NCBI GenBank assembly: GCA_020432045.1
Contig: JAGQHB010000084.1
Location: 1-57,990, forward strand
Origin: Dehalococcoidia bacterium
GTDB taxonomy: Bacteria; Chloroflexota; Dehalococcoidia; Tepidiformales; Tepidiformaceae
Direction: 5' to 3'
DNA: 57,990 nucleotides
The number at the start of each line of letters is the position of its first letter. Within the stretch, counting starts at the first letter, position 1. This document shows, piece after piece, positions 1 through 57,990 of this stretch. The notes under the pieces are model-generated. The model was not told the DNA's origin. It did not search any database and saw only the letters and a program-made list of their open reading frames with translations. The position numbers and the translations under genes were made by a program.

Positions 1-857
1 CCGGGGATGGCGACCGTGGAAAGGTGGAGGTAGCGGGTCGGGCTCGCGGGCGGCACGGACGGTTGGCCCTTCACAACGGCTGCTGGAGCGTGGTCGTGCC
101 CGAGCATGAGGCGGCTCGCCCAGCCACGGTCGATGAGCGCCTTCACCGTCTCGTTGCGCTGTTCCCAGTTAGGGCGGCCCGCACCGCCTGGATAGCGGTC
201 CATCGAGAGGTAGACGCCGGTCTTGAGCAACGATTCGAGGTAGCCGACATCCGTGGAATCGGCGCTGTGGCCGATCGCGATGCGGTCCATCGGCGCGCCC
301 TCCTGCGCGAAGATCTCGACCTGGCGGCGGCCCACCTGCTCGGGCGCCCAGTGGTGCGTGGAGATCGGACAGCCGGTGCGCTTGAGCGCGCGGGCCGCGC
401 CGCGAAGGACACGTTCGGCCTCGGGCGTTACGCCGCCCACGTCGTTCGCGACCTTGATAGCCCCGGCCTTGACCGCCGTGTCGCCGATGCCCTCGGTGAT
501 CTCGCGGACGAAGATATCGGCGATTTCGTCGAGGTCGCGTGCCCAGAACGAGCGCGGGACGTCCCGCCAGATTCCCGTGGCGACCACGATATTCATGCCC
601 GTAGCGCGGGCGATATCGGCGATGTAGGGGATGTCACGGCCGAGGTCGGGCGTCGTGAGGTCGATGATCGTGTCGACGCCACCGCGCTTCGCCTCACTAA
701 TTTCGGAGATTGCGTTGGCGCGCGTGGCGTCCCAATCGAACCGCCACGGGTAGTGGTGGTTGTCTTCGCCCATGGAGACGAGGATGTGTTCGTGGCTGAG
801 CGTGAAGCCGAGGCTGGAGGCATCGACAGGCCCAAGGACAGTTTCGACGGTTGGCAT
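1..857 (-). CDS. Phosphotriesterase-family amidohydrolase (3' end cut by window edge)
   Basis: Reading the minus strand from the ATG at 857 gives 285 codons with no stop before the window edge, so the C-terminus is missing. The start MPTVETVLGP leads into GFTLSHEHI, the family's first metal-binding signature (TLxHEH). Further on are KAGAIKVAND, where the lysine would be the carboxylated metal bridge, STHH, GHSADSTD and MLGHDHAP, which supply the remaining metal-binding His and Asp residues in the usual order. The family covers aryldialkylphosphatases, lactonases and related TIM-barrel hydrolases; the substrate cannot be told. GGGAG lies 8 nt before the start and TAGAAT about 30 nt further up, so this gene has a conventional leader. 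It is divergent from the aminotransferase at 946. Confidence 0.88.
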   Translation of the reverse strand, partial: MPTVETVLGPVDASSLGFTLSHEHILVSMGEDNHHYPWRFDWDATRANAISEISEAKRGGVDTIIDLTTPDLGRDIPYIADIARATGMNIVVATGIWRDVPRSFWARDLDEIADIFVREITEGIGDTAVKAGAIKVANDVGGVTPEAERVLRGAARALKRTGCPISTHHWAPEQVGRRQVEIFAQEGAPMDRIAIGHSADSTDVGYLESLLKTGVYLSMDRYPGGAGRPNWEQRNETVKALIDRGWASRLMLGHDHAPAAVVKGQPSVPPASPTRYLHLSTVAIP

Positions 858-932
858 GGTGACTGCTCCCGTTGGTAGTGGGCGGGATTCTAACGGGTGG
901 GAGCGCCGGTCGGGGGTGCTGGCTTCGCGTGC

Positions 933-938
933 TAGCAT
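933..938 (+). promoter_or_regulatory. -10 hexamer TAGCAT, 7 nt before ATG 946
   Basis: TANNNT element directly ahead of the start codon with no room for a ribosome binding site, so the transcript is probably leaderless. Confidence 0.45.
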
Positions 939-945
939 TGGGGCA

Positions 946-2295
946 ATGGTTTCACGAGATAGAGATGGAGGGGCCACGGCCTCCCACGAAGAACTCGCAC
1001 ACGACGCACGATTCGCTCCCTGGGTACACCTGAACCTGAACGTCCGCGGATTGGGCCAATCCGCGACGCTGGCGATCAACGAACGCAGCCGCCGATTGCA
1101 GGCGGAGGGCCGCCAGATCTACCGCCTCGGGCTGGGGCAATCGCCGTTCCCTGTGCCGGAATGCGTGGTGGAATCATTGCGGGCACACGCCGGTGAAAAG
1201 GACTACCTGCCGGTGCAGGGGCTGCCGCAGCTCCGTTCGGCAGTCGCCGATTACTACCGGCGGCGGCAGGGGATCGAACGCTCTGGCGACGACGTGCTGG
1301 TGGGTCCGGGCTCGAAAGAGCTGATGTTCCTGCTTCAGCTGGTCTACTACGGCGACCTCGTCGTCCCAACACCGAGCTGGGTCTCGTATGCGCCGCAGGC
1401 ACGAATCATCGGTCGCCATGTGAGCTGGGTGCCGACAACGGCGACGGACGGCTGGCCGATCCTGCCTGAAGAGCTGGACCGGGTGTGCCGCGCGGACCCC
1501 GACAGGCCACGACTCGTGGTGCTGAACTACCCGTCGAACCCGACCGGCCAGACCTATTCGGTTGAGGCACTCGCTAACCTCGCCGAGGTCGCGCGGAAGT
1601 ACCGCGTCATCCTCCTTTCCGACGAGATATACGGCGAACTCGCGCACGATGGCGGCCACGTTTCCATCGCACGTTTCTATCCCGAGGGCACGATCATTTC
1701 GAGTGGGCTGAGCAAGTGGTGCGGAGCCGGCGGCTGGCGGCTGGGTACCTTCACGTTCCCCTCGTCGCTGCGCTGGCTGTTGGATGCTATGAAGGTTGTC
1801 GCCAGCGAGACGTTCACGTCGACGAGCGCGCCGATCCAGTACGCGGCAGTCCGTGCCTTCGAAGGCGGCGATGAGATCGACGAGTACTTGATGAACGCGC
1901 GGCGCATCCTCAAGGCGCTGGGCAACCACATGCAGAAACGGTTGCGCGACGCGGGCGTGATGGTTGACCCGCCGGAGGGCGGCTTCTACCTGTTCCCGGA
2001 CTTCGGTTCCATCCGCCAGCAGCTGGCACGCAATGGGATCACGTCCAACCGGGTGCTGTGCGAAGCGATGCTGCACGCGACGGGTGTGGCGATGCTGCCA
2101 GGCGAGGACTTCGGGCGACCCGCCGACGAACTGACCGCGAGGCTCGCGTACGTCGATTTCGATGGGGCGGGGGCCCTGGAAGCCGCGCGGCGGACGCCCT
2201 ACGGGTCGGACCTCAACGAAGCCTTCATCCGCGAGCACTGCGCGCCCATCGCCGAAGCCACGGACGTCCTGACGGAGTGGATCCGGAAGCTGTAG
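946..2295 (+). CDS. Class I/II PLP-dependent aminotransferase
   Basis: Transfers amino groups using pyridoxal phosphate in the cytosol. The 449-residue protein has the fold-type-I hallmarks in order: a substrate-loop region (LGLGQSPFPVP), PSNPTGQ, SDEIYGEL (the Asp that pairs with the PLP ring nitrogen) and SSGLSKWCGAGGWRLG, in which the Lys forms the Schiff base and the Arg binds phosphate. The reading frame is open further upstream, but that extension would overlap the divergent hydrolase and shows no family similarity, so the ATG at 946 is preferred. It is preceded by TAGCAT at a 7-nt distance. Substrate not predictable; aspartate/aromatic-type aminotransferases are closest in motif pattern. 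Confidence 0.9.
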   Translation: MVSRDRDGGATASHEELAHDARFAPWVHLNLNVRGLGQSATLAINERSRRLQAEGRQIYRLGLGQSPFPVPECVVESLRAHAGEKDYLPVQGLPQLRSAVADYYRRRQGIERSGDDVLVGPGSKELMFLLQLVYYGDLVVPTPSWVSYAPQARIIGRHVSWVPTTATDGWPILPEELDRVCRADPDRPRLVVLNYPSNPTGQTYSVEALANLAEVARKYRVILLSDEIYGELAHDGGHVSIARFYPEGTIISSGLSKWCGAGGWRLGTFTFPSSLRWLLDAMKVVASETFTSTSAPIQYAAVRAFEGGDEIDEYLMNARRILKALGNHMQKRLRDAGVMVDPPEGGFYLFPDFGSIRQQLARNGITSNRVLCEAMLHATGVAMLPGEDFGRPADELTARLAYVDFDGAGALEAARRTPYGSDLNEAFIREHCAPIAEATDVLTEWIRKL

Positions 2296-2369
2296 CCGGT
2301 GCCCCGGGTAGCCCCCTCCCGTTGTGGCCGCGGAACTCTCCCGCGGCGAGGGGTTACACCGCCGCGAGT

Positions 2370-3053
2370 TCAGGGCAACCGCCCGGCCATCGTCGCTGCA
2401 AGCGCCTCCAACAGGTTGCCATCGACGGGGGTGAGCACGCCCTGGGCGGAGAGCGAGTATCCCACCCTGCCCTTCACGACGTAGACGAGGTCCAGCGTCA
2501 CCGTCAGTTCAGCGCCGGAACTCAGCTGCTTGAGCTTCATCGCAAAGCGGTGGGCGTCGACGCGGTCGCCGGTGGCAGGGAATGAAAAGGGCTCGAACGT
2601 GGCGTCGATCGCTTCGAAGGTCTCGTCGTTGAGGGCGCCTCCTTTGATCTCGGCCACCATGCACGCGCCCTGGGCCGGGATGCGGTCGAGCGCGGCGAGC
2701 GCAGCATCCGGGGACCGAAAGACCGCGACAGAGTTGGAAACCGAGTCGGAGCCCTGCTTGAAGTCGCCGGTGGCGGCGAGGCCTGTACGGCCGGGAGCGT
2801 CCCCCGGGTCGCACTTGTCCAGCGGGCTCTCGGAATCGCCGGGCTGATCGGGCGTCTCTTCCCAGCCGTCAGGGAAGTCATGACGGGTGAGGCGGAGCGA
2901 TTCGGCAAGGGACTGGTCGGCTGCGACGGTTGTCGCGCCGGGGACGCTGTCGTCATCGCCCCCGCATCCCGGGGCCGCGAGGAGGACGAGGGCGGTCATG
3001 CAGCCCGCAATAAATCGTGACACGCCGCGAACGGGCTCATTGGGAAGTTTCAT
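2370..3053 (-). CDS. Putative lipoprotein, unknown function
   Basis: A 227-residue exported protein. The N-terminus MKLPNEPVRG is followed by a hydrophobic stretch ending LLAAPGC, a plausible though not ideal lipobox, and by an acidic GGDDD linker. The mature part is mixed alpha/beta and ends in an A-rich amphipathic helix (LLEALAATMAGRLP). The ATG at 3053 was chosen over an upstream one at 3089 because GGAG sits 6 nt before it and it places the signal peptide at the N-terminus. The layout resembles actinobacterial LpqN/PknH-sensor-like lipoproteins, but I do not recognise the family with certainty. Convergent with the aminotransferase. Confidence 0.7.
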   Translation of the reverse strand: MKLPNEPVRGVSRFIAGCMTALVLLAAPGCGGDDDSVPGATTVAADQSLAESLRLTRHDFPDGWEETPDQPGDSESPLDKCDPGDAPGRTGLAATGDFKQGSDSVSNSVAVFRSPDAALAALDRIPAQGACMVAEIKGGALNDETFEAIDATFEPFSFPATGDRVDAHRFAMKLKQLSSGAELTVTLDLVYVVKGRVGYSLSAQGVLTPVDGNLLEALAATMAGRLP

Positions 3054-3199
3054 GGAACTCCATCTTGGGCCTGCATGGATTCTGGACAAGAAACGGCGAG
3101 CCGGGAGCGCCGTTCATGAGTCCCGTCTGCGCCAACGCCGGCAGGGGAAGGGTTAGAATCTGGCGCGCTGCCGGTACAGCCGGGGCCGCGAGGAAGTAG

Positions 3200-3484
3200 A
3201 TGTATGTCCTGAAAATCGAGCACCCTGTCCCGAACTTCGAAGGCTGGAAGCAGGCGTTCGAGAGTGACCCGGTGGGCCGCGAAAAGTCCGGGGTACGCCG
3301 CTACCGGATTCTGCGGGACGTAGAGAACCGGAACTTCGTGACCATCGATCTGGAGTTTGACACCCGTGAGGAGGCACAGGGCCTCCTGGATGCGATGCGC
3401 GGCGTGTGGAGCCGTGTTGAAGGCTCCGTGATGACCAATCCTGTTTCGCGGATCAGCGAAGCCGTTGACGCGCGAGAGTACTGA
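3200..3484 (+). CDS. Small dimeric alpha/beta-barrel-like protein
   Basis: 94 residues starting MYVLKIEHPV, with PNFEGWKQAFESDP and IDLEFDTREEAQGLL. This beta-alpha-beta pattern, with a Trp/Phe-containing first helix and an EFDTxEEA second helix, is typical of antibiotic-biosynthesis-monooxygenase or stress-responsive small barrel proteins, which usually dimerise. GAGGAAG lies a few bases before the start, and TAGAAT at about -45 is a likely -10 element. Function unknown; the family assignment is inference from secondary-structure pattern. Confidence 0.65.
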   Translation: MYVLKIEHPVPNFEGWKQAFESDPVGREKSGVRRYRILRDVENRNFVTIDLEFDTREEAQGLLDAMRGVWSRVEGSVMTNPVSRISEAVDAREY

Positions 3485-3506
3485 CCGCCGGATGAGGTGA
3501 TCGCGC

Positions 3507-3923
3507 TTACCCCCGGTTGACGACGCCTGAGACACGCGCCGGGTGGATGCGGATGATGACGCGGCCTTCATCGGCCAGGCGCTGCGTGTAGCCTTCGGGG
3601 GGCTGCCAGTTGGGGTCGGCGCGCATCGCGCGGTTGACGGCGATGTGGCCTGGGATGATGTCAGCGTCCTCGACGGTGCCGGTGCCCTCGATGTTGAGGT
3701 AGCCGTACGGAGCACCTTCATCGAGGACGCAAATGGCGATGCGGTTATCGCGTTTCAGCGTCTTCGTCTTTAAGCGGTCCGCCGTGGTGCTAAAGATGAG
3801 CGTGTCGCCATCGCGGGCGAAGAAGATGATCGAGTTCGTCGGGCTCCCGTCGGCACGGAGCGTGGTGACCACCGCCCACTTCTGCTTGTTGACGAAAGCG
3901 TCCTGTTCAGGGGTGCCAATCAT
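3507..3923 (-). CDS. PPOX-class F420-dependent split-barrel protein
   Basis: 138 residues with the split beta-barrel fold of pyridoxamine-phosphate-oxidase relatives: KWAVVTTLRADGSPTNSIIFF, DTLIFSTTADRLKTKTLKRDNRIAICV, then GYLNIEGTGTVED and a C-terminal VIIRIHPARVSGV. The order matches the F420-binding subfamily, in which the RLKTKTLKRDNR stretch contacts the cofactor phosphate. The ATG at 3923 (MIGTPEQDAF) has GGAG 7 nt upstream and is preferred to the ATG at 3989. Likely a reductase or F420-binding protein of unknown substrate. A second F420-type gene lies at 11480. Confidence 0.8.
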   Translation of the reverse strand: MIGTPEQDAFVNKQKWAVVTTLRADGSPTNSIIFFARDGDTLIFSTTADRLKTKTLKRDNRIAICVLDEGAPYGYLNIEGTGTVEDADIIPGHIAVNRAMRADPNWQPPEGYTQRLADEGRVIIRIHPARVSGVVNRG

Positions 3924-3989
3924 GAAGGACTCCAGAGATACAGATATGCAACGGACTGTAGTGCCCGCCGGAAGCAGCGGCGAGAGCAT

Positions 3990-5540
3990 CTATCGGCAAA
4001 GGGCGCCGTAAGCAGCCGGGAAGCGGTTCCGGATCACGAGCGTGCCCGGGGCTCGCTCCTTCGCTCTCGAGAGCGCGAGGTTCGTCGTGGCAGTCATCGC
4101 GACGTCAAGACCGGCCGGAATAGCGGTAATCACGGCGCCATCGGGGCTGGTGACAAGCCCACCGCCGGGCCACGCGGCTGCCGTGTAGACCTTGTTTTCG
4201 TCGCTGCGGGTCCGCGCGAAGCGTTCGGTCATGTCGTTGTGTTCGAAAGAAACCCAGGCCAGGAGGTCTGCGCCCTCCAAAGCCAGGCAGCGGGCGACTT
4301 CGGGCACAAGGCCTTCATCTCCGACGAGCACGCCAAGGTTGCCGGCGGGCGTCGGCACGATTGAGGGTGGTGTTTCGCCCACCTCGAGTCCGCGACCGTG
4401 CGTGGCGAGGTGGTCGTAGGTCCGCCGCTCCGTGACGATGGCGGCGGATTGGCGCCAGTGGCAGGCGTTGGTGAAGACGCCCGCGACGGCGACGCCGCCA
4501 TGCTCGCGGACCGCAGCTTCGAGTTCTGCGAGCGAAAGCTCCCATCCCTCGTTGCCCGGTTCGCCGCCGAAAACAACGACGCCCGCGCCCTGGGCTCGAA
4601 GAGCAGCGAAGCGGCGGGCCGCACGTGCCGGATCCCAGAGTTCGCCGCCGGGGACGATCGCGACGCGGCCAGCTGCCTGCGATGGCATGAGCGGCTCGCA
4701 TTCGAGCTGCACGGACGGCAGGCTTTCGACCGGATCGAGCAGCTTGCGGTATAGACGCGGCCGGCGGGTGACGGGCTCGACGGTCATCGGTTCGATGTCG
4801 TAGAGGACGACGGCGTCACCTTCGCTGGGTGCACAGACACGGATAGCGCCGGAGGGGTCGATCACGGTGGAGCGCCCGGCGTAGACGATCGTGCCGTCCT
4901 CCGTGCCCCACTTGTCAGCGGCGGCAACCCAGGCGCCGTTTTCGCGGGCACGCACGGGCATGAGGTACTCGCACTGTGTTGTGGAGAGTTCCGCGGGCGT
5001 TCGCGCCCACGAGACCCAGGCAGTGAGGTCGCAGATCAGCTCGGCGCCGTTCACGTGGAGCATCCGCGCGATCTCCGGCAGGCGGCTGTCGGCGCAAATG
5101 AGGATGCCGAAGCGCACAAAACCGGTGTCCCACACCGGGAACGACTGTCCGGGCGTGAACCAGTTGTTGTCGAAGTGCCAGAGGAACGACTTATCGTAGC
5201 GGCCCACGATTTCGCCGGTGGGCGAGAAGACGACGCCGCTGTTCGTGAGCGTCCCGTCATCGCCGGGCACTGCCATGCCAGCCGCGAGCCAATAGCCGTG
5301 GCGGCGAGCCTTTTCCGCGAAGAGTGCAGTCACCTCTGCGAATGGCCGCACGCCGGGGCGGACGTAGGGGTCTCTGTCGTGGACGTAGTAGGCGGGATAG
5401 GAGCACTCGGGCAGGAGGACAAGCTGGGCGCCCGCTTCGCCCGCTTCGTCGAGCGAGCGCAGGAGGTTGCCAAGGTTCGCCTCAGCGTCTTCGAGGTCGT
5501 GGGCGCGCACCTGGCAGCAGGCAATGCGGAACGGCTTCAT
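3990..5540 (-). CDS. Two-domain carbon-nitrogen hydrolase (nitrilase family), second domain inactive
   Basis: 516 residues, about twice the usual nitrilase length. The first half carries the full Glu-Lys-Cys triad: E45 in LLPECSY, K117 in GRYDKSFLW and C149 in FGILICADSRLPEIAR. The second half, from about residue 290 (GRVAIVPGG), repeats the fold, but the matching segment reads LGVLVGDEGLVPEVAR, with Gly where the nucleophilic Cys should be. The protein therefore probably has one active amidase/nitrilase domain and one structural or regulatory copy. Substrate unknown. TAGACT lies 6 nt before the ATG, suggesting a leaderless message. Confidence 0.88.
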   Translation of the reverse strand: MKPFRIACCQVRAHDLEDAEANLGNLLRSLDEAGEAGAQLVLLPECSYPAYYVHDRDPYVRPGVRPFAEVTALFAEKARRHGYWLAAGMAVPGDDGTLTNSGVVFSPTGEIVGRYDKSFLWHFDNNWFTPGQSFPVWDTGFVRFGILICADSRLPEIARMLHVNGAELICDLTAWVSWARTPAELSTTQCEYLMPVRARENGAWVAAADKWGTEDGTIVYAGRSTVIDPSGAIRVCAPSEGDAVVLYDIEPMTVEPVTRRPRLYRKLLDPVESLPSVQLECEPLMPSQAAGRVAIVPGGELWDPARAARRFAALRAQGAGVVVFGGEPGNEGWELSLAELEAAVREHGGVAVAGVFTNACHWRQSAAIVTERRTYDHLATHGRGLEVGETPPSIVPTPAGNLGVLVGDEGLVPEVARCLALEGADLLAWVSFEHNDMTERFARTRSDENKVYTAAAWPGGGLVTSPDGAVITAIPAGLDVAMTATTNLALSRAKERAPGTLVIRNRFPAAYGALCR

Positions 5541-5546
5541 GGTGCG

Positions 5547-5552
5547 AGTCTA
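5547..5552 (-). promoter_or_regulatory. -10 hexamer TAGACT, 6 nt before ATG 5540
   Basis: On the minus strand TAGACT-CGCACC-ATG; no ribosome binding site fits between the hexamer and the start. Confidence 0.5.
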
Positions 5553-5594
5553 TCAGGGCCCGGGAAGCGGATGCGCCTTCGCCGGATCGCTTGC

Positions 5595-5600
5595 TACACT
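5595..5600 (+). promoter_or_regulatory. -10 hexamer TACACT ahead of tRNA-Ser
   Basis: TACACT followed by 7 nt and the first base of the mature tRNA. The spacing is like that seen at start codons in this window. Confidence 0.45.
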
Positions 5601-5607
5601 CGCGAGT

Positions 5608-5695
5608 GGAGAGGTGTCCGAGTGGTTGATGGTGCCGCTCTCGAAAAGCGGTGTGCAGCGATGCACCGGGAGTTCGAATCTCCCCCTCTCCGCCA
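5608..5695 (+). tRNA. tRNA-Ser (anticodon CGA)
   Basis: 88 nt including an encoded CCA. The acceptor stem GGAGAGG (5608-5614) pairs with CCTCTCC (5685-5691), followed by discriminator G and CCA (5693-5695). The anticodon stem CCGCT/AGCGG encloses the loop CTCGAAA, giving anticodon CGA at 5642-5644, which reads UCG. A long variable arm (GTGTGCAGCGATGCACC) and a GTTCGAATC T-loop confirm a class II tRNA-Ser. Confidence 0.97.
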
Positions 5696-5708
5696 GCAGT
5701 CATGCTTA

Positions 5709-5738
5709 GCGCCCCGGGAACCCCGGGGCGCTTTCGTT
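5709..5738 (+). terminator. Rho-independent terminator of tRNA-Ser
   Basis: Perfect 10-bp stem GCGCCCCGGG (5709-5718) / CCCGGGGCGC (5722-5731) with a 3-nt loop, followed by TTTCGTTT. Confidence 0.9.
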
Positions 5739-5749
5739 TGAGTGGCCGG

Positions 5750-6571
5750 CTACCCCGCTCGTGCCGGGATCGTGACCTCCACGAAACGCCGCACCAGTGC
5801 CGCGAATTTCTCCGGCATGTCCAGGTTGGGCGAATGTCCCATGCCATGCCAGATGTGGAGGCTCGTGCCCTTCGGGTACTTCGCCCACGTCGCCAGCATT
5901 GCTGGCAGCGGGATCAGTGCGTCCTGGTCGCCGCCCGCCAGCAGCACCGGCATCGGCAGGTCCTTCACCTTCTCGCCCAGCCGCATCGTGAACATCGAGC
6001 GCATCGACCCCCGCAAGCGCCGCTCTGGCGCCGCGTTGATGTCGGCGGTCAGCAGCTGCATCTGCTCGTCGCTCGCCCCGGCGCCCGTCGCGTCGATACC
6101 GTCGCCGCCTCCGCCACGCGCCAGTTGCGCCCGCCGCGCTTCCATCCGCTGGTCCAGGAACGCCTCGATCTCTTCCGGGTTCATCTCTCGCCCGTCCGGG
6201 TCCGCCGGATCAAGCAGGATAAGCCCCTTGAGCATCCCGGGATGATTGACCGCGTATTCCGCAACCGTCGCCCCGCCCAGCGAATGTCCGGCCAGCGTGA
6301 ACTGCGTGAATCCCAGCTGTGTCACCAGCTCATGCACGTCGCTGGCGAAGCACTGGATGCTGAATTCCGCCTCGTCCGCGGGCGCGTCCGATTGTCCGGC
6401 GCCGCGGTTATTGATCGCGATCGAGCGGTAGCGGTCCGCGGGGAGTGCCTCCTGCACCTTCTGCCAGATCCGCGCGGAAGCCTGGAACCCGTGCACGAAC
6501 ACGACCGTCTCGGGACCTTGCCCGTGGTCGAAGTATTCGAGCTTCACCTTGGAAAGCTGTGCGAACGCCAT
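5750..6571 (-). CDS. Alpha/beta-fold hydrolase
   Basis: 273 residues with the complete alpha/beta hydrolase layout: HGF near residue 27 as oxyanion hole, the nucleophile elbow GHSLGG, an acid in GGDQDALIP and the catalytic His in GMGHSPN near the C-terminus. A glycine-rich insert (ARGGGGDGIDATGAGA) sits in the cap region. Substrate unknown; esterase, haloperoxidase-like or C-C bond hydrolase activities all use this scaffold. The gene converges on the tRNA-Ser terminator. A leader of about 35 nt separates a TAGAAT hexamer from the ATG. Confidence 0.88.
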   Translation of the reverse strand: MAFAQLSKVKLEYFDHGQGPETVVFVHGFQASARIWQKVQEALPADRYRSIAINNRGAGQSDAPADEAEFSIQCFASDVHELVTQLGFTQFTLAGHSLGGATVAEYAVNHPGMLKGLILLDPADPDGREMNPEEIEAFLDQRMEARRAQLARGGGGDGIDATGAGASDEQMQLLTADINAAPERRLRGSMRSMFTMRLGEKVKDLPMPVLLAGGDQDALIPLPAMLATWAKYPKGTSLHIWHGMGHSPNLDMPEKFAALVRRFVEVTIPARAG

Positions 6572-6628
6572 TGCTACACCCCAACGATTCGATTGCGGGG
6601 CGATTCTACTGGGTGAGCGGCCGCTGTC

Positions 6629-7075
6629 TCAGCCCAGCTTCCCAAGCACCACTCCGATCCGCCGCTCGCGGGTCTCCTGTGTCTTCGCATCGTTGACCTG
6701 GCGGACGAACTCCTTGCGGACGCTGTAGCTCGCCCGGTCGAATGCTTCCCGTGCACCCGGCCTCGCGCCGAGGGCAGCCGCCAGATCATCGGGGACTTCG
6801 ACCGTGCGCGGCTCTACGTCCAGCTCCACCGTTACCGTGATGGTCTCGCCCGGCTCGACTCCGGCCGCCGTGCGGCGCGCCTGGCTTAACGGGACCATGA
6901 ACTCGCCACCCATCACCGCCACCGTCGTCCGGTAACTGAAACCGTTGATCGTCACCGTCACGGGCGGCTTCTTGCCCCTGCCCAGCGCCTCGATCACGGC
7001 AGCCGGGATGTTGATGCCGGTCGCGTTGAGCGTGGCGTCCTTCTGGAGCGTGGTTTCGAACGTGTGTAGCGCCAC
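6629..7075 (-). CDS. DUF1905/YdeI-type protein
   Basis: 148 residues. The N-terminal half (TFETTLQKDATLNATGINIPAAVIEALGRGKKPPVTVTING) is a DUF1905 small beta-barrel. The C-terminal half (VPDDLAAALGARPGAREAFDRASYSVRKEFVRQVNDAKTQETRERRI, given here only as the motif order PDDL - A.FD - R.E..RQV..AK..ETRERRI) is the YdeI/OmpD-associated helical module. GTG start with GGGAG 7-8 nt upstream. Such proteins have been linked to bacteriocin or peptide resistance, but the biochemical role is not established. Confidence 0.8.
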   Translation of the reverse strand: MALHTFETTLQKDATLNATGINIPAAVIEALGRGKKPPVTVTINGFSYRTTVAVMGGEFMVPLSQARRTAAGVEPGETITVTVELDVEPRTVEVPDDLAAALGARPGAREAFDRASYSVRKEFVRQVNDAKTQETRERRIGVVLGKLG

Positions 7076-7126
7076 TCTTCTCCCTTTCGTACGTTTGTCC
7101 CGGCGGGAGCCACGTCCAACGGGAAC

Positions 7127-8554
7127 TTACGCCTTCGCCTGGGCGGCCGCGTGCGACGCAGCGATTCGCCCGTACACCGCACCGCGAATCACCGAAGAAG
7201 CACCCGGGTAGTTGTAGTAGAAGATCTCACCCATTGGTTCGCCGGCCGCGTACAGCCCTTCCATCACCTGTCCGCGCGTGTCGATCACCCGTGCCGACGT
7301 GTCGCACTTCAGGCCGCCGAACGTGAACGTGATCCCGCCGGTCACGGGGATTGCCACGTAGGGCGGCTCGTCCAACGGCAGTGCCCAGTTGCTCTTTGGC
7401 GGGGTAATCCCGGCGGCCCGCTTTCCGTCCAGGCGGTCGAGGTCGTACACGCCGGGCTGCACGGCCGCATTGAACGACTCCAGGGTCTCCACGAGATTCG
7501 CCTCCGGCACTTCGATCCGCCGCGCCAGGTCTTCCACCGTCTCCGCCAGCACCGGCGGCCCAACTGGCCGCCACGCTCGCGCGAACTCCTCCCGCTGATA
7601 GGCCTTCTGGTCGAACAGGCACCACGCCTCTCCGCCCGCGACCTCGACGATGTGTTTGGAGAACTTCACGTACGTGTGGTCGCGAAAGTCCTCGCCCTCG
7701 TCCAGGAAGCGGCGTCCATCGTGGTTCACGAAGATGCCCATCTGGTAGTTGTAGAGCGCCGTCACGCCGCATTCGATTCGCGGCGAACGCGCATCCAGCA
7801 CGGCCGAGTGGTAGTCGCCCCACTGTCCTGCGGGCGCTGCCCCCGCCGCCATCGCCATGTTCAGTCCGTCGCCGGTGTTATAGCGGCTGCCGCGCAGGAT
7901 GAGCGAATCCGCGTACCGCCCCAGGTAGCGAACGCGCATCTCCACGTTCGCCTGGAAGCCACCGCAGGCAAGTATCACGCCGTTGGTCCCGAAAATGTCG
8001 ACCACGCCCTCGGGCGAATGCGCACGCACGCCACGTATCCTCCGTGTCTCATCTACGATCAGCTCGGTTGCGGCTGTTTCGTAACTGACAGCGCCACCGA
8101 GCCCCTCAAGCCGCCGGTGGAGCAGGTCCACGAGCCCCGCGCCGCCCGACTTCGGGCTGCGGCGGTAGCCCGCCGTATGCGGGTAGCCCTGCTCCCATTC
8201 CAGCCCGAGGCCGGTCAGCCAGTCGGCGGTCTGCCGGGCATTGTCACAGAGCGTGCGGATCAGGTCTTCGTTCGCCCTCCCACGGGAGATGCGCATGAGG
8301 TCGTTGAACATGTCGTCGGCGCTGTAGTCGCGAGGACCGAATTCATCGGCCTCGTGCGGGAATCGCATCTGGGCATCGGCAAAGCGTGTGTTGCCGCCCC
8401 GTTGCTCCCTCGGCGCCTTTTCGAGGAGGACGACGCCGGCCCCCGCCTCACGGGCGGTCACTGCCGCACAGAGGCCCGCGACGCCTCCACCAACAACGAC
8501 GACGTCGAACGTGTACTGGGCAACTGCCCCCGCTGAACCGAATGGCACTGGCAT
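7127..8554 (-). CDS. FAD-dependent dehydrogenase (fumarate reductase/tricarballylate dehydrogenase-like flavoprotein)
   Basis: 475 residues. The N-terminus has a Rossmann FAD-binding motif, VVVGGGVAGLCAA, followed by LLEK at the end of beta-2. GVILACGGF, YNTGDGLNMAMAAGA and the C-terminal GGLKCDT, GLYAAGE and GASSVIRGAVYGRIA match the fumarate-reductase/succinate-dehydrogenase flavoprotein superfamily, specifically the soluble TcuA-like branch. The open frame extends about 530 nt upstream, but the ATG at 8554 starts just before the FAD motif and has TATACT exactly 6 nt upstream, so the start is set there. No iron-sulfur or membrane partner is next to it. Substrate uncertain. Confidence 0.87.
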   Translation of the reverse strand: MPVPFGSAGAVAQYTFDVVVVGGGVAGLCAAVTAREAGAGVVLLEKAPREQRGGNTRFADAQMRFPHEADEFGPRDYSADDMFNDLMRISRGRANEDLIRTLCDNARQTADWLTGLGLEWEQGYPHTAGYRRSPKSGGAGLVDLLHRRLEGLGGAVSYETAATELIVDETRRIRGVRAHSPEGVVDIFGTNGVILACGGFQANVEMRVRYLGRYADSLILRGSRYNTGDGLNMAMAAGAAPAGQWGDYHSAVLDARSPRIECGVTALYNYQMGIFVNHDGRRFLDEGEDFRDHTYVKFSKHIVEVAGGEAWCLFDQKAYQREEFARAWRPVGPPVLAETVEDLARRIEVPEANLVETLESFNAAVQPGVYDLDRLDGKRAAGITPPKSNWALPLDEPPYVAIPVTGGITFTFGGLKCDTSARVIDTRGQVMEGLYAAGEPMGEIFYYNYPGASSVIRGAVYGRIAASHAAAQAKA

Positions 8555-9000
8555 AGCGGGAGTATACGGAGCGACTGCCCGCCACCGGCACAGCCTGGCC
8601 ACCCACCGCCCTGCAAGACGTAACAACAACGCCCCGTCAAGGGTTGGCGAACTGAGCCTCCGCACTCCATAACGCGCTTCCGCGTCGCTATCGGCGCGGA
8701 TACAGTCGGTTCCGTTGGAGGCGGGGTGAACTGGAATCTTGCGGTGGGGTAGTGGTGTCGAGCCTCTCCTGCCGCCCTGCTGGCTTAGGTCCCTCTCGAG
8801 GGTAGAGGGGCGGTCCGCCCGTTTCGACGGCCGTATCGCTTCTCCCGGAGGCCTGGGGGCCCGCCTGGTCCGGCTCGTGGTCATCCGGGTTGCGCGCCAA
8901 CCCGTTGGCCAGGTTCCAGGGCTGCGTTTCCAACGCACTGGGGCACCCTCGCAAGGGGGCGCCCCTTTCTCGTGTCCTCGCCAGGCGTGGTTCCCCACAA
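8555..9000. other. 446-nt non-coding stretch with several GC-rich hairpins
   Basis: No coding pattern is convincing although frames stay open because of high GC. Visible structures include a hairpin around 8940-8965 (GGGGCACCC / GGGGCGCCCC, then TTTCT on the plus strand) and CCCTCTCGAGGG near 8791. I could not match it to RNase P, tmRNA, SRP RNA or a known riboswitch. The minus-strand promoter of the FAD dehydrogenase lies at its left end. Confidence 0.4.
8561..8566 (-). promoter_or_regulatory. -10 hexamer TATACT, 6 nt before ATG 8554
   Basis: Minus strand TATACT-CCCGCT-ATG; a near-consensus -10 element that also fixes the start of the FAD dehydrogenase. Confidence 0.55.
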
Positions 9001-9030
9001 ATAACGAAACGCCCCGTACTGAACGGGGCG
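9001..9030 (-). terminator. Rho-independent terminator of the transketolase operon
   Basis: Stem CGCCCCGT (9010-9017) / ACGGGGCG (9023-9030) with a 5-nt loop. Read on the minus strand it is followed by TTTCGTTAT, 30 nt after the transketolase stop. Confidence 0.85.
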
Positions 9031-9059
9031 TGCTGCTCGCTGGGTGCGACGCCCGACCC

Positions 9060-10010
9060 CTACCGCTTTCGCGCGACCACATCCTTCGCCGCCTGCACCA
9101 TCCGCGCCGGCGTCAGTTCAAAGTAATCCAGCAGTTCGTCCCACGTGCCGCTCGTACCGTAGCGGTCCACCCCCACGAATCCCATCGGCACCGGGTTCGT
9201 CTCCGCCAGCAGCCGTGCGATCGCGCTGCCCAGGCCGCCGTGCGTCTGGTGCTCTTCCGCGGCGACAATCGCGCCCGTCTCTGCGGCGGCACTGAGGATC
9301 GCCTCGCGGTCCAGCGGCTTGATTGTCGCGACGTTCAGCACGCGGGCCGAAATTCCCTCGGCCTCAAGCAACTTCGCGGCTTCGAGTGCCACTCCGACCA
9401 TCACGCCACAGGCGGCCAGTGTCACATCGCGACCTGCGCGTAGCGTGTCGGCCTTGCCAATCAGGAATTTGTACGTGTCGTCGTAGATCCGGGCGATCTT
9501 CGGCCGTCCCGTGCGCACATACGCCGGGCCGGGCGTTTTGCCCACCGCCACGATCGCCTGCAGCGCCTCGCCGTAGTCCGCTGGCACGATCACGTCGAAC
9601 GGGATCAGCGAGGTTGCCAGCGACAGGTCTTCGATCGCCTGTGCGCTCATTCCGTCTTCGCCGACCGTGACACCACCGTGACTGGCGACGCACTTCACTG
9701 CGAGCCCGCCCTTCGGCTGCGCCACTGCCGTCCGTAGCTGGTCATAACAACGTCCGGGGAGGAACACAGCGAAGCTGGCGACGAACGCCGTCTTGCCCGC
9801 GGCCGCCAGTCCGGCCGCGATCCCCACCATGTTCTGTTCCGCCACGCCGACCGTCATCCAGCGCGTGGGGTATTTCTTCCCGAAATCGTGGCCACCGGTC
9901 GACGCGGAGAGGTCCGCATCGATGGCCACCACATCAACGCCCTGCTCAACCAGCTGGATCAGCGCCGCCGGATAGGCTTCGCGTGTAGCTGCCGCCGGAA
10001 GGCCCGTCAC
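9060..10010 (-). CDS. Transketolase, C-terminal subunit
   Basis: 316 residues covering the pyrimidine-binding and C-terminal domains of transketolase. The glutamate that activates thiamine diphosphate lies in VGVAEQNMVGIAAGLA. The rest (SFAVFLPGRCYDQLRTAVAQ, ASHGGVTVGEDGMSAQAIEDLSL, PADYGEAL, EEHQTHGGLGSAIA) follows the family order. It overlaps the N-terminal subunit upstream by 4 nt (ATGA), so the two chains are translated together and should assemble into one active enzyme of the non-oxidative pentose phosphate pathway. Split transketolases of this kind are common in several bacterial phyla and archaea. Confidence 0.93.
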   Translation of the reverse strand: MTGLPAAATREAYPAALIQLVEQGVDVVAIDADLSASTGGHDFGKKYPTRWMTVGVAEQNMVGIAAGLAAAGKTAFVASFAVFLPGRCYDQLRTAVAQPKGGLAVKCVASHGGVTVGEDGMSAQAIEDLSLATSLIPFDVIVPADYGEALQAIVAVGKTPGPAYVRTGRPKIARIYDDTYKFLIGKADTLRAGRDVTLAACGVMVGVALEAAKLLEAEGISARVLNVATIKPLDREAILSAAAETGAIVAAEEHQTHGGLGSAIARLLAETNPVPMGFVGVDRYGTSGTWDELLDYFELTPARMVQAAKDVVARKR

Positions 10011-10849
10011 AGCCCGGCCTCGATTTCCGACAGCGCCTGGATGAGCTGCTCGCCCGTGGGCGCCTTGCCGTGAAAGCTCGGGTTGTTCTCCATGTAGCTC
10101 ACACCGCGCCCCTTCGTCGTGTACGCGACGATGCAGCGCGGCCGGTCATCGGCCTTCTCGGCTTCGCCCAGCACCGCGTCAACGGCCGCCATGTCGTGGC
10201 CGTCGCATTCGATCACCTTCCACCCGAATCCGCGGAACATCGCCGCCGGGTCGGTCTTCATGATCTCGTCGGCGAATCCGTCGTTCTGGATCCCGTTGCG
10301 GTCCACCATCGCGATGATCCGATCACCCAAGCCGAAGTGCGGCACCGCCATGGCAGACTCCCAGATCTCGCCTTCGTTCAATTCTCCGTCACCCATCAGC
10401 ACCCAGCAGCGGTAGTCGCGATTATCCAGCCGGCCCGCGACCGCATGGCCGATGGCGAAGGCCAGCCCCTGCCCCAGCGAGCCGCTCGACATCTCCACGC
10501 CCGGCACGCCATGCATCGACGGGTGTCCCTGCAGTGGACTGCCGAGTGTGCGGAAGCCGCTCAGCAGCTCCTCGCTGAAGTACCCGCGTTCCGCAAGCAG
10601 CGAATAGAGGAACGGCGTCGCGTGGCCCTTCGAAAGGATGAACCGGTCGCGGTCCGGCCACATTGGCTCGGCCGGGTTGCAGCGCAGGTGGTTCCAGAAG
10701 AGCGAAACGCCGAGTTCCACCGCCGACAACGATCCGCCGGGGTGGCCGCTCTGCGCGGCTGCCACCATCTTCACGATATTGGCGCGGACGCGTTTTGCCG
10801 TTTCCTTCAGTTCGTCGACGGAGAGCCGGGTAGTTGCCGTGGTAGCCAT
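10007..10849 (-). CDS. Transketolase, N-terminal subunit
   Basis: 280 residues from the ATG at 10849 (MATTATTRLS). It carries the thiamine-diphosphate motif GDGELNEG...N (GDGELNEGEIWESAM and MVDRNGIQNDG), the substrate-phosphate and His residues of SGHPGGSLS and SKGHATPFLYSLL, and ends in the start of its partner subunit. An open extension to 10993 is Arg/Pro-rich and ignored. TACACT lies 9 nt before the ATG. The pair is terminated at 9001-9030. Confidence 0.93.
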   Translation of the reverse strand: MATTATTRLSVDELKETAKRVRANIVKMVAAAQSGHPGGSLSAVELGVSLFWNHLRCNPAEPMWPDRDRFILSKGHATPFLYSLLAERGYFSEELLSGFRTLGSPLQGHPSMHGVPGVEMSSGSLGQGLAFAIGHAVAGRLDNRDYRCWVLMGDGELNEGEIWESAMAVPHFGLGDRIIAMVDRNGIQNDGFADEIMKTDPAAMFRGFGWKVIECDGHDMAAVDAVLGEAEKADDRPRCIVAYTTKGRGVSYMENNPSFHGKAPTGEQLIQALSEIEAGL

Positions 10850-10877
10850 GGGACGGGCAGTGTACCGGTTCGCGACG

Positions 10878-11372
10878 CTAGGTGCGCCCGGTGCCTGCCG
10901 TGGTCGATGCGCCGGCGGGGCCGAACCGGTCGAGTAATACCTTCTCCCGGTAGTCGAAGATGCCCCGCACCCTGGCCGCCACCACCAGCGCATTCACGAT
11001 GTCGCCAAGCGGCCCCAACGGCAGGCTGTAGCTCACGATGTCGGTCATCTCTACGCCGCCCTCCACGGGCCTGAAGTGGTGCTCGTGATGCCACATCGCA
11101 TAGGGACCGGAGCGCTGCTCGTCGACGAAGAACTCGCGGTCCCTCACGTGGGTGATCTCCGTGACCCAGTTCACTGGGATGCCGAACATCGGCCGCACCG
11201 TGTAGGCGATGATCATGCCGGGGTACATCTTTGCCGCCGATTCCGTCTTGATGACGAACCCCATGCTGGGCGGCGTGATCGTTGCCAGGTTTTGCGGGTC
11301 CGAAAAGAATGCCCATGCCTCATCGAGCGAAAGGGGCACGGACGATGTCGTCCTCAGCTGGTGCAGTCCCAT
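10878..11372 (-). CDS. SRPBCC (START-like) ligand-binding protein
   Basis: 164 residues of the polyketide-cyclase/START superfamily: an N-terminal strand with VPLSLDEAWAFFSDPQNLATITPPSMGF, the FxDPxNLxxITPP signature of one SRPBCC branch, then a beta-sheet core ending in the long C-terminal helix (VNALVVAARVRGIFDYREKVLLDRF). These proteins form a hydrophobic cavity and bind lipids or aromatic compounds. Function here unknown. TACGCT lies exactly 6 nt before the ATG. Confidence 0.82.
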   Translation of the reverse strand: MGLHQLRTTSSVPLSLDEAWAFFSDPQNLATITPPSMGFVIKTESAAKMYPGMIIAYTVRPMFGIPVNWVTEITHVRDREFFVDEQRSGPYAMWHHEHHFRPVEGGVEMTDIVSYSLPLGPLGDIVNALVVAARVRGIFDYREKVLLDRFGPAGASTTAGTGRT

Positions 11373-11378
11373 GATTCG

Positions 11379-11384
11379 AGCGTA
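11379..11384 (-). promoter_or_regulatory. -10 hexamer TACGCT, 6 nt before ATG 11372
   Basis: Minus strand TACGCT-CGAATC-ATG, leaving no space for a ribosome binding site. Confidence 0.45.
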
Positions 11385-11479
11385 GCGTCCCGGCCACCTA
11401 CGGGCGGCAGGTTTGGTAACCCTGCACCGTTCCGTTCGCAGGCATAGAATCGATCCATCGTCGCTCCCGGAGGCGCCCT

Positions 11480-12373
11480 GTGAAGGTTGGCTTGCACGTC
11501 CCCCAGGTTGGTCCCTCCGCCACCCCGGAGGTCGCTGGCTCCTTCGCCCGTGCCGCCGAGGCTGCCGGGTTCGATAGCCTCTGGGTATTCGACCATATCG
11601 TCCTCGCCAGGGAACAGGTGTCGGCCTATCCCTATTCAGCCGACGGCCGCCTCGGGTTCAGTCCTCAGCTCGATTTCCTGGAATCGCTCACCCTCCTCAC
11701 CTATCTTTCCGGCGTTACGTCCCGGATCCGCCTGGGCACCAGCGTGTTGGTCGTCCCGATGCGCCAGCCAGTCCAGCTCGCGAAGACCCTTGCCTCCATG
11801 GATCGCCTCAGCGGCGGACGCATCATCCTCGGCGCCGGCGTCGGCTGGTGGAAGGAAGAGTTCGAAGTGCTCGGCCGCCCCTTCGAACATCGCGGCGCCC
11901 GCATGGCTGAGTGCCTGCGTCTCATGCAGGCACTCTGGCGCGACGAGTGGGTCGATTTCCGCGGCGAGTTCTATCAGTGCGTCGACTGGACATCGAACCC
12001 CAAGCCCGCCGACGGGAAAGTACCCACATGGCTGGGCGGCGAGAGCGCTGGCCAACTGCGCCGTGCGGGCCGTCTCGCCGACGGCTGGCTCGCGACCGCT
12101 AAGAGTCTGCCTTCGATCGATACGGACTTCGCCGTCGTTCGCGCAGCCGCCGAAAAGGCGGGCCGGGACCCCGGCAGCCTCACGCTCGCGATGGAGAGCG
12201 CAGGCATGATTAGCTCCACCAACATGCGCGAGACGGCCGAGCGCCTTGCGCAGACCGCGTCACGCGGCGTCCAACATGCGATTTGTGGCGTCAATCCGCG
12301 CGAGATTGCCGGGGCTGCCGAGATCATGGCGGAGTTCGGCACCGAACACCTGCCTCAACTCCGCGCGCTCTGA
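11480..12373 (+). CDS. LLM-class F420-dependent oxidoreductase (luciferase-like)
   Basis: 297 residues of the bacterial-luciferase-like TIM barrel: MKVGLHVPQVG, AEAAGFDSLWVFDHIV, TSRIRLGTSVLVVPMRQPVQLAKTLASMDRLSGGRIILGAGVGWWKEEF (motif order RIRLG - LVVP - P..LAK..A..D.LS.GR - GVGW). The GVGWxxxEF segment and the preserved core point to the F420-dependent subgroup rather than FMN monooxygenases. GTG start with GGAGG 7-8 nt upstream. It implies the organism uses deazaflavin F420, as does the gene at 3507. Substrate unknown. Confidence 0.88.
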   Translation: MKVGLHVPQVGPSATPEVAGSFARAAEAAGFDSLWVFDHIVLAREQVSAYPYSADGRLGFSPQLDFLESLTLLTYLSGVTSRIRLGTSVLVVPMRQPVQLAKTLASMDRLSGGRIILGAGVGWWKEEFEVLGRPFEHRGARMAECLRLMQALWRDEWVDFRGEFYQCVDWTSNPKPADGKVPTWLGGESAGQLRRAGRLADGWLATAKSLPSIDTDFAVVRAAAEKAGRDPGSLTLAMESAGMISSTNMRETAERLAQTASRGVQHAICGVNPREIAGAAEIMAEFGTEHLPQLRAL

Positions 12374-12488
12374 CCTTGCGACCTGGGCCCTGCCGGTTTC
12401 TTTTCACGGCCATACGACGGCGGCAAGTTCGTTCCCTTTCTCAGCATTTCCACAGCCCATTTCCAGCTAAGCGTGGTCGACTGGCCGA

Positions 12489-12968
12489 ATGAACCACAGC
12501 ACAGCCGGCGAGGCGCCTGACATCCTGATCCCTTCGCGGGCGGCCGGCCACATCCAGAGGCTCGCCACTTTCGCGGCCATTGGCGCCGCCAGCACGGCCG
12601 CGTTCGTGGTCCTCTACGCTGCCCTGCGCGAGATCACCGCTCCGCTGCCGGCCAATGCCTTCGCGCTTACCCTGACAATGGGCGCCAACTTCCTCGCCAA
12701 CCGCCGGTACACGTTCCAGGTGCGTGGCGGCTCACTCTTCGTCCATGCGCTGCAGTACGGGGTCGCGTACGGGCTTGGACTTGCAGCTTCCACGCTAGTC
12801 CTTGCCATCGGGATCGGCCTTGCGGGCGAACCGGGCCGAACAGTTGAGACCGCCATCGCCCTGGCATCGGGCCTCGTCGCCACGGTCATCCGCTACGTCC
12901 TCCTCTCCGCCTGGGTGTTCCGCAAACCCGATCTCACGCGGATTCCCGTCCCCGGAGCGTCACGATGA
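12489..12968 (+). CDS. GtrA-like membrane protein
   Basis: 159 residues with four hydrophobic helices and the GtrA signature TMGANFLANRRYTFQ between helices 2 and 3, plus a C-terminal RYVLLSAWVFRKP. GtrA proteins are thought to flip or carry polyprenyl-linked sugars across the membrane for glycosylation of the cell surface. The stop overlaps the start of the glycosyltransferase at 12965 by 4 nt, so the two are co-translated and probably act on the same lipid-linked sugar. Confidence 0.88.
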   Translation: MNHSTAGEAPDILIPSRAAGHIQRLATFAAIGAASTAAFVVLYAALREITAPLPANAFALTLTMGANFLANRRYTFQVRGGSLFVHALQYGVAYGLGLAASTLVLAIGIGLAGEPGRTVETAIALASGLVATVIRYVLLSAWVFRKPDLTRIPVPGASR

Positions 12969-15370
12969 GCCAGAGTCTGCCGCTCGCCGCACCCGCAGAG
13001 CGCCGCACCGGCATCCGCGCCACATTGATGACGAGGCCCTCCGAGCATGTCCGCGCGCTCACATCGTTCGTCATAGTCGTGGGTGTTGCCTTCGGGCTGT
13101 ACGCCTGGCATCTCGGCGACAATGGCTGGGGCAACACCTACTACGCCGCCGCCGTCCGCTCGATGACGGTCTCGTGGAAGAACTTCTTCTTCGGCGCCTT
13201 TGACCCCGGCGGGTTCATCACCGTGGACAAACCGCCGGTCTTCCTCTGGGTGGGCGCGCTCTCAGCCCGCATCTTCGGCTACTCATCGTGGTCCATCCTC
13301 CTTCCCAGCGCGGTCGCCGGCGCTGCCACGGTTGGCGTCGTCTGGTGGATCGTTCGCCGCTACTTTGGCCTGCTCCCCGCCACTGTCGCGGGGGCCGCCC
13401 TCGCTCTCTCTCCGATCAACGTCGCCGTCGACCGCCTGAACCTGCCCGAGCCGTTCTATGTGCTTGCACTCGTTGGCGCCGTCGCCCTGGTGCTCCGCTC
13501 ACTCGAATCCAGGCATTGGTGGTGGTGGACGATTGGTGCAGGCGTGCTCGTGGGCATCGCGTTCAACACGAAGATGATGGCCGCATGGATCCCCGGACCG
13601 GCGCTTGCCCTGGCGCTGGTCGCTGGCGATTCGGACGGCTGGCGTCCTGGAATCCGGCGCGTGTCCGGCCGTCTGGCCATCCTCGCCGCAGCTACGTTCC
13701 TCGTTTCCGCCTCCTGGATGCTCGTGGTCGACAACTGGCCCGGCGACCGCCCGTACATCGGAGGCAGCAAGGACGACACTGTCTACAACCTCGTCGTCGA
13801 CTACAACGGCGTCGGCCGTGTCGATGGCGAAACGGCTGGACCGGGCGGTGGAGCCCGCCCGGGCGGGACTGGCGCACTCCCCCGAGACGGTACCCCGGGC
13901 GGCAATCAGCCAAATGGCGGGAACGCTGCTCCCCGGGGTGCTGGCGGCATCATCGCCGGGACCCCGGGCCTGTTGCGGCTGTTCGACGACGCGAACGGCC
14001 CCCAGATCGCCTGGCTCCTGCCATTCGCCCTGCTCGGGAGCTTGCTCTGCCTCTGGGAGTGGCGCCGTGACCGTCTCAAGCGCGCTGCCGTCATCGCGGT
14101 CCTTGGTTGGACACTCCTCTTCGGACTTGTCTTCTCCTACGCCCAGGGGATCTATCACAGCTACTACACCGCCGCGATCGCCCCCGGCGTGGCCATCCTC
14201 GTGGGGATGACCGTGGCTGCTGGCATCGCCATGGCCCGGCGGAACTCATGGTGGCTGGCAGCCTTTGCCGTCCTGGTCCTGGCCACCGCCTGGCTCCAGG
14301 TCGACCTTGCGGGCCGCTTCCCCGAACACCTTGCACCCGCCCGGAACGTGGGCCTGGCGGTCGTCGCCGCTGGCGTGCTCAGCTTCCTCGCCGCGCTCTG
14401 GCCCCGCTGGCAAATGCTCGCCAGGCCGGGGATGGTGGTCGCGGTCGCCGGGTTGCTTGTTGTGCCGGCCACGTGGTCGGGCTACGAGGCGGTGCACAAG
14501 TCCATGAACACAACGCTCCCCCAGGCCGGCCCGCGAGAGGGTGCTGCCGGTGCCAGCTTTGGCTCGGCGCCATTCGATGCAGGCGCCGCAACCCTGGCCG
14601 CCTGGCTGGAAGCGCACCGCGACCCCCCTGCTCGCTGGGACCTCGCAGTATCCAGCGCCCAGAACGCTTCCACGCTCATCGCGGAGTACGGCATCCCGGT
14701 CATGGCCATTGGCGGCTTCAGCGGCAGCGACCCCACCATCACCGCCGCGCAGTTTGCAGACCTCGTCGATGCGGGTGAAATCCGCTACGTACTCACGTCG
14801 AACGGTGGCCCCGGTAACGGTGGTCGCGCCTTCCCTGTTCCTGGAACCGGCGGTACCGGTGCCCGGCGTGGAGGCGGCCAGCTCCCCTTCCCAGGTGGTG
14901 CGACCGCATCTGGCAATGGAACCCAGTCAGCGCCTGCCGCAGCGGGTAGTTCCGCGGTCTTTGCGGCGGTCCAGGCCGTCTGCACAGCGGTCACCGGCAG
15001 TGATGTGCCGGCCACAAACGCCGGTTCGCTCTACGACTGTGCAGGCGCGGGCAACCGCCTCCGCTCTGCCGGCCGGGGCACGGCAGGCGCATCAGCCGGA
15101 GGTGCTAGTCGAAACCTTCGTCCTCGGTGTCCACCTGGATCGACATCCCGGCCGATTCCGCCTCGTCGCTTTCATCCGTCCAGGAATCGCTGTCCTCTTC
15201 CTCATCCTCGTCGTCGCCAAGGTCAAGGTCCTCGCCTCGGAGCAGGCCCCGCCGCGTGTACGCACGGAAGTCGCTGCCACGGGACTGCGGGAAGCTCACG
15301 AGCTCCGCCTGCGAAGGGTGCTGATACGACTCGCGCAGCATCACTTTTACTTCGCCCGTGGTTGAGATAA
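12965..15370 (+). CDS. GT39/ArnT-like membrane glycosyltransferase (YkcB type)
   Basis: Multi-spanning glycosyltransferase of the PMT/ArnT superfamily. The first loop holds DNGWGNTYYAAAVRSM and FDPGGFITVDKPPVFLW, where the acidic residues bind the lipid-phosphate sugar and acceptor. About ten further hydrophobic segments follow, then a soluble C-terminal domain with MAIGGFSGSDPT and IRYVLTSNGG, typical of YkcA/YkcB-like mannosyltransferases, whose family normally ends soon after LYDC. Here LYDCAGA is at about residue 690, and the remaining 110 or so residues are Arg/Pro-rich and lie antisense to the gene at 15105. The true end may be near 15108 (see findings). Confidence 0.85.
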   Translation: MSQSLPLAAPAERRTGIRATLMTRPSEHVRALTSFVIVVGVAFGLYAWHLGDNGWGNTYYAAAVRSMTVSWKNFFFGAFDPGGFITVDKPPVFLWVGALSARIFGYSSWSILLPSAVAGAATVGVVWWIVRRYFGLLPATVAGAALALSPINVAVDRLNLPEPFYVLALVGAVALVLRSLESRHWWWWTIGAGVLVGIAFNTKMMAAWIPGPALALALVAGDSDGWRPGIRRVSGRLAILAAATFLVSASWMLVVDNWPGDRPYIGGSKDDTVYNLVVDYNGVGRVDGETAGPGGGARPGGTGALPRDGTPGGNQPNGGNAAPRGAGGIIAGTPGLLRLFDDANGPQIAWLLPFALLGSLLCLWEWRRDRLKRAAVIAVLGWTLLFGLVFSYAQGIYHSYYTAAIAPGVAILVGMTVAAGIAMARRNSWWLAAFAVLVLATAWLQVDLAGRFPEHLAPARNVGLAVVAAGVLSFLAALWPRWQMLARPGMVVAVAGLLVVPATWSGYEAVHKSMNTTLPQAGPREGAAGASFGSAPFDAGAATLAAWLEAHRDPPARWDLAVSSAQNASTLIAEYGIPVMAIGGFSGSDPTITAAQFADLVDAGEIRYVLTSNGGPGNGGRAFPVPGTGGTGARRGGGQLPFPGGATASGNGTQSAPAAAGSSAVFAAVQAVCTAVTGSDVPATNAGSLYDCAGAGNRLRSAGRGTAGASAGGASRNLRPRCPPGSTSRPIPPRRFHPSRNRCPLPHPRRRQGQGPRLGAGPAACTHGSRCHGTAGSSRAPPAKGADTTRAASLLLRPWLR

Positions 15371-15932
15371 GCGCCGCGCTGTACCTGTTGCCGCCCGCTG
15401 CCAGCCGCGAAAGCCGCAGCCCGATTCGTGGTTCCACCATGCCGATATAGGCGCCGTCCGGTGCAACCACGTTGACAGCATTCCCCTGTACGTCGAGGCC
15501 GACGACATCACCAGGATCGAGACGGTCTGACTGCTTGCTATCGACCGCCTGCAGCGTGGCCACGGCTGCCTTACCGCTTTCCTGCAGAAACAGCCGTGTG
15601 TCGAGGGTCGACCGCGCGCCGCCACCAGCTGCCTGCTGGCTGGCGAGGCGGTCAAGGTTGCGCTTCGCAATCGCATTCGTCGAGTCGAGTTCGAGCGCCT
15701 TCTGGTAGGCCGCCCGCGCGTCGTCGATCTGGCCGATCTCTGAAAGCGCTTTGCCCAGCCGGTTCCACGCGTCGGCATCATCGCCGAACACTTTCAGGAT
15801 CTCACGGTTTGCTGCCGCCGCCTCGTCCCAGCGGTTGCTCACGGCGAGCTTCACCGCTTGCTCGCCGAGCTGCCGCCGAAGGCGCACTCGTTCTTCGTGG
15901 GTCATCGTTTCCGAATTCGAATCGCTGCTCAC
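15105..15932 (-). CDS. TPR protein with acidic C-terminal tail
   Basis: 275 residues from GTG 15932, which has GGTGGAG 5 nt upstream; an ATG at 15905 is an alternative. An N-terminal helix is followed by TPR-type repeats (AVSNRWDEAAAANREILKVF and DADAWNRLGKALSEIGQIDDARAAYQKALELD). A small beta domain follows (DPGDVVGLDVQGNAVNVVAPDGAYIGMVEP), reminiscent of nucleic-acid- or protein-binding barrels, then a strongly acidic tail (DLGDDEDEEEDSDSWTDESDEAE). Probably a cytosolic scaffold or chaperone-like protein; function unknown. Its 3' end lies antisense to the end of the glycosyltransferase frame, and it is divergent from the YkgJ gene at 16026. Confidence 0.75.
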   Translation of the reverse strand: MSSDSNSETMTHEERVRLRRQLGEQAVKLAVSNRWDEAAAANREILKVFGDDADAWNRLGKALSEIGQIDDARAAYQKALELDSTNAIAKRNLDRLASQQAAGGGARSTLDTRLFLQESGKAAVATLQAVDSKQSDRLDPGDVVGLDVQGNAVNVVAPDGAYIGMVEPRIGLRLSRLAAGGNRYSAALISTTGEVKVMLRESYQHPSQAELVSFPQSRGSDFRAYTRRGLLRGEDLDLGDDEDEEEDSDSWTDESDEAESAGMSIQVDTEDEGFD

Positions 15933-16025
15933 TGTAGCTCCACCTGAGAAGGCGAGCGGACAACGTAGCCCGCTCGATCCGTTTGGGCAAAGCAACGTTC
16001 GCAGAACCATACAATAAACGCCACC

Positions 16026-16625
16026 ATGCACCCTTTGCTCGTTGAAGCCGCACAAAACACGTGGGACACCATCCGCCACCGCTGGAAGGCCTACGACCTG
16101 CTGCTCCCCGGCTCCCCATCATTCATCTGCCAGGCACAGGCATGTGATGCCTACTGCTGCCGGGCCTACAGCGTCCCGCTGGGGGATAGGGAAGTAGCCC
16201 GTATGGTGCAGGCCAGCGGCTTTCCCGCCTCGCGCTTTCTCGAATGCGAAAACGGGGAGCCCATCCTCCTACCCCTGGCCCAGCCCTATCTGCTTGCGCG
16301 GGAAGGGAACGGCTGCTCAATGCTTGGCCCGGGCCTCGACTGCACCCAGTACGATGGCCGCCCGGATGCGTGCCGCCTCTATCCCCACTTCATCCTTGCC
16401 TTTGAGCCGTCTGCAGAGCCACGCCGCGTCACTGCCGTCGATGAGATCCGCGCCGCGGTCGCGATCGCCGCTTCCGGCGAAATGCCGCCCGGCGCCATTC
16501 CACTACTCGTCGGCCACACCGAATGTCCTGGTTTCACCGGGCCGCCACTCGGCGACGACGCCTGGCGCGACATTCTCCTGGGCACAGCTGCCCTCCAATA
16601 CCCGGCCAATGTGACGCTGCGGTAA
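16026..16625 (+). CDS. YkgJ-family cysteine-cluster protein
   Basis: 199 residues with Cys residues spaced as in YkgJ proteins: FICQAQACDAYCCRAYSVPL, then GCSMLGPGLDCTQYDGRPDACRLYP and a last Cys in HTECPG. These are taken to bind zinc or an iron-sulfur cluster. The role of the family is unknown; members are sometimes next to methylation or redox genes. TACAAT lies 10 nt before the ATG. The downstream inverted repeat CGCGGCAG (16629-16636) / CTGCCGCG (16659-16666) may help terminate transcription but lacks a T-run. Confidence 0.8.
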   Translation: MHPLLVEAAQNTWDTIRHRWKAYDLLLPGSPSFICQAQACDAYCCRAYSVPLGDREVARMVQASGFPASRFLECENGEPILLPLAQPYLLAREGNGCSMLGPGLDCTQYDGRPDACRLYPHFILAFEPSAEPRRVTAVDEIRAAVAIAASGEMPPGAIPLLVGHTECPGFTGPPLGDDAWRDILLGTAALQYPANVTLR

Positions 16626-16815
16626 TGCCGCGGCAGGCGGCAACTTCTGCGTTCCTTGCTGCCGCGTGGACAAGTTTGTTCTCCTCGTCTTCGTCACGCG
16701 CTGGCTCACTCCAGCCGTCCTCAGGGGCACCATGATCATTCCGTTCGGATGGCCGCTTCACGTGCCCGGCCGGCGTGCGGTCACGGTCGCGACTTCCGGG
16801 CCCTCGGGCCTGTGA

Positions 16816-16821
16816 TACGCT
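16816..16821 (+). promoter_or_regulatory. -10 hexamer TACGCT, 7 nt before ATG 16829
   Basis: TACGCT-GCCGCCA-ATG; fits the leaderless pattern of this window. Confidence 0.45.
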
Positions 16822-16828
16822 GCCGCCA

Positions 16829-18007
16829 ATGAGCCGGCTGCCAGCTGTCCGTCCCGAAGTTCGTGATGTGGCGCAGACCGTGATTGCCGATCGGCAGACG
16901 CTCCATGCGTGGCCGGAGCTCCCCTGGAAGGAAACCCAGACACAGCGGTTCATCCTCGATCAGCTGACTGCGATTGGCCTCGAAGACGTCCGCCCCATCG
17001 CGAAGACGGGCGCCACCGCGCTGTTCCGTGGCAACGGTCGCGGCTGTGTCGCCTGGCGTGCCGATATCGATGCGCTCCCCATCCCCGAACGCAGCGGGCT
17101 CCCCTTTGCTTCGCGCAACGAAGGGGTGATGCACGCCTGCGGTCACGACGCCCACATCGCCATCGCGCTTGGCATCGCCCGTGTGCTCCAGTCACATCAT
17201 CGCGACGACCACGGGAGCGTCCGTTTCATCTTTCAGCCGGCGGAGGAGGCATCAGGCGGCGCGCCGGCCTGCATCGCTGAGGGCGTTCTTGAGTCGCCAC
17301 ATGTCTCCCGCGTCCTTGGCCTCCATATCTCTGCGGACATCCCTGTCGGCATGGTGAACGTTGCGCCGGGTCCCTTCTTCGCGATGCCCACGTTCATCAC
17401 GATCGAAATCAAAGGCCGCGGCGGGCATGGTGCTGCCCCACAGCAGTCGATTGACGCCGTAGTTGTCGCTGCGCACGTCATCACCGCGCTGCAGACGGTC
17501 GTGAGTCGCTCGTCACCACCCTCCGAGCCCGCCGTCCTTACGATTGGGACGGTGCAGGCAGGCTTCCGAAGCAACGTGATTGCCGAATCTGCGACGCTCA
17601 CGGGCACCATCCGCAGCTATACAGACCAGATGAAGGACCACCTTGTTAGCCGCGCGCAGCAGGTGGCAGAGGGCGTTTGTGCTGCGTTCGGCGCCACCGC
17701 CCGGTTTGAGCATTCGACAAGCTGTCCACCGGTCGTAAACGACGGACTGTTGGCGGGGCTTGTGGCCGCCGAGTCCAGCTCCTACTTCGGCCCCGCGAGC
17801 GTTGTTGCTGCCGCTTCGATGGGGGCCGACGACATGGCCGACTTTCTCCAGGCCCGCCCCGGCGTCTACTTCTGGTTCGGCGCTCGTAATGAAAAGAAGG
17901 GCATCGCTGGCCGGCACCATGACCCCGGATTCGTCATTGACGAGGACGCCCTTCCCCACGCCGTCGAGTTTGGACTCAGGGTGATTGAGCGGACGCTATC
18001 CCTGTAG
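16829..18007 (+). CDS. M20-family amidohydrolase (hippurate hydrolase/N-acyl amino acid deacylase type)
   Basis: 392 residues. Metal-binding and catalytic motifs appear in order: WRADIDALPIPE, HACGHDAHIAIALG, FQPAEEASGGAPACIAEG (the catalytic Glu pair), LGLHISADIPVG, and GRGGHGAAPQQSIDAV at the dimerisation lid. The closing His lies in AGRHHDPGFVIDEDALPHAVEFGL. It should hydrolyse N-acylated amino acids or small peptides in the cytosol with two metal ions. The ATG at 16829 directly precedes the conserved start and has TACGCT 7 nt upstream. Confidence 0.9.
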   Translation: MSRLPAVRPEVRDVAQTVIADRQTLHAWPELPWKETQTQRFILDQLTAIGLEDVRPIAKTGATALFRGNGRGCVAWRADIDALPIPERSGLPFASRNEGVMHACGHDAHIAIALGIARVLQSHHRDDHGSVRFIFQPAEEASGGAPACIAEGVLESPHVSRVLGLHISADIPVGMVNVAPGPFFAMPTFITIEIKGRGGHGAAPQQSIDAVVVAAHVITALQTVVSRSSPPSEPAVLTIGTVQAGFRSNVIAESATLTGTIRSYTDQMKDHLVSRAQQVAEGVCAAFGATARFEHSTSCPPVVNDGLLAGLVAAESSSYFGPASVVAAASMGADDMADFLQARPGVYFWFGARNEKKGIAGRHHDPGFVIDEDALPHAVEFGLRVIERTLSL

Positions 18008-18106
18008 CGCCCCCTCGCCCACTACGTCACGCGTTATTCCAGGCGGTCGTGGCCGGGCGTATGTTCCTGTCCGGGCATCCAAGAATCTGCCCCGGAGCAA
18101 CCACTT

Positions 18107-18619
18107 GTGACCACCGCACAGCTCATCCAGGGATCGTTCAAAAGCGCGCACGGCATTCTGCTGCAGACACTCGCTGACATCAGCGAAGTGAGCCTGAAGT
18201 CCGTACCGGCCGGCGCGAACATTCAGCCGCTCCAGGCCATCCTCGCCCACGCCGTCACCGACGATGACCTCATCATCAACGGCATGATCGCCAAGCGGCA
18301 GCCGATCACAACGCCTGCGCTCCTCGAAGGCACTGGCGTCCCGCTGCCGGCGGCGCCGAACCTCACTCCCGAATGGGCCGCCTCCATCGACATGAAGCTG
18401 CCCGCGTTCATCGAATACGCGAAGAAGGTCTTTGCCTCGACCGAAGATGCGATTGGTTCGCTCACGGATGAGCAGCTGGCAGCCGAGCTTGACGGGCCGT
18501 TCGGCAAACGCACCGTCGGCGCCTACGCGCTCGACCTCGCTCTCTATCACATCATCGGCCACTCGGGCGAAATTGCCGCCCTCAAGGGCATCCACGGCCA
18601 GAAGGGTCTGCCCTTCTAG
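18107..18619 (+). CDS. DinB-like four-helix protein
   Basis: 170 residues, GTG start with a GGAG about 10 nt upstream. It is all helical, with PLQAILAHAVTDDDLIINGMIA and a C-terminal ALYHIIGHSGEIAALKG, where HxxxH-type residues sit as in DinB/YfiT metal-binding proteins. Those proteins often act as thiol-dependent transferases or hydrolases using mycothiol- or bacillithiol-like cofactors. The usual triad of His residues is only partly recognisable, so the activity remains open. Confidence 0.68.
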   Translation: MTTAQLIQGSFKSAHGILLQTLADISEVSLKSVPAGANIQPLQAILAHAVTDDDLIINGMIAKRQPITTPALLEGTGVPLPAAPNLTPEWAASIDMKLPAFIEYAKKVFASTEDAIGSLTDEQLAAELDGPFGKRTVGAYALDLALYHIIGHSGEIAALKGIHGQKGLPF

Positions 18620-18701
18620 CAGGCTGATGCAGAATCGCGTTGGTGGGTGAGGCGACGGCCCTCTGTGCCAACGGCCCGGCGGTAGCCGTCGCCCGCTCCC
18701 G

Positions 18702-18707
18702 TACACT
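18702..18707 (+). promoter_or_regulatory. -10 hexamer TACACT, 6 nt before GTG 18714
   Basis: TACACT-GCTGCC-GTG; no ribosome binding site fits, so the GTG is probably the 5' end of the message. Confidence 0.5.
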
Positions 18708-18713
18708 GCTGCC

Positions 18714-19949
18714 GTGTCGCTCGCGCTCACCCTCGCCCAGGCACGCCATCTGCTGGTGGCCTACCACTTCACGCTTGCCACCTCACCGGCGGCAGTCTTC
18801 GACCGCCTCGGCAGCGTCCAGTACGACCCGCTAAAACCCGCCGGCCGGAATGCCGACCTCGTCTTCTATGCACGCGTGCCCGGCTACCGCGTCGACGACT
18901 GGGAACACACCGCCTATCGTGACCGCCACGTCTACGACGCCTGGGACAAGCAAGCCTGTCTCGTCCCCGTCACCGACTGGCCGTTCCGCCGCATCTACCA
19001 CGACTGGTATCGCGAACGCTGGACACCTCGCGTGCTCGGCCCGTTTGCCGATGCCGCGACAGCCACGCTCCGGGAGCTGCGTGAACGCGGCCCGCTTTCG
19101 TCCCTGGATTTCGAAGACCAGCAGCACGTTTCCGGCTGGGAAAGCTCCTGGTACGGCCCAAAGCTCGTGAAGCAAGTGCTCCGCGCACTCTGGGACTCGG
19201 GCGAGGTCGTCACCACCCGCCGCGACAGCGGCCGCCACGTCTACGACCTCGCAGAGCGCGTCATCCCGCCGGATATCTACCGCGAGCGTCACCCGGACGA
19301 AGAAGCGCTCGAAGCGATCGTCCTCCGCCGTCACCAGACGGCCGGGCTGCTGCGACCAACCGCCGACCCTGCAATGTGGCATCTACCGCTCGGCCGGATG
19401 CCGGACGGCGGCAGCCTCTGGCCCGCTGCATCGCCAGTCCGGCACGACATCATCCGCCGGCTCGTTGCGCAGGGCCGCCTCGTCGAAGTCATGGTTGAGG
19501 GCCGCCGTTACCATGCCCTGCCCTCAACTCTCGACTGGCTCGACGCCCCGCTCCCGGAGGGCATGCGCTTCGTCGCGCCGCTGGACGCGTTCATGTGGGA
19601 CCGGAGCACGATCGAGCAGATCTTTGCCTTTGAATACCGCTGGGAGGTCTACGTCCCCGCAGAGAAGCGCCGCTGGGGCTATTACGTGCTCCCAGTCGTC
19701 CACGGCGATCGCATCGTCGCGCGCATCGATTCGCGCCTCGATGGCGACACCTGGACCGTCGCTTCATGGCTCTGGGAGCCGTATGCGGAACGCGGCCCGG
19801 CCACCATGGCTGCCCTCACCGCCTGCGTTGCTGACTTCAAGCCCTACCTCTCGGCGAAGAAGCTCAAGCTCCCGCGAAGAATGGACCGGGACACGCGGTC
19901 GGCTTTCCGCGCCGCCTTCACGCCCGGGCCGCGGGCAGCACGAACGTAA
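18714..19949 (+). CDS. Winged-helix DNA glycosylase-like protein (AlkZ/YcaQ, HTH_42 family)
   Basis: 411 residues. The start (ALTLAQARHLLVAYHF) is followed by VFDRLGSVQYDPLKPAGRNADLVFYARV; the QYD triplet stands where YcaQ has QxD and AlkZ has QxQ as catalytic motif. Winged-helix segments follow (RGPLSSLDFE, YGPKLVKQVLRALWDSGEV), and the C-terminal RFVAPLDAFMWDRSTIEQIFAFEYRWEVYVPAEKRRWGYYVLPV block is diagnostic of the family. Members unhook interstrand crosslinks or alkylated bases. The end overlaps the convergent sensor kinase by 32 nt. Confidence 0.87.
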   Translation: MSLALTLAQARHLLVAYHFTLATSPAAVFDRLGSVQYDPLKPAGRNADLVFYARVPGYRVDDWEHTAYRDRHVYDAWDKQACLVPVTDWPFRRIYHDWYRERWTPRVLGPFADAATATLRELRERGPLSSLDFEDQQHVSGWESSWYGPKLVKQVLRALWDSGEVVTTRRDSGRHVYDLAERVIPPDIYRERHPDEEALEAIVLRRHQTAGLLRPTADPAMWHLPLGRMPDGGSLWPAASPVRHDIIRRLVAQGRLVEVMVEGRRYHALPSTLDWLDAPLPEGMRFVAPLDAFMWDRSTIEQIFAFEYRWEVYVPAEKRRWGYYVLPVVHGDRIVARIDSRLDGDTWTVASWLWEPYAERGPATMAALTACVADFKPYLSAKKLKLPRRMDRDTRSAFRAAFTPGPRAART

Positions 19950-21162
19950 ACGTCGTGCCTTCACCCTGCTGGCTTCGCACGCTGATGTCACCGCCGTGGG
20001 CTTCCACGATCGCCCGGGCGATGGCGAGACCGAGGCCGCTGCCACCGTGTTCTCGCGACCGCGACTTGTCCCCGCGGTAGAAACGCTCGAAGACGTGGGG
20101 CAGATCCTCCGCTGCAATCCCCTCACCTGTGTCGCGCACGGCGATCTCCACACCCTGCTCCACCCGTGCCGTCTGCAACAAGATGGTCCCGTCATTCGGC
20201 GTGTGCCGGATCGCGTTCTGCAGCAGGTTGTAGATCACACGGCTGAGCCGGTTCGGGTCCGCCAGCACCGTCGTCGCACCGTCGCCCGGATGGAACGCGA
20301 GGTGGATCCCGGCCTTTTCGACCTGTGGCCGGAAGATGTCCACCGCCTCGGCGATAACATCCTGAACGGGCAGCATCTCCAGCCGTAGCTGTAGCTCACC
20401 GCTGTCCAGTGTCGTCAGTTCGAAGAGGTCGTCGATCAGCGCTGACAGGTGCTCGACCTCCGTGCAGGCGCCCTCCAGGTATCGCGTGCGCGTCGCCTCG
20501 TCCGTGACGACGCCGTCGAGCAGCGCTTCCACGCGGACGCGGATGCTCGCAAGCGGCGTCCGCAAGTCATGAGAGATCGCTGCAAACAAGTCCCGCCGCG
20601 ACGCCTCCACGGCCTGCCGCTGCTGGTCCGCCACGTCGAGCGCATCCGCCATGCGGTTGAACTCGCGTGCCAGTGCCGCAAGCTCGTCGCTCCCCTCGAT
20701 GTTGACGCGTGCGCCCAGTTCACCGCTTGCCAGCCGCCGCGCACCCGCTTCGATCGCCTCGATGCGCCCGCTCAGCCCGCCACTCAGGAGTCTCGCTGGG
20801 CCCAGCGTGATCAACAGGGCGTATGCCGACAGCAGGAACAGCATTTGGAGGTCGTGCGTGCTGATGAACATCAATGCCGACGCCACCGCCAGGTTGGCCA
20901 TGAGCACGAGGAAGCCAGTTACCGTCGCCAGCGCCAGTTGCGTCCGCAGTGAAAGGCGCGGCAACAGGAGTTGCAACCCCCGCGCGACGCCGATCCCTGC
21001 AGCGCCCGTGCTGAGCAGGGCGAGCAGGAGCCAAAGCTGTTCTTCTGCCGTGGCATCGGCCGTCATTACGATGGCCGCCAGCGCGAGGGCTGCCACGCCC
21101 AGCAGCCCCAGCCACGTCAGCGTCCGGAACAGCCCTTGTTGACGGACATTCAGGGTTGCCAC
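19918..21162 (-). CDS. Sensor histidine kinase
   Basis: 414 residues. Four or so hydrophobic segments fill the first 125 residues with almost no extracellular loop, so it probably senses within the membrane. A HAMP domain (about 127-180) leads into the dimerisation helix with H198 in SHDLRTP. The ATP-binding domain has LLQNAIRHTPNDG (N box), RDTGEGI (G1), FERFYRGDKSR (F box) and GGSGLGLAIA (G2). It is encoded after its response regulator and overlaps it by 13 nt. Signal unknown. Confidence 0.93.
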   Translation of the reverse strand: MATLNVRQQGLFRTLTWLGLLGVAALALAAIVMTADATAEEQLWLLLALLSTGAAGIGVARGLQLLLPRLSLRTQLALATVTGFLVLMANLAVASALMFISTHDLQMLFLLSAYALLITLGPARLLSGGLSGRIEAIEAGARRLASGELGARVNIEGSDELAALAREFNRMADALDVADQQRQAVEASRRDLFAAISHDLRTPLASIRVRVEALLDGVVTDEATRTRYLEGACTEVEHLSALIDDLFELTTLDSGELQLRLEMLPVQDVIAEAVDIFRPQVEKAGIHLAFHPGDGATTVLADPNRLSRVIYNLLQNAIRHTPNDGTILLQTARVEQGVEIAVRDTGEGIAAEDLPHVFERFYRGDKSRSREHGGSGLGLAIARAIVEAHGGDISVRSQQGEGTTFTFVLPAARA

Positions 21163-21836
21163 TTGTAACCCATCCCCCAGACCGTCCGGATGTGCTCGGG
21201 GTTGTCCGGGTCACGCTCCACCTTCGTCCGCAGCCGGCGGATATGCACTGTCACGGTGCTCGGGTCGCCATACCAGTCCGCATCCCAGACCCGCTCCAAC
21301 AGCTGCTCGCGTGAATACACCTCCATCGGGTGCGTCACGAAAAAGCGCAGCAGATCAAACTCCCTCGCCGTGAGGTCCACATCCGTTCCGTAGGCCACGA
21401 CAGAGCGTGCGCGCGGGTCCAGCACGACGTCGCCGCTCTCAATGCGCTCGGCATTCTCGTACTGGCCATCGAATGACCGCCGAAGCACCGCCTTTACGCG
21501 CGCCACCAGCTCCCGCGGGCTAAACGGTTTGGCAAGGTAGTCGTCCGCGCCGATATCGAAGCCGGCGATCCGGTCCATCTCGTCGCCCCGCGCCGTCAGC
21601 ATGATCACCGGCGTGCGGCCGTTCTCCCGGATCGAGCGGCAGACCTCCATCCCGTTGATCTGCGGCAGCATCAGGTCCAGCACCACGAGGTGTGGTCGCG
21701 TCCGGGCATACGCCTCAAGGGCGGCCCTGCCGTCGGCAGCCGTATGCACCGCGTAGCCCTCGCGCTGGAGGTAGCGTTCCACCACCTCCACCACAACCGG
21801 TTCATCATCGACCACCAGGATCCGGGGTGTCTCCAT
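21150..21836 (-). CDS. OmpR/PhoB-family response regulator
   Basis: 228 residues. Receiver domain with acidic pocket DD at residues 10-11, phospho-acceptor D54 in VVLDLMLP, T in MLTARGDE and K in DYLAKPFSPRELVARV. The C-terminal winged-helix effector has LTAREFDLLRFFVTHP and VTVHIRRLRTKVERDP, ending GMGYKW. It should bind direct-repeat promoter sites when phosphorylated by the kinase encoded downstream. The ATG at 21836 is preferred to the GTG at 21839 because TACTAT lies exactly 6 nt before it. Confidence 0.94.
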   Translation of the reverse strand: METPRILVVDDEPVVVEVVERYLQREGYAVHTAADGRAALEAYARTRPHLVVLDLMLPQINGMEVCRSIRENGRTPVIMLTARGDEMDRIAGFDIGADDYLAKPFSPRELVARVKAVLRRSFDGQYENAERIESGDVVLDPRARSVVAYGTDVDLTAREFDLLRFFVTHPMEVYSREQLLERVWDADWYGDPSTVTVHIRRLRTKVERDPDNPEHIRTVWGMGYKWQP

Positions 21837-21842
21837 CACCAG

Positions 21843-21848
21843 ATAGTA
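21843..21848 (-). promoter_or_regulatory. -10 hexamer TACTAT, 6 nt before ATG 21836
   Basis: Minus strand TACTAT-CTGGTG-ATG; probable leaderless promoter of the two-component operon. Confidence 0.5.
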
Positions 21849-21893
21849 CGTCCGTCCCGGCCCGGAATATCTGAAGCGGAAGTTAAGACGTTT

Positions 21894-22700
21894 CTACCCC
21901 GTAAACATGCCCCCGTCCGGGAACAGGATCTCGCCCGTGAAAAAGCTAGATTCGTCGCTGGCAAGGAACAGCGCGGTGTTCGCCACGTCCTCCGCTTCCC
22001 CCATCCGCCCCAGTGGCATCGTCGACACCATTTGCCGCCGTCGTGCCTCGTCGCCCGATGCCCCGGCCGTCATCGGCGTATCGATGTATCCCGGTCCAAT
22101 CGCGTTCACGCGGATGCCGTGGCCGGCCAGCTCGACTGCCAGCACCTTCGTCAGCATCCAGACGCCTGCCTTCGAGACGCAGTAGTCAGCCGCTCCCGGC
22201 AACGGCACCTTTGAAGCAGCGGACGAGATGTTGATGATCGACCCCTTGATCCCGAGATCCACCATGCGCCGTGCGATCGCGCGGTCCGTGTACATGACGC
22301 CCGTCAGGTTCACGGCCAGCACCTTCTCCCAGTACTCCACCGGCTTGTTGATGATGAATCCTGCCGTTCGGTCCGCCGGCCCTTCAACCACCTCTCCGCT
22401 TATATACCGCGCGTTCGAGACGCCGGCTGCCGCCACGAGGATGTCGACCGTACCGAACGCGGCGATTGCCGCGTCCGCCAACGCCTCGTTCTCCGCCAGG
22501 ACGCTCGTGTCCGTCTTCACGAATAGCGCCTCGCTACCTGCTGCCCGCACCTCAGATAGGGTCTCTTGCGCGCGTGCCTCGGAGAGGTCCGCGATAACGA
22601 CACGCGCGCCTTCCGCTGCGAACCGGGCTGCCGTCGCCCTGCCGATGCCGCTGGCGCCGCCGGTTATCACCGCCACTCTGCCTTCGAGCCGTCCCGCCAT
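21894..22700 (-). CDS. Short-chain dehydrogenase/reductase
   Basis: 268 residues. NAD(P)-binding TGGASGIG near residue 14, Asp at the end of beta-2 (VIADLSE, suggesting NAD preference), AAAG in place of NNAG, the catalytic Ser of NISSAASK and YCVSKAG for the YxxxK pair. The C-terminal FFTGEILFPDGGMFTG is typical of the family. ATG 22700 has GGGAGGG about 8 nt upstream; the open frame further up to 22946 overlaps the divergent efflux gene and is ignored. Substrate not predictable. Confidence 0.9.
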   Translation of the reverse strand: MAGRLEGRVAVITGGASGIGRATAARFAAEGARVVIADLSEARAQETLSEVRAAGSEALFVKTDTSVLAENEALADAAIAAFGTVDILVAAAGVSNARYISGEVVEGPADRTAGFIINKPVEYWEKVLAVNLTGVMYTDRAIARRMVDLGIKGSIINISSAASKVPLPGAADYCVSKAGVWMLTKVLAVELAGHGIRVNAIGPGYIDTPMTAGASGDEARRRQMVSTMPLGRMGEAEDVANTALFLASDESSFFTGEILFPDGGMFTG

Positions 22701-22764
22701 GTCGAACCCTCCCGTCGAATCTGGCCGGTAGTATGCCGCGTGCGATCGTTCGCGTCCGGCGGCA

Positions 22765-22770
22765 TACGAT
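22765..22770 (+). promoter_or_regulatory. -10 hexamer TACGAT, 6 nt before GTG 22777
   Basis: TACGAT-TGCGCC-GTG; fits the leaderless pattern. Confidence 0.45.
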
Positions 22771-22776
22771 TGCGCC

Positions 22777-23703
22777 GTGGCCTCAGAAAGCAAGTCCGCC
22801 GTCCTCGCTGCAATGGGCGCCAACGCCGCGATTGCTGTGGGCAAGCTCGTGGGCGGTTCGCTCACCGGCAGTGCTTCCATGTTTGCCGAGGCTGGCCACT
22901 CCATCGCCGACACCGTGAACCAGGTCTTCTTGCTTGCCGGGCTCAACCTCTCCGCCCATAAGCCCGATGACGAACATCCACACGGCTACGGCAAGGAGCA
23001 GTTCTTCTGGTCATTCCTCGCTGCGATCTTCATCTTCGTTGCCGGCGCCGCCTTCTCGCTCTACGAAGGCACGCGCACGCTCCTCCACGATGAAACGCAC
23101 CACCGCGAGACCTTTGAGGTTGCCGTCGCATTTGGCGTGCTCGGAGCGGCATTCCTGTTCGAGAGCGCGTCCATGTTCATCGCTGCCCGGGCAGTGTCCG
23201 CAGGGGCACGCCGCAAGGGCTGGAGCTTTATCAGGTTCCTCCGTGAATCGCCCGACGCCACCACCAAGACCGTATTCTTCGAAGACGGAGCCGCGCTCAA
23301 CGGCCTTGTCTTTGCCGCGCTCGGACTTGGGCTCTCAGAGGTCACCGGCAATGAAGCCTGGGATGGAATCGCCTCGGTAGCAATCGGCGTCATCCTCGCA
23401 GTCGTCGCACTCATCCTCGGCATGCAGGCTCGCCGCCTGCTGCTCGGCGCGGCCGCCAGCCCCGAGGTCCGCGCGCAGCTCGCCGAAACAATCGCGGCAT
23501 TCCCCGAAGTCGAACGAGCCGTGCGCGTCCTGACCATGCAGCTTGGCGCGCACAGCATCCTCGTTACCGGCGAACTCCAGGTGCGCCGCGACATGAACGT
23601 CGAAGCAATCGAGGCGCTCATCGTCCGCCTGGACGAGGCGGTCAGCTCGCGCGTCCCCGAAGTCATTGACACGTTCTGGGAACTCAAACGCGTGAAAGCC
23701 TGA
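22777..23703 (+). CDS. Cation diffusion facilitator family transporter
   Basis: 308 residues, six predicted membrane helices. The metal sites are visible: MFAEAGHSIADTVNQ in helix 2 (HxxxD) and FEDGAALNGLVFAALGLGLSE in helix 5 (D in EDGAALNG). HPHGYGKEQFFW in the first loop is diagnostic of one CDF branch. The cytoplasmic C-terminal domain (ASPEVRAQLAETIAAFPEVERAVRVLTMQLG) is the ferredoxin-like dimer domain. It should export a divalent metal such as zinc or manganese. GTG start with TACGAT 6 nt upstream; ends 12 nt from the convergent ndk stop. Confidence 0.92.
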   Translation: MASESKSAVLAAMGANAAIAVGKLVGGSLTGSASMFAEAGHSIADTVNQVFLLAGLNLSAHKPDDEHPHGYGKEQFFWSFLAAIFIFVAGAAFSLYEGTRTLLHDETHHRETFEVAVAFGVLGAAFLFESASMFIAARAVSAGARRKGWSFIRFLRESPDATTKTVFFEDGAALNGLVFAALGLGLSEVTGNEAWDGIASVAIGVILAVVALILGMQARRLLLGAAASPEVRAQLAETIAAFPEVERAVRVLTMQLGAHSILVTGELQVRRDMNVEAIEALIVRLDEAVSSRVPEVIDTFWELKRVKA

Positions 23704-23715
23704 CAGCGATGCAGG

Positions 23716-24183
23716 TTAGTCCTCTTCGAAGTACCAGCGATCCAGCTCGCGCGACCAGCCGGCCAGTTCCTCCGGCTTGAACCAGAGTGCTACTTCTCGC
23801 GGTGCGCTCCCGGGCTCCTCGTCGCTTGCGTGGATCAGGTTGCGGCCGGTCATGAGCCCCAGGTCCGCGCGGATCGTCCCCGGCATGGCCTCGACGGGGT
23901 TCGTCTTCCCCACCGTCTGGCGGACAGCCTTCACCGCGCTCGGCCCTTCAAACACGGCCGCGAGGATTGGCGAACTACAGATGTACTCCACGAGCCCGCT
24001 GTAGAAACCCTTGCCCTTGTGCTCCGCGTAGTGCTCTTCGGCGAGAGCCCGTGGCACTGCGATCAGCTTCATGCCCACGATTCGCAGCCCGCGCCGTTCC
24101 AGCCGGGAAATGATCTCGCCCGCGAGTCCACGCTGCATGGCGTCAGGCTTCACCAGGACCAGGGTGCGTTGAAGTTCAACCAT
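23716..24183 (-). CDS. ndk: Nucleoside diphosphate kinase
   Basis: 155 residues. Balances NTP pools by phosphotransfer through H118 in NLIHASDE. RTLVLVKPDAMQRG at the N-terminus and GPSAVKAVRQTVGKTNPVEAMPGTIRAD supply the nucleotide-binding residues. Length is slightly above the usual 135-150 because of a C-terminal tail (GWSRELDRWYFEED). Third gene of an overlapping operon tsaE-tsaB-ndk; its start lies 8 nt inside tsaB. Confidence 0.96.
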   Translation of the reverse strand: MVELQRTLVLVKPDAMQRGLAGEIISRLERRGLRIVGMKLIAVPRALAEEHYAEHKGKGFYSGLVEYICSSPILAAVFEGPSAVKAVRQTVGKTNPVEAMPGTIRADLGLMTGRNLIHASDEEPGSAPREVALWFKPEELAGWSRELDRWYFEED

Positions 24184-24823
24184 TCCGTTTAGTGCTCCTC
24201 AGTTGCTGTCGTGTGCCGGCGACCAGCGGCGTCCGCTTCGGCCGGGATATGTTCGGTTCGCGCAGGTAATACGGCGCTACCGGGTCGATAGCTTCGCCCG
24301 AAAGCAACAGCCTCGCCGCGATCCGCAGCAACGCGGCCACCCGCGCCTCCGGCGAGACCTCTGTGCCGCCAAGCGCGCTCGATCCTTCGCCTGCGAGCAG
24401 CGCCGGATCGCCGAGTTCGCGGGGCGCCGCCGTCACGGCCCGTTCGCCCGGCTCCCGTTGGATTGCCCATTCGCCCCTGCCCGCCGGGTGGATAGCGTGG
24501 AGGATCCGGTTGCCCGCAGCCTCGCGCACGGCTTCAAATGTACCGGCGCCCACCACAGGCCGCCCCAGCCCGAGTCCCAGGCTCTGCGCGGTCGCGATAC
24601 CAATCCGCAGCCCTGCGTAGCTCCCTGGACCGGAGATGACCGCGATCGCATCGATATCCTGCCTGCGGCTTCCCACGATCTGGTCGATCAGGGTGATCAC
24701 CTGTGTGCCCTGCTCTCGCACACCGCCCGCTGCAGCCACCTCGATCACGTCCCCCGAGCTGCTGCCCAGGCCCACCGCCATAACCGAAGGCGAAGCCGTG
24801 TCGATAGCAAGGATCATGCTCAC
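24176..24823 (-). CDS. tsaB: tRNA threonylcarbamoyladenosine biosynthesis protein TsaB
   Basis: 215 residues of the ASKHA fold: MILAIDTASPSVMAVGL at the N-terminus, then DIDAIAVISGPGSYAGLRIGIATAQSLGLGLGRPVVGAGTFEAV, the GPGSYAGLRIG signature of TsaB. It scaffolds the TsaB-TsaD-TsaE complex that makes t6A37 in tRNAs reading ANN codons; tsaD is not in the window. Starts at GTG 24823, overlapping tsaE by 4 nt; ATG 24817 is an alternative. The C-terminal basic extension (RPKRTPLVAGTRQQLRSTKRNG) overlaps the ndk start. Confidence 0.92.
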   Translation of the reverse strand: MSMILAIDTASPSVMAVGLGSSSGDVIEVAAAGGVREQGTQVITLIDQIVGSRRQDIDAIAVISGPGSYAGLRIGIATAQSLGLGLGRPVVGAGTFEAVREAAGNRILHAIHPAGRGEWAIQREPGERAVTAAPRELGDPALLAGEGSSALGGTEVSPEARVAALLRIAARLLLSGEAIDPVAPYYLREPNISRPKRTPLVAGTRQQLRSTKRNG

Positions 24824-25287
24824 GCCGGCCGCAACGCCCCGACGATCGCTTTCCCACGTTCACCCCGGGGCATGAAGCGGAGCCGCCGCTGCCGTTCGAC
24901 ATCGCCGTACCGGAGTTCAACAACGACGCCGTCACCGGGCAGTAGCTCCGGGCCCCGCTCCGGCCATTCGATGACGAGCACGCCGCGCTCCGCATAGTCC
25001 CAGAGCCCAAGGTCGTCCAGCTCCTCCACGTCTTCGATCCGGTACAGGTCGGCGTGGTAAAGCGTTTCGCGCCCCGCGTATTCGTTCATCAGCACGTAGG
25101 AAGGGCTGTTCACGTTGCCCTTGCAGTCGAGGCCGCGGCCTATCCCCTGGGTCAGGCACGTCTTGCCGGTACCGAGGTCGCCGCTCAGCAGGAGCACGTC
25201 GCCGCGCTGTAATCTGCGCCCGAGACGTTCGCCAAGATCCCTGGTCTGCTCTTCGTTCGCAGTCAGCATTTCAACGGTGTCGGCCAT
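24820..25287 (-). CDS. tsaE: tRNA threonylcarbamoyladenosine biosynthesis ATPase TsaE
   Basis: 155 residues. Walker A GDLGTGKT at 36-43, followed by CLTQGIGRGL, then NVNSPSYVLMNEYAG and LYHADLYRIEDVEEL, and VIEWPERG, all in TsaE order. It provides the ATP hydrolysis needed for turnover of the t6A-synthesising complex. First gene of tsaE-tsaB-ndk. TATACT ends exactly 6 nt before the ATG, so the operon message is probably leaderless. Confidence 0.94.
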   Translation of the reverse strand: MADTVEMLTANEEQTRDLGERLGRRLQRGDVLLLSGDLGTGKTCLTQGIGRGLDCKGNVNSPSYVLMNEYAGRETLYHADLYRIEDVEELDDLGLWDYAERGVLVIEWPERGPELLPGDGVVVELRYGDVERQRRLRFMPRGERGKAIVGALRPA

Positions 25288-25293
25288 GCTGCC

Positions 25294-25299
25294 AGTATA
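25294..25299 (-). promoter_or_regulatory. -10 hexamer TATACT, 6 nt before ATG 25287
   Basis: Minus strand TATACT-GGCAGC-ATG; near-consensus -10 of the tsaE operon. Confidence 0.55.
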
Positions 25300-25364
25300 G
25301 ATAAGGCGCTGTTATACGAATTCGGGAAAGATACGAGCCCTACCATGGGAAAATGATTGACCGG

Positions 25365-25385
25365 AAGGTAAACCATTCGTACCTT
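25365..25385. promoter_or_regulatory. Inverted repeat AAGGTA-N9-TACCTT, candidate operator
   Basis: Perfect 6-bp dyad in the 155-nt intergenic region between divergent tsaE and the XRE regulator, 58 nt before the regulator's start. Size and position suit autoregulation by an HTH dimer. Confidence 0.4.
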
Positions 25386-25442
25386 ATTTCACAATCGGAT
25401 GGGCGGGGGCTTCCATCTGGGTAAAACTCGAAGAGGGTTGGA

Positions 25443-25820
25443 ATGACGAAATCCAACGGTGATGGGGGGCGTGCCCCAGTGTCCGCGAACCTTGGACAAC
25501 GCATCCGCGCTGCACGGCGCGATGCCAGCATGAGCCAGGGTCAATTGGCCACCGCGCTGAGCACTACGCAAAGCGCGATCAGCCTGTACGAAGCCGGGCA
25601 GCGTTCCGTGGGCATTGACATGCTCCTGAACGTCGCTCGCATCCTCAACCGGCCGCTTCACTACTTTCTCGGGGAAGACGGCGAGATGCTGTACGTCCGT
25701 GAGAGCGATATCGCCGAGCTGATCGGCGAACTCGAACGTCATCCTGAGGATCTCCCGGAGCTCCTCGCCTACTGGCAGTTCCTTCGCTGGCGGCGCGCCA
25801 ACACCAACGGCCGCCACTAA
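25443..25820 (+). CDS. XRE-family HTH regulator
   Basis: 125 residues. The HTH domain spans about residues 17-71 (LGQRIRAARRDASMSQGQLATALSTTQSAISLYEAGQRSVGIDMLLNVARILNRPLHYF in motif order), with Q in helix 2 and S/T-Q-S recognition helix positions as in Cro/CI proteins. A short C-terminal helical part (LIGELERHPEDLPELLAYWQFLRW) may dimerise. A 13-bp terminator follows at 25848. The dyad at 25365-25385 is a candidate site. Regulatory targets unknown; divergent tsaE is the nearest candidate. Confidence 0.88.
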   Translation: MTKSNGDGGRAPVSANLGQRIRAARRDASMSQGQLATALSTTQSAISLYEAGQRSVGIDMLLNVARILNRPLHYFLGEDGEMLYVRESDIAELIGELERHPEDLPELLAYWQFLRWRRANTNGRH

Positions 25821-25847
25821 CAACTGCCGTATCCACACAGAACTCTC

Positions 25848-25885
25848 GAGAGGCCCCGGTTCACTGACCGGGGCCTCTCTGGTTG
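25848..25885 (+). terminator. Rho-independent terminator after XRE regulator
   Basis: Perfect 13-bp stem GAGAGGCCCCGGT (25848-25860) / ACCGGGGCCTCTC (25867-25879), 6-nt loop, then TGGTTGT. Confidence 0.85.
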
Positions 25886-25948
25886 TCCCGCTGGCACTGG
25901 CCCGTTTCCACGCCGCTCCTTCATACTCGTCGCCCTGGAGGGCAGAAG

Positions 25949-26641
25949 ATGCCGACCCGACGGCTTTGCGACCCCACCGATGCCCGCCGGCTCCTCAACC
26001 CTGGACCGGTCGCCATCGTCACTACCACCTGGCGGGCGATGACGAACGCCGCACCCATCGCCTGGACGGCGCCCGTTTCCATGGAACCTCCGTTCGTTGG
26101 TATGGCCATCCACCCACACCGCCACACGGCCGACATGATCCGTTTCAGCCAGGAATTCGCCATCAACATCCCCGGGCCGGGCCTGCTCAAACAGACTCAC
26201 TTCCTCGGCACCCTCTCCGGGGTGAACACGAACAAATTGGAGTCCGCCGGTCTCGAAACGTTCGGCGCGCAGCGGATCGACGCCCCTCTTATCGACGGAT
26301 GTCTGGCGTGGATTGAGTGCGGGCTTCACGACGTCATCGCAATTGGCGACCACACGCTGTTCGTCGGGCGTGTCATCAAGGTACAGGCACTCGAAGAGGC
26401 CTATGCGCAGCAATGGCTGCTCAAAGAGCGCCGCTATTCGCCGCTCACCTATATCGGTGGCGCGAACTACGGGGTCATCGGCGACCCCCTCGTGGCGACG
26501 ATCGAAACGGACGTCCAGGGCGGCCTGATCGCCGAGAACGCCGATGAGCGCGAGCAGCGCGAAGAGGAAGAGGCACGCGAACGGGAACTTCGCGATGCCG
26601 AGGGCGACGAGGGCTTTGAGGAGCTGTCGAAGCGGGACTAG
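25949..26641 (+). CDS. Flavin reductase-like FMN-binding split-barrel protein
   Basis: 230 residues. LLNPGPVAIVTTTWRAMTNAAPIAWTAPVSMEPPFVGMAIHPHRHTADMIR is the flavin-reductase domain start, where the TNAAPI and HPHRHT segments bind FMN; FAINIPGPGLLKQTHFLGTLSGVNTNKLE and the C-terminal PLTYIGGANYGVIGD complete it. A charged tail (EREQREEEEARERELRDAEG) extends beyond the fold. ATG 25949 has GGAGG 8 nt upstream; an earlier in-frame start is ignored. Its stop overlaps that of the convergent kinase fusion by 4 nt. It could supply reduced flavin to oxygenases or act on its own substrate. Confidence 0.86.
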   Translation: MPTRRLCDPTDARRLLNPGPVAIVTTTWRAMTNAAPIAWTAPVSMEPPFVGMAIHPHRHTADMIRFSQEFAINIPGPGLLKQTHFLGTLSGVNTNKLESAGLETFGAQRIDAPLIDGCLAWIECGLHDVIAIGDHTLFVGRVIKVQALEEAYAQQWLLKERRYSPLTYIGGANYGVIGDPLVATIETDVQGGLIAENADEREQREEEEARERELRDAEGDEGFEELSKRD

Positions 26642-28215
26642 ACCGCCGCTTCCGTCGTCAGGACATCAAACAGACGCCGTGCGATCTCGACCTTGGTCGA
26701 ACTAGTTGAGACCCGCTCGGTCCACCGCTCTTCCCCATCGTCCGGCCATTCGAACCGCGATCGCTGGGCCAGGTAAACTTCCCACCCCGCATCTGACCAC
26801 CGGTCGCCGCTACCCTGCGCCCGCTGCCGCAGTCGCTCCTTTATTACCGGTTCTGGTGTTTCGCAGAGGACCTCCGTGAATAACGCGCCCTGGGATTCCG
26901 CCAGGTCCCGGGCAGCCCGGCGGTCCGCGGCGCGCTGATAGGTCGCGTCCAGTATCACGCTTCGGCCAGGCGCCAGGGACTCTGCCGCCGCATCGAGCAG
27001 GGCCGAATAGACCCGCGTGTTCATCTCCGCCGAGTAGAGCCCGGAATCCAGGCCGCTTGCCGGGTGTTCGTGTTCTCCCCGTCCGGACAGCCGCTTCCGT
27101 GTTTCATCAGCGGATATCACCTTCGCGCCCAGCAGCCCGGCCAATAGGCCAGCCACCGTGCTCTTTCCTGTCCCGGTGAGCCCCATCGTGAGGACAAGCC
27201 GCGGACGTCGCTCGCCGGTTGCGAACCGCCACGCATGCAGCGTCGCGTGCAAAGCCTTGAGCTTCTGCACCTCCCTCGCTTCATGGCCGAGCTCCGCCTC
27301 CTCCGACGCGAGCACGGCAACCTTCGCTCTCACCATTGCCCGGTAGCACAGGTATGCCTCGATAAGGCTATCCGAGGCTTCGTCGCCGAGTGCCCGCCCG
27401 TGCTCCTCAAGCAATGCCTTCGCCAGGTCCGGGTAGCCCTTCGACTCCAGGTCCATCGCCAGGAACGCGATGTCCAGCGCGACATCCGCGTAGCGGAACT
27501 GGTCGTTGAACTCGATGCAGTCGATCACCTCGATGCGGCCGTCCTCGATGTAGACATGGTCCATCCGAAGGTCGCCGTGGCCGTCCCGCGCCAGGCCCGA
27601 TGCCTGCCGCGGGGGCAGTTCGTTTCGGACTGTCTCTTCGAGGCCGGCGGTGGCGATCCTCAGCCGTTCAACGAATCCGCCATCCCCCGGTGCATCACCG
27701 GCGCGCATGATGCCATCCAGGTTGTCAGCCTGGTTCGCCAGGAACGTACTGACCGCCTGAAACTGCGCGGGCGCTGGTGGACACTCGCGGTGAAACGCTG
27801 CCAGCCGCTGAGCCACCGCACGCACCTCTGCTTCGCTCGCTCTCGCATCCGCCACCCGTGCGGCCAGCGAATCGTTGTCGTCCAACCTCCGCATCTTCAC
27901 CAGCGAATCAACGATCGGCCCTCGGCTTGCCACGCCAACTGACCCGTCAGCCCGCAGCCTCACCTTTGCCACGCCAAGGTACACATCAGGGGCCAGTCTG
28001 CGGTTTAGTGCTACCTCATGCCGGCACATCCGCGCCCGCTTCCGCGCTGTCGAGTAGTCCAGGAACCCGAAATCTACCGGCTTCTTCAGTTTCCACGCAT
28101 GATCGCGCGTGAGGAACACCACCGACGCATGCGTCTGCCGCACCTCCTCGACGGTCTCGCCGTCAGGAAGTGCCCCCGGACGCGCCAACGTCTCGATCAG
28201 CTCTTCGAGTTCCAT
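26638..28215 (-). CDS. Fusion of aminoglycoside-phosphotransferase-like kinase and P-loop kinase
   Basis: 525 residues. The N-terminal about 340 residues form an APH-like protein-kinase fold: WKLKKPVDFGFLDYS holds the ATP-binding Lys, HGDLRMDHVYI is the catalytic loop and VIDCIEFNDQFRYADVALDIAFLAMDLE the metal-binding segment. The C-terminal part carries Walker A GLTGTGKS, SADETRKRL and a LID-like region (DATYQRAADRRAAR), as in small-molecule or nucleotide kinases. This COG2187-COG0645 architecture is widespread but its substrate is not established. No clear promoter or ribosome binding site next to the ATG. Confidence 0.87.
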   Translation of the reverse strand: MELEELIETLARPGALPDGETVEEVRQTHASVVFLTRDHAWKLKKPVDFGFLDYSTARKRARMCRHEVALNRRLAPDVYLGVAKVRLRADGSVGVASRGPIVDSLVKMRRLDDNDSLAARVADARASEAEVRAVAQRLAAFHRECPPAPAQFQAVSTFLANQADNLDGIMRAGDAPGDGGFVERLRIATAGLEETVRNELPPRQASGLARDGHGDLRMDHVYIEDGRIEVIDCIEFNDQFRYADVALDIAFLAMDLESKGYPDLAKALLEEHGRALGDEASDSLIEAYLCYRAMVRAKVAVLASEEAELGHEAREVQKLKALHATLHAWRFATGERRPRLVLTMGLTGTGKSTVAGLLAGLLGAKVISADETRKRLSGRGEHEHPASGLDSGLYSAEMNTRVYSALLDAAAESLAPGRSVILDATYQRAADRRAARDLAESQGALFTEVLCETPEPVIKERLRQRAQGSGDRWSDAGWEVYLAQRSRFEWPDDGEERWTERVSTSSTKVEIARRLFDVLTTEAAV

Positions 28216-28313
28216 CGTCCACAGCGTGCCCCTGGGCGCTGGATGCCGCCACCTTTGTGTCCGGAGCGGGCCCGTGGCTTGACGTTTGCGCGTGGCTATG
28301 GCGTGCTCCGCGC

Positions 28314-28976
28314 ATGGACCTCTACGACGTGATGCGCACCACCTTCTCCGCCCGGCAGTTCACCGGGGCGCCACTGCCTGACGAGGTCCTCGCCCGCGTC
28401 TTCGACAATGCCCGCTTTGCGCCCAGTGGCGGCAACCGCCAGGGCAATTATGTGATTGTCGTGCGCGATCAGGCGACAAAGGACGCGATCGGCGATTGCG
28501 CAATCCCTGGAGCGAAGCGCTATACGGCACAGGTACAACGCGGTGAGAACCCGTGGAACACAATCATCCCTCCAGGAGCCACGGCTGAGGAGATCGCAGC
28601 GACCGAACCGGCGGCCGGGCTCACGCAACCCGTGCGCCTCGCACCCGTCGTCCTCGTTGTCTGCGTCGACCTCCGCGTCGTTGCCTCCATCGACCAGGAT
28701 CTGCCCCGGGTCGGCATCATCAGCGGTGCCTCCATCTACCCCTTTACGTGGAACATCCTCCTCGGCCTCCGCAACGAGGGCTTCGGCGGTACCCTCACGA
28801 CCATGCCGATCGAACAGGAACCTCGACTCCAGGAGATCCTGGGACTTCCTTCGTATGTGGCGGTGGCAGCTGTGATCCCCGCCGGTCAGCCCGTGCGGCA
28901 GCTGACGAAGCTCAGGCGCAAGCCCGTCTCCGATTTCGCCCGCAAAGAGCGCTGGGACGGGGAGGCCTTCGGGTAG
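28314..28976 (+). CDS. Nitroreductase-family FMN enzyme
   Basis: 220 residues from ATG 28314 (MDLYDVMRTTFSARQF). SARQFTGAPLPDEVLARVFDNARFAPSGGNRQ is the FMN-binding start (R and S/N contacts), and GASIYPFTWNILLGLRNEGFGGTLTTMP with LPSYVAVAAVIPAGQP completes the dimer fold. It should reduce nitro groups, quinones or enoates with NAD(P)H; substrate unknown. An upstream in-frame ATG at 28170 overlaps the divergent kinase gene and lacks similarity. Confidence 0.9.
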   Translation: MDLYDVMRTTFSARQFTGAPLPDEVLARVFDNARFAPSGGNRQGNYVIVVRDQATKDAIGDCAIPGAKRYTAQVQRGENPWNTIIPPGATAEEIAATEPAAGLTQPVRLAPVVLVVCVDLRVVASIDQDLPRVGIISGASIYPFTWNILLGLRNEGFGGTLTTMPIEQEPRLQEILGLPSYVAVAAVIPAGQPVRQLTKLRRKPVSDFARKERWDGEAFG

Positions 28977-28978
28977 GA

Positions 28979-29200
28979 TTACGGGTGCAGCCTGGATCCC
29001 TCATGGTCCTGCGCGAAGCCGAGCCGCCGGTAGAACCGGTAGGGATCGGGAGATGCCCGGATCTTGCGGAACTCCGTCACGTGCGACTCCGGCAGCGCCG
29101 GTCCCCGATCCTCATCGGCGATGCCCCCGGCGCCGTGCCCCCGAAAATCAAGCTGACGATGCGTGGCAGGTCGGTTCGGTTGCTGGGTGGATGTGGACAT
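28979..29200 (-). pseudogene. GNAT acetyltransferase remnant
   Basis: A 73-codon frame whose C-terminal third reads DPYRFYRRLGFAQDHEGSRLHP, the FYRRLGF motif that ends GNAT acetyltransferase domains. The N-terminal part (MSTSTQQPNRPATHRQLDF) has no acetyl-CoA-binding V/GxGxxG segment or any other part of the fold. It most likely is the decayed 3' end of an acetyltransferase gene, left next to the VapBC pair. It may also still be expressed as a short protein. Confidence 0.45.
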
Positions 29201-29206
29201 CGGTTA

Positions 29207-29635
29207 TCACGGCCCGTCCCAGTCCCGCGGCATCAGCCGGAACGGTCCGCCCTGCGCCGGCCGGAGGAGATCGAAATGCCGGTAGTCCAGCGTGAGGATA
29301 TCCAGAGTCCGAAATCGCTCCGCGAGGACGCCGAGGGAAGCGTCTGCCAGCCCGATCGCCTGGTCGGGGTAACGTGTCATTACCGCGACGGCGGCGAGGA
29401 TGTCGTCCCTTCCAAAGGGTGCGAGTTGGTACGGCGGACTCGCGAAGGATGTCAGCATCCGCAGGGAGGCGCGGGTGCCTAACCTTTCGTGGACCATGTA
29501 GTCGAGTTCGGCGACCACGAATGGTGAGACCGCGAATTCTGCTTTGCTTCGCCGTACGTACGCAGCGATGTCCGCATGGTGTCGATCCTGGCTAGTGAAG
29601 AGCGCCAGCAACCCACTTGTGTCGGCGATCAGCAC
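29207..29635 (-). CDS. PIN-domain toxin (VapC type)
   Basis: 142 residues. MLIADTSGLLALF supplies the first catalytic Asp (D5), VVAELDYMV the Glu, and AIGLADASLGVLAERFRTLDILTLDYRHFDLLRP the last acidic pair, the four-residue metal site of PIN ribonucleases. GTG start lies one base after the antitoxin stop, so the two are translated together. It should be held inactive by the RHH antitoxin encoded upstream and cleave RNA when freed. Confidence 0.9.
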   Translation of the reverse strand: MLIADTSGLLALFTSQDRHHADIAAYVRRSKAEFAVSPFVVAELDYMVHERLGTRASLRMLTSFASPPYQLAPFGRDDILAAVAVMTRYPDQAIGLADASLGVLAERFRTLDILTLDYRHFDLLRPAQGGPFRLMPRDWDGP

Positions 29636-29636
29636 G

Positions 29637-29873
29637 TCAACGCTCGCCGAACCCCGTAAGGAATTCGTCTACACGCTCAGAGAAGTCGGCCTCTCCCTCC
29701 CACAAGGGGAACGCCGGGAGCGGGTGCTTCCGGTCTTCGCCAGAACCCACGTCCCGTGCCACGGCCTCACGGATCACCTCGGCCTCCGAGCATCGTCGCT
29801 CTTTCGCCGCCCTCTCGACGGCCGCTTTCAACTCCGTGGTCAGGTAGATCGTCGTCTTCACCTTCATGGCCAT
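29637..29873 (-). CDS. Ribbon-helix-helix antitoxin (VapB type)
   Basis: 78 residues from ATG 29873 (MAMKVKTTIYL); ATG 29867 and GTG 29888 are alternatives. KTTIYLTTELKAAVERAAKERRCSEAEVIREAVARDV is a CopG/Arc-type ribbon-helix-helix DNA-binding domain, and the C-terminal segment (FSERVDEFLTGFGER) would wrap the toxin. It likely represses its own operon as a dimer. The gene lies only 25 nt after the ileS stop, so read-through from ileS is possible. Confidence 0.87.
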   Translation of the reverse strand: MAMKVKTTIYLTTELKAAVERAAKERRCSEAEVIREAVARDVGSGEDRKHPLPAFPLWEGEADFSERVDEFLTGFGER

Positions 29874-29898
29874 GATGTACGGTGCCACTTATGGCAGG

Positions 29899-33156
<3,258 letters not shown>

Positions 33157-33265
33157 TGCCAGCCTCCCGGTTGCATGGTTGCATCAGCGCTGGAGACAAC
33201 CGCAACCGATGCAGCTTCGTATCCAACAATGAGCATGTACGCACGAACCGGATCTGGCGCTCAAG

Positions 33266-33538
33266 AAAAAACGCCCATCCCCGGCTGTCCAGGGACGAGC
33301 GTGCGCGCCCGCGATACCACCCCGGTTCCCGCCGCAGCCGGCGAGCACTCAGTAGAGCGCGATCACGCCCCAGCCCCTGCTAACGGTGGGCATCCGTCCG
33401 GGTCTACTTGCGGAGCGCCAATCGCTCGCGTTCGGCCGGAGGCTCGGGAGGGATCTTCTCGTCCGTGCTGCCTGCCCCCTCACACCATCCGGGGCTCGCT
33501 GGTGGCACACGCCGACGGTACTCGTCTCCGTCATCGCC
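33266..33538 (-). promoter_or_regulatory. T-box riboswitch (Ile, AUC specifier) with terminator, controlling ileS
   Basis: On the minus strand the T-box GGGGTGGTATCGCG lies at 33323-33310. Its UGGU bulge would pair with the ACCA end of uncharged tRNA-Ile, which has discriminator A. It is followed by a 13-bp terminator (33301-33289 / 33284-33272, including G-U pairs) and six Ts (33271-33266). Upstream, stem I elements are visible: a GACGAG K-turn-like segment near 33526, AGCGAGCC and GGTG in the distal region, and GAGAAGATCCC with the isoleucine codon ATC at 33454-33452 as specifier. AAGTAGACCCGGACG follows as in other T-boxes. The 5' boundary is approximate. Confidence 0.93.
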
Positions 33539-33549
33539 GTTCCTTTCGA

Positions 33550-34593
33550 ATGAAACAGCCGTGTCGCTGGCCTGTCAATCTGCTCGGCTTTCTCGTCGTT
33601 GCCTGCACGTTCCTAATCGCCTGCGGGCCCGGAGAAGCCGGGCCTCGACCGCAACATGCGACGCCCGAAACTCCGACCACCGTCCCCGAATCACCCACGC
33701 CCCTCGCTACGCCCTCTCCGCCCGCGCCCACGGAATTCCGTGTCGCCTTCATCAACCTGTTCAGCCCTCTCGCGGCAGAAGCCGGCAACCCGGCCGCGGG
33801 CGAAACGTTCGAAGTGCGATTGCAACTGCTTGTCGAACAGCTTCGCAGCTTCGACCCGGACGTGGTCGGATTCAACGAAGCCTCGTGGACGGAAAAGTAC
33901 GGGAGTGCCACCACCTACCTCGCGCGGGAACTGAAGATGGAGCCCGTCTATGCTCGCGCCAATCCCTGGTTCGAAGGCCAAACACGCGAGCAGAGCGATG
34001 CCCTCGTCCGCGAAGCTGGCTTCGAAGAAGGCGAGCTGTTCCTCGTACGCAGCACGCGCTACACCGTGCTCCGCGCCGACGAGCCGTACGCATTAAAGCC
34101 GCTTTCGACGGAGAGCGGCGAACGCCGAATCGGACTTCACGCCGTCCTCAAAGGCCCGAAATCGCTCGGCGAAATCGACCTCTTCATCACCCACCTGACC
34201 GGCGGTGGCGAACGCGTCGTCCCCGCGCAGGCCGCCGACTTCGCCGGCTGGATCGCGGAAACGCGCGGCCGTGGCCCCAGCCTCGTTATGGTGGGCCAAA
34301 GCGACCCCGCTGTGCCCTCCTCCTACGAGGTCTTCCGTGCTATCGGCCTGCGAGATGTTTTCGGCGCCGGCGAGGGTATCGTCACCTGCTGCCGCGCGGC
34401 TGTCGTGGATGAACAGCCGCCGCTAACCGCGCGGACCGACTACCTCATGTACGACCGGTGGCAGGCTGGATCGGCCGAACTGTTCGGCGATCAGCCCCTC
34501 GAAAACCACGGCAGCCTGCTCTATCTGAGTGACCACAACGGCATCATGGCCATCTTTCCGATTCCCCCGGAGCGCGCGGGTGCTATTCCCTGA
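33550..34593 (+). CDS. Lipoprotein with endonuclease/exonuclease/phosphatase-like domain
   Basis: 347 residues from ATG 33550. A signal peptide ends in the lipobox LIAC (TFLIACGPG), followed by a Pro/Thr linker to about residue 60. The mature domain has FRVAFINLF, DPDVVGFNEASW (the metal-binding Glu of EEP enzymes), EIDLFITHLTGGGERVVPAQAADFAGWI, VMVGQSDPAVP (GD-x-N changed to GQSDP), TDYLMYDR and SLLYLSDHNGIM (SDH motif). It should be an outer-surface phosphodiesterase-like enzyme, though GQSD in place of GDxN may weaken activity. A very long open frame reaching upstream through ileS on this strand is antisense noise. Confidence 0.83.
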   Translation: MKQPCRWPVNLLGFLVVACTFLIACGPGEAGPRPQHATPETPTTVPESPTPLATPSPPAPTEFRVAFINLFSPLAAEAGNPAAGETFEVRLQLLVEQLRSFDPDVVGFNEASWTEKYGSATTYLARELKMEPVYARANPWFEGQTREQSDALVREAGFEEGELFLVRSTRYTVLRADEPYALKPLSTESGERRIGLHAVLKGPKSLGEIDLFITHLTGGGERVVPAQAADFAGWIAETRGRGPSLVMVGQSDPAVPSSYEVFRAIGLRDVFGAGEGIVTCCRAAVVDEQPPLTARTDYLMYDRWQAGSAELFGDQPLENHGSLLYLSDHNGIMAIFPIPPERAGAIP

Positions 34594-34603
34594 ACACTCG
34601 CCA

Positions 34604-35611
34604 CTACCCGCCGATGTGGGACATTTCGACACGCGCCAGTGGCTCGGTCGCCGCCGTCCGAATCTCCGAATAGCGGTCGTCTCGCACGCGCCATACTGCC
34701 GAGACCGCATCCTTGAGCTCTTCATCGCTTGCACCGTCCCGCAGCACAGCCCGCAGGTCATGCCCCCGCGAGCCAAACAGGCAGGTGTAGAGCGAGCCTT
34801 CCGGCGAGAGCCGCGCGCGGGTGCAATCCCCGCAGAACGGCTGGCTTATCGATGAGATAAACCCGATTTCGCCGCTGCCGTCACGGTACTGCCAGCGCTT
34901 GGCAACCTCGCCGCGATAGTTCGGCTCTGCGGGCTCAATCGGCAGTTCCCGGTCGATCATTTCGACCATCTCGCGCAGCGGAACTACCCGCTCCAGGTTC
35001 CAGGCATTGGTCGTGCCGACGTCCATGAACTCGATGAACCGGAGAATGATCCCCGTGCCCTGGAAGTGCCGCGCAAGCTCCACGATCGTCCCGTCGTTCA
35101 CGCCCCGTTCCACCACCGCATTGACCTTGATCGGCCACAGCCCGGCTTCGCGCGCCGCTGCGATCCCGTCCAGTACGCGCGCGACGGGCACGCCCACATC
35201 GTTCATCTTCTGGAAGATCGCGTCGTCCAGGGAGTCGAGACTGACCGTGATCCGCTGAAGTCCGGCATCTTTCAGTGCCTGCGCCTGCGCGCGAAGGAGT
35301 GATCCATTGGTCGTCAGCGTCAGGTCCCGGAGCCCGGGGATGGCTGCCAGCTTGCCGATCAGCAGCGGCAGGTCGCGCCGAACGAGCGGCTCACCACCCG
35401 TGATCCGGAGCTTTTCGACGCCAAGTTCGACGAATACGCAGGCCAGCCGCTCGATCTCTTCGAAGGAGAGGAGTGCGTCACGCTGAAGGAACTGGAAGTC
35501 AGCGCCGAAGACCTCCTTCGGCATGCAGTAGGTGCAGCGGAAATTGCAGCGATCGGTGACGGAAATGCGCAGATCGTGCAGCGGCCGGTTCATGGTGTCG
35601 CGGACAGTCAT
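34604..35611 (-). CDS. moaA: GTP 3',8-cyclase MoaA
   Basis: 335 residues. Radical-SAM cluster C22-x3-C26-x2-C29 in [11 protein letters not shown], the SAM-binding [19 protein letters not shown], and the second [4Fe-4S] cluster in [22 protein letters not shown]. The protein ends in GG, needed for catalysis. It performs the first step of molybdenum cofactor synthesis; moaC and other genes of the pathway are not in the window. TACACT precedes the ATG by 9 nt with GAAGAG between. Confidence 0.96.
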
Positions 35612-35660
35612 TACTCTTCGAGTGTACGGCTACCGCAGTGCCCCCGCCAGCACATCGCTT

Positions 35661-36152
35661 CTATCTCGTCGACGTTCCCGGGGCAGCCTCATCGCCAACG
35701 TTCCCGGCTGACCACTGCAAAAGCAGCCCATCGTACCGCGCCATCCTCGATGCCAGCTCCTCGCGCAGCGACGACATCTTCTCCATCTTTTCATCGAGTA
35801 GCCGGAGCTGGGCCACGGTCGCTTCGCGCGCCACCCGGATCTTGGCCGCCTTGTCGGCGACATCGGCATCCTTGCGCCAACCCGACTTCAACTGGAGCCG
35901 GATCTCGTCGGCGTCGAGCATGTCCTTGATATCGGCCAGCGAGAACCCCAACAGCTCCTTGAGCTCCTTGATTCGCTCCAGCCGGGCCAGGTCTCCTTCC
36001 GAATACAGCCGGAACCCGCCATCCATTCGGCTTGGCGGCCGCAGCAGGCCCTTCTCCTCGTAATAGCGGAGAGTCCGTTGTGTCAGCCCAAGCCGGTCAG
36101 CGGCTTCGCCGATTTGAAAGTACGCCTCGTCGACGCGTGCGCTCTCGTCCAT
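35661..36152 (-). CDS. MerR-family transcriptional regulator
   Basis: 163 residues. FQIGEAADRLGLTQRTLRYYEEKGLLRPPSRMDGGFRLYSEGDLARLERIKELKELLGFSLADIKDML (read as motif order) is the MerR winged-helix, including the RYYE and GFRLY signatures. The C-terminal helix (about 95-140) is a coiled-coil dimerisation segment, with no Cys cluster, so it is not a metal or redox sensor of the classical kind. A dyad at 36171-36196 lies just upstream, 19-44 nt from the ATG, and is a likely autoregulatory operator. TAGACT lies 11 nt before the ATG. Confidence 0.9.
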   Translation of the reverse strand: MDESARVDEAYFQIGEAADRLGLTQRTLRYYEEKGLLRPPSRMDGGFRLYSEGDLARLERIKELKELLGFSLADIKDMLDADEIRLQLKSGWRKDADVADKAAKIRVAREATVAQLRLLDEKMEKMSSLREELASRMARYDGLLLQWSAGNVGDEAAPGTSTR

Positions 36153-36170
36153 GGTTTGACGCTAGTCTAT

Positions 36171-36196
36171 CAACGTTAACGCGCACGTCAATGTTG
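36171..36196 (-). promoter_or_regulatory. Imperfect dyad operator of the MerR gene
   Basis: CAACGTTAACG-CGCA-CGTCAATGTTG, 9 of 11 positions symmetric. On the minus strand it contains TTGACG and lies just upstream of TAGACT, like MerR operators that sit within the spacer. Confidence 0.55.
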
Positions 36197-36240
36197 AAGG
36201 ATCTCCAGGTATCGTAGCACCGGTATTGAGACCTCCAGCC

Positions 36241-36396
36241 CTGCGCGTGAATCGTCGGGATCACGAATGGCTGGCCGTCCTGTACGAATCCCACGTGGCA
36301 GATCGGCGCGGAATCCACCACCGCGTACACCGGTTCGCGGTCGTACTGGGCCCGCTTCGGCAGCCGCTTTCCTGGTGTCCTTGGAAACTCGCTCAC
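36241..36396 (-). pseudogene. Truncated FMN-binding split-barrel (pyridoxamine-phosphate oxidase-like) gene
   Basis: GTG 36396 with AGAGGAG 8-9 nt upstream begins VSEFPRTPGKRLPKRAQYDREPVYAVVDSAPICHVGFVQDGQPFVIPTIHA (split here as RxPKRAxYDR - ICHVGFVQDGQPFVIPT), the exact N-terminus of a 200-residue FMN-binding family. Similarity stops after about 52 residues, and the frame then runs through the MerR promoter. The rest of the gene has been deleted. Confidence 0.65.
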
Positions 36397-36433
36397 GCCG
36401 CTTTCTCCTCTCGCAACTCTAGCGCCCCCTGGC

Positions 36434-37483
36434 TTACCCATGCCCCTTTGCCCATGCCAGCAGCGCATCCGCCGGCAGGGTGTTCACGATGCGGCTCGCC
36501 GGGACGCCGCACTCCTCCGCCCGCACACACCCGAATGGCTTCCACGCCAGCTGTCCTGGTGCATGCGCATCGCTGTCGATTGCGAATCGGCACCCTGCGG
36601 CGACGGCCATCCGCAACAGCCTCCTCGGCGGGTCCAGCCGCTCCGGCCGGGCGTTGATCTCGACGGCCTTGTCGTGCTCTACACAGGCCGCGAATATCGC
36701 CTCCGCATCAAACTCCGATTCCGGGCGGCCGCTTCCCTTGCCCCGCTCCGCATTGCGCTTGTCCTGGCCCACCAGCCGTCCGGTGCAGTGCCCCAGGATG
36801 TCCAGGTGAGGGTTGCGTATCGCCGCCAGCATCCGCGCCGTCATCGCCTCCGCTGGCATCCGCAGTTTGCTGTGGACGCTGCCAACGACGACCTCCAGTG
36901 CCGCCAGCACGTCGTCCTCCTGGTCCAGCCGCCCGTCGTCGAGGATGTCCACTTCGATTCCCGACAGGATGCGAAACGGCGTCAGCTCTTCGTTCAGCTT
37001 CCGCACCTCGGCCAACTGCAAGCGAAGGCGCTCCGTACTGAGCCCGCGCGCCACCGTGAGCCGCGGTGAGTGGTCCGTCAGCACTATGTATTCGTGCCCG
37101 ATGTCCCGAGCCGCCTCTGCCATCTCACGGATTGGACTGCCTCCATCCGACCAGTCGCTGTGCACGTGGCAGTCCCCGCGCAACGCCGCGCACAGCGGCC
37201 CGCCGTCCGGGACATCAACGATCGGTTCCGCCGTGCTCTCTTCAAGGCGGACGAGGTAGGCCGGGCGCATCCCGGCTGCTGCTTCTTCCAACACCGCGGC
37301 GATCGCCTCGCCAACACCCGGGATTTCCCGCAAGCTGCCTGCCGCCGCCCGCGCCGTGATCTCATCCGTGCCGATCTGCTCAACGGTCGCTGCCGCCTTC
37401 CGGAACGCTCGCACGCGGTAAGTCGGCTCACCCGCGCGTTCCAGCAGGAACGCAATCCGTCGCAGCACTTCGACCGGCTCCAT
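36434..37483 (-). CDS. PHP-domain phosphoesterase with HhH module (PolX-like)
   Basis: 349 residues from ATG 37483 (MEPVEVLRRIAFLLERAGE), with AAGGAG 8 nt upstream. The N-terminal 100 residues resemble the helix-hairpin-helix 8-kDa region of family-X DNA polymerases (RVRAFRKAAATVEQI, LREIPGVGEAIAAVLEE). The PHP domain has GDCHVHSDWSDGGSP, YIVLTDHSPRLTVARGL, SGIEVDIL, GSVHSKLRMP, DILGHCTGRL, EINARPERLDPP and DSDAHAPGQL, the full set of metal ligands. The polymerase palm domain is absent, so it may be a stand-alone phosphoesterase. Its start region overlaps the end of the PIG-L operon partner upstream. Confidence 0.87.
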   Translation of the reverse strand: MEPVEVLRRIAFLLERAGEPTYRVRAFRKAAATVEQIGTDEITARAAAGSLREIPGVGEAIAAVLEEAAAGMRPAYLVRLEESTAEPIVDVPDGGPLCAALRGDCHVHSDWSDGGSPIREMAEAARDIGHEYIVLTDHSPRLTVARGLSTERLRLQLAEVRKLNEELTPFRILSGIEVDILDDGRLDQEDDVLAALEVVVGSVHSKLRMPAEAMTARMLAAIRNPHLDILGHCTGRLVGQDKRNAERGKGSGRPESEFDAEAIFAACVEHDKAVEINARPERLDPPRRLLRMAVAAGCRFAIDSDAHAPGQLAWKPFGCVRAEECGVPASRIVNTLPADALLAWAKGHG

Positions 37484-37496
37484 CGGCCCCGCTCCT

Positions 37497-38198
37497 TCAG
37501 AACTGGAGTTGGACGCGCCGGAAACGCTCAAGGTAGCGCCCGTCTTCGGACTTCCACCGTTCCCGCACAAAATCCACGAAGTCCTGCCGCCCGCCAAACT
37601 GCGTCACGTGCGCGCTGAGCGCATGGATCTTCTGATCCACCTCCGCCGTAATGTCGACGTCGTAGTTCGGCTGGTTCGTGGTCCAGAGCAGCACGTCCCT
37701 CACCTTGTGCGGCTCGATCCCCTCGTCCAGGTGCTCAGGGAAATTCAGGTGGTCTCGCGCGGTGGGGTACACGGCATCGAGCGTGGCCGTTCCCGTTGCC
37801 CGGTGGTCCGGGTGGTTGATGAAACTGTCGAGGATGATGATGTCCGCCGGGTCGTGCGTCAGTACAGTGTGCGGCTTCAGCACCCTCACCTTGCGTACGA
37901 TCGCTTCTAGCAGCACCCGGTCGTAGACCAGCTCGCCATCCTCGTTGTCCAGGAAGAACACCTCTGCCGCGCCCATCCGCCGGCAGGCCTCGCGCTGCTC
38001 TTCGCGCCGCAGCGTGATCAGCCGTTCGCGCGACATTGACCGGTCTTCCGTCCCCTTCGCCCCGTTCGTGCAGACGAGGAAATACACTGTCCAGCCTTCG
38101 GCCGCGCGTTGGGCCGTCCAGCCCGCGCAACCGAAGTCTGCGTCGTCCGGGTGTGCCGCGATGGCCAATGCTACTCGCGCCGGGTCTGTTTCCGACAT
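37497..38198 (-). CDS. PIG-L-family deacetylase
   Basis: 233 residues from ATG 38198 (MSETDPARVALAIAAHPDDADF). Zinc motif AHPDD near residue 15, HPDHRATG around residue 125, and a C-terminal HVTQF. These enzymes remove acetyl groups from N-acetylglucosaminyl conjugates, for example in mycothiol, bacillithiol or GPI-like pathways, or from other amides. GAGGAGG lies 6 nt before the start. It is followed after 13 nt by the PHP gene. Confidence 0.92.
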   Translation of the reverse strand: MSETDPARVALAIAAHPDDADFGCAGWTAQRAAEGWTVYFLVCTNGAKGTEDRSMSRERLITLRREEQREACRRMGAAEVFFLDNEDGELVYDRVLLEAIVRKVRVLKPHTVLTHDPADIIILDSFINHPDHRATGTATLDAVYPTARDHLNFPEHLDEGIEPHKVRDVLLWTTNQPNYDVDITAEVDQKIHALSAHVTQFGGRQDFVDFVRERWKSEDGRYLERFRRVQLQF

Positions 38199-38314
38199 CA
38201 ATGCCTCCTCGATCGCGCGTCCTGCGATCGTGACTGCCCGCTGGCTACTGCCGCAAGCCCGTGACCGGAATGGCCGTTCGGGCAGCCGCCATGACACAGT
38301 GTTCCGAACAAGGA

Positions 38315-38342
38315 TTGACGATAAGCACTCCTGATCGATAAA
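38315..38342 (+). promoter_or_regulatory. lexA promoter (TTGACG-N16-GATAAA)
   Basis: -35 TTGACG at 38315-38320 and -10 GATAAA at 38337-38342. The LexA box lies 8 nt downstream. Confidence 0.6.
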
Positions 38343-38349
38343 GTTCGTG

Positions 38350-38363
38350 CGAACATCCGTTCG
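38350..38363 (+). promoter_or_regulatory. LexA box CGAACATCCGTTCG
   Basis: Perfect CGAAC-N4-GTTCG palindrome, the Gram-positive SOS consensus. It lies between the lexA promoter and the ATG and overlaps a second palindrome GTTCGTGCGAAC (38343-38354). Confidence 0.88.
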
Positions 38364-38373
38364 GTGGGTGGCA

Positions 38374-39009
38374 ATGAAAGAGCTTTCAGGTAAACAGGCC
38401 GACATCCTTGAATTTCTCCGCAAGTTCCTTGAAGAGAAGGACTATCCCCCGAGCATTCGCGATATCCAGGAAGGCTGCGGGATCAGCAGCACCTCCGTCG
38501 TCGACTACAACCTCCGGAAGCTCGAAGAGAAAGGCCACATCCGCCGGGACCGCGAAATCTCGCGCGGCATCGAACTCCTCGGCGCCCGCGGCCGCCGTCC
38601 ACGCATCCTCGAGATCCCCGTCCTCGGGAGCATCGCCGCCGGGCAGCCGATCCCCGTGCCCTCGAGCGAACGATGGTCGAACGATTCTGAAGAGACGGTC
38701 GCCGTCACCGAGGACATGGTTCGCGGCCGCGAAAATGTCTTCGCTCTCCGCGTCAAAGGCACGTCCATGATCGAAGACCTGATCGACGACGGCGACATCG
38801 TCTTCCTCGAACCGGCGCGCTCGGCCTCCAACGGCGACCGTGTGGCGGTGTGGCTCAAGGACCGCGGCGAGGTGACCCTCAAGCGCTTCTACCACGAGGG
38901 TGACCGTATCCGTCTCCAGCCCGCGAACAGCACCATGGAGCCGATTTATACCGCTCCCGGAAACGTGGAGATCCAGGGCCGCTTTATCTCTTCATTCCGC
39001 CCAAGCTGA
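38374..39009 (+). CDS. lexA: LexA repressor
   Basis: 211 residues. The winged helix at about 1-65 (LSGKQADILEFLRKFLEEKDYPPSIRDI, SSTSVVDYNLRKLEEKGHIRRD) is followed by the self-cleavage site A89-G90 in GSIAAGQP and the Ser-Lys dyad S131 (GTSMIEDLIDDGD) and K170 (TLKRFYHEG). ATG 38374 is preferred to GTG 38347 because the LexA box would otherwise lie within the coding region. The box downstream of the -10 implies autoregulation and DNA-damage release by RecA. Confidence 0.95.
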   Translation: MKELSGKQADILEFLRKFLEEKDYPPSIRDIQEGCGISSTSVVDYNLRKLEEKGHIRRDREISRGIELLGARGRRPRILEIPVLGSIAAGQPIPVPSSERWSNDSEETVAVTEDMVRGRENVFALRVKGTSMIEDLIDDGDIVFLEPARSASNGDRVAVWLKDRGEVTLKRFYHEGDRIRLQPANSTMEPIYTAPGNVEIQGRFISSFRPS

Positions 39010-39028
39010 GTCTGTCCGCGCCGCCCTG

Positions 39029-39034
39029 TACACT
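39029..39034 (+). promoter_or_regulatory. -10 hexamer TACACT, 6 nt before ATG 39041
   Basis: TACACT-CCCGCC-ATG; probable leaderless promoter, independent of lexA. Confidence 0.5.
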
Positions 39035-39040
39035 CCCGCC

Positions 39041-40021
39041 ATGTCCGATACGGTGCTCAGCGTCCGCGATCTCTCGGTCCGCTACCGGACCCGGGAAGGG
39101 CCCGTCTATGCGACGGAACGCATCTCCTTCGAGCTAAAGGCCGGTGAGGTTCTCGCTCTCGTCGGTGAGTCCGGGTCCGGTAAGTCCACCGCCGCCATGT
39201 CCGTCCTCCGCCTGCTCCCTCCGGAAGCCGAAGTCCTGTCCGGCCAGGTCGACTTCGATAGCCAGGATCTGCTCGCCCTTGAAGACCACGATCTCCGCAC
39301 CATCCGCGGCCGGCGCATCTCCACGATATTCCAGGACCCGATCGCGGGACTCAATCCCGTCATCAGCATTGGGGACCAGGTCGCCGAGTCGCTGATGAGC
39401 CACCTGCCCCTTTCCAAGAAAGAAGCGCGCAACCGCTCGCTCAATGTCCTTCGAAGCGTCGGGCTCTCCGATGTGGAACGCGTCGCCAAGTCGTATCCGT
39501 TTCAGCTCTCTGGTGGCATGTGTCAGCGGGTCATGATCGGCATCGCCACCGCGCTGGACCCGGAGGTCATCATTGCCGACGAGCCAACGAGCGCACTCGA
39601 CGTCACCGTCCAGGCGCAGATCCTCCATCAGCTTGAGCAGCTGCGGCGCGACCGCGGCACTAGCATTCTCCTGATCACGCACAACTTCGGCGTGGTCGCC
39701 CAGGTCGCCGACGCCGTTGCCGTCATGTACGCCGGCCACATCATCGAAACCGGCACAGTAGATGAGATGCTCGATACCCCGCTCCATCCGTACACGCACG
39801 CGCTCCTTGCGACGCTTCCCCGGCTCGACAACGCCGGTCGCTCGCTCGCCGCTATTCCCGGGGCGCCGCCCGACCTTTCCGAGCCTGCGGCCCACTGCCC
39901 GTTTATCGCCCGCTGCCCCAAGGTCATGAATGTCTGCCGGAACGAACCGCCGCCTCCGCTCGCCCCTGGCGCCCACGCCACCCATCCCGTCGCCTGTTAC
40001 AACCCGATCTGGCAATCCTGA
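39041..40021 (+). CDS. Peptide/nickel-type ABC transporter ATP-binding protein
   Basis: 326 residues of the DppD/OppD type. Walker [11 protein letters not shown]-loop [11 protein letters not shown], signature LSGGMCQR, Walker [14 protein letters not shown]-loop [10 protein letters not shown]. The C-terminal extension [12 protein letters not shown]...[23 protein letters not shown]...C (in motif order) carries the Cys-rich segment of oligopeptide/dipeptide ATPases, which may hold an iron-sulfur cluster. No permease or solute-binding protein and no DppF-type partner lie nearby, so it is an orphan in this window and must pair with subunits encoded elsewhere. Confidence 0.9.
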
Positions 40022-40024
40022 GGC

Positions 40025-41113
40025 TCATCGCCCGCCGGACATCGTCGCGAGCTGGATGACGAGCAGTTCTAGCGCGATATCGCTATCAATCTCGTTCTTC
40101 TTGCTCCGGTAGTCCGCATTGACGATCGCCTCGATCGCCGCCGTGGCGCCCGCGACACCGATCCTTCGTGCGCGGGCCAGTGCGGCTTTGCGCAGTCCGG
40201 GGTAATTCCCCGCGGGTCCAAGCGCCCTTCCGATTTCGTCCTCCGGCGCTCCGCTGTCGAGAAGTGATGCCACGCCAGCGACCTGGCGGTACCGCGTCGT
40301 CATCTGCGTCAGTAACAGCTGGCTGATGTCGTCCGTCGCCATCAGCTTGGCCAGTGCATTCAACGCATCGCGGACATTGCCATCCTGCATCGCATCCAGC
40401 AGCACGAACTGCGTCGTCTCCCGTTCACCGGAGCAAATCTCGTAGATGTCATCGACCGTCACCTCGCGGCCCATCGCGTACAGTGCGAGCTTGTCCAATT
40501 CCCCGGCGATGGCGAGCGTGCCACCCTGCGTGATGCTTCCAAGCAGCGAAACAGGGTCCGTTTCTCGCTTCTGCTGCCAGTCCTCGCTATCCCAGTGGGC
40601 TGCGCTGGCGGGTGCGCCCCGGAAACGGATCCCTCTCACCGCCGCCTCTTCGCGGATGAATCGCGCGATTTCGTCCCGCCGCTTCGGTTCCGCGTACACC
40701 TCTTCCGCAACGCCCTGGATTTTCTTCAGCCGCGTCGCCATCGGATTCGACCTGCCGGGGGCCCCACCGGTGATCACCAACGAGGTGGTCGGTGGCACGC
40801 CGCCTTCGAGTGCCTCGAACAGCTTTTCGTACTGGACGAAGGTTTTGGGCGCGGGTGGCTCATTCCCATCGTCGGCGTCCCGGCGCGTCGACTCCCAACG
40901 GTCGAGGAAGTGGTCGACGATCACGAGCCGCTTCGGTGCGAGGAACGGCGGCGTCATCGCTGCGCCGATAATCTCCTCGGCCTTCGCGTCTTTGCCATCG
41001 ATCTGTATGAGGTTGGTGGTGAGCAGGCCCGTGCCGCCGTCCGCTTCTTCTTTCAGCTCCGCCAGGCGCCGCCGTGTCGCCAGTTCGTCCCCACCGCGTA
41101 GCAGCACGATCAT
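40025..41113 (-). CDS. holA: DNA polymerase III subunit delta
   Basis: 362 residues. MIVLLRGGDELATRRRLAELKE opens the HolA fold; PPFLAPKRLVIVDHFL, then FIREEAAVRGIRF, LLGSITQGGTLAIAGELDKLALYAMGREVTVDDIYEI and the C-terminal collar domain (VRDALNALAKLMATDDISQLLLTQMTTRYRQ) follow family order. It opens the sliding clamp in the clamp loader. TAGACT ends 6 nt before the ATG. Confidence 0.92.
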   Translation of the reverse strand: MIVLLRGGDELATRRRLAELKEEADGGTGLLTTNLIQIDGKDAKAEEIIGAAMTPPFLAPKRLVIVDHFLDRWESTRRDADDGNEPPAPKTFVQYEKLFEALEGGVPPTTSLVITGGAPGRSNPMATRLKKIQGVAEEVYAEPKRRDEIARFIREEAAVRGIRFRGAPASAAHWDSEDWQQKRETDPVSLLGSITQGGTLAIAGELDKLALYAMGREVTVDDIYEICSGERETTQFVLLDAMQDGNVRDALNALAKLMATDDISQLLLTQMTTRYRQVAGVASLLDSGAPEDEIGRALGPAGNYPGLRKAALARARRIGVAGATAAIEAIVNADYRSKKNEIDSDIALELLVIQLATMSGGR

Positions 41114-41119
41114 GCGGTT

Positions 41120-41125
41120 AGTCTA
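41120..41125 (-). promoter_or_regulatory. -10 hexamer TAGACT, 6 nt before ATG 41113
   Basis: Minus strand TAGACT-AACCGC-ATG; probable leaderless promoter of holA. Confidence 0.5.
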
Positions 41126-41138
41126 CGAGCGGGCGTCC

Positions 41139-41852
41139 TCAGGAGGCGAGAAAGCACTCCCGGATCGCCGCGGCCGTTTCCACGCACCCCTCGACCTCGC
41201 CGCAGGACTCGATCGGCGCCTTACCGTCGATGAACTCGAAGAACCCACGAGTGGTAGTCCGCAGTATCACGTCCGGGGTGTCCATCCCGTGCCGGCGTGG
41301 CTGAATGCGGCCGTCGTGGATCGTGAACGACCAGGTGTTGCAGTCTTCGCAATCGGCGATCTCGACTACCATCGAGGCGCGCACACCCTCCGCACGCAGC
41401 GCGTCGAACAGAAAGGCCGGAACGACGCGCACTGCGAAGTCCGTCGTCACGTCTGTCCCCACCGATTCGATTGGGAACGGCCCCAGCTGCTCGCGTCCCC
41501 AATCGAGGAGCGCCAGCAGGATCGGCCTCACCGACCAGCCCTTTTCCGTCAGCGAATACTCCACCCGAGGCGGCAGACCCTTAATCCGTTCCCTCGCCAC
41601 GAGCCCCTCCGCCTCAAGCCGCTTGAGGCGGCCCGAGAGGACGTTCGGTGACATCCCATCGCAGCTCTGCAGGATGTCTGAGTAACGGTCCAATCCCGCC
41701 ATCAGGTCACGAAGGATCAGTAGTGTCCACCGGTCGCCGAGGATGCTTAGCGTCTGTGCTATCAGGCAAGGATGGTTATACAGACGGCGATCGCCGTCGC
41801 CGGAGTCCGGCTGCCAGGTTGGGGTTGCGGCCGTTTCCGATTTCTTACTCAT
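41139..41852 (-). CDS. HxlR-family winged-helix regulator with sterol-carrier-like C-terminal domain
   Basis: 237 residues. CLIAQTLSILGDRWTLLILRDLMAGLDRYSDILQSCDGMSPNVLSGRLKRLEAEGLV (as motif order) is an HxlR winged helix. After about residue 125 an SCP2-like alpha/beta domain follows (MVVEIADCEDCNTWSFTIHDGRIQP, VILRTTTRGFFEFIDGKAPI), a lipid-binding fold that may sense a hydrophobic ligand. It is divergent from the small gene at 41995 and their shared region contains TAGT/ACTA half sites that could be its operator. Confidence 0.85.
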   Translation of the reverse strand: MSKKSETAATPTWQPDSGDGDRRLYNHPCLIAQTLSILGDRWTLLILRDLMAGLDRYSDILQSCDGMSPNVLSGRLKRLEAEGLVARERIKGLPPRVEYSLTEKGWSVRPILLALLDWGREQLGPFPIESVGTDVTTDFAVRVVPAFLFDALRAEGVRASMVVEIADCEDCNTWSFTIHDGRIQPRRHGMDTPDVILRTTTRGFFEFIDGKAPIESCGEVEGCVETAAAIRECFLAS

Positions 41853-41869
41853 TCATAGTTCCGTGGCTA

Positions 41870-41897
41870 TTGACAGGATAGTACCGTGCACTACACT
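41870..41897 (+). promoter_or_regulatory. Promoter TTGACA-N16-TACACT of the 62-residue gene
   Basis: A consensus -35 (41870-41875) and a good -10 (41892-41897). It lies in the divergent HxlR region, between repeated TAGT/ACTA motifs, so HxlR control is plausible. Confidence 0.7.
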
Positions 41898-41994
41898 TCT
41901 CTCACCGGCACTACGAAAAGAATAGTAGCGACGGAACCCGAAGGCTAGCGTATCGACCGCCGGCCAGCGGAGTCAACCTTTTGGAGGCTTCACG

Positions 41995-42183
41995 ATGGCA
42001 ACGAGCGTCTCTGAAAAGCCCATTGCGGGCGACCTCGACCACAAACATCGCTGGCGTATTGCCGAACCGGACGGCCCGGTCAGCGTGGGCACCTGCCGGA
42101 TCTGCGGCGCCGAAAAGCAGTTCCGTAACTGGCTCTCGGACATGGACTTCATCACCAACGAAGAGCACCGTCAGGCTGCCTGA
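41995..42183 (+). CDS. Small CxxC protein, unknown function
   Basis: 62 residues with GGAGG 8 nt before the ATG. HKHRWRIAEPDGPVSVGTCRICGAEKQFRNWLSDMDFIT contains a single CRIC pair and a preceding His/His, which could form a small zinc site. It is preceded by a near-consensus promoter about 100 nt upstream and followed by a perfect 12-bp terminator, so it is a single-gene unit likely expressed well. The sequence looks conserved rather than random, but I do not know a function. Confidence 0.82.
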   Translation: MATSVSEKPIAGDLDHKHRWRIAEPDGPVSVGTCRICGAEKQFRNWLSDMDFITNEEHRQAA

Positions 42184-42235
42184 TCGTCTCGTGGCGCCTT
42201 GCGCATCCTCTCCAGCGCCGGGCGTCTCTCCAATG

Positions 42236-42275
42236 GCCGCCGTCATCACCCCCAATCGATGACGGCGGCTCTTTT
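42236..42275 (+). terminator. Rho-independent terminator
   Basis: Perfect 12-bp stem GCCGCCGTCATC (42236-42247) / GATGACGGCGGC (42258-42269), 10-nt loop, then TCTTTTG. It also sits 9 nt from the end of the convergent DnaA-like gene. Confidence 0.88.
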
Positions 42276-42283
42276 GCAGGCTC

Positions 42284-43630
42284 CTAGCCCGTTAGCCGCC
42301 CGCGGAGCTGTGGGTCCGCGCTGATAATCGCCTCTCCACGGGCAATGAGGCCCGGGACGGTCCCCTTGGCCCGATGGCCCAGCCGGTTCCCTACTTCCGC
42401 TACGCTCAGCCCCTCGTGCCGCAACACGGCTGCCGCCACCGCTCGCGCGTCTCGAAGATTCGCCGTCCGCTCGCGGCCCTCCAAATCCTTCGCGCCGACT
42501 GAGAAGTACGCGGCGACCCGTTCGATCAGCCCCGTCGCATCCCGGCAACCCGGCGCCACCATCTCCAGGATCAGCTGGGTCAACGCCGCATCAAGCCTCG
42601 CCTCATCCAGCCGCCCGGTGCGCTGTAGCCCGATGGCTGCATTGATCGCCCCGGCGAGGACCCGCACCGATTGCGCCGGAAACTGCGCCAGTCGCGTCAA
42701 AGCCCATTCCGGCAGCGTCGCCCCTGACTCCCGCGACCGCCACTCCGCAAACCGTCGACGCTCGTCGGAATTGAACGCCTGGACCTCTACGACGAGCCCT
42801 TCCTCCAGCCGCGACACCAGCCGCTGTGGCAGCCCGAGCTCCTTGGGCGGCAGTTCAGCACTCACCAGGATCGCGCCCTGTCCCGAACGTATGGCGTCGA
42901 TCGCCGCGGAAAGCTCCTCAACCGACTTCGGCGCAGTGGCTGCGTCACGCAGGTCGTCGATTAACAGCAGGTCGGCTGTGCGTACCTGCTCCTTGAACCG
43001 CTCCACTTCGCCGCCACGCAGGCTGCCAACGAACTGGCCGACGAAGTCGGGCCATGAAAGGCACACCACGCGGCGATTCTGTTCGCGGGCTCGCCAGGCC
43101 ACGGCCTGCAGCAAATGCGATTTGCCAATGCCCGGCGTCCCATGGACCACCAGCGGCGTCGGTCGCCAGCTGTCCCCGTCTGCGAGCGCGTTCGCAGCTT
43201 CCACGGCCAGGCGGTTCCCTTCCGCTATCTGGTAGCGGGCGAACGTGTATCCGGGCGTCATCCTCCCGAATATCCCGAGTTCGTGCGTCGCTGCCGGCTG
43301 TGCCGGCCCCGGCGCAAACAGCGCCGGCGCCGAATCCTCCGTCACGCGCGGCACCAGGCACAACCGAAGCGGGCTTCCGAACTGCTCGGCAGCCATCGAC
43401 GTGATCTCATCTTCCAGGTGCTCTCTGAGCCAATCTGCGTGGAACTGCGTCTTCACCTGTACTGTCAGCGTGCCAGTCCCTGCCTCCGTCGCCCGCGTGT
43501 CCCTCAGCCACGTGCGGAACTGGCGCTCGGGCACGACCAACTGCAGCCGCCCGAGTACTGCGTCCCAGTTTCTCGCGAGCTCGCGTCCAGCGGGCATGCT
43601 GCGGCCAGGCATGGGCACAAGGTCCTCCAT
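42284..43630 (-). CDS. DnaA-like replication initiator, divergent DNA-binding domain
   Basis: 448 residues. Domain I (WDAVLGRLQLVVPERQFRTWLRD, about 20-93) and a short linker precede an AAA+ core with Walker A GTPGIGKS (164-171), Walker B LLLIDDL (221-227) and the DnaA-type PKELGLPQRLVSRLEEGLVVEVQAF. Domain IV is recognisable (DARAVAAAVLRHEGLSVAEVGNRLGHRAKGTV), but the usual GGRDHTTV reads GHRAKGTV at 418-425. Asp, His and Thr that contact the DnaA box in E. coli are replaced. It may be a second DnaA paralogue or the lineage's own initiator with a changed site. The 5' leader is long and structured. Confidence 0.85.
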   Translation of the reverse strand: MEDLVPMPGRSMPAGRELARNWDAVLGRLQLVVPERQFRTWLRDTRATEAGTGTLTVQVKTQFHADWLREHLEDEITSMAAEQFGSPLRLCLVPRVTEDSAPALFAPGPAQPAATHELGIFGRMTPGYTFARYQIAEGNRLAVEAANALADGDSWRPTPLVVHGTPGIGKSHLLQAVAWRAREQNRRVVCLSWPDFVGQFVGSLRGGEVERFKEQVRTADLLLIDDLRDAATAPKSVEELSAAIDAIRSGQGAILVSAELPPKELGLPQRLVSRLEEGLVVEVQAFNSDERRRFAEWRSRESGATLPEWALTRLAQFPAQSVRVLAGAINAAIGLQRTGRLDEARLDAALTQLILEMVAPGCRDATGLIERVAAYFSVGAKDLEGRERTANLRDARAVAAAVLRHEGLSVAEVGNRLGHRAKGTVPGLIARGEAIISADPQLRGRLTG

Positions 43631-43906
43631 ACGAAAATCGCTTGCTTGGTGATCCCTAAGTCGATGGGTCCGTAGCCGGGGGACCCGAGTCCCCGGCTCG
43701 TTGGCCGCAGCGAGGTCGCTAAGGTAGCCCCGCGAAGTGCCCCCGGCAACGCAGTTACGTGAAGGAGAACAGCACCTTCACGCACTTTCATTTCTCGCTC
43801 CGGCTTATGTGGGTAGGCCGTATCCACGTGGTTATCCCGCCCGCCAAAGAGGCCACCGGCAACCACGGGTGTCCTCTTATTGGGAGGGAGGATGATGTGC
43901 GATTTT
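43631..43906. other. Structured intergenic leader of the DnaA-like gene
   Basis: No gene seen. It contains the hairpins AGCCGGGG..AC/GTCCCCGGCT (about 43674-43698) and CGTGAAGG (43758-43765) / CCTTCACG (43775-43782). Three DnaA-box-like 9-mers lie within 33 nt: TGTGGGTAG at 43808, GTATCCACG at 43820 and TTATCCCGC at 43832. It could be an autoregulatory leader, a replication-initiation site or a structured RNA. Confidence 0.45.
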
Positions 43907-44077
43907 TCAGGCGGTGAGGGCTCTCGGCGGCATCGCTGCCCTGGCTCGTGCGCGGATGAGCTGCGACTCAAGCCGCTCGACCTTGCACAGGGCGGCGAAT
44001 TCCATCCGGTACGCCGCCATCTTTCTCTTGGCAGTCAGTTCCTGTTCGCGGGCTTCAGCAGGCATCTCGACCAGCAT
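43907..44077 (-). CDS. 56-residue helical protein, unknown function
   Basis: A short gene with a strong ribosome binding site (AGAGGAG 7 nt before ATG 44077). The product begins MLVEMPAEAREQELTAKRKM and continues with MEFAALCKVERLESQLIRARA, an amphipathic, charged helix likely to form a coiled coil, with one Cys. It lies between aspartate kinase and the DnaA-like gene on the same strand. An inverted repeat spanning the ribosome binding site (44087-44121) suggests translational control. No known family recognised. Confidence 0.7.
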   Translation of the reverse strand: MLVEMPAEAREQELTAKRKMAAYRMEFAALCKVERLESQLIRARARAAMPPRALTA

Positions 44078-44086
44078 GTTCTTTCT

Positions 44087-44121
44087 CCTCTGAATTCCTT
44101 CCTCCCTTGGATCTTCAGAGG
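44087..44121 (-). promoter_or_regulatory. Inverted repeat CCTCTGAA/TTCAGAGG covering the ribosome binding site
   Basis: Perfect 8-bp arms at 44087-44094 and 44114-44121. The first arm overlaps the AGAGGAG of the 56-residue gene, so folding of the message would hide the ribosome binding site. The rest of the 136-nt gap up to lysC holds nothing else clear. Confidence 0.5.
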
Positions 44122-44213
44122 CTCAGATGAACAGCAGGGTCGTGGAACTCCCGGTGCCGTCGTTCGACCTATAGGCGTTGGTGATGAAAATCCGGCTCGC
44201 ACACCCGGCGAAG

Positions 44214-45440
44214 CTACGCACCCGCCTCGGCCTGTTCCAGCTGGAACGCCGCGTGCAGGGCCCGGATAGCATCCTCCAACCGTCCGGCTTCGATGATGCA
44301 GGTCAGCCGGATTTCGCTCGTCGTAATCAGTTCGATGTTGATGCCAGCATCAAACAGTGCCCGGAACATCCTTGCTGCGTAGCCATGGGCCGTCTGGATG
44401 CCCACGCCGACGATGCTGACCTTCGCCATCCCCGGGTCTGAAGACCATCCCGCCGCACCGACCATTGCGCAGATCCCCGGCATCAGCGCTTCTGCACGCT
44501 TCAGGTCGCCCTGGCCAAGCGTGAAGGTCATGTCGGTCATGTCGGCTTCGCTGGCGTTCTGGACGATCGTGTCCACACTTACGCCCGCCTCGGCCAGCGG
44601 TTCGAAGATGTTTGCGGCGATGCCCGGCCGGTCTGGCACCTGCCGGACTGTCACTTTCGCCACGTCGCGGTCGTGTGCGATCGCCCGGACCTTGTTGCGT
44701 TCTTCCAATTCGTGCTCTCCGTGGATGAGCGTCCCTGCCGCATCGACAAAGCTCGATGTCACCAGGATCGGCAAATCGTAGACTGAGGCCAGCTCCACTG
44801 CCCGGTTGTGCATCACCTGGCTCCCCTGGGAAGCCAGTTCCAGCATCTCTTCGTAGGTCAGGTCCCTTAGTTGGCGTGCTTCCGGCACGATTCGGGGGTC
44901 AGCCGTGTATACGCCTGTCACGTCTTTACAGTTCTCGTAGCGGTCTGCTTGCAGCGCGATCGCAAGCACGATGCCCGTCAAATCGCTCGCCCCGCGGCCC
45001 AGTGTCACGATTTCCATGTCTTCCGTGATGCCCTGGAACCCGGCGATTACCGGAACCCGTCCGGCCGCCAGCTCCGCGCGCACGCGGTCTGCCTTTACCG
45101 ATTGGATTCGCCCGGCCTGGTGTTGTGCTCGCGTGTAGATACCCGCCTGCTGCCCTGTCAGGCTGATTGCCGGGTACCCAAGCGACTGGAGTGCCATCGC
45201 CAGCAGTGCACACGAGACTTGCTCCCCCGTGGAGATCAACATGTCGAGTTCGCGAGGCTGCGGGTCGTCGGTGACCGTGAACGCGAGCTTCAGCAGGTCG
45301 TCTGTCGTATCGCCCATGGCGGAGACAACCGCCACCAACGTTTCGCCTGACTCGATCCGCGCAGCGATCCGTCGCGCCACGTGCAGGATCCGCTCCGCGG
45401 TCGCGACCGAGCTCCCACCGTACTTCTGGACAATTAGCAT
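44214..45440 (-). CDS. lysC: Aspartate kinase
   Basis: 408 residues. Phosphorylates aspartate at the head of the lysine, threonine and methionine pathways. KYGGSSVATAERI at the N-terminus, the GRGASDLTGI variant of the nucleotide-binding loop, and DVTGVYTADPRIVPEA for substrate. Two ACT domains follow (RQVPDRPGIAANIFEPLAEAGVSVDTIVQN and VSIVGVGIQTAHGYAARMFRALFDAGINIELITTSEIRLTCII), implying feedback inhibition by lysine and/or threonine. It appears as a single gene, without asd or hom beside it. Confidence 0.95.
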   Translation of the reverse strand: MLIVQKYGGSSVATAERILHVARRIAARIESGETLVAVVSAMGDTTDDLLKLAFTVTDDPQPRELDMLISTGEQVSCALLAMALQSLGYPAISLTGQQAGIYTRAQHQAGRIQSVKADRVRAELAAGRVPVIAGFQGITEDMEIVTLGRGASDLTGIVLAIALQADRYENCKDVTGVYTADPRIVPEARQLRDLTYEEMLELASQGSQVMHNRAVELASVYDLPILVTSSFVDAAGTLIHGEHELEERNKVRAIAHDRDVAKVTVRQVPDRPGIAANIFEPLAEAGVSVDTIVQNASEADMTDMTFTLGQGDLKRAEALMPGICAMVGAAGWSSDPGMAKVSIVGVGIQTAHGYAARMFRALFDAGINIELITTSEIRLTCIIEAGRLEDAIRALHAAFQLEQAEAGA

Positions 45441-45598
45441 CGCGCTACAGGATGGGCCCGCTGTTCATAACGGGCTACGCATTCGCGCAGGCGCATCCCC
45501 CAGGAACGTCCACAAACACGCCGAAGCGCTCGAAGCCCGGCTCAGTGAGATGGCCGCCAGCGCCTGACCCGGAATCGCCGCACTCCACGCCCGGTGCC

Positions 45599-46303
45599 TT
45601 AGTCGAAGCGGCGCAGCGCCGCCATGTCCGTGATCGTGATCGCTCCCCGCGCCGTCTCCACCAGGCCGTTGCGGGAGAACTCCCCGAGCGTCTTGTTCAC
45701 GCTTTCGCGGCTCACGCCAAGCATCGACGCAAGCTCGCCCTGGGTTGCGCTCAGTCGCAACGTCCCGTTGTTCAGGACTGTCTCAAGGTCGTGGATCGTC
45801 GCCAGTGCCAGGAGCTGCTTCGCCAGCCGGTGCGGAAGGTCCAGCGAAACGAGGTCGACCAGTGCCTCATCCATCTTGCGCAGGCGCAGGCTCAGCGTCT
45901 CCATGATCGCAAGCGCCGCTGTTGGCCGGTCCGTTACCCAGGCGACGAAATCGTCGCGTGTGACCGTGAACGTTCGCGTCGCCACCGGCGCGATTGCCGC
46001 GGCCGACCGTGGAAGTCCGTCCAGCAGCGAAAACTCTCCGAAACAATCGCCCGGCCCGACGATCGCTACGGTCGCCTCTTCGCCGTTCGGGCCCGCCGCC
46101 ACGATCCGTACTCGCCCATCGACAACCACGTGCAACGCGTCGCCGGGTTCGCCCTGCCCAAAAATCACCGACCCGGAACGGTAGCTCCGCAGCCGGGCCC
46201 GCTGTGCAAGCGCCAGCCGGTCTTCTTTTGGCAGCCGTGCGAGGAGCGGGAGCGCTCCAACGTAGTCTTCTGCAACCCTGGTTTCGTTCGACACCTGTCC
46301 CAC
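45599..46303 (-). CDS. Crp/Fnr-family transcriptional regulator
   Basis: 234 residues. A cyclic-nucleotide-binding beta-roll (VIFGQGEPGDALHVVVDGRVRIVAAGPNGEEATVAIVGPGDCFGEFSLLDGLPRSAAAIA in motif order) with the GEFSLLDGxPRSA segment that binds cAMP in Crp. The long dimer helix is followed by a winged helix (LSATQGELASMLGVSRESVNKTLGEFSRNGLV). There is no N-terminal Cys set, so it is closer to Crp than to the oxygen sensor Fnr. GTG start at 46303, or the GTG four codons further. TAGACT lies 12 nt upstream. Confidence 0.92.
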   Translation of the reverse strand: MGQVSNETRVAEDYVGALPLLARLPKEDRLALAQRARLRSYRSGSVIFGQGEPGDALHVVVDGRVRIVAAGPNGEEATVAIVGPGDCFGEFSLLDGLPRSAAAIAPVATRTFTVTRDDFVAWVTDRPTAALAIMETLSLRLRKMDEALVDLVSLDLPHRLAKQLLALATIHDLETVLNNGTLRLSATQGELASMLGVSRESVNKTLGEFSRNGLVETARGAITITDMAALRRFD

Positions 46304-46450
46304 CTGTCGCGCCGCAGTCTACCGTGCCGCGCACTTTGGCGAATCAATCGCAGATTTGTCCGCCATGTGTGGCCGTCTTCATGGATATCCCCGGCCGCCC
46401 GCACTACCGTTGCGGCATCAATCACGGCACCAGCCGGAAAGGGGCTCCCA

Positions 46451-46579
46451 GTGTTCCAGCACACAGTCAGAGGCACGATTCGCGGCATCATCGTATTTCT
46501 CCGGGCCGACGCCGGCATGCCCTACGCCGAGTACCCGTTCCGGCCCGTGACTCGCGTCCGATACCAGGACGCCGCCTGA
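46451..46579 (+). CDS. Possible 42-residue small protein
   Basis: GTG 46451 with GGAAAGGGG upstream encodes VFQHTVRGTIRGIIVFLRAD and then ADAGMPYAEYPFRPVTRVRY. A short hydrophobic segment is followed by a Pro/Tyr/Arg tail. The inverted repeat CGCCGGCCC (46629-46637) / GGGCCGGCG (46647-46655) lies downstream. The reading frame and ribosome binding site look plausible, but without homologues the call is weak. Confidence 0.35.
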   Translation: MFQHTVRGTIRGIIVFLRADAGMPYAEYPFRPVTRVRYQDAA

Positions 46580-46671
46580 CGAAGGCTCCCCCTTCCCCAC
46601 TGCCGGGAGCCCTTCCTCCTCCCCGCTGCGCCGGCCCACGTCCCCCGGGCCGGCGCGGTGCCTATTCCCGG

Positions 46672-47250
46672 TCAGGATGAGCGATGCTTCCCGGCGGGAT
46701 CGGTGGCCACCATCTCGTCTCGCCACCGTGCAACCTCGTCCGGCGATTTCAGCACCACCACCCGCGCACCCGCCGCCTTCGCCGCTCGAAGCTGTGCTCG
46801 CGTGCTCGTCCGGTGCCTCCGCCAGTTCGTGATACCCCACAACAGGATGGACTCGCGGCTCAAGAAGCCCTTGCGGAACGATTCACGGTTCACGCCCCAG
46901 AGCACTTCGTTCGTCGCCATTCGCCGAAACGTCCTTCGCACCAGCCGTGGATAGACCACGCGAAACGGCAACCGCAGCCACACGGCTAACTCTGCCCGGG
47001 GCAGTAGCACGTCCCCGACCATCGAGTGGTAGTTCCCGTCGGCAACCCATCCGTCCACGGCCTCGTCGAGTGCCCGTCTGAGTCGCTCCCGGAATTGCTC
47101 CACGGGGATGTCATTCCAGTCGGGCCGGGAATGCACGATCGCGTCCAACTCCACGAATGGTACGCAGCGCGCAGCCGCGACCTCCCGCCCGAGCGTGCTC
47201 TTCCCCGAACCGGAAGGTCCATAAACAACGATCCGGCGCGGCGCGCTCAC
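46672..47250 (-). CDS. P-loop nucleotide kinase-like protein (FlaR/topology modulation type)
   Basis: 192 residues. Walker A GPSGSGKSTL at 11-20, then FVELDAIVHSRPDWNDIP, DGNYHSMVGDVLLPRAELAVWL, where Asp and the DGNY segment match adenylate-kinase-like FlaR proteins, and a basic LID-like region (RRTFRRMATNEVLWGVNRESFRKGF). These are small cytosolic kinases of unknown substrate. The start overlaps the end of the methyltransferase gene by 4 nt, so both are in one operon. Confidence 0.87.
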   Translation of the reverse strand: MSAPRRIVVYGPSGSGKSTLGREVAAARCVPFVELDAIVHSRPDWNDIPVEQFRERLRRALDEAVDGWVADGNYHSMVGDVLLPRAELAVWLRLPFRVVYPRLVRRTFRRMATNEVLWGVNRESFRKGFLSRESILLWGITNWRRHRTSTRAQLRAAKAAGARVVVLKSPDEVARWRDEMVATDPAGKHRSS

Positions 47251-48056
47251 GCTGGCTTCGTTGCCTTCAGCGAATACATCAACGGGATGCGCGGCTTCCC
47301 CGCCGGCATGTGGTACGTCCCCTCCGGCGTCTTCTCAAGGAACGGCCAGCGCGGATACAGCGTGTAGTCGAACTCGTGCAGAAACTCAATCCGCAGCCCC
47401 TGGGCAATTAGGTTACTGACCACTACCCCCAGGCCGTGCGTCCATTCGTGCGAGACGTTGTGCGTTGTCGCCGCGCCCAGTTCCGCGTACGTCCCCGGTT
47501 CGTCCCATACCATCGGCTCGCTATGGAAGTAGTCGTACGTCACCGCGAGGTCGTCGTCGCTGAGCGTCTGGTGCATCGGGTGAAACTCGCTCAGGTAGAG
47601 GAACCCGCCCGGCTTCACGAGCGCTGCTATTACCTTCGCCCAGCCTTCGATGTCCGGCAGCCAGTTCAGCGCCCCGAGGCCCGTGTAGACGATGTCGAAC
47701 GTCCGATTACCGAGCGCCTCCACAGCGTCGTACACGTTCGAAGCCACAAACTCGGCCTTATATCCAAGCCGCGTTGCGATCTCCCGTGCCGCCTCGACCG
47801 CCGGCTCCGAGAAATCGAGTCCCGTTACCTTCGCGCCGCGCGTCGCCCACGAAAGCGTGTCCTGTCCGAAGTGGCACTGGAGATGCACCAGCGCCTTGCT
47901 ATGTACATCTCCGACTTCTTCGACCTCGAACGGCCGCAGCCGGTGGGGCGACTTCAGAAATCCGGCCACGTCGTAGAACTCGCTGGCGGTGTGGATCGGG
48001 ACGCGCTCGTCCCATTGCGCCTTGTTGAACGCGAACGATTCGGAGTGGTCAGGCAT
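47247..48056 (-). CDS. Class I SAM-dependent methyltransferase
   Basis: 269 residues. SAM-binding motif I is LVHLQCHFGQDTLSWATRGAKVTGLDFSEPAVEAAREIA, with LQCHFGQDT in place of the commoner DxGxGxG as in a recognised branch. FVASNVYDA (motif II) and DIVYTGLGALNWLPDI (motif III) follow. The C-terminal part (EFDYTLYPRWPFLEK) is typical of that branch. Substrate unknown. TAACCT lies 6 nt before the ATG. Confidence 0.9.
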   Translation of the reverse strand: MPDHSESFAFNKAQWDERVPIHTASEFYDVAGFLKSPHRLRPFEVEEVGDVHSKALVHLQCHFGQDTLSWATRGAKVTGLDFSEPAVEAAREIATRLGYKAEFVASNVYDAVEALGNRTFDIVYTGLGALNWLPDIEGWAKVIAALVKPGGFLYLSEFHPMHQTLSDDDLAVTYDYFHSEPMVWDEPGTYAELGAATTHNVSHEWTHGLGVVVSNLIAQGLRIEFLHEFDYTLYPRWPFLEKTPEGTYHMPAGKPRIPLMYSLKATKPA

Positions 48057-48062
48057 GGGGGG

Positions 48063-48068
48063 AGGTTA
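48063..48068 (-). promoter_or_regulatory. -10 hexamer TAACCT, 6 nt before ATG 48056
   Basis: Minus strand TAACCT-CCCCCC-ATG; same spacing as the other leaderless promoters, though a weak hexamer. Confidence 0.35.
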
Positions 48069-48159
48069 CCCCATCCTGCCGCGGCCCGAATTGGAACCCG
48101 GACGGCGCCACGCGTCGCCGGTTAGAATAGGGTCGCCCCCGAATCGATGGAGCGAACGC

Positions 48160-48444
48160 ATGGAACGGGAGGAGTTTCTGGCGCTGGCGGCTCGCCTTAG
48201 CCCGCGTGAGCGGGAGGTCGCCGAGCTACTTTCTGCAGGCCTGAGCAACAAGCAGGTCGCGGTGCGCCTCGCGCGCCGGGACGGGACGGGCAGCATCTCG
48301 ACGGCGACGGTGAAGGGCATCGTCGAGCGACTCCTTGCCAAGATGCAGGTCGACAGCAGGGTTGGCGTCGCCGTGCTATGGGAACGACACATGGGAGGCT
48401 CGGCCGGGGCCGAACGACGCCAGCCAGGTGGCCCTCTCTGCTGA
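48160..48444 (+). CDS. Stand-alone LuxR/GerE-type HTH protein
   Basis: 94 residues from ATG 48160, with GGAG 8-9 nt upstream. LSPREREVAELLSAGLSNKQVAVRLA is a classic LuxR C-terminal HTH start, but an RRDGTGSIS insert separates helix 2 from ISTATVKGIVERLLAKMQVDSR, the recognition helix. There is no receiver or sensor domain. It is followed after 71 nt by the anchored-protein/M23-peptidase genes on the same strand and is a natural candidate for controlling them. Confidence 0.85.
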   Translation: MEREEFLALAARLSPREREVAELLSAGLSNKQVAVRLARRDGTGSISTATVKGIVERLLAKMQVDSRVGVAVLWERHMGGSAGAERRQPGGPLC

Positions 48445-48515
48445 GGGCGCAACAACCATACTCTGCCGGTGAGTGGGCGTCGCGGGTCGACCCGGCGCCG
48501 GAACGGTAGGTGACC

Positions 48516-49319
48516 ATGGCGCACGCGCAGGACGAACGCTCGACGAAGCGGAGACCGGCGACAGGCGGGCGGATCCTCGCCGCCCTGGCGATCGTCGGTG
48601 TGTGCGCGGCTACTGGCGGCGCCGCCTATGCGTGGCGGGGGGACGCACGCGCAGATGATCCTGGAAACGCCACGGCGGTCGTGCGTGAGGAACACCTTTC
48701 TCCTGCGGAGATCGCGGCGGTCCTCGATCAGGCTCCTGCCCCGTCGCACGCGGAGCCCACGCCTTGGGGGCTGTTCATCATCAACCCCGTCATTGATGGG
48801 AAGTCAGTGCTGAATCCCCAGGGCATGCCGTACCCGCCGCTGGATAGCGAAGGGGCCCACCGCTTTGAGGCCGCCGGCGATGACGCGCTGCGACGGGCGC
48901 GCGAGGCAGGCATGCCGGTGATCGAAATCCCGCGGCGCTACCGCGAGGGGATGACCCTCTCCGGCGTCCAGGCCGGTTCTGATGGTGCCCACTTCGTTAT
49001 TGAGCTCGGGTACCACGCCGGGGACCTCGCCAGGCCGGTGAAGACCTTGCGCCTGACCGCGTTCACCCCGACTACCCCCGTGACGTTCGAGGAGTTTCCC
49101 GACAACGCGATCTGGGACTTCGCCGCTTCTCACGCCGTCAACGGCCACCCCACCCTCACCGTCTTCCCGGACCTTGGAACGGCCGACCAAGGGGATGAGA
49201 GAATCGTAGCCTGGTCACAGGGGGACGCCGTGTTCTACATCAGAACGGTGGGCGTGTTCGAGAACGATGAGCTTCTTGCGCTTGCGCGCGAGATATCGGC
49301 TTCGGAGGGGTCCCGATGA
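48516..49319 (+). CDS. Membrane-anchored extracellular protein, cassette 1 partner
   Basis: 267 residues from ATG 48516 (GTG 48510 is possible). One N-terminal membrane helix (ILAALAIVGVCAATGGAAYAW) follows a basic cytoplasmic stretch; the remaining 220 residues are outside. PWGLFIINPVIDGK and ALRRAREAGMPVIEIPRRY precede a beta-rich part, and the end IVAWSQGDAVFYIRTVG...ENDELLALAREI resembles the closing strand-helix of DUF4367-type domains. The same layout is found in the gene at 56423. The stop overlaps the start of the secreted M23-type protein by 4 nt. Function unknown. Confidence 0.72.
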   Translation: MAHAQDERSTKRRPATGGRILAALAIVGVCAATGGAAYAWRGDARADDPGNATAVVREEHLSPAEIAAVLDQAPAPSHAEPTPWGLFIINPVIDGKSVLNPQGMPYPPLDSEGAHRFEAAGDDALRRAREAGMPVIEIPRRYREGMTLSGVQAGSDGAHFVIELGYHAGDLARPVKTLRLTAFTPTTPVTFEEFPDNAIWDFAASHAVNGHPTLTVFPDLGTADQGDERIVAWSQGDAVFYIRTVGVFENDELLALAREISASEGSR

Positions 49320-49912
49320 ATCGCGTTCTGTTCTTTAGCATCTTCTTGCCGGTGTACGCGGTGGTTGTGGGTGTCATGAGCTACTTCGCCGTGGAACCTG
49401 CGCTCGCCGCCGTCAATGTGTCCAAGCATCCAAACCCATTTCAGGCTCAGTCGGCAATCACGCAGACGTGGCACAACTGCACTGGATGCTATGAAGACGC
49501 CCTCGACATGCAGGATCCCAACAACGACTGCTGGGATTACTCGCCAGGTGGGTGCAACCAAGTCCGCTTCTGGTACCAGGGCCAGAATCAGTACGCAGCC
49601 GACTATGCGATTACGCAGTACGGCGGCTCATGCACAGGGCGCACCGTCACCATTCGGTATTACGATGGCGTGTGGAAACCTCTCGTTCGCCTCCACTACG
49701 TCCACCTAAAGAGCATGACGTCACTGACGACAGGGTCACTTGGGTATGCTGAGCACTTCTCGCTTATCGTCGGTTCTACGCACGATGATGAGCCATGCGC
49801 TGCCTGGAGCAATCCGCATCTACACTATGCGCGAAGCACCGACTACGGTTCGAGCGACCACGCCAGCGTGTCGTCGCCAATCTCATGGAACGCGAACATC
49901 TTCAATGGGTAG
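49316..49912 (+). CDS. Secreted M23-type metallopeptidase, cassette 1
   Basis: 198 residues with a signal peptide probably cleaved after ALA (residue 31). Zinc-site residues of LytM/M23 peptidases can be placed: H53 in TWHNC, D64 in the ALDM segment, catalytic H127 or H130 in RLHYVHLKS, and H168xH170 in NPHLHYAR. Eight or so Cys residues in the mature part suggest disulfides. It probably cuts peptidoglycan cross-bridges or another Gly-rich peptide. Co-translated with the anchored protein before it and overlapped by the lipoprotein gene after it. Paralogue at 57217. Confidence 0.68.
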   Translation: MNRVLFFSIFLPVYAVVVGVMSYFAVEPALAAVNVSKHPNPFQAQSAITQTWHNCTGCYEDALDMQDPNNDCWDYSPGGCNQVRFWYQGQNQYAADYAITQYGGSCTGRTVTIRYYDGVWKPLVRLHYVHLKSMTSLTTGSLGYAEHFSLIVGSTHDDEPCAAWSNPHLHYARSTDYGSSDHASVSSPISWNANIFNG

Positions 49913-50594
49913 TCTTATCCGTAGCGGGCCGTTGCCGGCGGGAGTGGCGGCGCTGGTGCTGCTTGTCGTCTTGGCGTGCGGAACCAACGCCGGTCCGCCG
50001 CCGGCTGCGTCCGGCACCGTGGCCACCCCGCCCGCTCCGAGCGGCACAGCACCGCCCGTGGCTTCGAGCCCAACGCCGAACGCAACAGCTGATCCCGGTG
50101 ACCCGCCTCCCGGCAAGGCGGGGCCGGTGCCGGCCTCGCTCGCGTCGGTCATCGACACGATCATCCGGGGCGACTCGTCCGCAATCCGTGCCCACGTGCG
50201 TCTCGTACCGACCGAATGCGGGGTACAGATCGAGTGTCCGCCGGGCGTCGAACCAGGGACGGTTTTCCCGATCATCCGGGCGATGGGCTGCGAGCCGCTC
50301 CTCCCCAACGACCTGCCCGGCGGGATCGATGGGGAGACGGACTGGTTCACGTCAGGTCCCCGCACGCTGCTCGCTGTCTTCGAGGAAACGGCCACCGATC
50401 CGGTTTTCGGCTGGGTGCCCCGGGGCGCGCACGTGGTTGTTGTCTGGCCTGCCGCCATGGGTTGGGCAAGCGCGTTTCATATCGATGGTCGAGAGATCAC
50501 GGGCATCGAGTTCGGCTGCGGCCACCGCCCGGAGCAGTATTACGCGGGCGTCGAGCCGTCGCGCTTCCTGATCGGCCCCCTGCCCGCCCCGTAG
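49905..50594 (+). CDS. Lipoprotein, unknown function, cassette 1
   Basis: 229 residues from ATG 49905, overlapping the M23 gene by 8 nt. A signal peptide ends in the lipobox VLAC (VVLACGTNAG), followed by a 60-residue Ala/Pro/Thr linker. The folded part (about 75-229) starts PVPASLASVIDTIIRGDSSAI and has four Cys (TECGVQIECP, AMGCEP, FGCGH). I do not recognise the fold. The position suggests a surface component working with the M23 pair. A weak dyad CCCGGC/GCCGGG follows the stop at 50597-50618. Confidence 0.72.
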   Translation: MGSLIRSGPLPAGVAALVLLVVLACGTNAGPPPAASGTVATPPAPSGTAPPVASSPTPNATADPGDPPPGKAGPVPASLASVIDTIIRGDSSAIRAHVRLVPTECGVQIECPPGVEPGTVFPIIRAMGCEPLLPNDLPGGIDGETDWFTSGPRTLLAVFEETATDPVFGWVPRGAHVVVVWPAAMGWASAFHIDGREITGIEFGCGHRPEQYYAGVEPSRFLIGPLPAP

Positions 50595-50618
50595 CTCCCG
50601 GCCAGAATCCTCGCCGGG

Positions 50619-52574
<1,956 letters not shown>

Positions 52575-52691
52575 TCACCAGCTCGCGCGCCCTGCCGGGG
52601 AGTATCGGAATCGCGCGAGTGCCTTATCAGTTTAGCACGCGAGGCCTCCGGAGGCGAGCTTTCCGAAGCACAAACCGTGCCGCCCCTGCCC

Positions 52692-53456
52692 TCACCCCAT
52701 CACAGCCCAGCCTCCGTCCACAGGCAACGAGATCCCCGTCACGAAGTCGCTCGCCCGCGACGCGAGGAATACGCCTGCACCTGCCAGCTCCTCCGCCTCA
52801 CCCCATCGCCCCGCTGGAGTCCTCGCCACGATCCGCTCGGAAAAGTGCCGCCGTTCACGTCCGCCCCAGCCCGTCATCTCCGTGACGATCCACCCCGGCA
52901 GGATGCAGTTGACCTGGATATTGTCCGGCGCCCAGGCAACTGCGAGTGACCTGGTTAGCTGCACGACGCCTCCCTTGCTCGCACCGTAAGGCGCCGATTG
53001 TGCTCCCCCGAAGATCGAGTACATGGACCCGATCGTGATGATCTTGCCCCCGCCCAGCGCCTTCATCCCCGCGTACACCGCCTGCGAAAAGAGGAAAACG
53101 CCCTTCAAGTTGGTGTCCAGGACACGGTCCCAATCCTCTTCGGGCAACGCTTCTGGGCGTGTGCCCAGGGCGATGCCCGAATTTGCGACGAGGATCCCCG
53201 GCGTCCCCAGGTTCGCCGTGGTCGACGCCACGGCTGCCTCGATGTCGGTCTTCTTTGCGACATCACAGCGAATCCCCACCGCCCGTCGCCCCAGTGCCTT
53301 GATCTCGGCAACGACGGTTGCGGTCTTTTCCTCGTTCCGCGCCGCGATCGCCACATCTGCGCCAGCCTCCGCCAGCCCCAGGGCGATGCCCCTCCCGATG
53401 CCGCCGTTCCCGCCCGTCACGATCGCCACGCTTCCCGAAAGGTCGAACAGGTCCAT
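52692..53456 (-). CDS. Short-chain dehydrogenase/reductase
   Basis: 254 residues. VAIVTGGNGGIGRGIA for cofactor binding, Arg after beta-2 (AARNEEK, suggesting NADP), ANSG in place of NNAG, Ser in ITIGSMYS and YGASKGG for YxxxK, then PGWIVTEM. The end FVTGISLPVDGGWAVMG is typical. GGAGG lies 8 nt before the ATG. Divergent from the CoA-transferase at 53535, with which it might form a pathway, though the substrate is not known. Confidence 0.92.
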   Translation of the reverse strand: MDLFDLSGSVAIVTGGNGGIGRGIALGLAEAGADVAIAARNEEKTATVVAEIKALGRRAVGIRCDVAKKTDIEAAVASTTANLGTPGILVANSGIALGTRPEALPEEDWDRVLDTNLKGVFLFSQAVYAGMKALGGGKIITIGSMYSIFGGAQSAPYGASKGGVVQLTRSLAVAWAPDNIQVNCILPGWIVTEMTGWGGRERRHFSERIVARTPAGRWGEAEELAGAGVFLASRASDFVTGISLPVDGGWAVMG

Positions 53457-53521
53457 CGGAGTACCTCCAGCGCTGCATCATACGGAGCCCTCTCCTGCCT
53501 TGACGCCCGTCCGCTCGCCCG

Positions 53522-53527
53522 TAGGCT
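53522..53527 (+). promoter_or_regulatory. -10 hexamer TAGGCT, 7 nt before GTG 53535
   Basis: TAGGCT-TCCCTTC-GTG; fits the leaderless pattern. Confidence 0.4.
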
Positions 53528-53534
53528 TCCCTTC

Positions 53535-55916
53535 GTGCCCGGAGCCGCCCTTGCCGATGTCGTTGTCCTCGAGTTCGCCAGCGGTGTAGCCGGGCCCTGC
53601 GTCGGCCGCCTCCTCGCGGACCTTGGCGCCCAGGTCATCAAGGTCGAAACGCCGGATGGCGACCCTTTCCGCTTCGAACCCCCAATGCACGGCGGCGAAA
53701 GCGCATTCTTCAACTACCTCAACGCCGGAAAGCTCGGCATCGTCGCGAGCGTCACGGGCGATCCGCTCGCTCAGCTCGTCGTGCACGCGGACATCGTGGT
53801 CCACGACTTCCACGATCCGCTGGCCACACAGTTCGAAACCTCCATCCGCGTTGCGAATCCGCACGCGGTCGTTCTCTCGCTTAGGCCATACGGTCGTTCG
53901 GGAGAACGCTCTACCTGGCAGGCCTCCGAGCTGACCGAGTACGCGACCAGTGGCTTCGGCTACATCGCCGGCGATCCGGCCCGCGAACCTTTGGCGCTCC
54001 CCGGCCACCAGGTTGCGTTTCATGCCGGGCTTCATGCGGCCGATGCGGCACTCGCGGCTCTCTGGTACGCCCGCAATACGGGCGCAGGCCAGTGCATCGA
54101 GGTCTCGCATCAGGAAGCCGTCCTCAGCGACCACGCCTGGTTCGTCACGAGCTGGACCCACCAGGGAATCAATCAGAAGCGCGCCGGCAGCCTCTTTGTC
54201 CCCTGCGCGGACGGCTTCGTATTCCTCTTCAACCTCGCGCCCTACCCGAACCTGTTCATCCTCATGGAGCGCTTTGACCTGCTTGAAGACGAGAGCCTCC
54301 AGGTCCCCCAGAACTGGTGGGCGCGCTTCCCTGAGGTGATGGCCGCCTTCGCCGGATGGGCCGCGACCCGCGCCAAGCAAGAGATCTACCACGCCTGCCA
54401 GGAGCTCCGCATCGCCGCGAGCCCCGTCAACACGATGGCCGACGTTGCAGCCAATCCGCAGCTCATCGCCCGGGATTGGTTCGGTACGGTCACTGTTGGC
54501 GGCGAGCAGTTCCGCGCCCCCGGTGTCCCATGGAAGCTGAGCGGCACACCCGCAATCCAGCCGGGCCCGGCGCCACGCCTTGGAGAACACACCGAATTCG
54601 TCCTCTCCCCCAGCTTCGCGTGGGCCAACGCCGACGTCACACACGGCTCCGCCCGGGTCGATCCTGCCGCCGGACCACTCGCCGGGCTCCGTGTTATCGA
54701 GGTCACCGCCAACTGGGCCGGCCCCGCGGCCGGGCGTCCTTTTGCCGACCTCGGTGCCGATGTCATCAAGATCGAACTCGCTACCAAGCCGGCAACCCGG
54801 GCCCTTGCGTGGGTCAATAGCGACACCGCCTGGCCGCACCACTTCAACCGCTCCGGCTACTTCAACAAGCTCAACCGTAACAAGCGTGATGTCTGCCTCG
54901 ACCTTTCGAGGCCCGAGGGCAAGGCCCTCTTCCTTCGCCTCGTCGAAGCCTCAGATGTCGTCGTCGAGAATAATGCCGCCCGCGTCATGTCCAACCTTGG
55001 CATCGCCTACGACACGCTTCGTGAGGTGAACCCGCGGATCGTCATGTGCTCGCTCTCGGGCTACGGGCACACTGGCCCCGAACGCAACTACGCCGCGTAC
55101 GGCAGCAACATGGAGACCGTCTCCGGCCTCGCAAGCATCCTCGGCTACGCCCCCGGCGAGCACTTCGGCACAGGCAGCTTCTACGCCGACCCGATTACCG
55201 GCAGCCAGGCGGCACTCGCCGCACTGGCCGCCCTCCATGCGCGCCGCCGCTCGGGCAAAGGGCAGTGGATTGATGTCGCACTTCTAGAAGCGGTCACCCC
55301 ATTCTTTGCCGGGGCATTGCTGGAGTACACGGTCACCGGCCACGTGCCAACACCACGGGGAAACCGTTCCGCTACGTTCGCCCCCCAGGGCTACTACCGA
55401 TCCGCCGGCGATGACTGCTGGCTCGCACTCACCGTCCGCGACGACCACGAATGGCAGGAGCTTTGCAGCGTCATCGGCCGTCCGGACCTCGCCACTGATT
55501 CGTCGCTCGCAACGCTCCCAGGCCGCCAGTTGCACCACGATGAGATCGACGCTGCCATCGCCGCCTGGTCCGAAACCGCCGACCACAACCACGCGGCGAA
55601 GCTCCTGCAGGCTGCTGGCATCCCCGCTGCGCCGGTGATGGCAAACTGGGAAGTCGTTTCCGACAACCACCTTAACTCCCGCGGCTTCCTCGTCCCCATC
55701 CAGCACCCTGAAGCAGGTACCCACCTGTTCTGCGGATTCCCCTACCGCCTCGAAAACACCCCCACGCGTGTCCACCGCCCCGCACCGATGTTCGCCGAGC
55801 ACAACCGCGAGGTGTTTGCCGGAGTCCTCGGCCTCGACGAAGCGGCTATCCAGGCCCTCTACACCAGCGGCGTCACCTCCGACGAACCCGTGTACGCGTC
55901 AGGGCCCGGGCTTTGA
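53535..55916 (+). CDS. Tandem family-III CoA-transferase (CaiB/BaiF), one active half
   Basis: 793 residues, twice the usual length. Domain 1 (about 1-375) opens LADVVVLEFASGVAGPCVGRLLADLGAQVIKVETP; domain 2 (from about 380) opens LAGLRVIEVTANWAGPAAGRPFADLGADVIKIE. In domain 2 the catalytic Asp is in FYADPITGSQAALAALAALHARR. The matching stretch of domain 1 is FHAGLHAADAALAALWYAR, with no Asp at that place. Two family-III chains usually interlock as a dimer; the fusion may make an intramolecular pair with a single active site. GTG 53535 with TAGGCT 7 nt upstream; followed by a small gene overlapping by 4 nt. CoA donor and acceptor unknown. Confidence 0.9.
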   Translation: MPGAALADVVVLEFASGVAGPCVGRLLADLGAQVIKVETPDGDPFRFEPPMHGGESAFFNYLNAGKLGIVASVTGDPLAQLVVHADIVVHDFHDPLATQFETSIRVANPHAVVLSLRPYGRSGERSTWQASELTEYATSGFGYIAGDPAREPLALPGHQVAFHAGLHAADAALAALWYARNTGAGQCIEVSHQEAVLSDHAWFVTSWTHQGINQKRAGSLFVPCADGFVFLFNLAPYPNLFILMERFDLLEDESLQVPQNWWARFPEVMAAFAGWAATRAKQEIYHACQELRIAASPVNTMADVAANPQLIARDWFGTVTVGGEQFRAPGVPWKLSGTPAIQPGPAPRLGEHTEFVLSPSFAWANADVTHGSARVDPAAGPLAGLRVIEVTANWAGPAAGRPFADLGADVIKIELATKPATRALAWVNSDTAWPHHFNRSGYFNKLNRNKRDVCLDLSRPEGKALFLRLVEASDVVVENNAARVMSNLGIAYDTLREVNPRIVMCSLSGYGHTGPERNYAAYGSNMETVSGLASILGYAPGEHFGTGSFYADPITGSQAALAALAALHARRRSGKGQWIDVALLEAVTPFFAGALLEYTVTGHVPTPRGNRSATFAPQGYYRSAGDDCWLALTVRDDHEWQELCSVIGRPDLATDSSLATLPGRQLHHDEIDAAIAAWSETADHNHAAKLLQAAGIPAAPVMANWEVVSDNHLNSRGFLVPIQHPEAGTHLFCGFPYRLENTPTRVHRPAPMFAEHNREVFAGVLGLDEAAIQALYTSGVTSDEPVYASGPGL

Positions 55917-56245
55917 GCGCCGTCATCGTCGCCACTGATGTCGAACTGCCGCCGCTGCCTGCGGGCGCCCGGGTCGTCCGCTGCGCCACCACGGCCGAGA
56001 TGGTCCGGGCCATTCACACCGAACCCGCGGCCGTGCTCCTCAGCGACGGACTTGCCGAGGACGACGCGCTCCTCGTGGCCGCTGCCATCCACGAATCCGG
56101 CGCCACCGTCATCGAGGTGAACGCCCACCGCTGGGACGGCGAAACCCACTCCCGCCTCACCGCCGCCTGTAAAGGAGTCATCGCCGGGTTTGGCCTCGCC
56201 GCCATCCCCCGTGCCATCGAAGCACTGGACGCGCTCACTGCCTGA
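55913..56245 (+). CDS. Small alpha/beta protein, unknown
   Basis: 110 residues. The TTG start overlaps the CoA-transferase stop by 4 nt (TTGA), so it is co-translated. SAVIVATDVELPPLPAGARVVRC, AAVLLSDGLAEDDALLVAAAIHESGATVIEV and GVIAGFGLAAIPRAIEALD form a compact beta-alpha repeat resembling a degenerate receiver or Rossmann-like unit, without the acidic pocket of response regulators. It may assist the CoA-transferase. Followed by a 177-nt gap in which no promoter is clear. Confidence 0.65.
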   Translation: MSAVIVATDVELPPLPAGARVVRCATTAEMVRAIHTEPAAVLLSDGLAEDDALLVAAAIHESGATVIEVNAHRWDGETHSRLTAACKGVIAGFGLAAIPRAIEALDALTA

Positions 56246-56422
56246 AGTGGCCGGGAGCCGCAGCACACTGGCGCAAGTCTTGAATCGCATGAGACCGGAT
56301 GCGTGTTCTGCCGAGGGTCAATTGGTAAAGTGGTTCGTATCAAGGATTGAAATGCACGGGCGGGGGGTATTCTCAGAGCGTCAAGGCCAGGCCTGCCGTG
56401 AACAACCTCTCAGGAGAGTGAC

Positions 56423-57220
56423 ATGCGATTAGCACTCAAACCGAGAGCGCCCCGACTCGCTGTGTTTCTCGCCGCCATGTGCCTCGCGGTGAGTGGCTTT
56501 TTCGTTGGCCGGTATCTACTTGCCGACGACAGCTCTGCTCGCGCCATTCCGGCTGCGGCACCGTCCTCCGAAGCAGACGTGTCGCCGGCACCCACCCCGG
56601 CCGCTTCAGAACCCATCGACACCAGTAAGCCCGGCTGGGCGCTGGCGGTTCTTGAGGGAGACAAGGCGCTCCCACGATTCGACCAGGAAGTCAACGGCAT
56701 TCTTGTTGGTCCAACCGCGCCGGACGAGGATTCGGGTCTTTGCCACGAGAACCGGCCTCGCTGGGCTGAGTTGGCAGAAGCCAACGCAGTCTCACCCGGT
56801 TTCATCCCGGACTTGGCATCCCTCCCTGCGACCGCGAGCATCGCCGAACAGAAGATTGTCATCTGTGGGCCGGTCGTCAACAGCGCCGAGGTCACGATTG
56901 AACTACCAGCGGGACCCGATTCGGGTGCCGCGATCCAGGCCGGGCGGAGCTGGTTTGATGTCGACCACGGCGGCCATGTGTCTGTCTACAAGTTCCGGAC
57001 GATTGCGCCCAGCTGGAGGTCTCAGATTGCCTCTGAGCGCTGGGAAGCCACGGAGGCCGCGGGTCACCCTGCCGCCATCGGTCGGGCGGTCCTCCGAGAT
57101 GAATTTGGAGAGAGCGCGGTCGTCGTCTGGGACGCTGAGAACGGAATTCAACTTGTCGTGCGCGGATTCGACGTGGAACTCGATCTGCTATTAACAATTG
57201 CAGCGGAGGCCATCCGATGA
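56423..57220 (+). CDS. Membrane-anchored extracellular protein, cassette 2 partner
   Basis: 265 residues, ATG with AGGAG 6-7 nt upstream. Basic N-terminus, one membrane helix (AVFLAAMCLAVSGFFVGRYLL), an Ala/Pro-rich linker to about residue 70, then an extracellular domain with PGWALAVLEGDKALP and ALRDxF-type strands, ending VVVWDAENGIQLVVRGFDVELDLLLTIAAEAI. Layout and the final W-x(3-4)-G-x(3-5)-V-x-G/T...LL-x-x-A-x-E-I pattern match the protein at 48516, although overall identity is low. The stop overlaps the next start by 4 nt. Function unknown. Confidence 0.72.
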   Translation: MRLALKPRAPRLAVFLAAMCLAVSGFFVGRYLLADDSSARAIPAAAPSSEADVSPAPTPAASEPIDTSKPGWALAVLEGDKALPRFDQEVNGILVGPTAPDEDSGLCHENRPRWAELAEANAVSPGFIPDLASLPATASIAEQKIVICGPVVNSAEVTIELPAGPDSGAAIQAGRSWFDVDHGGHVSVYKFRTIAPSWRSQIASERWEATEAAGHPAAIGRAVLRDEFGESAVVVWDAENGIQLVVRGFDVELDLLLTIAAEAIR

Positions 57221-57855
57221 GCGCTCGCCTGGGCCTTCCTTTCTTGGCGGCCGTGCTGCTCTTGTCTGTGGCAACGGGTGCGTTGACTGCGCCCTCAGCC
57301 CGGGCGACGACGAATTGGGGCCTTTGGGTGAATCCCGGCGTCTCAAGCAACTACCTGACTTGCGGCTGGCACTCGACTTGCTTCTCGCCGTTCACGTGGG
57401 GTAACGCCCTCGATTGGAACAACGACCCGTATACCCACAAGAACGTTTACTGGCGTTCTTGGGCCACCGCCGACACTGGATCGGGGACCATGGCGTATGC
57501 CTACCCATACGATGCGACTGGAACCTGCTACGGTGCTGGTGCGAAGGTGTACGACTTGGGTTGGACGGAGCGGGGCAGGGTCGTTTGGCTCCACACCCAG
57601 TTGGGCGCCGGGGCACCCACGGTGTACGTGCAGGGCAGCTGGATCGGATCCTTCACGTCAGCGGGCCCGATGGGAACCACGGTCGAGACGGACAAGAGCG
57701 GATGCCCGTTCGATGGGCCTCACCTTCACCAGTACAGCTCGGCCAGTGGCTGGTTCGCCAATACCGGTGTCTACCCCAATGCTCCTAGCCAAGGCACTGG
57801 CTACTCGCTGGGTGCCCAGACGAACTGGCAGAATCGGACCAGTTGGACCTGGTGA
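57217..57855 (+). CDS. Secreted M23-type metallopeptidase, cassette 2
   Basis: 212 residues, signal peptide probably cleaved after ARA (residue 30). Residues matching an M23 zinc site: H52 in GWHSTC, D66 in GNALDW, H126 in VVWLHTQLG and H169xH171 in GPHLHQYS. The GPHLH motif is the family hallmark. Six Cys residues may form disulfides. Trp-rich C-terminus (NWQNRTSWTW). Same order and 4-nt overlap with an anchored protein as in cassette 1, but no lipoprotein gene follows before the window ends. Likely a peptidoglycan hydrolase. Confidence 0.72.
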   Translation: MSARLGLPFLAAVLLLSVATGALTAPSARATTNWGLWVNPGVSSNYLTCGWHSTCFSPFTWGNALDWNNDPYTHKNVYWRSWATADTGSGTMAYAYPYDATGTCYGAGAKVYDLGWTERGRVVWLHTQLGAGAPTVYVQGSWIGSFTSAGPMGTTVETDKSGCPFDGPHLHQYSSASGWFANTGVYPNAPSQGTGYSLGAQTNWQNRTSWTW

Positions 57856-57879
57856 GACACCCCCCATCCCATCAGAGTG

Positions 57880-57925
57880 AACGGAGGGGCCGCTCGATGC
57901 GGCACTTCCGTTCTGCACGCTTTTC
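57880..57925 (+). terminator. Possible terminator of cassette 2
   Basis: Nested arms AACGGA (57880-57885) / TCCGTT (57907-57912) and GCCGC (57889-57893) / GCGGC (57899-57903), then CTGCACGCTTTT. Interrupted stem, moderate support. The last 65 nt of the window hold nothing else clear. Confidence 0.5.
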
Positions 57926-57990
57926 CAGTCGCAACTCCGACCCGCCAGGTCTGGGTAGGCGCACTACGATTGAGCCCGCGCCCTCCAAGC

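Follow-up and report, generated by a model that had tools for sequence, protein, structure and literature searches.

The minus-strand element at about 33,543–33,266 of the window (the whole 57,990-nucleotide stretch of DNA that was analysed) is a complete class I T-box riboswitch, and adds one more example to a known kind. We consider it very probable (about 0.96) that this ileS leader is a class I transcriptional T-box specific for tRNA-Ile(GAU) and is switched by uncharged tRNA. An earlier note had proposed a tRNA-Ile T-box with a terminator in front of ileS at 33266-33538; every element that it named is present in that interval, and the true 5' end lies about 5 bases further upstream. The features, all on the minus strand, are as follows.

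33550–33578, minus strand: putative promoter, TTGACA (33578-33573), 17-base spacer, TTTCAT (33555-33550) (sequence, family conservation)
33443–33543, minus strand: stem I domain with distal double T-loop motif (AGCGAGC ... GGUG) and specifier loop (RF00230 alignment, RNAalifold)
33452–33454, minus strand: specifier codon AUC (Ile), pairing with anticodon GAU (RF00230 register)
33324–33442, minus strand: stem II with an AGUAGA S-turn-like sequence, stem IIA/B with F-box CCGUUA, and stem III (RF00230 alignment)
33291–33323, minus strand: antiterminator, GGGG-UGGUAUC-GCGGGCG ... CGCUCGU-CCCU (RF00230 alignment, fold, covariation)
33316–33319, minus strand: T-box bulge UGGU, complementary to the tRNA-Ile 3' end ACCA (sequence, tRNA-Ile(GAU) of relatives)
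33266–33302, minus strand: intrinsic terminator of 14 bp with a 4-base loop and U-tract (terminator scan, covariation)
29899–33156, minus strand: ileS, isoleucyl-tRNA synthetase, 1085 aa, ATG start, with a GGGAGG ribosome site upstream (ORF, Pfam)

The identity of the element was examined using the Rfam T-box model, the search that the earlier note had put forward as a check. When 33150–33650 was scanned with permissive Rfam settings, RF00230 was the sole match, a minus-strand T-box at 33543-33288. The alignment was full length (model positions 1-219 of 219) and scored 71.7 bits, with E values of 1.2e-15 in the 501-base search and 1.9e-15 genome-wide. At default thresholds the only Rfam hit in the window was a tRNA; the ileS T-box was missed because its score is below the RF00230 gathering cut-off of 93 bits. 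Taken alone, that result would wrongly suggest a window without a T-box, which the permissive scan corrected. Across the whole 3.48-Mb genome (115 contigs), an RF00230 search identified three T-boxes including the ileS element, and no match to the leader was found in the phage records searched. The alignment revealed a long stem I with the distal double T-loop motif, stem II and stem IIA/B, which place the element in class I under the definitions of PMC10482949; stem I is full-length, and is not the short form lacking the double T-loop motif that marks classes III/IV. The AG-GAGC / GGTG columns of stem I were invariant in the alignment of relatives, and RNAalifold analysis with 24 relatives gave 17 stem I pairs, 7 of which had both sides changed yet were kept paired. 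Compared with shuffled sequence, the leader as a whole showed no extra folding stability (z -0.34); this is nothing unusual for RNA so rich in GC, and the comparison is uninformative.

For the ileS T-box, this analysis shows the sequence, the folds and their conservation. The two sequence stretches on which the earlier reading of the specifier and T-box relied were found on the minus strand: GAGAAGATCCC, with ATC at 33454-33452, and GGGGTGGTATCGCG at 33323-33310. Analysis with the terminator scan identified one terminator compared with 0.3 expected, a hairpin at 33302-33271 with 14 pairs followed by TTTTTC. This is the hairpin previously described as a 13-bp terminator with six Ts; the count differs by the outer A-U pair, which had been taken as part of the tract. 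The alternative antiterminator fold, which the earlier note had asked to see, exists: the antiterminator folded alone has an energy of -13.6 kcal/mol, and the best hairpin over the terminator region, with four extra outer pairs included, reaches -29.7 kcal/mol. The two structures have CGCUCGUCCCU (strand 33302-33291) in common, and are therefore mutually exclusive. Covariation was assessed in an alignment of 28 leaders (27 distinct rows). In the antiterminator 95% of cells were paired and in the terminator 92%, each structure had both-side changes in three pairs, and both exceeded shuffled and slid controls in paired cells and covariation score.

The gene behind the leader is intact. The ileS ORF matched tRNA-synt_1 (E 1.5e-114), Anticodon_1 and DUF5915 in Pfam, and begins 109 bases past the U-tract. 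Family relatives carry ileS at the corresponding place with about 60-78% identity, and the named relatives of the protein are Chloroflexota (53–54% identity for Dehalococcoidia, 77% for an unclassified Chloroflexi MAG), which makes Dehalococcoidia the probable class of the window's genome. Directly downstream, RHH/CopG-like and PIN-domain genes were identified by Pfam at 29207-29888 on the minus strand; these are likely a toxin-antitoxin pair. For the putative promoter, we compared the T-box-bearing ileS leaders of the family, scoring 28 and leaving out G029, which was anchored at the wrong place. All 28 had TTGAC[A/C] and, after it, a TTCACT/TGTAGT-like box located 15-17 bases upstream of the stem I anchor GACGGAG. 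A consensus promoter scan did not list the putative ileS promoter, since the scan requires the second base of the -10 box to be A, which is not the case in TTTCAT. A divergent plus-strand ORF without a Pfam match (33550-34593) has a candidate ATG inside this -10 box; if the ORF starts there, its leader would be antisense to the T-box.

To place the element in its family, 30 ileS loci with upstream DNA were compared, the window's own included. The T-box motif was present in 29 of these, all 29 with the specifier AUC, as first read, and UGGU. Only G013 (L118) had no T-box motif upstream of ileS; regulation has apparently been lost or replaced there. Within the family the expression platform is variable, because one genus has no clear U-tract and one relative has no terminator. 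In the genus g13 relatives (L125, L126, L127, L128, L130) the GC content of the hairpin is very high, and TTGTCGTG or CGTCGTG comes after it in place of a clear U-tract; termination at these T-boxes may not be canonical. In G008 (L140) the T-box has no terminator, lies about 60 bases before ileS and ends near the start codon, and pairing is possible between the strand behind the antiterminator and a GGTGGAC stretch adjoining the start codon; this T-box may act on translation.

The match between the bulge and the A discriminator of tRNA-Ile, also part of the original proposal, was examined in the tRNA genes of relatives. A pattern search located tRNA-Ile(GAU) in six relatives from the family and one from the class; the four genes read in their entirety, three from the family and one from the class, all end in A-CCA (A73), so that their ACCA end is complementary to the UGGU bulge. 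Neither a pattern search of the 115-contig draft of the window genome nor ARAGORN, run on 30 of its 41 tRNA loci, found tRNA-Ile(GAU), probably because of a gap in the assembly. The other two T-boxes of the genome provided a further comparison; their genes were named trpB-like and thrS from reading the proteins, without a family search. Upstream of the trpB-like gene, the T-box at L001:1501-1765 (G000:C11:30647-30911; 111.3 bits) has specifier UGG and bulge UGGC, and the genome's own tRNA-Trp has G73. Upstream of thrS, the T-box at L003:1501-1742 (G000:C55:16573-16814), with a terminator and U-tract, has specifier ACC and bulge UGGA, and the genome's own tRNA-Thr(CGU) has U73. Both elements match the discriminators of their tRNAs and thus support the code reading in the ileS element. 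A tRNA-Val gene is located just upstream of the thrS T-box.

Two positions in the ileS leader depart from expectation. In the window the bulge sequence is UGGUAUC, compared with UGGUACC in the other 28 family leaders, a U in the ACC part found in 1 of 29. Immediately after the specifier, 26 of 29 leaders have C, two have A and one has G, whereas the Rfam consensus has A. Such differences could mean that tRNA-Ile recognition in this lineage uses a specifier or bulge of slightly different geometry, a reading of the sequence that we regard as very unlikely. The bulge U might make tRNA sensing weaker, or it might be a sequencing error. If it did weaken antitermination the T-box would be decaying, leaving ileS mostly without tRNA control or poorly expressed. 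The uniqueness of the C-to-U change among the 29 family members fits such decay; however, the specifier, UGGU, terminator with U-tract and promoter of the window's element are all intact, and a single bulge base in a draft assembly may be an error, which makes decay very unlikely. We consider it more doubtful still that the ileS T-box controls translation, through occlusion of the ribosome-binding site, and not termination. Actinobacteria are known to have translational ileS T-boxes (PMC7778990, PMC10482949), and the terminator-less T-box of G008 described above may be another; in the window, however, the hairpin is followed by a U-tract and separated from the ATG by more than 100 bases, the GGGAGG ribosome site is outside it, and stem I has the long class I form.

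We therefore favor a class I T-box acting on transcription. For its switching, promoter and tRNA contacts the well-studied T-box family serves as guide, and by analogy leader RNA would be transcribed from the promoter at 33578-33550 and stem I would capture tRNA-Ile via the AUC specifier and elbow contacts. When this tRNA is uncharged, its ACCA end would pair with the UGGU bulge and stabilize the antiterminator (33323-33291), allowing ileS to be transcribed. With charged tRNA the ACCA end could not pair in this way; the 14-bp terminator (33302-33271), which is the more stable structure, would form instead and end transcription before ileS. The element indicates that ileS in this Chloroflexota genome is probably under tRNA-Ile feedback.

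Class I T-boxes of the RF00230 kind are found, for example, in the aminoacyl-tRNA synthetase leaders of Firmicutes. The window's element resembles the RF00230 T-box leader from the full stem I to the antiterminator, followed by a terminator; it differs in scoring under the gathering cut-off, in the C in place of A after the specifier, and in AUC for ACC in the bulge. RF00230 matches (E 0.001 or better) were identified in 58 of 61 genomes (own, family and class), and in 28 of these 58 none was above the gathering cut-off, indicating that this cut-off misses many GC-rich T-boxes of the lineage. Within the same phylum, an ileS T-box together with trpE and trpB-like T-boxes was reported in 2008 for two Dehalococcoides genomes (Wels et al., PMC2494555). 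Because of that report and the 58 matching genomes, the ileS T-box is of an ordinary known kind; the suggestion that it helps map the spread of T-boxes is weak, and their known distribution is unchanged by it. The Dehalococcoides element shares its gene class (Ile tRNA ligase) with that of the window and is likewise accompanied by trp T-boxes; compared by description, the window genome adds a thrS T-box. The actinobacterial ileS T-boxes of classes III/IV (Nocardia, Actinomyces; PMC10482949) share the same tRNA and regulated gene. In contrast to their shorter stem I without the double T-loop, the window's element combines a long stem I with a transcription terminator.

Follow-up and report, generated by a model that had tools for sequence, protein, structure and literature searches.

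A sole, divergent DnaA with probably re-targeted DNA recognition, and probable loss of the dnaA-linked oriC, in a Dehalococcoidia-related order

The roles of individual residues in box recognition have been described for Escherichia coli DnaA (PMC7561715; PMC5043019), in which R399, D433, H434, T435 and H439 form the base-reading set. Bacterial chromosomes have a typical GC skew of about 2.5% according to PMC8941118, and in the simulations reported in PMC3317982 a single fixed termination point gave an acute skew shift, rounded shifts requiring probabilistic sites. In the literature searched we found no paper on DnaA or the replication origin in the group considered here, and the main text of the Tepidiforma flava genome paper (PMC10284905) makes no mention of skew, DnaA or replication. 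Co-evolution of initiator and origin is usually studied species by species. The single class examined in the present study instead offers a ladder of states, from an ordinary recognition helix with ordinary box arrays, through two families with a changed helix and changed arrays at the same place and spacing, to an order with a changed helix in which an array was not found.

The window, a stretch of 57,990 nucleotides, encodes a DnaA (Table 1) that was first described without its strand; frame 1 of the plus strand is full of stops over the interval and the open reading frame lies on the minus strand. The earlier description as a DnaA-like initiator with domains I, III and IV was borne out by Pfam, with PF11638 (domain I, 50.7 bits), PF00308 (AAA+ domain III, 102.7 bits) and PF08299 (domain IV, 31.9 bits against a cut-off of 31.5) all above cut-off and hence the full domain I, III and IV architecture present. 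The score against the NCBIfam equivalog TIGR00362 is below the cut-off (226.6 vs 343.9 bits), with homology over residues 22-443. The positions of Walker A, Walker B, the box VII arginine and the sensor II arginine are recognisable throughout the order, the window protein included. An AlphaFold model built with 33 order sequences as input (mean pLDDT 88.6) found its best structural matches among DnaA structures (Z 26.8-28.0), including 1l8q (Z 28.0, rmsd 10.9 over 307 residues, a high value that is probably due to domain placement) and domain III of 2z4r (Z 27.0, rmsd 2.3 over 234 residues); residues 14-95 match domain I of 4tps (Z 16.3, rmsd 1.0 over 82 residues). The predicted fold is that of DnaA. 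By descent and architecture this is clearly a DnaA of the initiator family, which probably works like DnaA at other sites. Because most of the base-reading residues are missing and no box cluster was found, it would be misleading to class the protein with ordinary DnaAs acting at TTATCCACA boxes. Within 5 kb of the gene, as read from translations only, lie a lexA-like gene (38347-39009, plus strand) and a holA-like gene (40025-41113, minus strand). About 6 kb away is a gene read as MerR-family (35661-36152, minus strand), and a similar gene stands divergently beside dnaA in several relatives.

Table 1 Features of the dnaA locus in the window
Feature	Position	Strand	Remark
dnaA, encoding a 448-aa protein with divergent domain IV; no other DnaA found in the genome	42284..43630	-	
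Domain I (PF11638, residues 22-81; model to about residue 93)	43352..43567	-	
AAA+ domain III, residues about 126-352; Walker A GTPGIGKSH, Walker B LLIDD, box VII Arg, sensor II Arg	42575..43255	-	
Domain IV helix-turn-helix region, residues about 368-447	42290..42529	-	
GHRAKGTV in place of GGRDHTTV, residues 418-425	42356..42379	-	
-10-like TACCTT, 17 bp from the -35-like hexamer	43721..43726	-	Consensus resemblance only
-35-like TTGCCG	43744..43749	-	Consensus resemblance only
TTACGTGAA, near the -35-like hexamer (candidate site 2)	43755..43763	+	
Paired element CATAA-N13-ATGAA (CATAA-N-GTGAA in most relatives)	43787..43809	-	
TTATGTGGG, present once in the window; proposed as the re-targeted DnaA box (candidate site 1)	43805..43813	+	

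The window gene accounts for the one Bac_DnaA_C match in its genome (G000; 3.48 Mb, 96.89% complete), so that a search for a second, canonical dnaA came back empty. Matches were obtained in 34 of 38 order genomes, the remaining four being 69-86% complete, and each of the 22 high-quality genomes has exactly one. Two alternatives had been raised at the outset, a different origin box and a paralogue with another role. The first is supported by the present analysis. The second, a paralogue of the Hda or DnaA-related kind, was rejected given the presence of domain IV, the lack of another DnaA in G000 and the single copy in 22/22 high-quality genomes. One order genome (G008) has two matches, but its canonical copy, on contig C35, was not accepted as a second order DnaA and was taken as contamination from another family. 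The full UvrA on C35 is closest to non-order families (top identities 64-67%, vs 61-64% for order members), with other UvrA pieces of G008 on C4 and C49; base composition of the G008 contigs did not by itself discriminate the suspected contaminant. Similarly, the DnaN on contig C354 of G003 is suspect because it shares 90.2% identity with L092 of G052, a member of another family; the second DnaN count leaves it out. Both contigs are probably cross-family contamination of genome bins. The gene is indeed away from dnaN, as first noted (dnaA on C34 and dnaN on C62 in G000), and dnaN adjoins dnaA in none of the order relatives in which both genes were located.

The motif GHRAKGTV was confirmed as originally read, with changes G431H, D433A, H434K and T435G and with R399, R432, T436 and V437 kept, so that the window protein retains only R399 of the base-reading set. 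The reported replacement of Asp, His and Thr thus stands for D433, H434 and, of the threonines, T435 alone. The residue counts cover 33 order proteins (of the 34 matching genomes, G014 was dropped for masked letters in the chosen frame) and 22 proteins from other families of the class. Three residues are absent from the order: His434 (0/33 vs 19/22), His439 (0/33 vs 16/22) and Gln408 (0/33 vs 13/22). Asp433 is found in 21/33 vs 19/22 and R399 in 32/33 vs 20/22, and R407, R432 and T436 are each kept in all 33 order proteins. A sequencing error in the motif, an explanation entertained in the earlier note, is excluded because His434 is missing throughout the order. Position 434 is occupied by Arg (16), Lys (12), Ala (3) or Pro (2), and with A433, K434 and G435 the window protein is extreme within its own order.

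These changes sit in a protein that has diverged as a whole. In a quick maximum-likelihood tree, for which the program warned of long branches, a very long branch with full support separates all true order DnaAs from the rest. Mean DnaA identity is 48.7% within the order, 41.1% among other families and 27.3% between the two, and that of the AAA+ domain is 29.9% for order against others vs 52.7% among others. The corresponding DnaN values are 78.4, 54.7 and 52.3% (without the suspect G003 row), and on these mean identities the acceleration is specific to DnaA, the AAA+ domain included, and does not extend to DnaN. Scans of named genomes initially found nothing; an alignment scan kept 80 loci, one of which is an order member (L204; JAJDUR010000105.1, 'Dehalococcoidia bacterium') that groups with genus g12. 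The order belongs to Chloroflexota, is related to Dehalococcoidia and is probably Tepidiformales; the closed genomes of genus g13, with about 70% G+C, would suit Tepidiforma, T. flava having a complete genome of 71.1% G+C (PMC10284905).

Canonical boxes are at chance level in the order, with 117 TTATCCACA in 37 order genomes vs 97 in a reversed control, compared with 272 vs 184 in 24 other genomes. At the dnaA loci themselves (3-20 kb each), TTWTNCACA is missing from 24/26 order loci and present as a single distant copy in the other two, vs 13/23 non-order loci with the motif, including the suspected contaminant L016. No cluster of TTATNCACA boxes at an origin was found in the order DNA examined, the genomes being read in part. 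Phased TGGATAA-N12-16-TGGATAA pairs occur in 0/37 order genomes vs 9/24 others (0/61 in controls), and in six of those nine the pair lies on the contig of the dnaA match. TGGATAA-type arrays with a 20-22 bp phase were identified just downstream of dnaA in 6/23 non-order loci (L004, L005, L006, L011, L012 and L017), none of 30 shuffles per locus being as good. A further 14 of the 23 have no array, and that of L016 is weak (matched by 4/30 shuffles). None was detected downstream of dnaA in the nine order loci tested. The earlier note would have been refuted by close relatives with the same protein as their only DnaA alongside normal boxes; the relatives do carry it as their only DnaA, but the boxes are at chance level and phased canonical pairs occur in none of the 37 genomes.

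Two sister families retain an array at the same place as the canonical one, with a different box. In G049 (helix GGRSASTV) the array after dnaA reads TTTC(T/G)ATAAC, that is GTTAT(A/C)GAAA, at 20-22 bp spacing (L021, 1874-2096); in G047 (helix GGRDHKTI) it reads TGGGGAGAA, that is TTCTCCCCA, at 20-21 bp spacing and no more than 330 bp downstream of dnaA (L020). Recognition helix and oriC box array have changed together, independently in the two families and with array geometry retained, which makes each a clean test case of initiator-box co-evolution. No phased array was seen beside dnaA in L023 (G041, helix GDRTPTGV) or L025 (G044, helix GYKDRTSV).

Skew was sampled in stretches (705 kb of 2.75 Mb in G012) and an error-function fit was used to compare smooth and step transitions by AIC. 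In the closed chromosome of G012 a switch centred at 1,261 kb has a 10-90% width of 311 kb, the smooth form being better by 124 AIC units. Its second switch, at about 2,798 kb (= 51 kb), has a width of 1,158 kb (149 units) with the 420 kb tile left out and of 1,429 kb (128 units) with it included. The smooth form is also better for both switches of closed G029, at 548 kb (width 432 kb, 30 units) and 1,869 kb (width 1,045 kb, 82 units). Skew in these two chromosomes thus changes over about 300-1,150 kb instead of in a step. The same fit to G049 gave a step at 113 kb, the place of dnaA and its array, the smooth form being no better. G049 is a control for skew sharpness only, its helix being non-canonical; since it too has lost D433 and H434 and yet keeps a sharp step, a helix change alone is not the cause of the other changes. 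Closed G011, as sampled, has hardly any coherent GC skew. In stretches of 12-20 kb, GC skew reaches 0.24-0.28 in G012 and G029, far above the typical value given in PMC8941118, with little AT skew in G012.

The parS sites cluster in a tract flanked on one side by rpmH-rnpA-yidD and on the other by a lipoprotein gene that precedes yidC (genes named by reading). In both G012, where it is at 1,298 kb, and G029, where it is at 569 kb, this cluster coincides with the narrow switch from + to -. The 16S gene and rpoB, few genes as these are, point away from parS in both. Were the parS locus to mark the side of the origin, the leading strand would be rich in C, contrary to the usual G excess; if skew has its usual polarity, initiation would be opposite the parS locus. 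In genus g13, where the parS-rpmH-rnpA-yidC locus is at the + to - switch, the choice is between a C-rich leading strand and initiation opposite the ancestral origin. Among ten genomes, the strand-corrected sign change around parS is clear in G026 alone; seven others show it weakly or in part, and G000 and G007 not at all. We rejected parS as a general origin marker. Contig C2 of G017 fits neither picture, with skew near 0 up to 468 kb and about +0.11 from 490 kb; the jump (L311, L312; 22 kb unread) is near dnaN at 458.6 kb and is a possible sharp switch. Clustered parS sites, several of them degenerate, were seen in G012 (L130, about 1,297-1,299 kb) and also in L085, L090, L328 and L326. Near the cluster in several order genomes is a palindrome such as GAACAAATGTTC, which we take to resemble a Gram-positive-type LexA box.

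The rounding, taken alone, could reflect genome rearrangement, or an origin that shifted its place in the course of evolution, while every cell initiates at a single site in the ordinary way. Rearrangement around the locus is real, as dnaN lies on opposite sides of parS in G012 and G029, and parS falls within a one-signed region in G000 and G007. Inversions should, however, leave blocks of opposite sign, and in two genomes the 5-kb blocks are uniformly low near the switch and grow with distance on both sides. We consider this explanation possible, if on balance doubtful.

The promoter of dnaA carries a conserved candidate for a new site. CATAA-N-(T)GAA or a one-letter variant is present in 33/33 order dnaA promoters, the relaxed pattern having a background of 40/20000 random 570-bp windows of order DNA, and two CATAA lie 49-51 bp apart in 20/33 promoters vs 3/20000 random windows. 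In the window, site 1 overlaps the region 43808-43840 that had been singled out in the earlier note. Read on the other strand, site 1 contains TTATGT in 21 and TTATGG in 12 of the promoters, and a second site of C(A/G)TAA type, about 50 bp nearer the gene and adjoining the -35-like hexamer, is found in 21/33. The strict paired pattern, searched in 12 genomes, stands at dnaA in G001, G007, G010, G012, G013, G016, G026 and G032; it has matches elsewhere in the 12 genomes, with totals only slightly above control, and dnaA is the only place at which it recurs. TTATGT is the form found in each of the 12 Lys434 genomes, and TTATGG that in every Ser433 genome, in counts that ignore phylogeny. As G005 and G019 share the helix DPST but have TTATGG and TTATGT, respectively, and kinship is uncorrected, we make no claim of helix-site co-variation within the order.

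DnaA autoregulates known dnaA promoters, and by analogy the natural reading of the element is as a candidate site for DnaA autoregulation. It might instead be bound by another regulator, the order's own DnaA box being a different, unseen one. In several genomes the neighbour of dnaA is a divergent gene of the MerR family, and the GTGAA half of the element is without a DnaA-box counterpart; but the element is still there when dnaA has a different neighbour (G000, G007 and genus g13), it keeps the TTAT half of the DnaA box, and its strict form recurs only at dnaA. We consider another regulator rather unlikely. That the box kept TTAT and changed the rest is suggested partly by the helix-plus-box changes of G049 and G047.

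A search of 2.07 Mb of order DNA (about 26% of G012, and the dnaA and parS regions included) turned up no cluster of the candidate box, which leaves a part for this box in an origin putative. Pairs of TTATG(T/G) within 150 bp occur at 18 places in this DNA, eight of which are dnaA promoters (49-50 bp), vs 14 for a reversed-pattern control. Tiles of G012 held no clusters of TTATG, TTATC or TTAT, and those of G011 held three TTAT groups, at spots of low G+C. A phased-array search of the sampled stretches returned 11 places, all but one of them G+C-rich repeats, and we propose none as oriC.

A bolder version of origin loss, which we hold only tentatively and think unlikely, is that the order gave up a fixed oriC altogether: initiation would occur anywhere in a zone of hundreds of kb, rounding the skew at both poles, and the re-targeted DnaA would be confined to self-regulation or would nucleate with little sequence demand. 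DnaA might also have been released from initiation and kept as a transcriptional (auto)regulator; replication would then begin without a DnaA-oriC system, at more than one place or at varying ones, as it does in Synechocystis and Nostoc. Such a release would fit the lack of canonical phased pairs in 37 order genomes, the fast evolution of DnaA with DnaN unaffected, the rounded skew of G012 and G029 and the near absence of skew in G011, and cyanobacteria are described in PMC7198777 as combining irregular skew with DnaA independence. The ATPase, arginine-finger and sensor motifs are conserved, however, and dnaA is retained in all high-quality order genomes but, according to the same source, lost in some DnaA-independent cyanobacteria; release is in our view improbable. 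That the helix changes are near-neutral and ordinary or weak boxes are still used is hardly credible, for although R399, R407, R432 and T436 are kept and G000 has six TTATCCACA, this box is missing from closed G012 and G032, TTATNCACA occurs once in 2.07 Mb vs twice in the reversed control, and changed helices accompany changed boxes in two sister families.

The account we favour, and consider probable, is that the order's sole initiator re-targeted its DNA recognition and that the dnaA-linked oriC was lost. On the stem of the order the whole of DnaA changed fast, beyond the recognition helix. The minor-groove residue R399 stayed, together with R407, R432 and T436, while readers of the CACA half of the box (H434, H439 and often D433) were replaced, 434 mostly by Lys or Arg. 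The new site would keep the TTAT half and change the other, giving TTATG(T/G)..., a form seen in every dnaA promoter examined. Usually paired at a distance of 50 bp (about five helical turns) beside the -35 element, it would serve there to repress or tune dnaA. What the order probably lost is the ancestral oriC, in which TTATCCACA boxes formed an array, phased at 20-22 bp, immediately downstream of dnaA. We infer that DnaA binds the promoter element and still starts replication at another site or sites. We extend the rounded-shift logic of PMC3317982 from termination to initiation. The order probably initiates at sites other than the usual ones, or more diffusely. Finding origins by DnaA box or skew minimum may fail in this order. 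If its suggested identity with Tepidiforma is true, the order includes cultured members, and box specificity, dnaA essentiality and origin usage are directly testable.

Compared with known systems, the order shares with the canonical DnaA/oriC of its own class (for example G051, G046, G045 and G059) the domain layout, AAA+ motifs, R399/R407/R432 and a single gene; it has neither their DHST or DHTT helices nor the phased TTATCCACA-type array found in 6/23 loci. The sister-family DnaAs of G049 and G047 show a changed helix and box like the change proposed for the order but, unlike it, have kept the array beside dnaA. The DnaA-independent cyanobacteria described in PMC7198777 resemble the order in the dnaA still present in some species. 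Their GC skew is irregular or weak; that of the order, in the stretches sampled, is almost absent in G011 but very strong, though smooth, in two other chromosomes. As in Thermotoga maritima, whose tmaDnaA box is ACCTACCAC (PMC10316083), the proposed box is unlike TTATNCACA, although the T. maritima boxes are clustered in the oriC studied there and no cluster was found in the order. In epsilonproteobacterial DnaA, as described in PMC5043019, residues 432-439 likewise vary and box specificity shifts; those boxes keep a TTCAC core, whereas the site proposed for the order is changed at positions 5-9.
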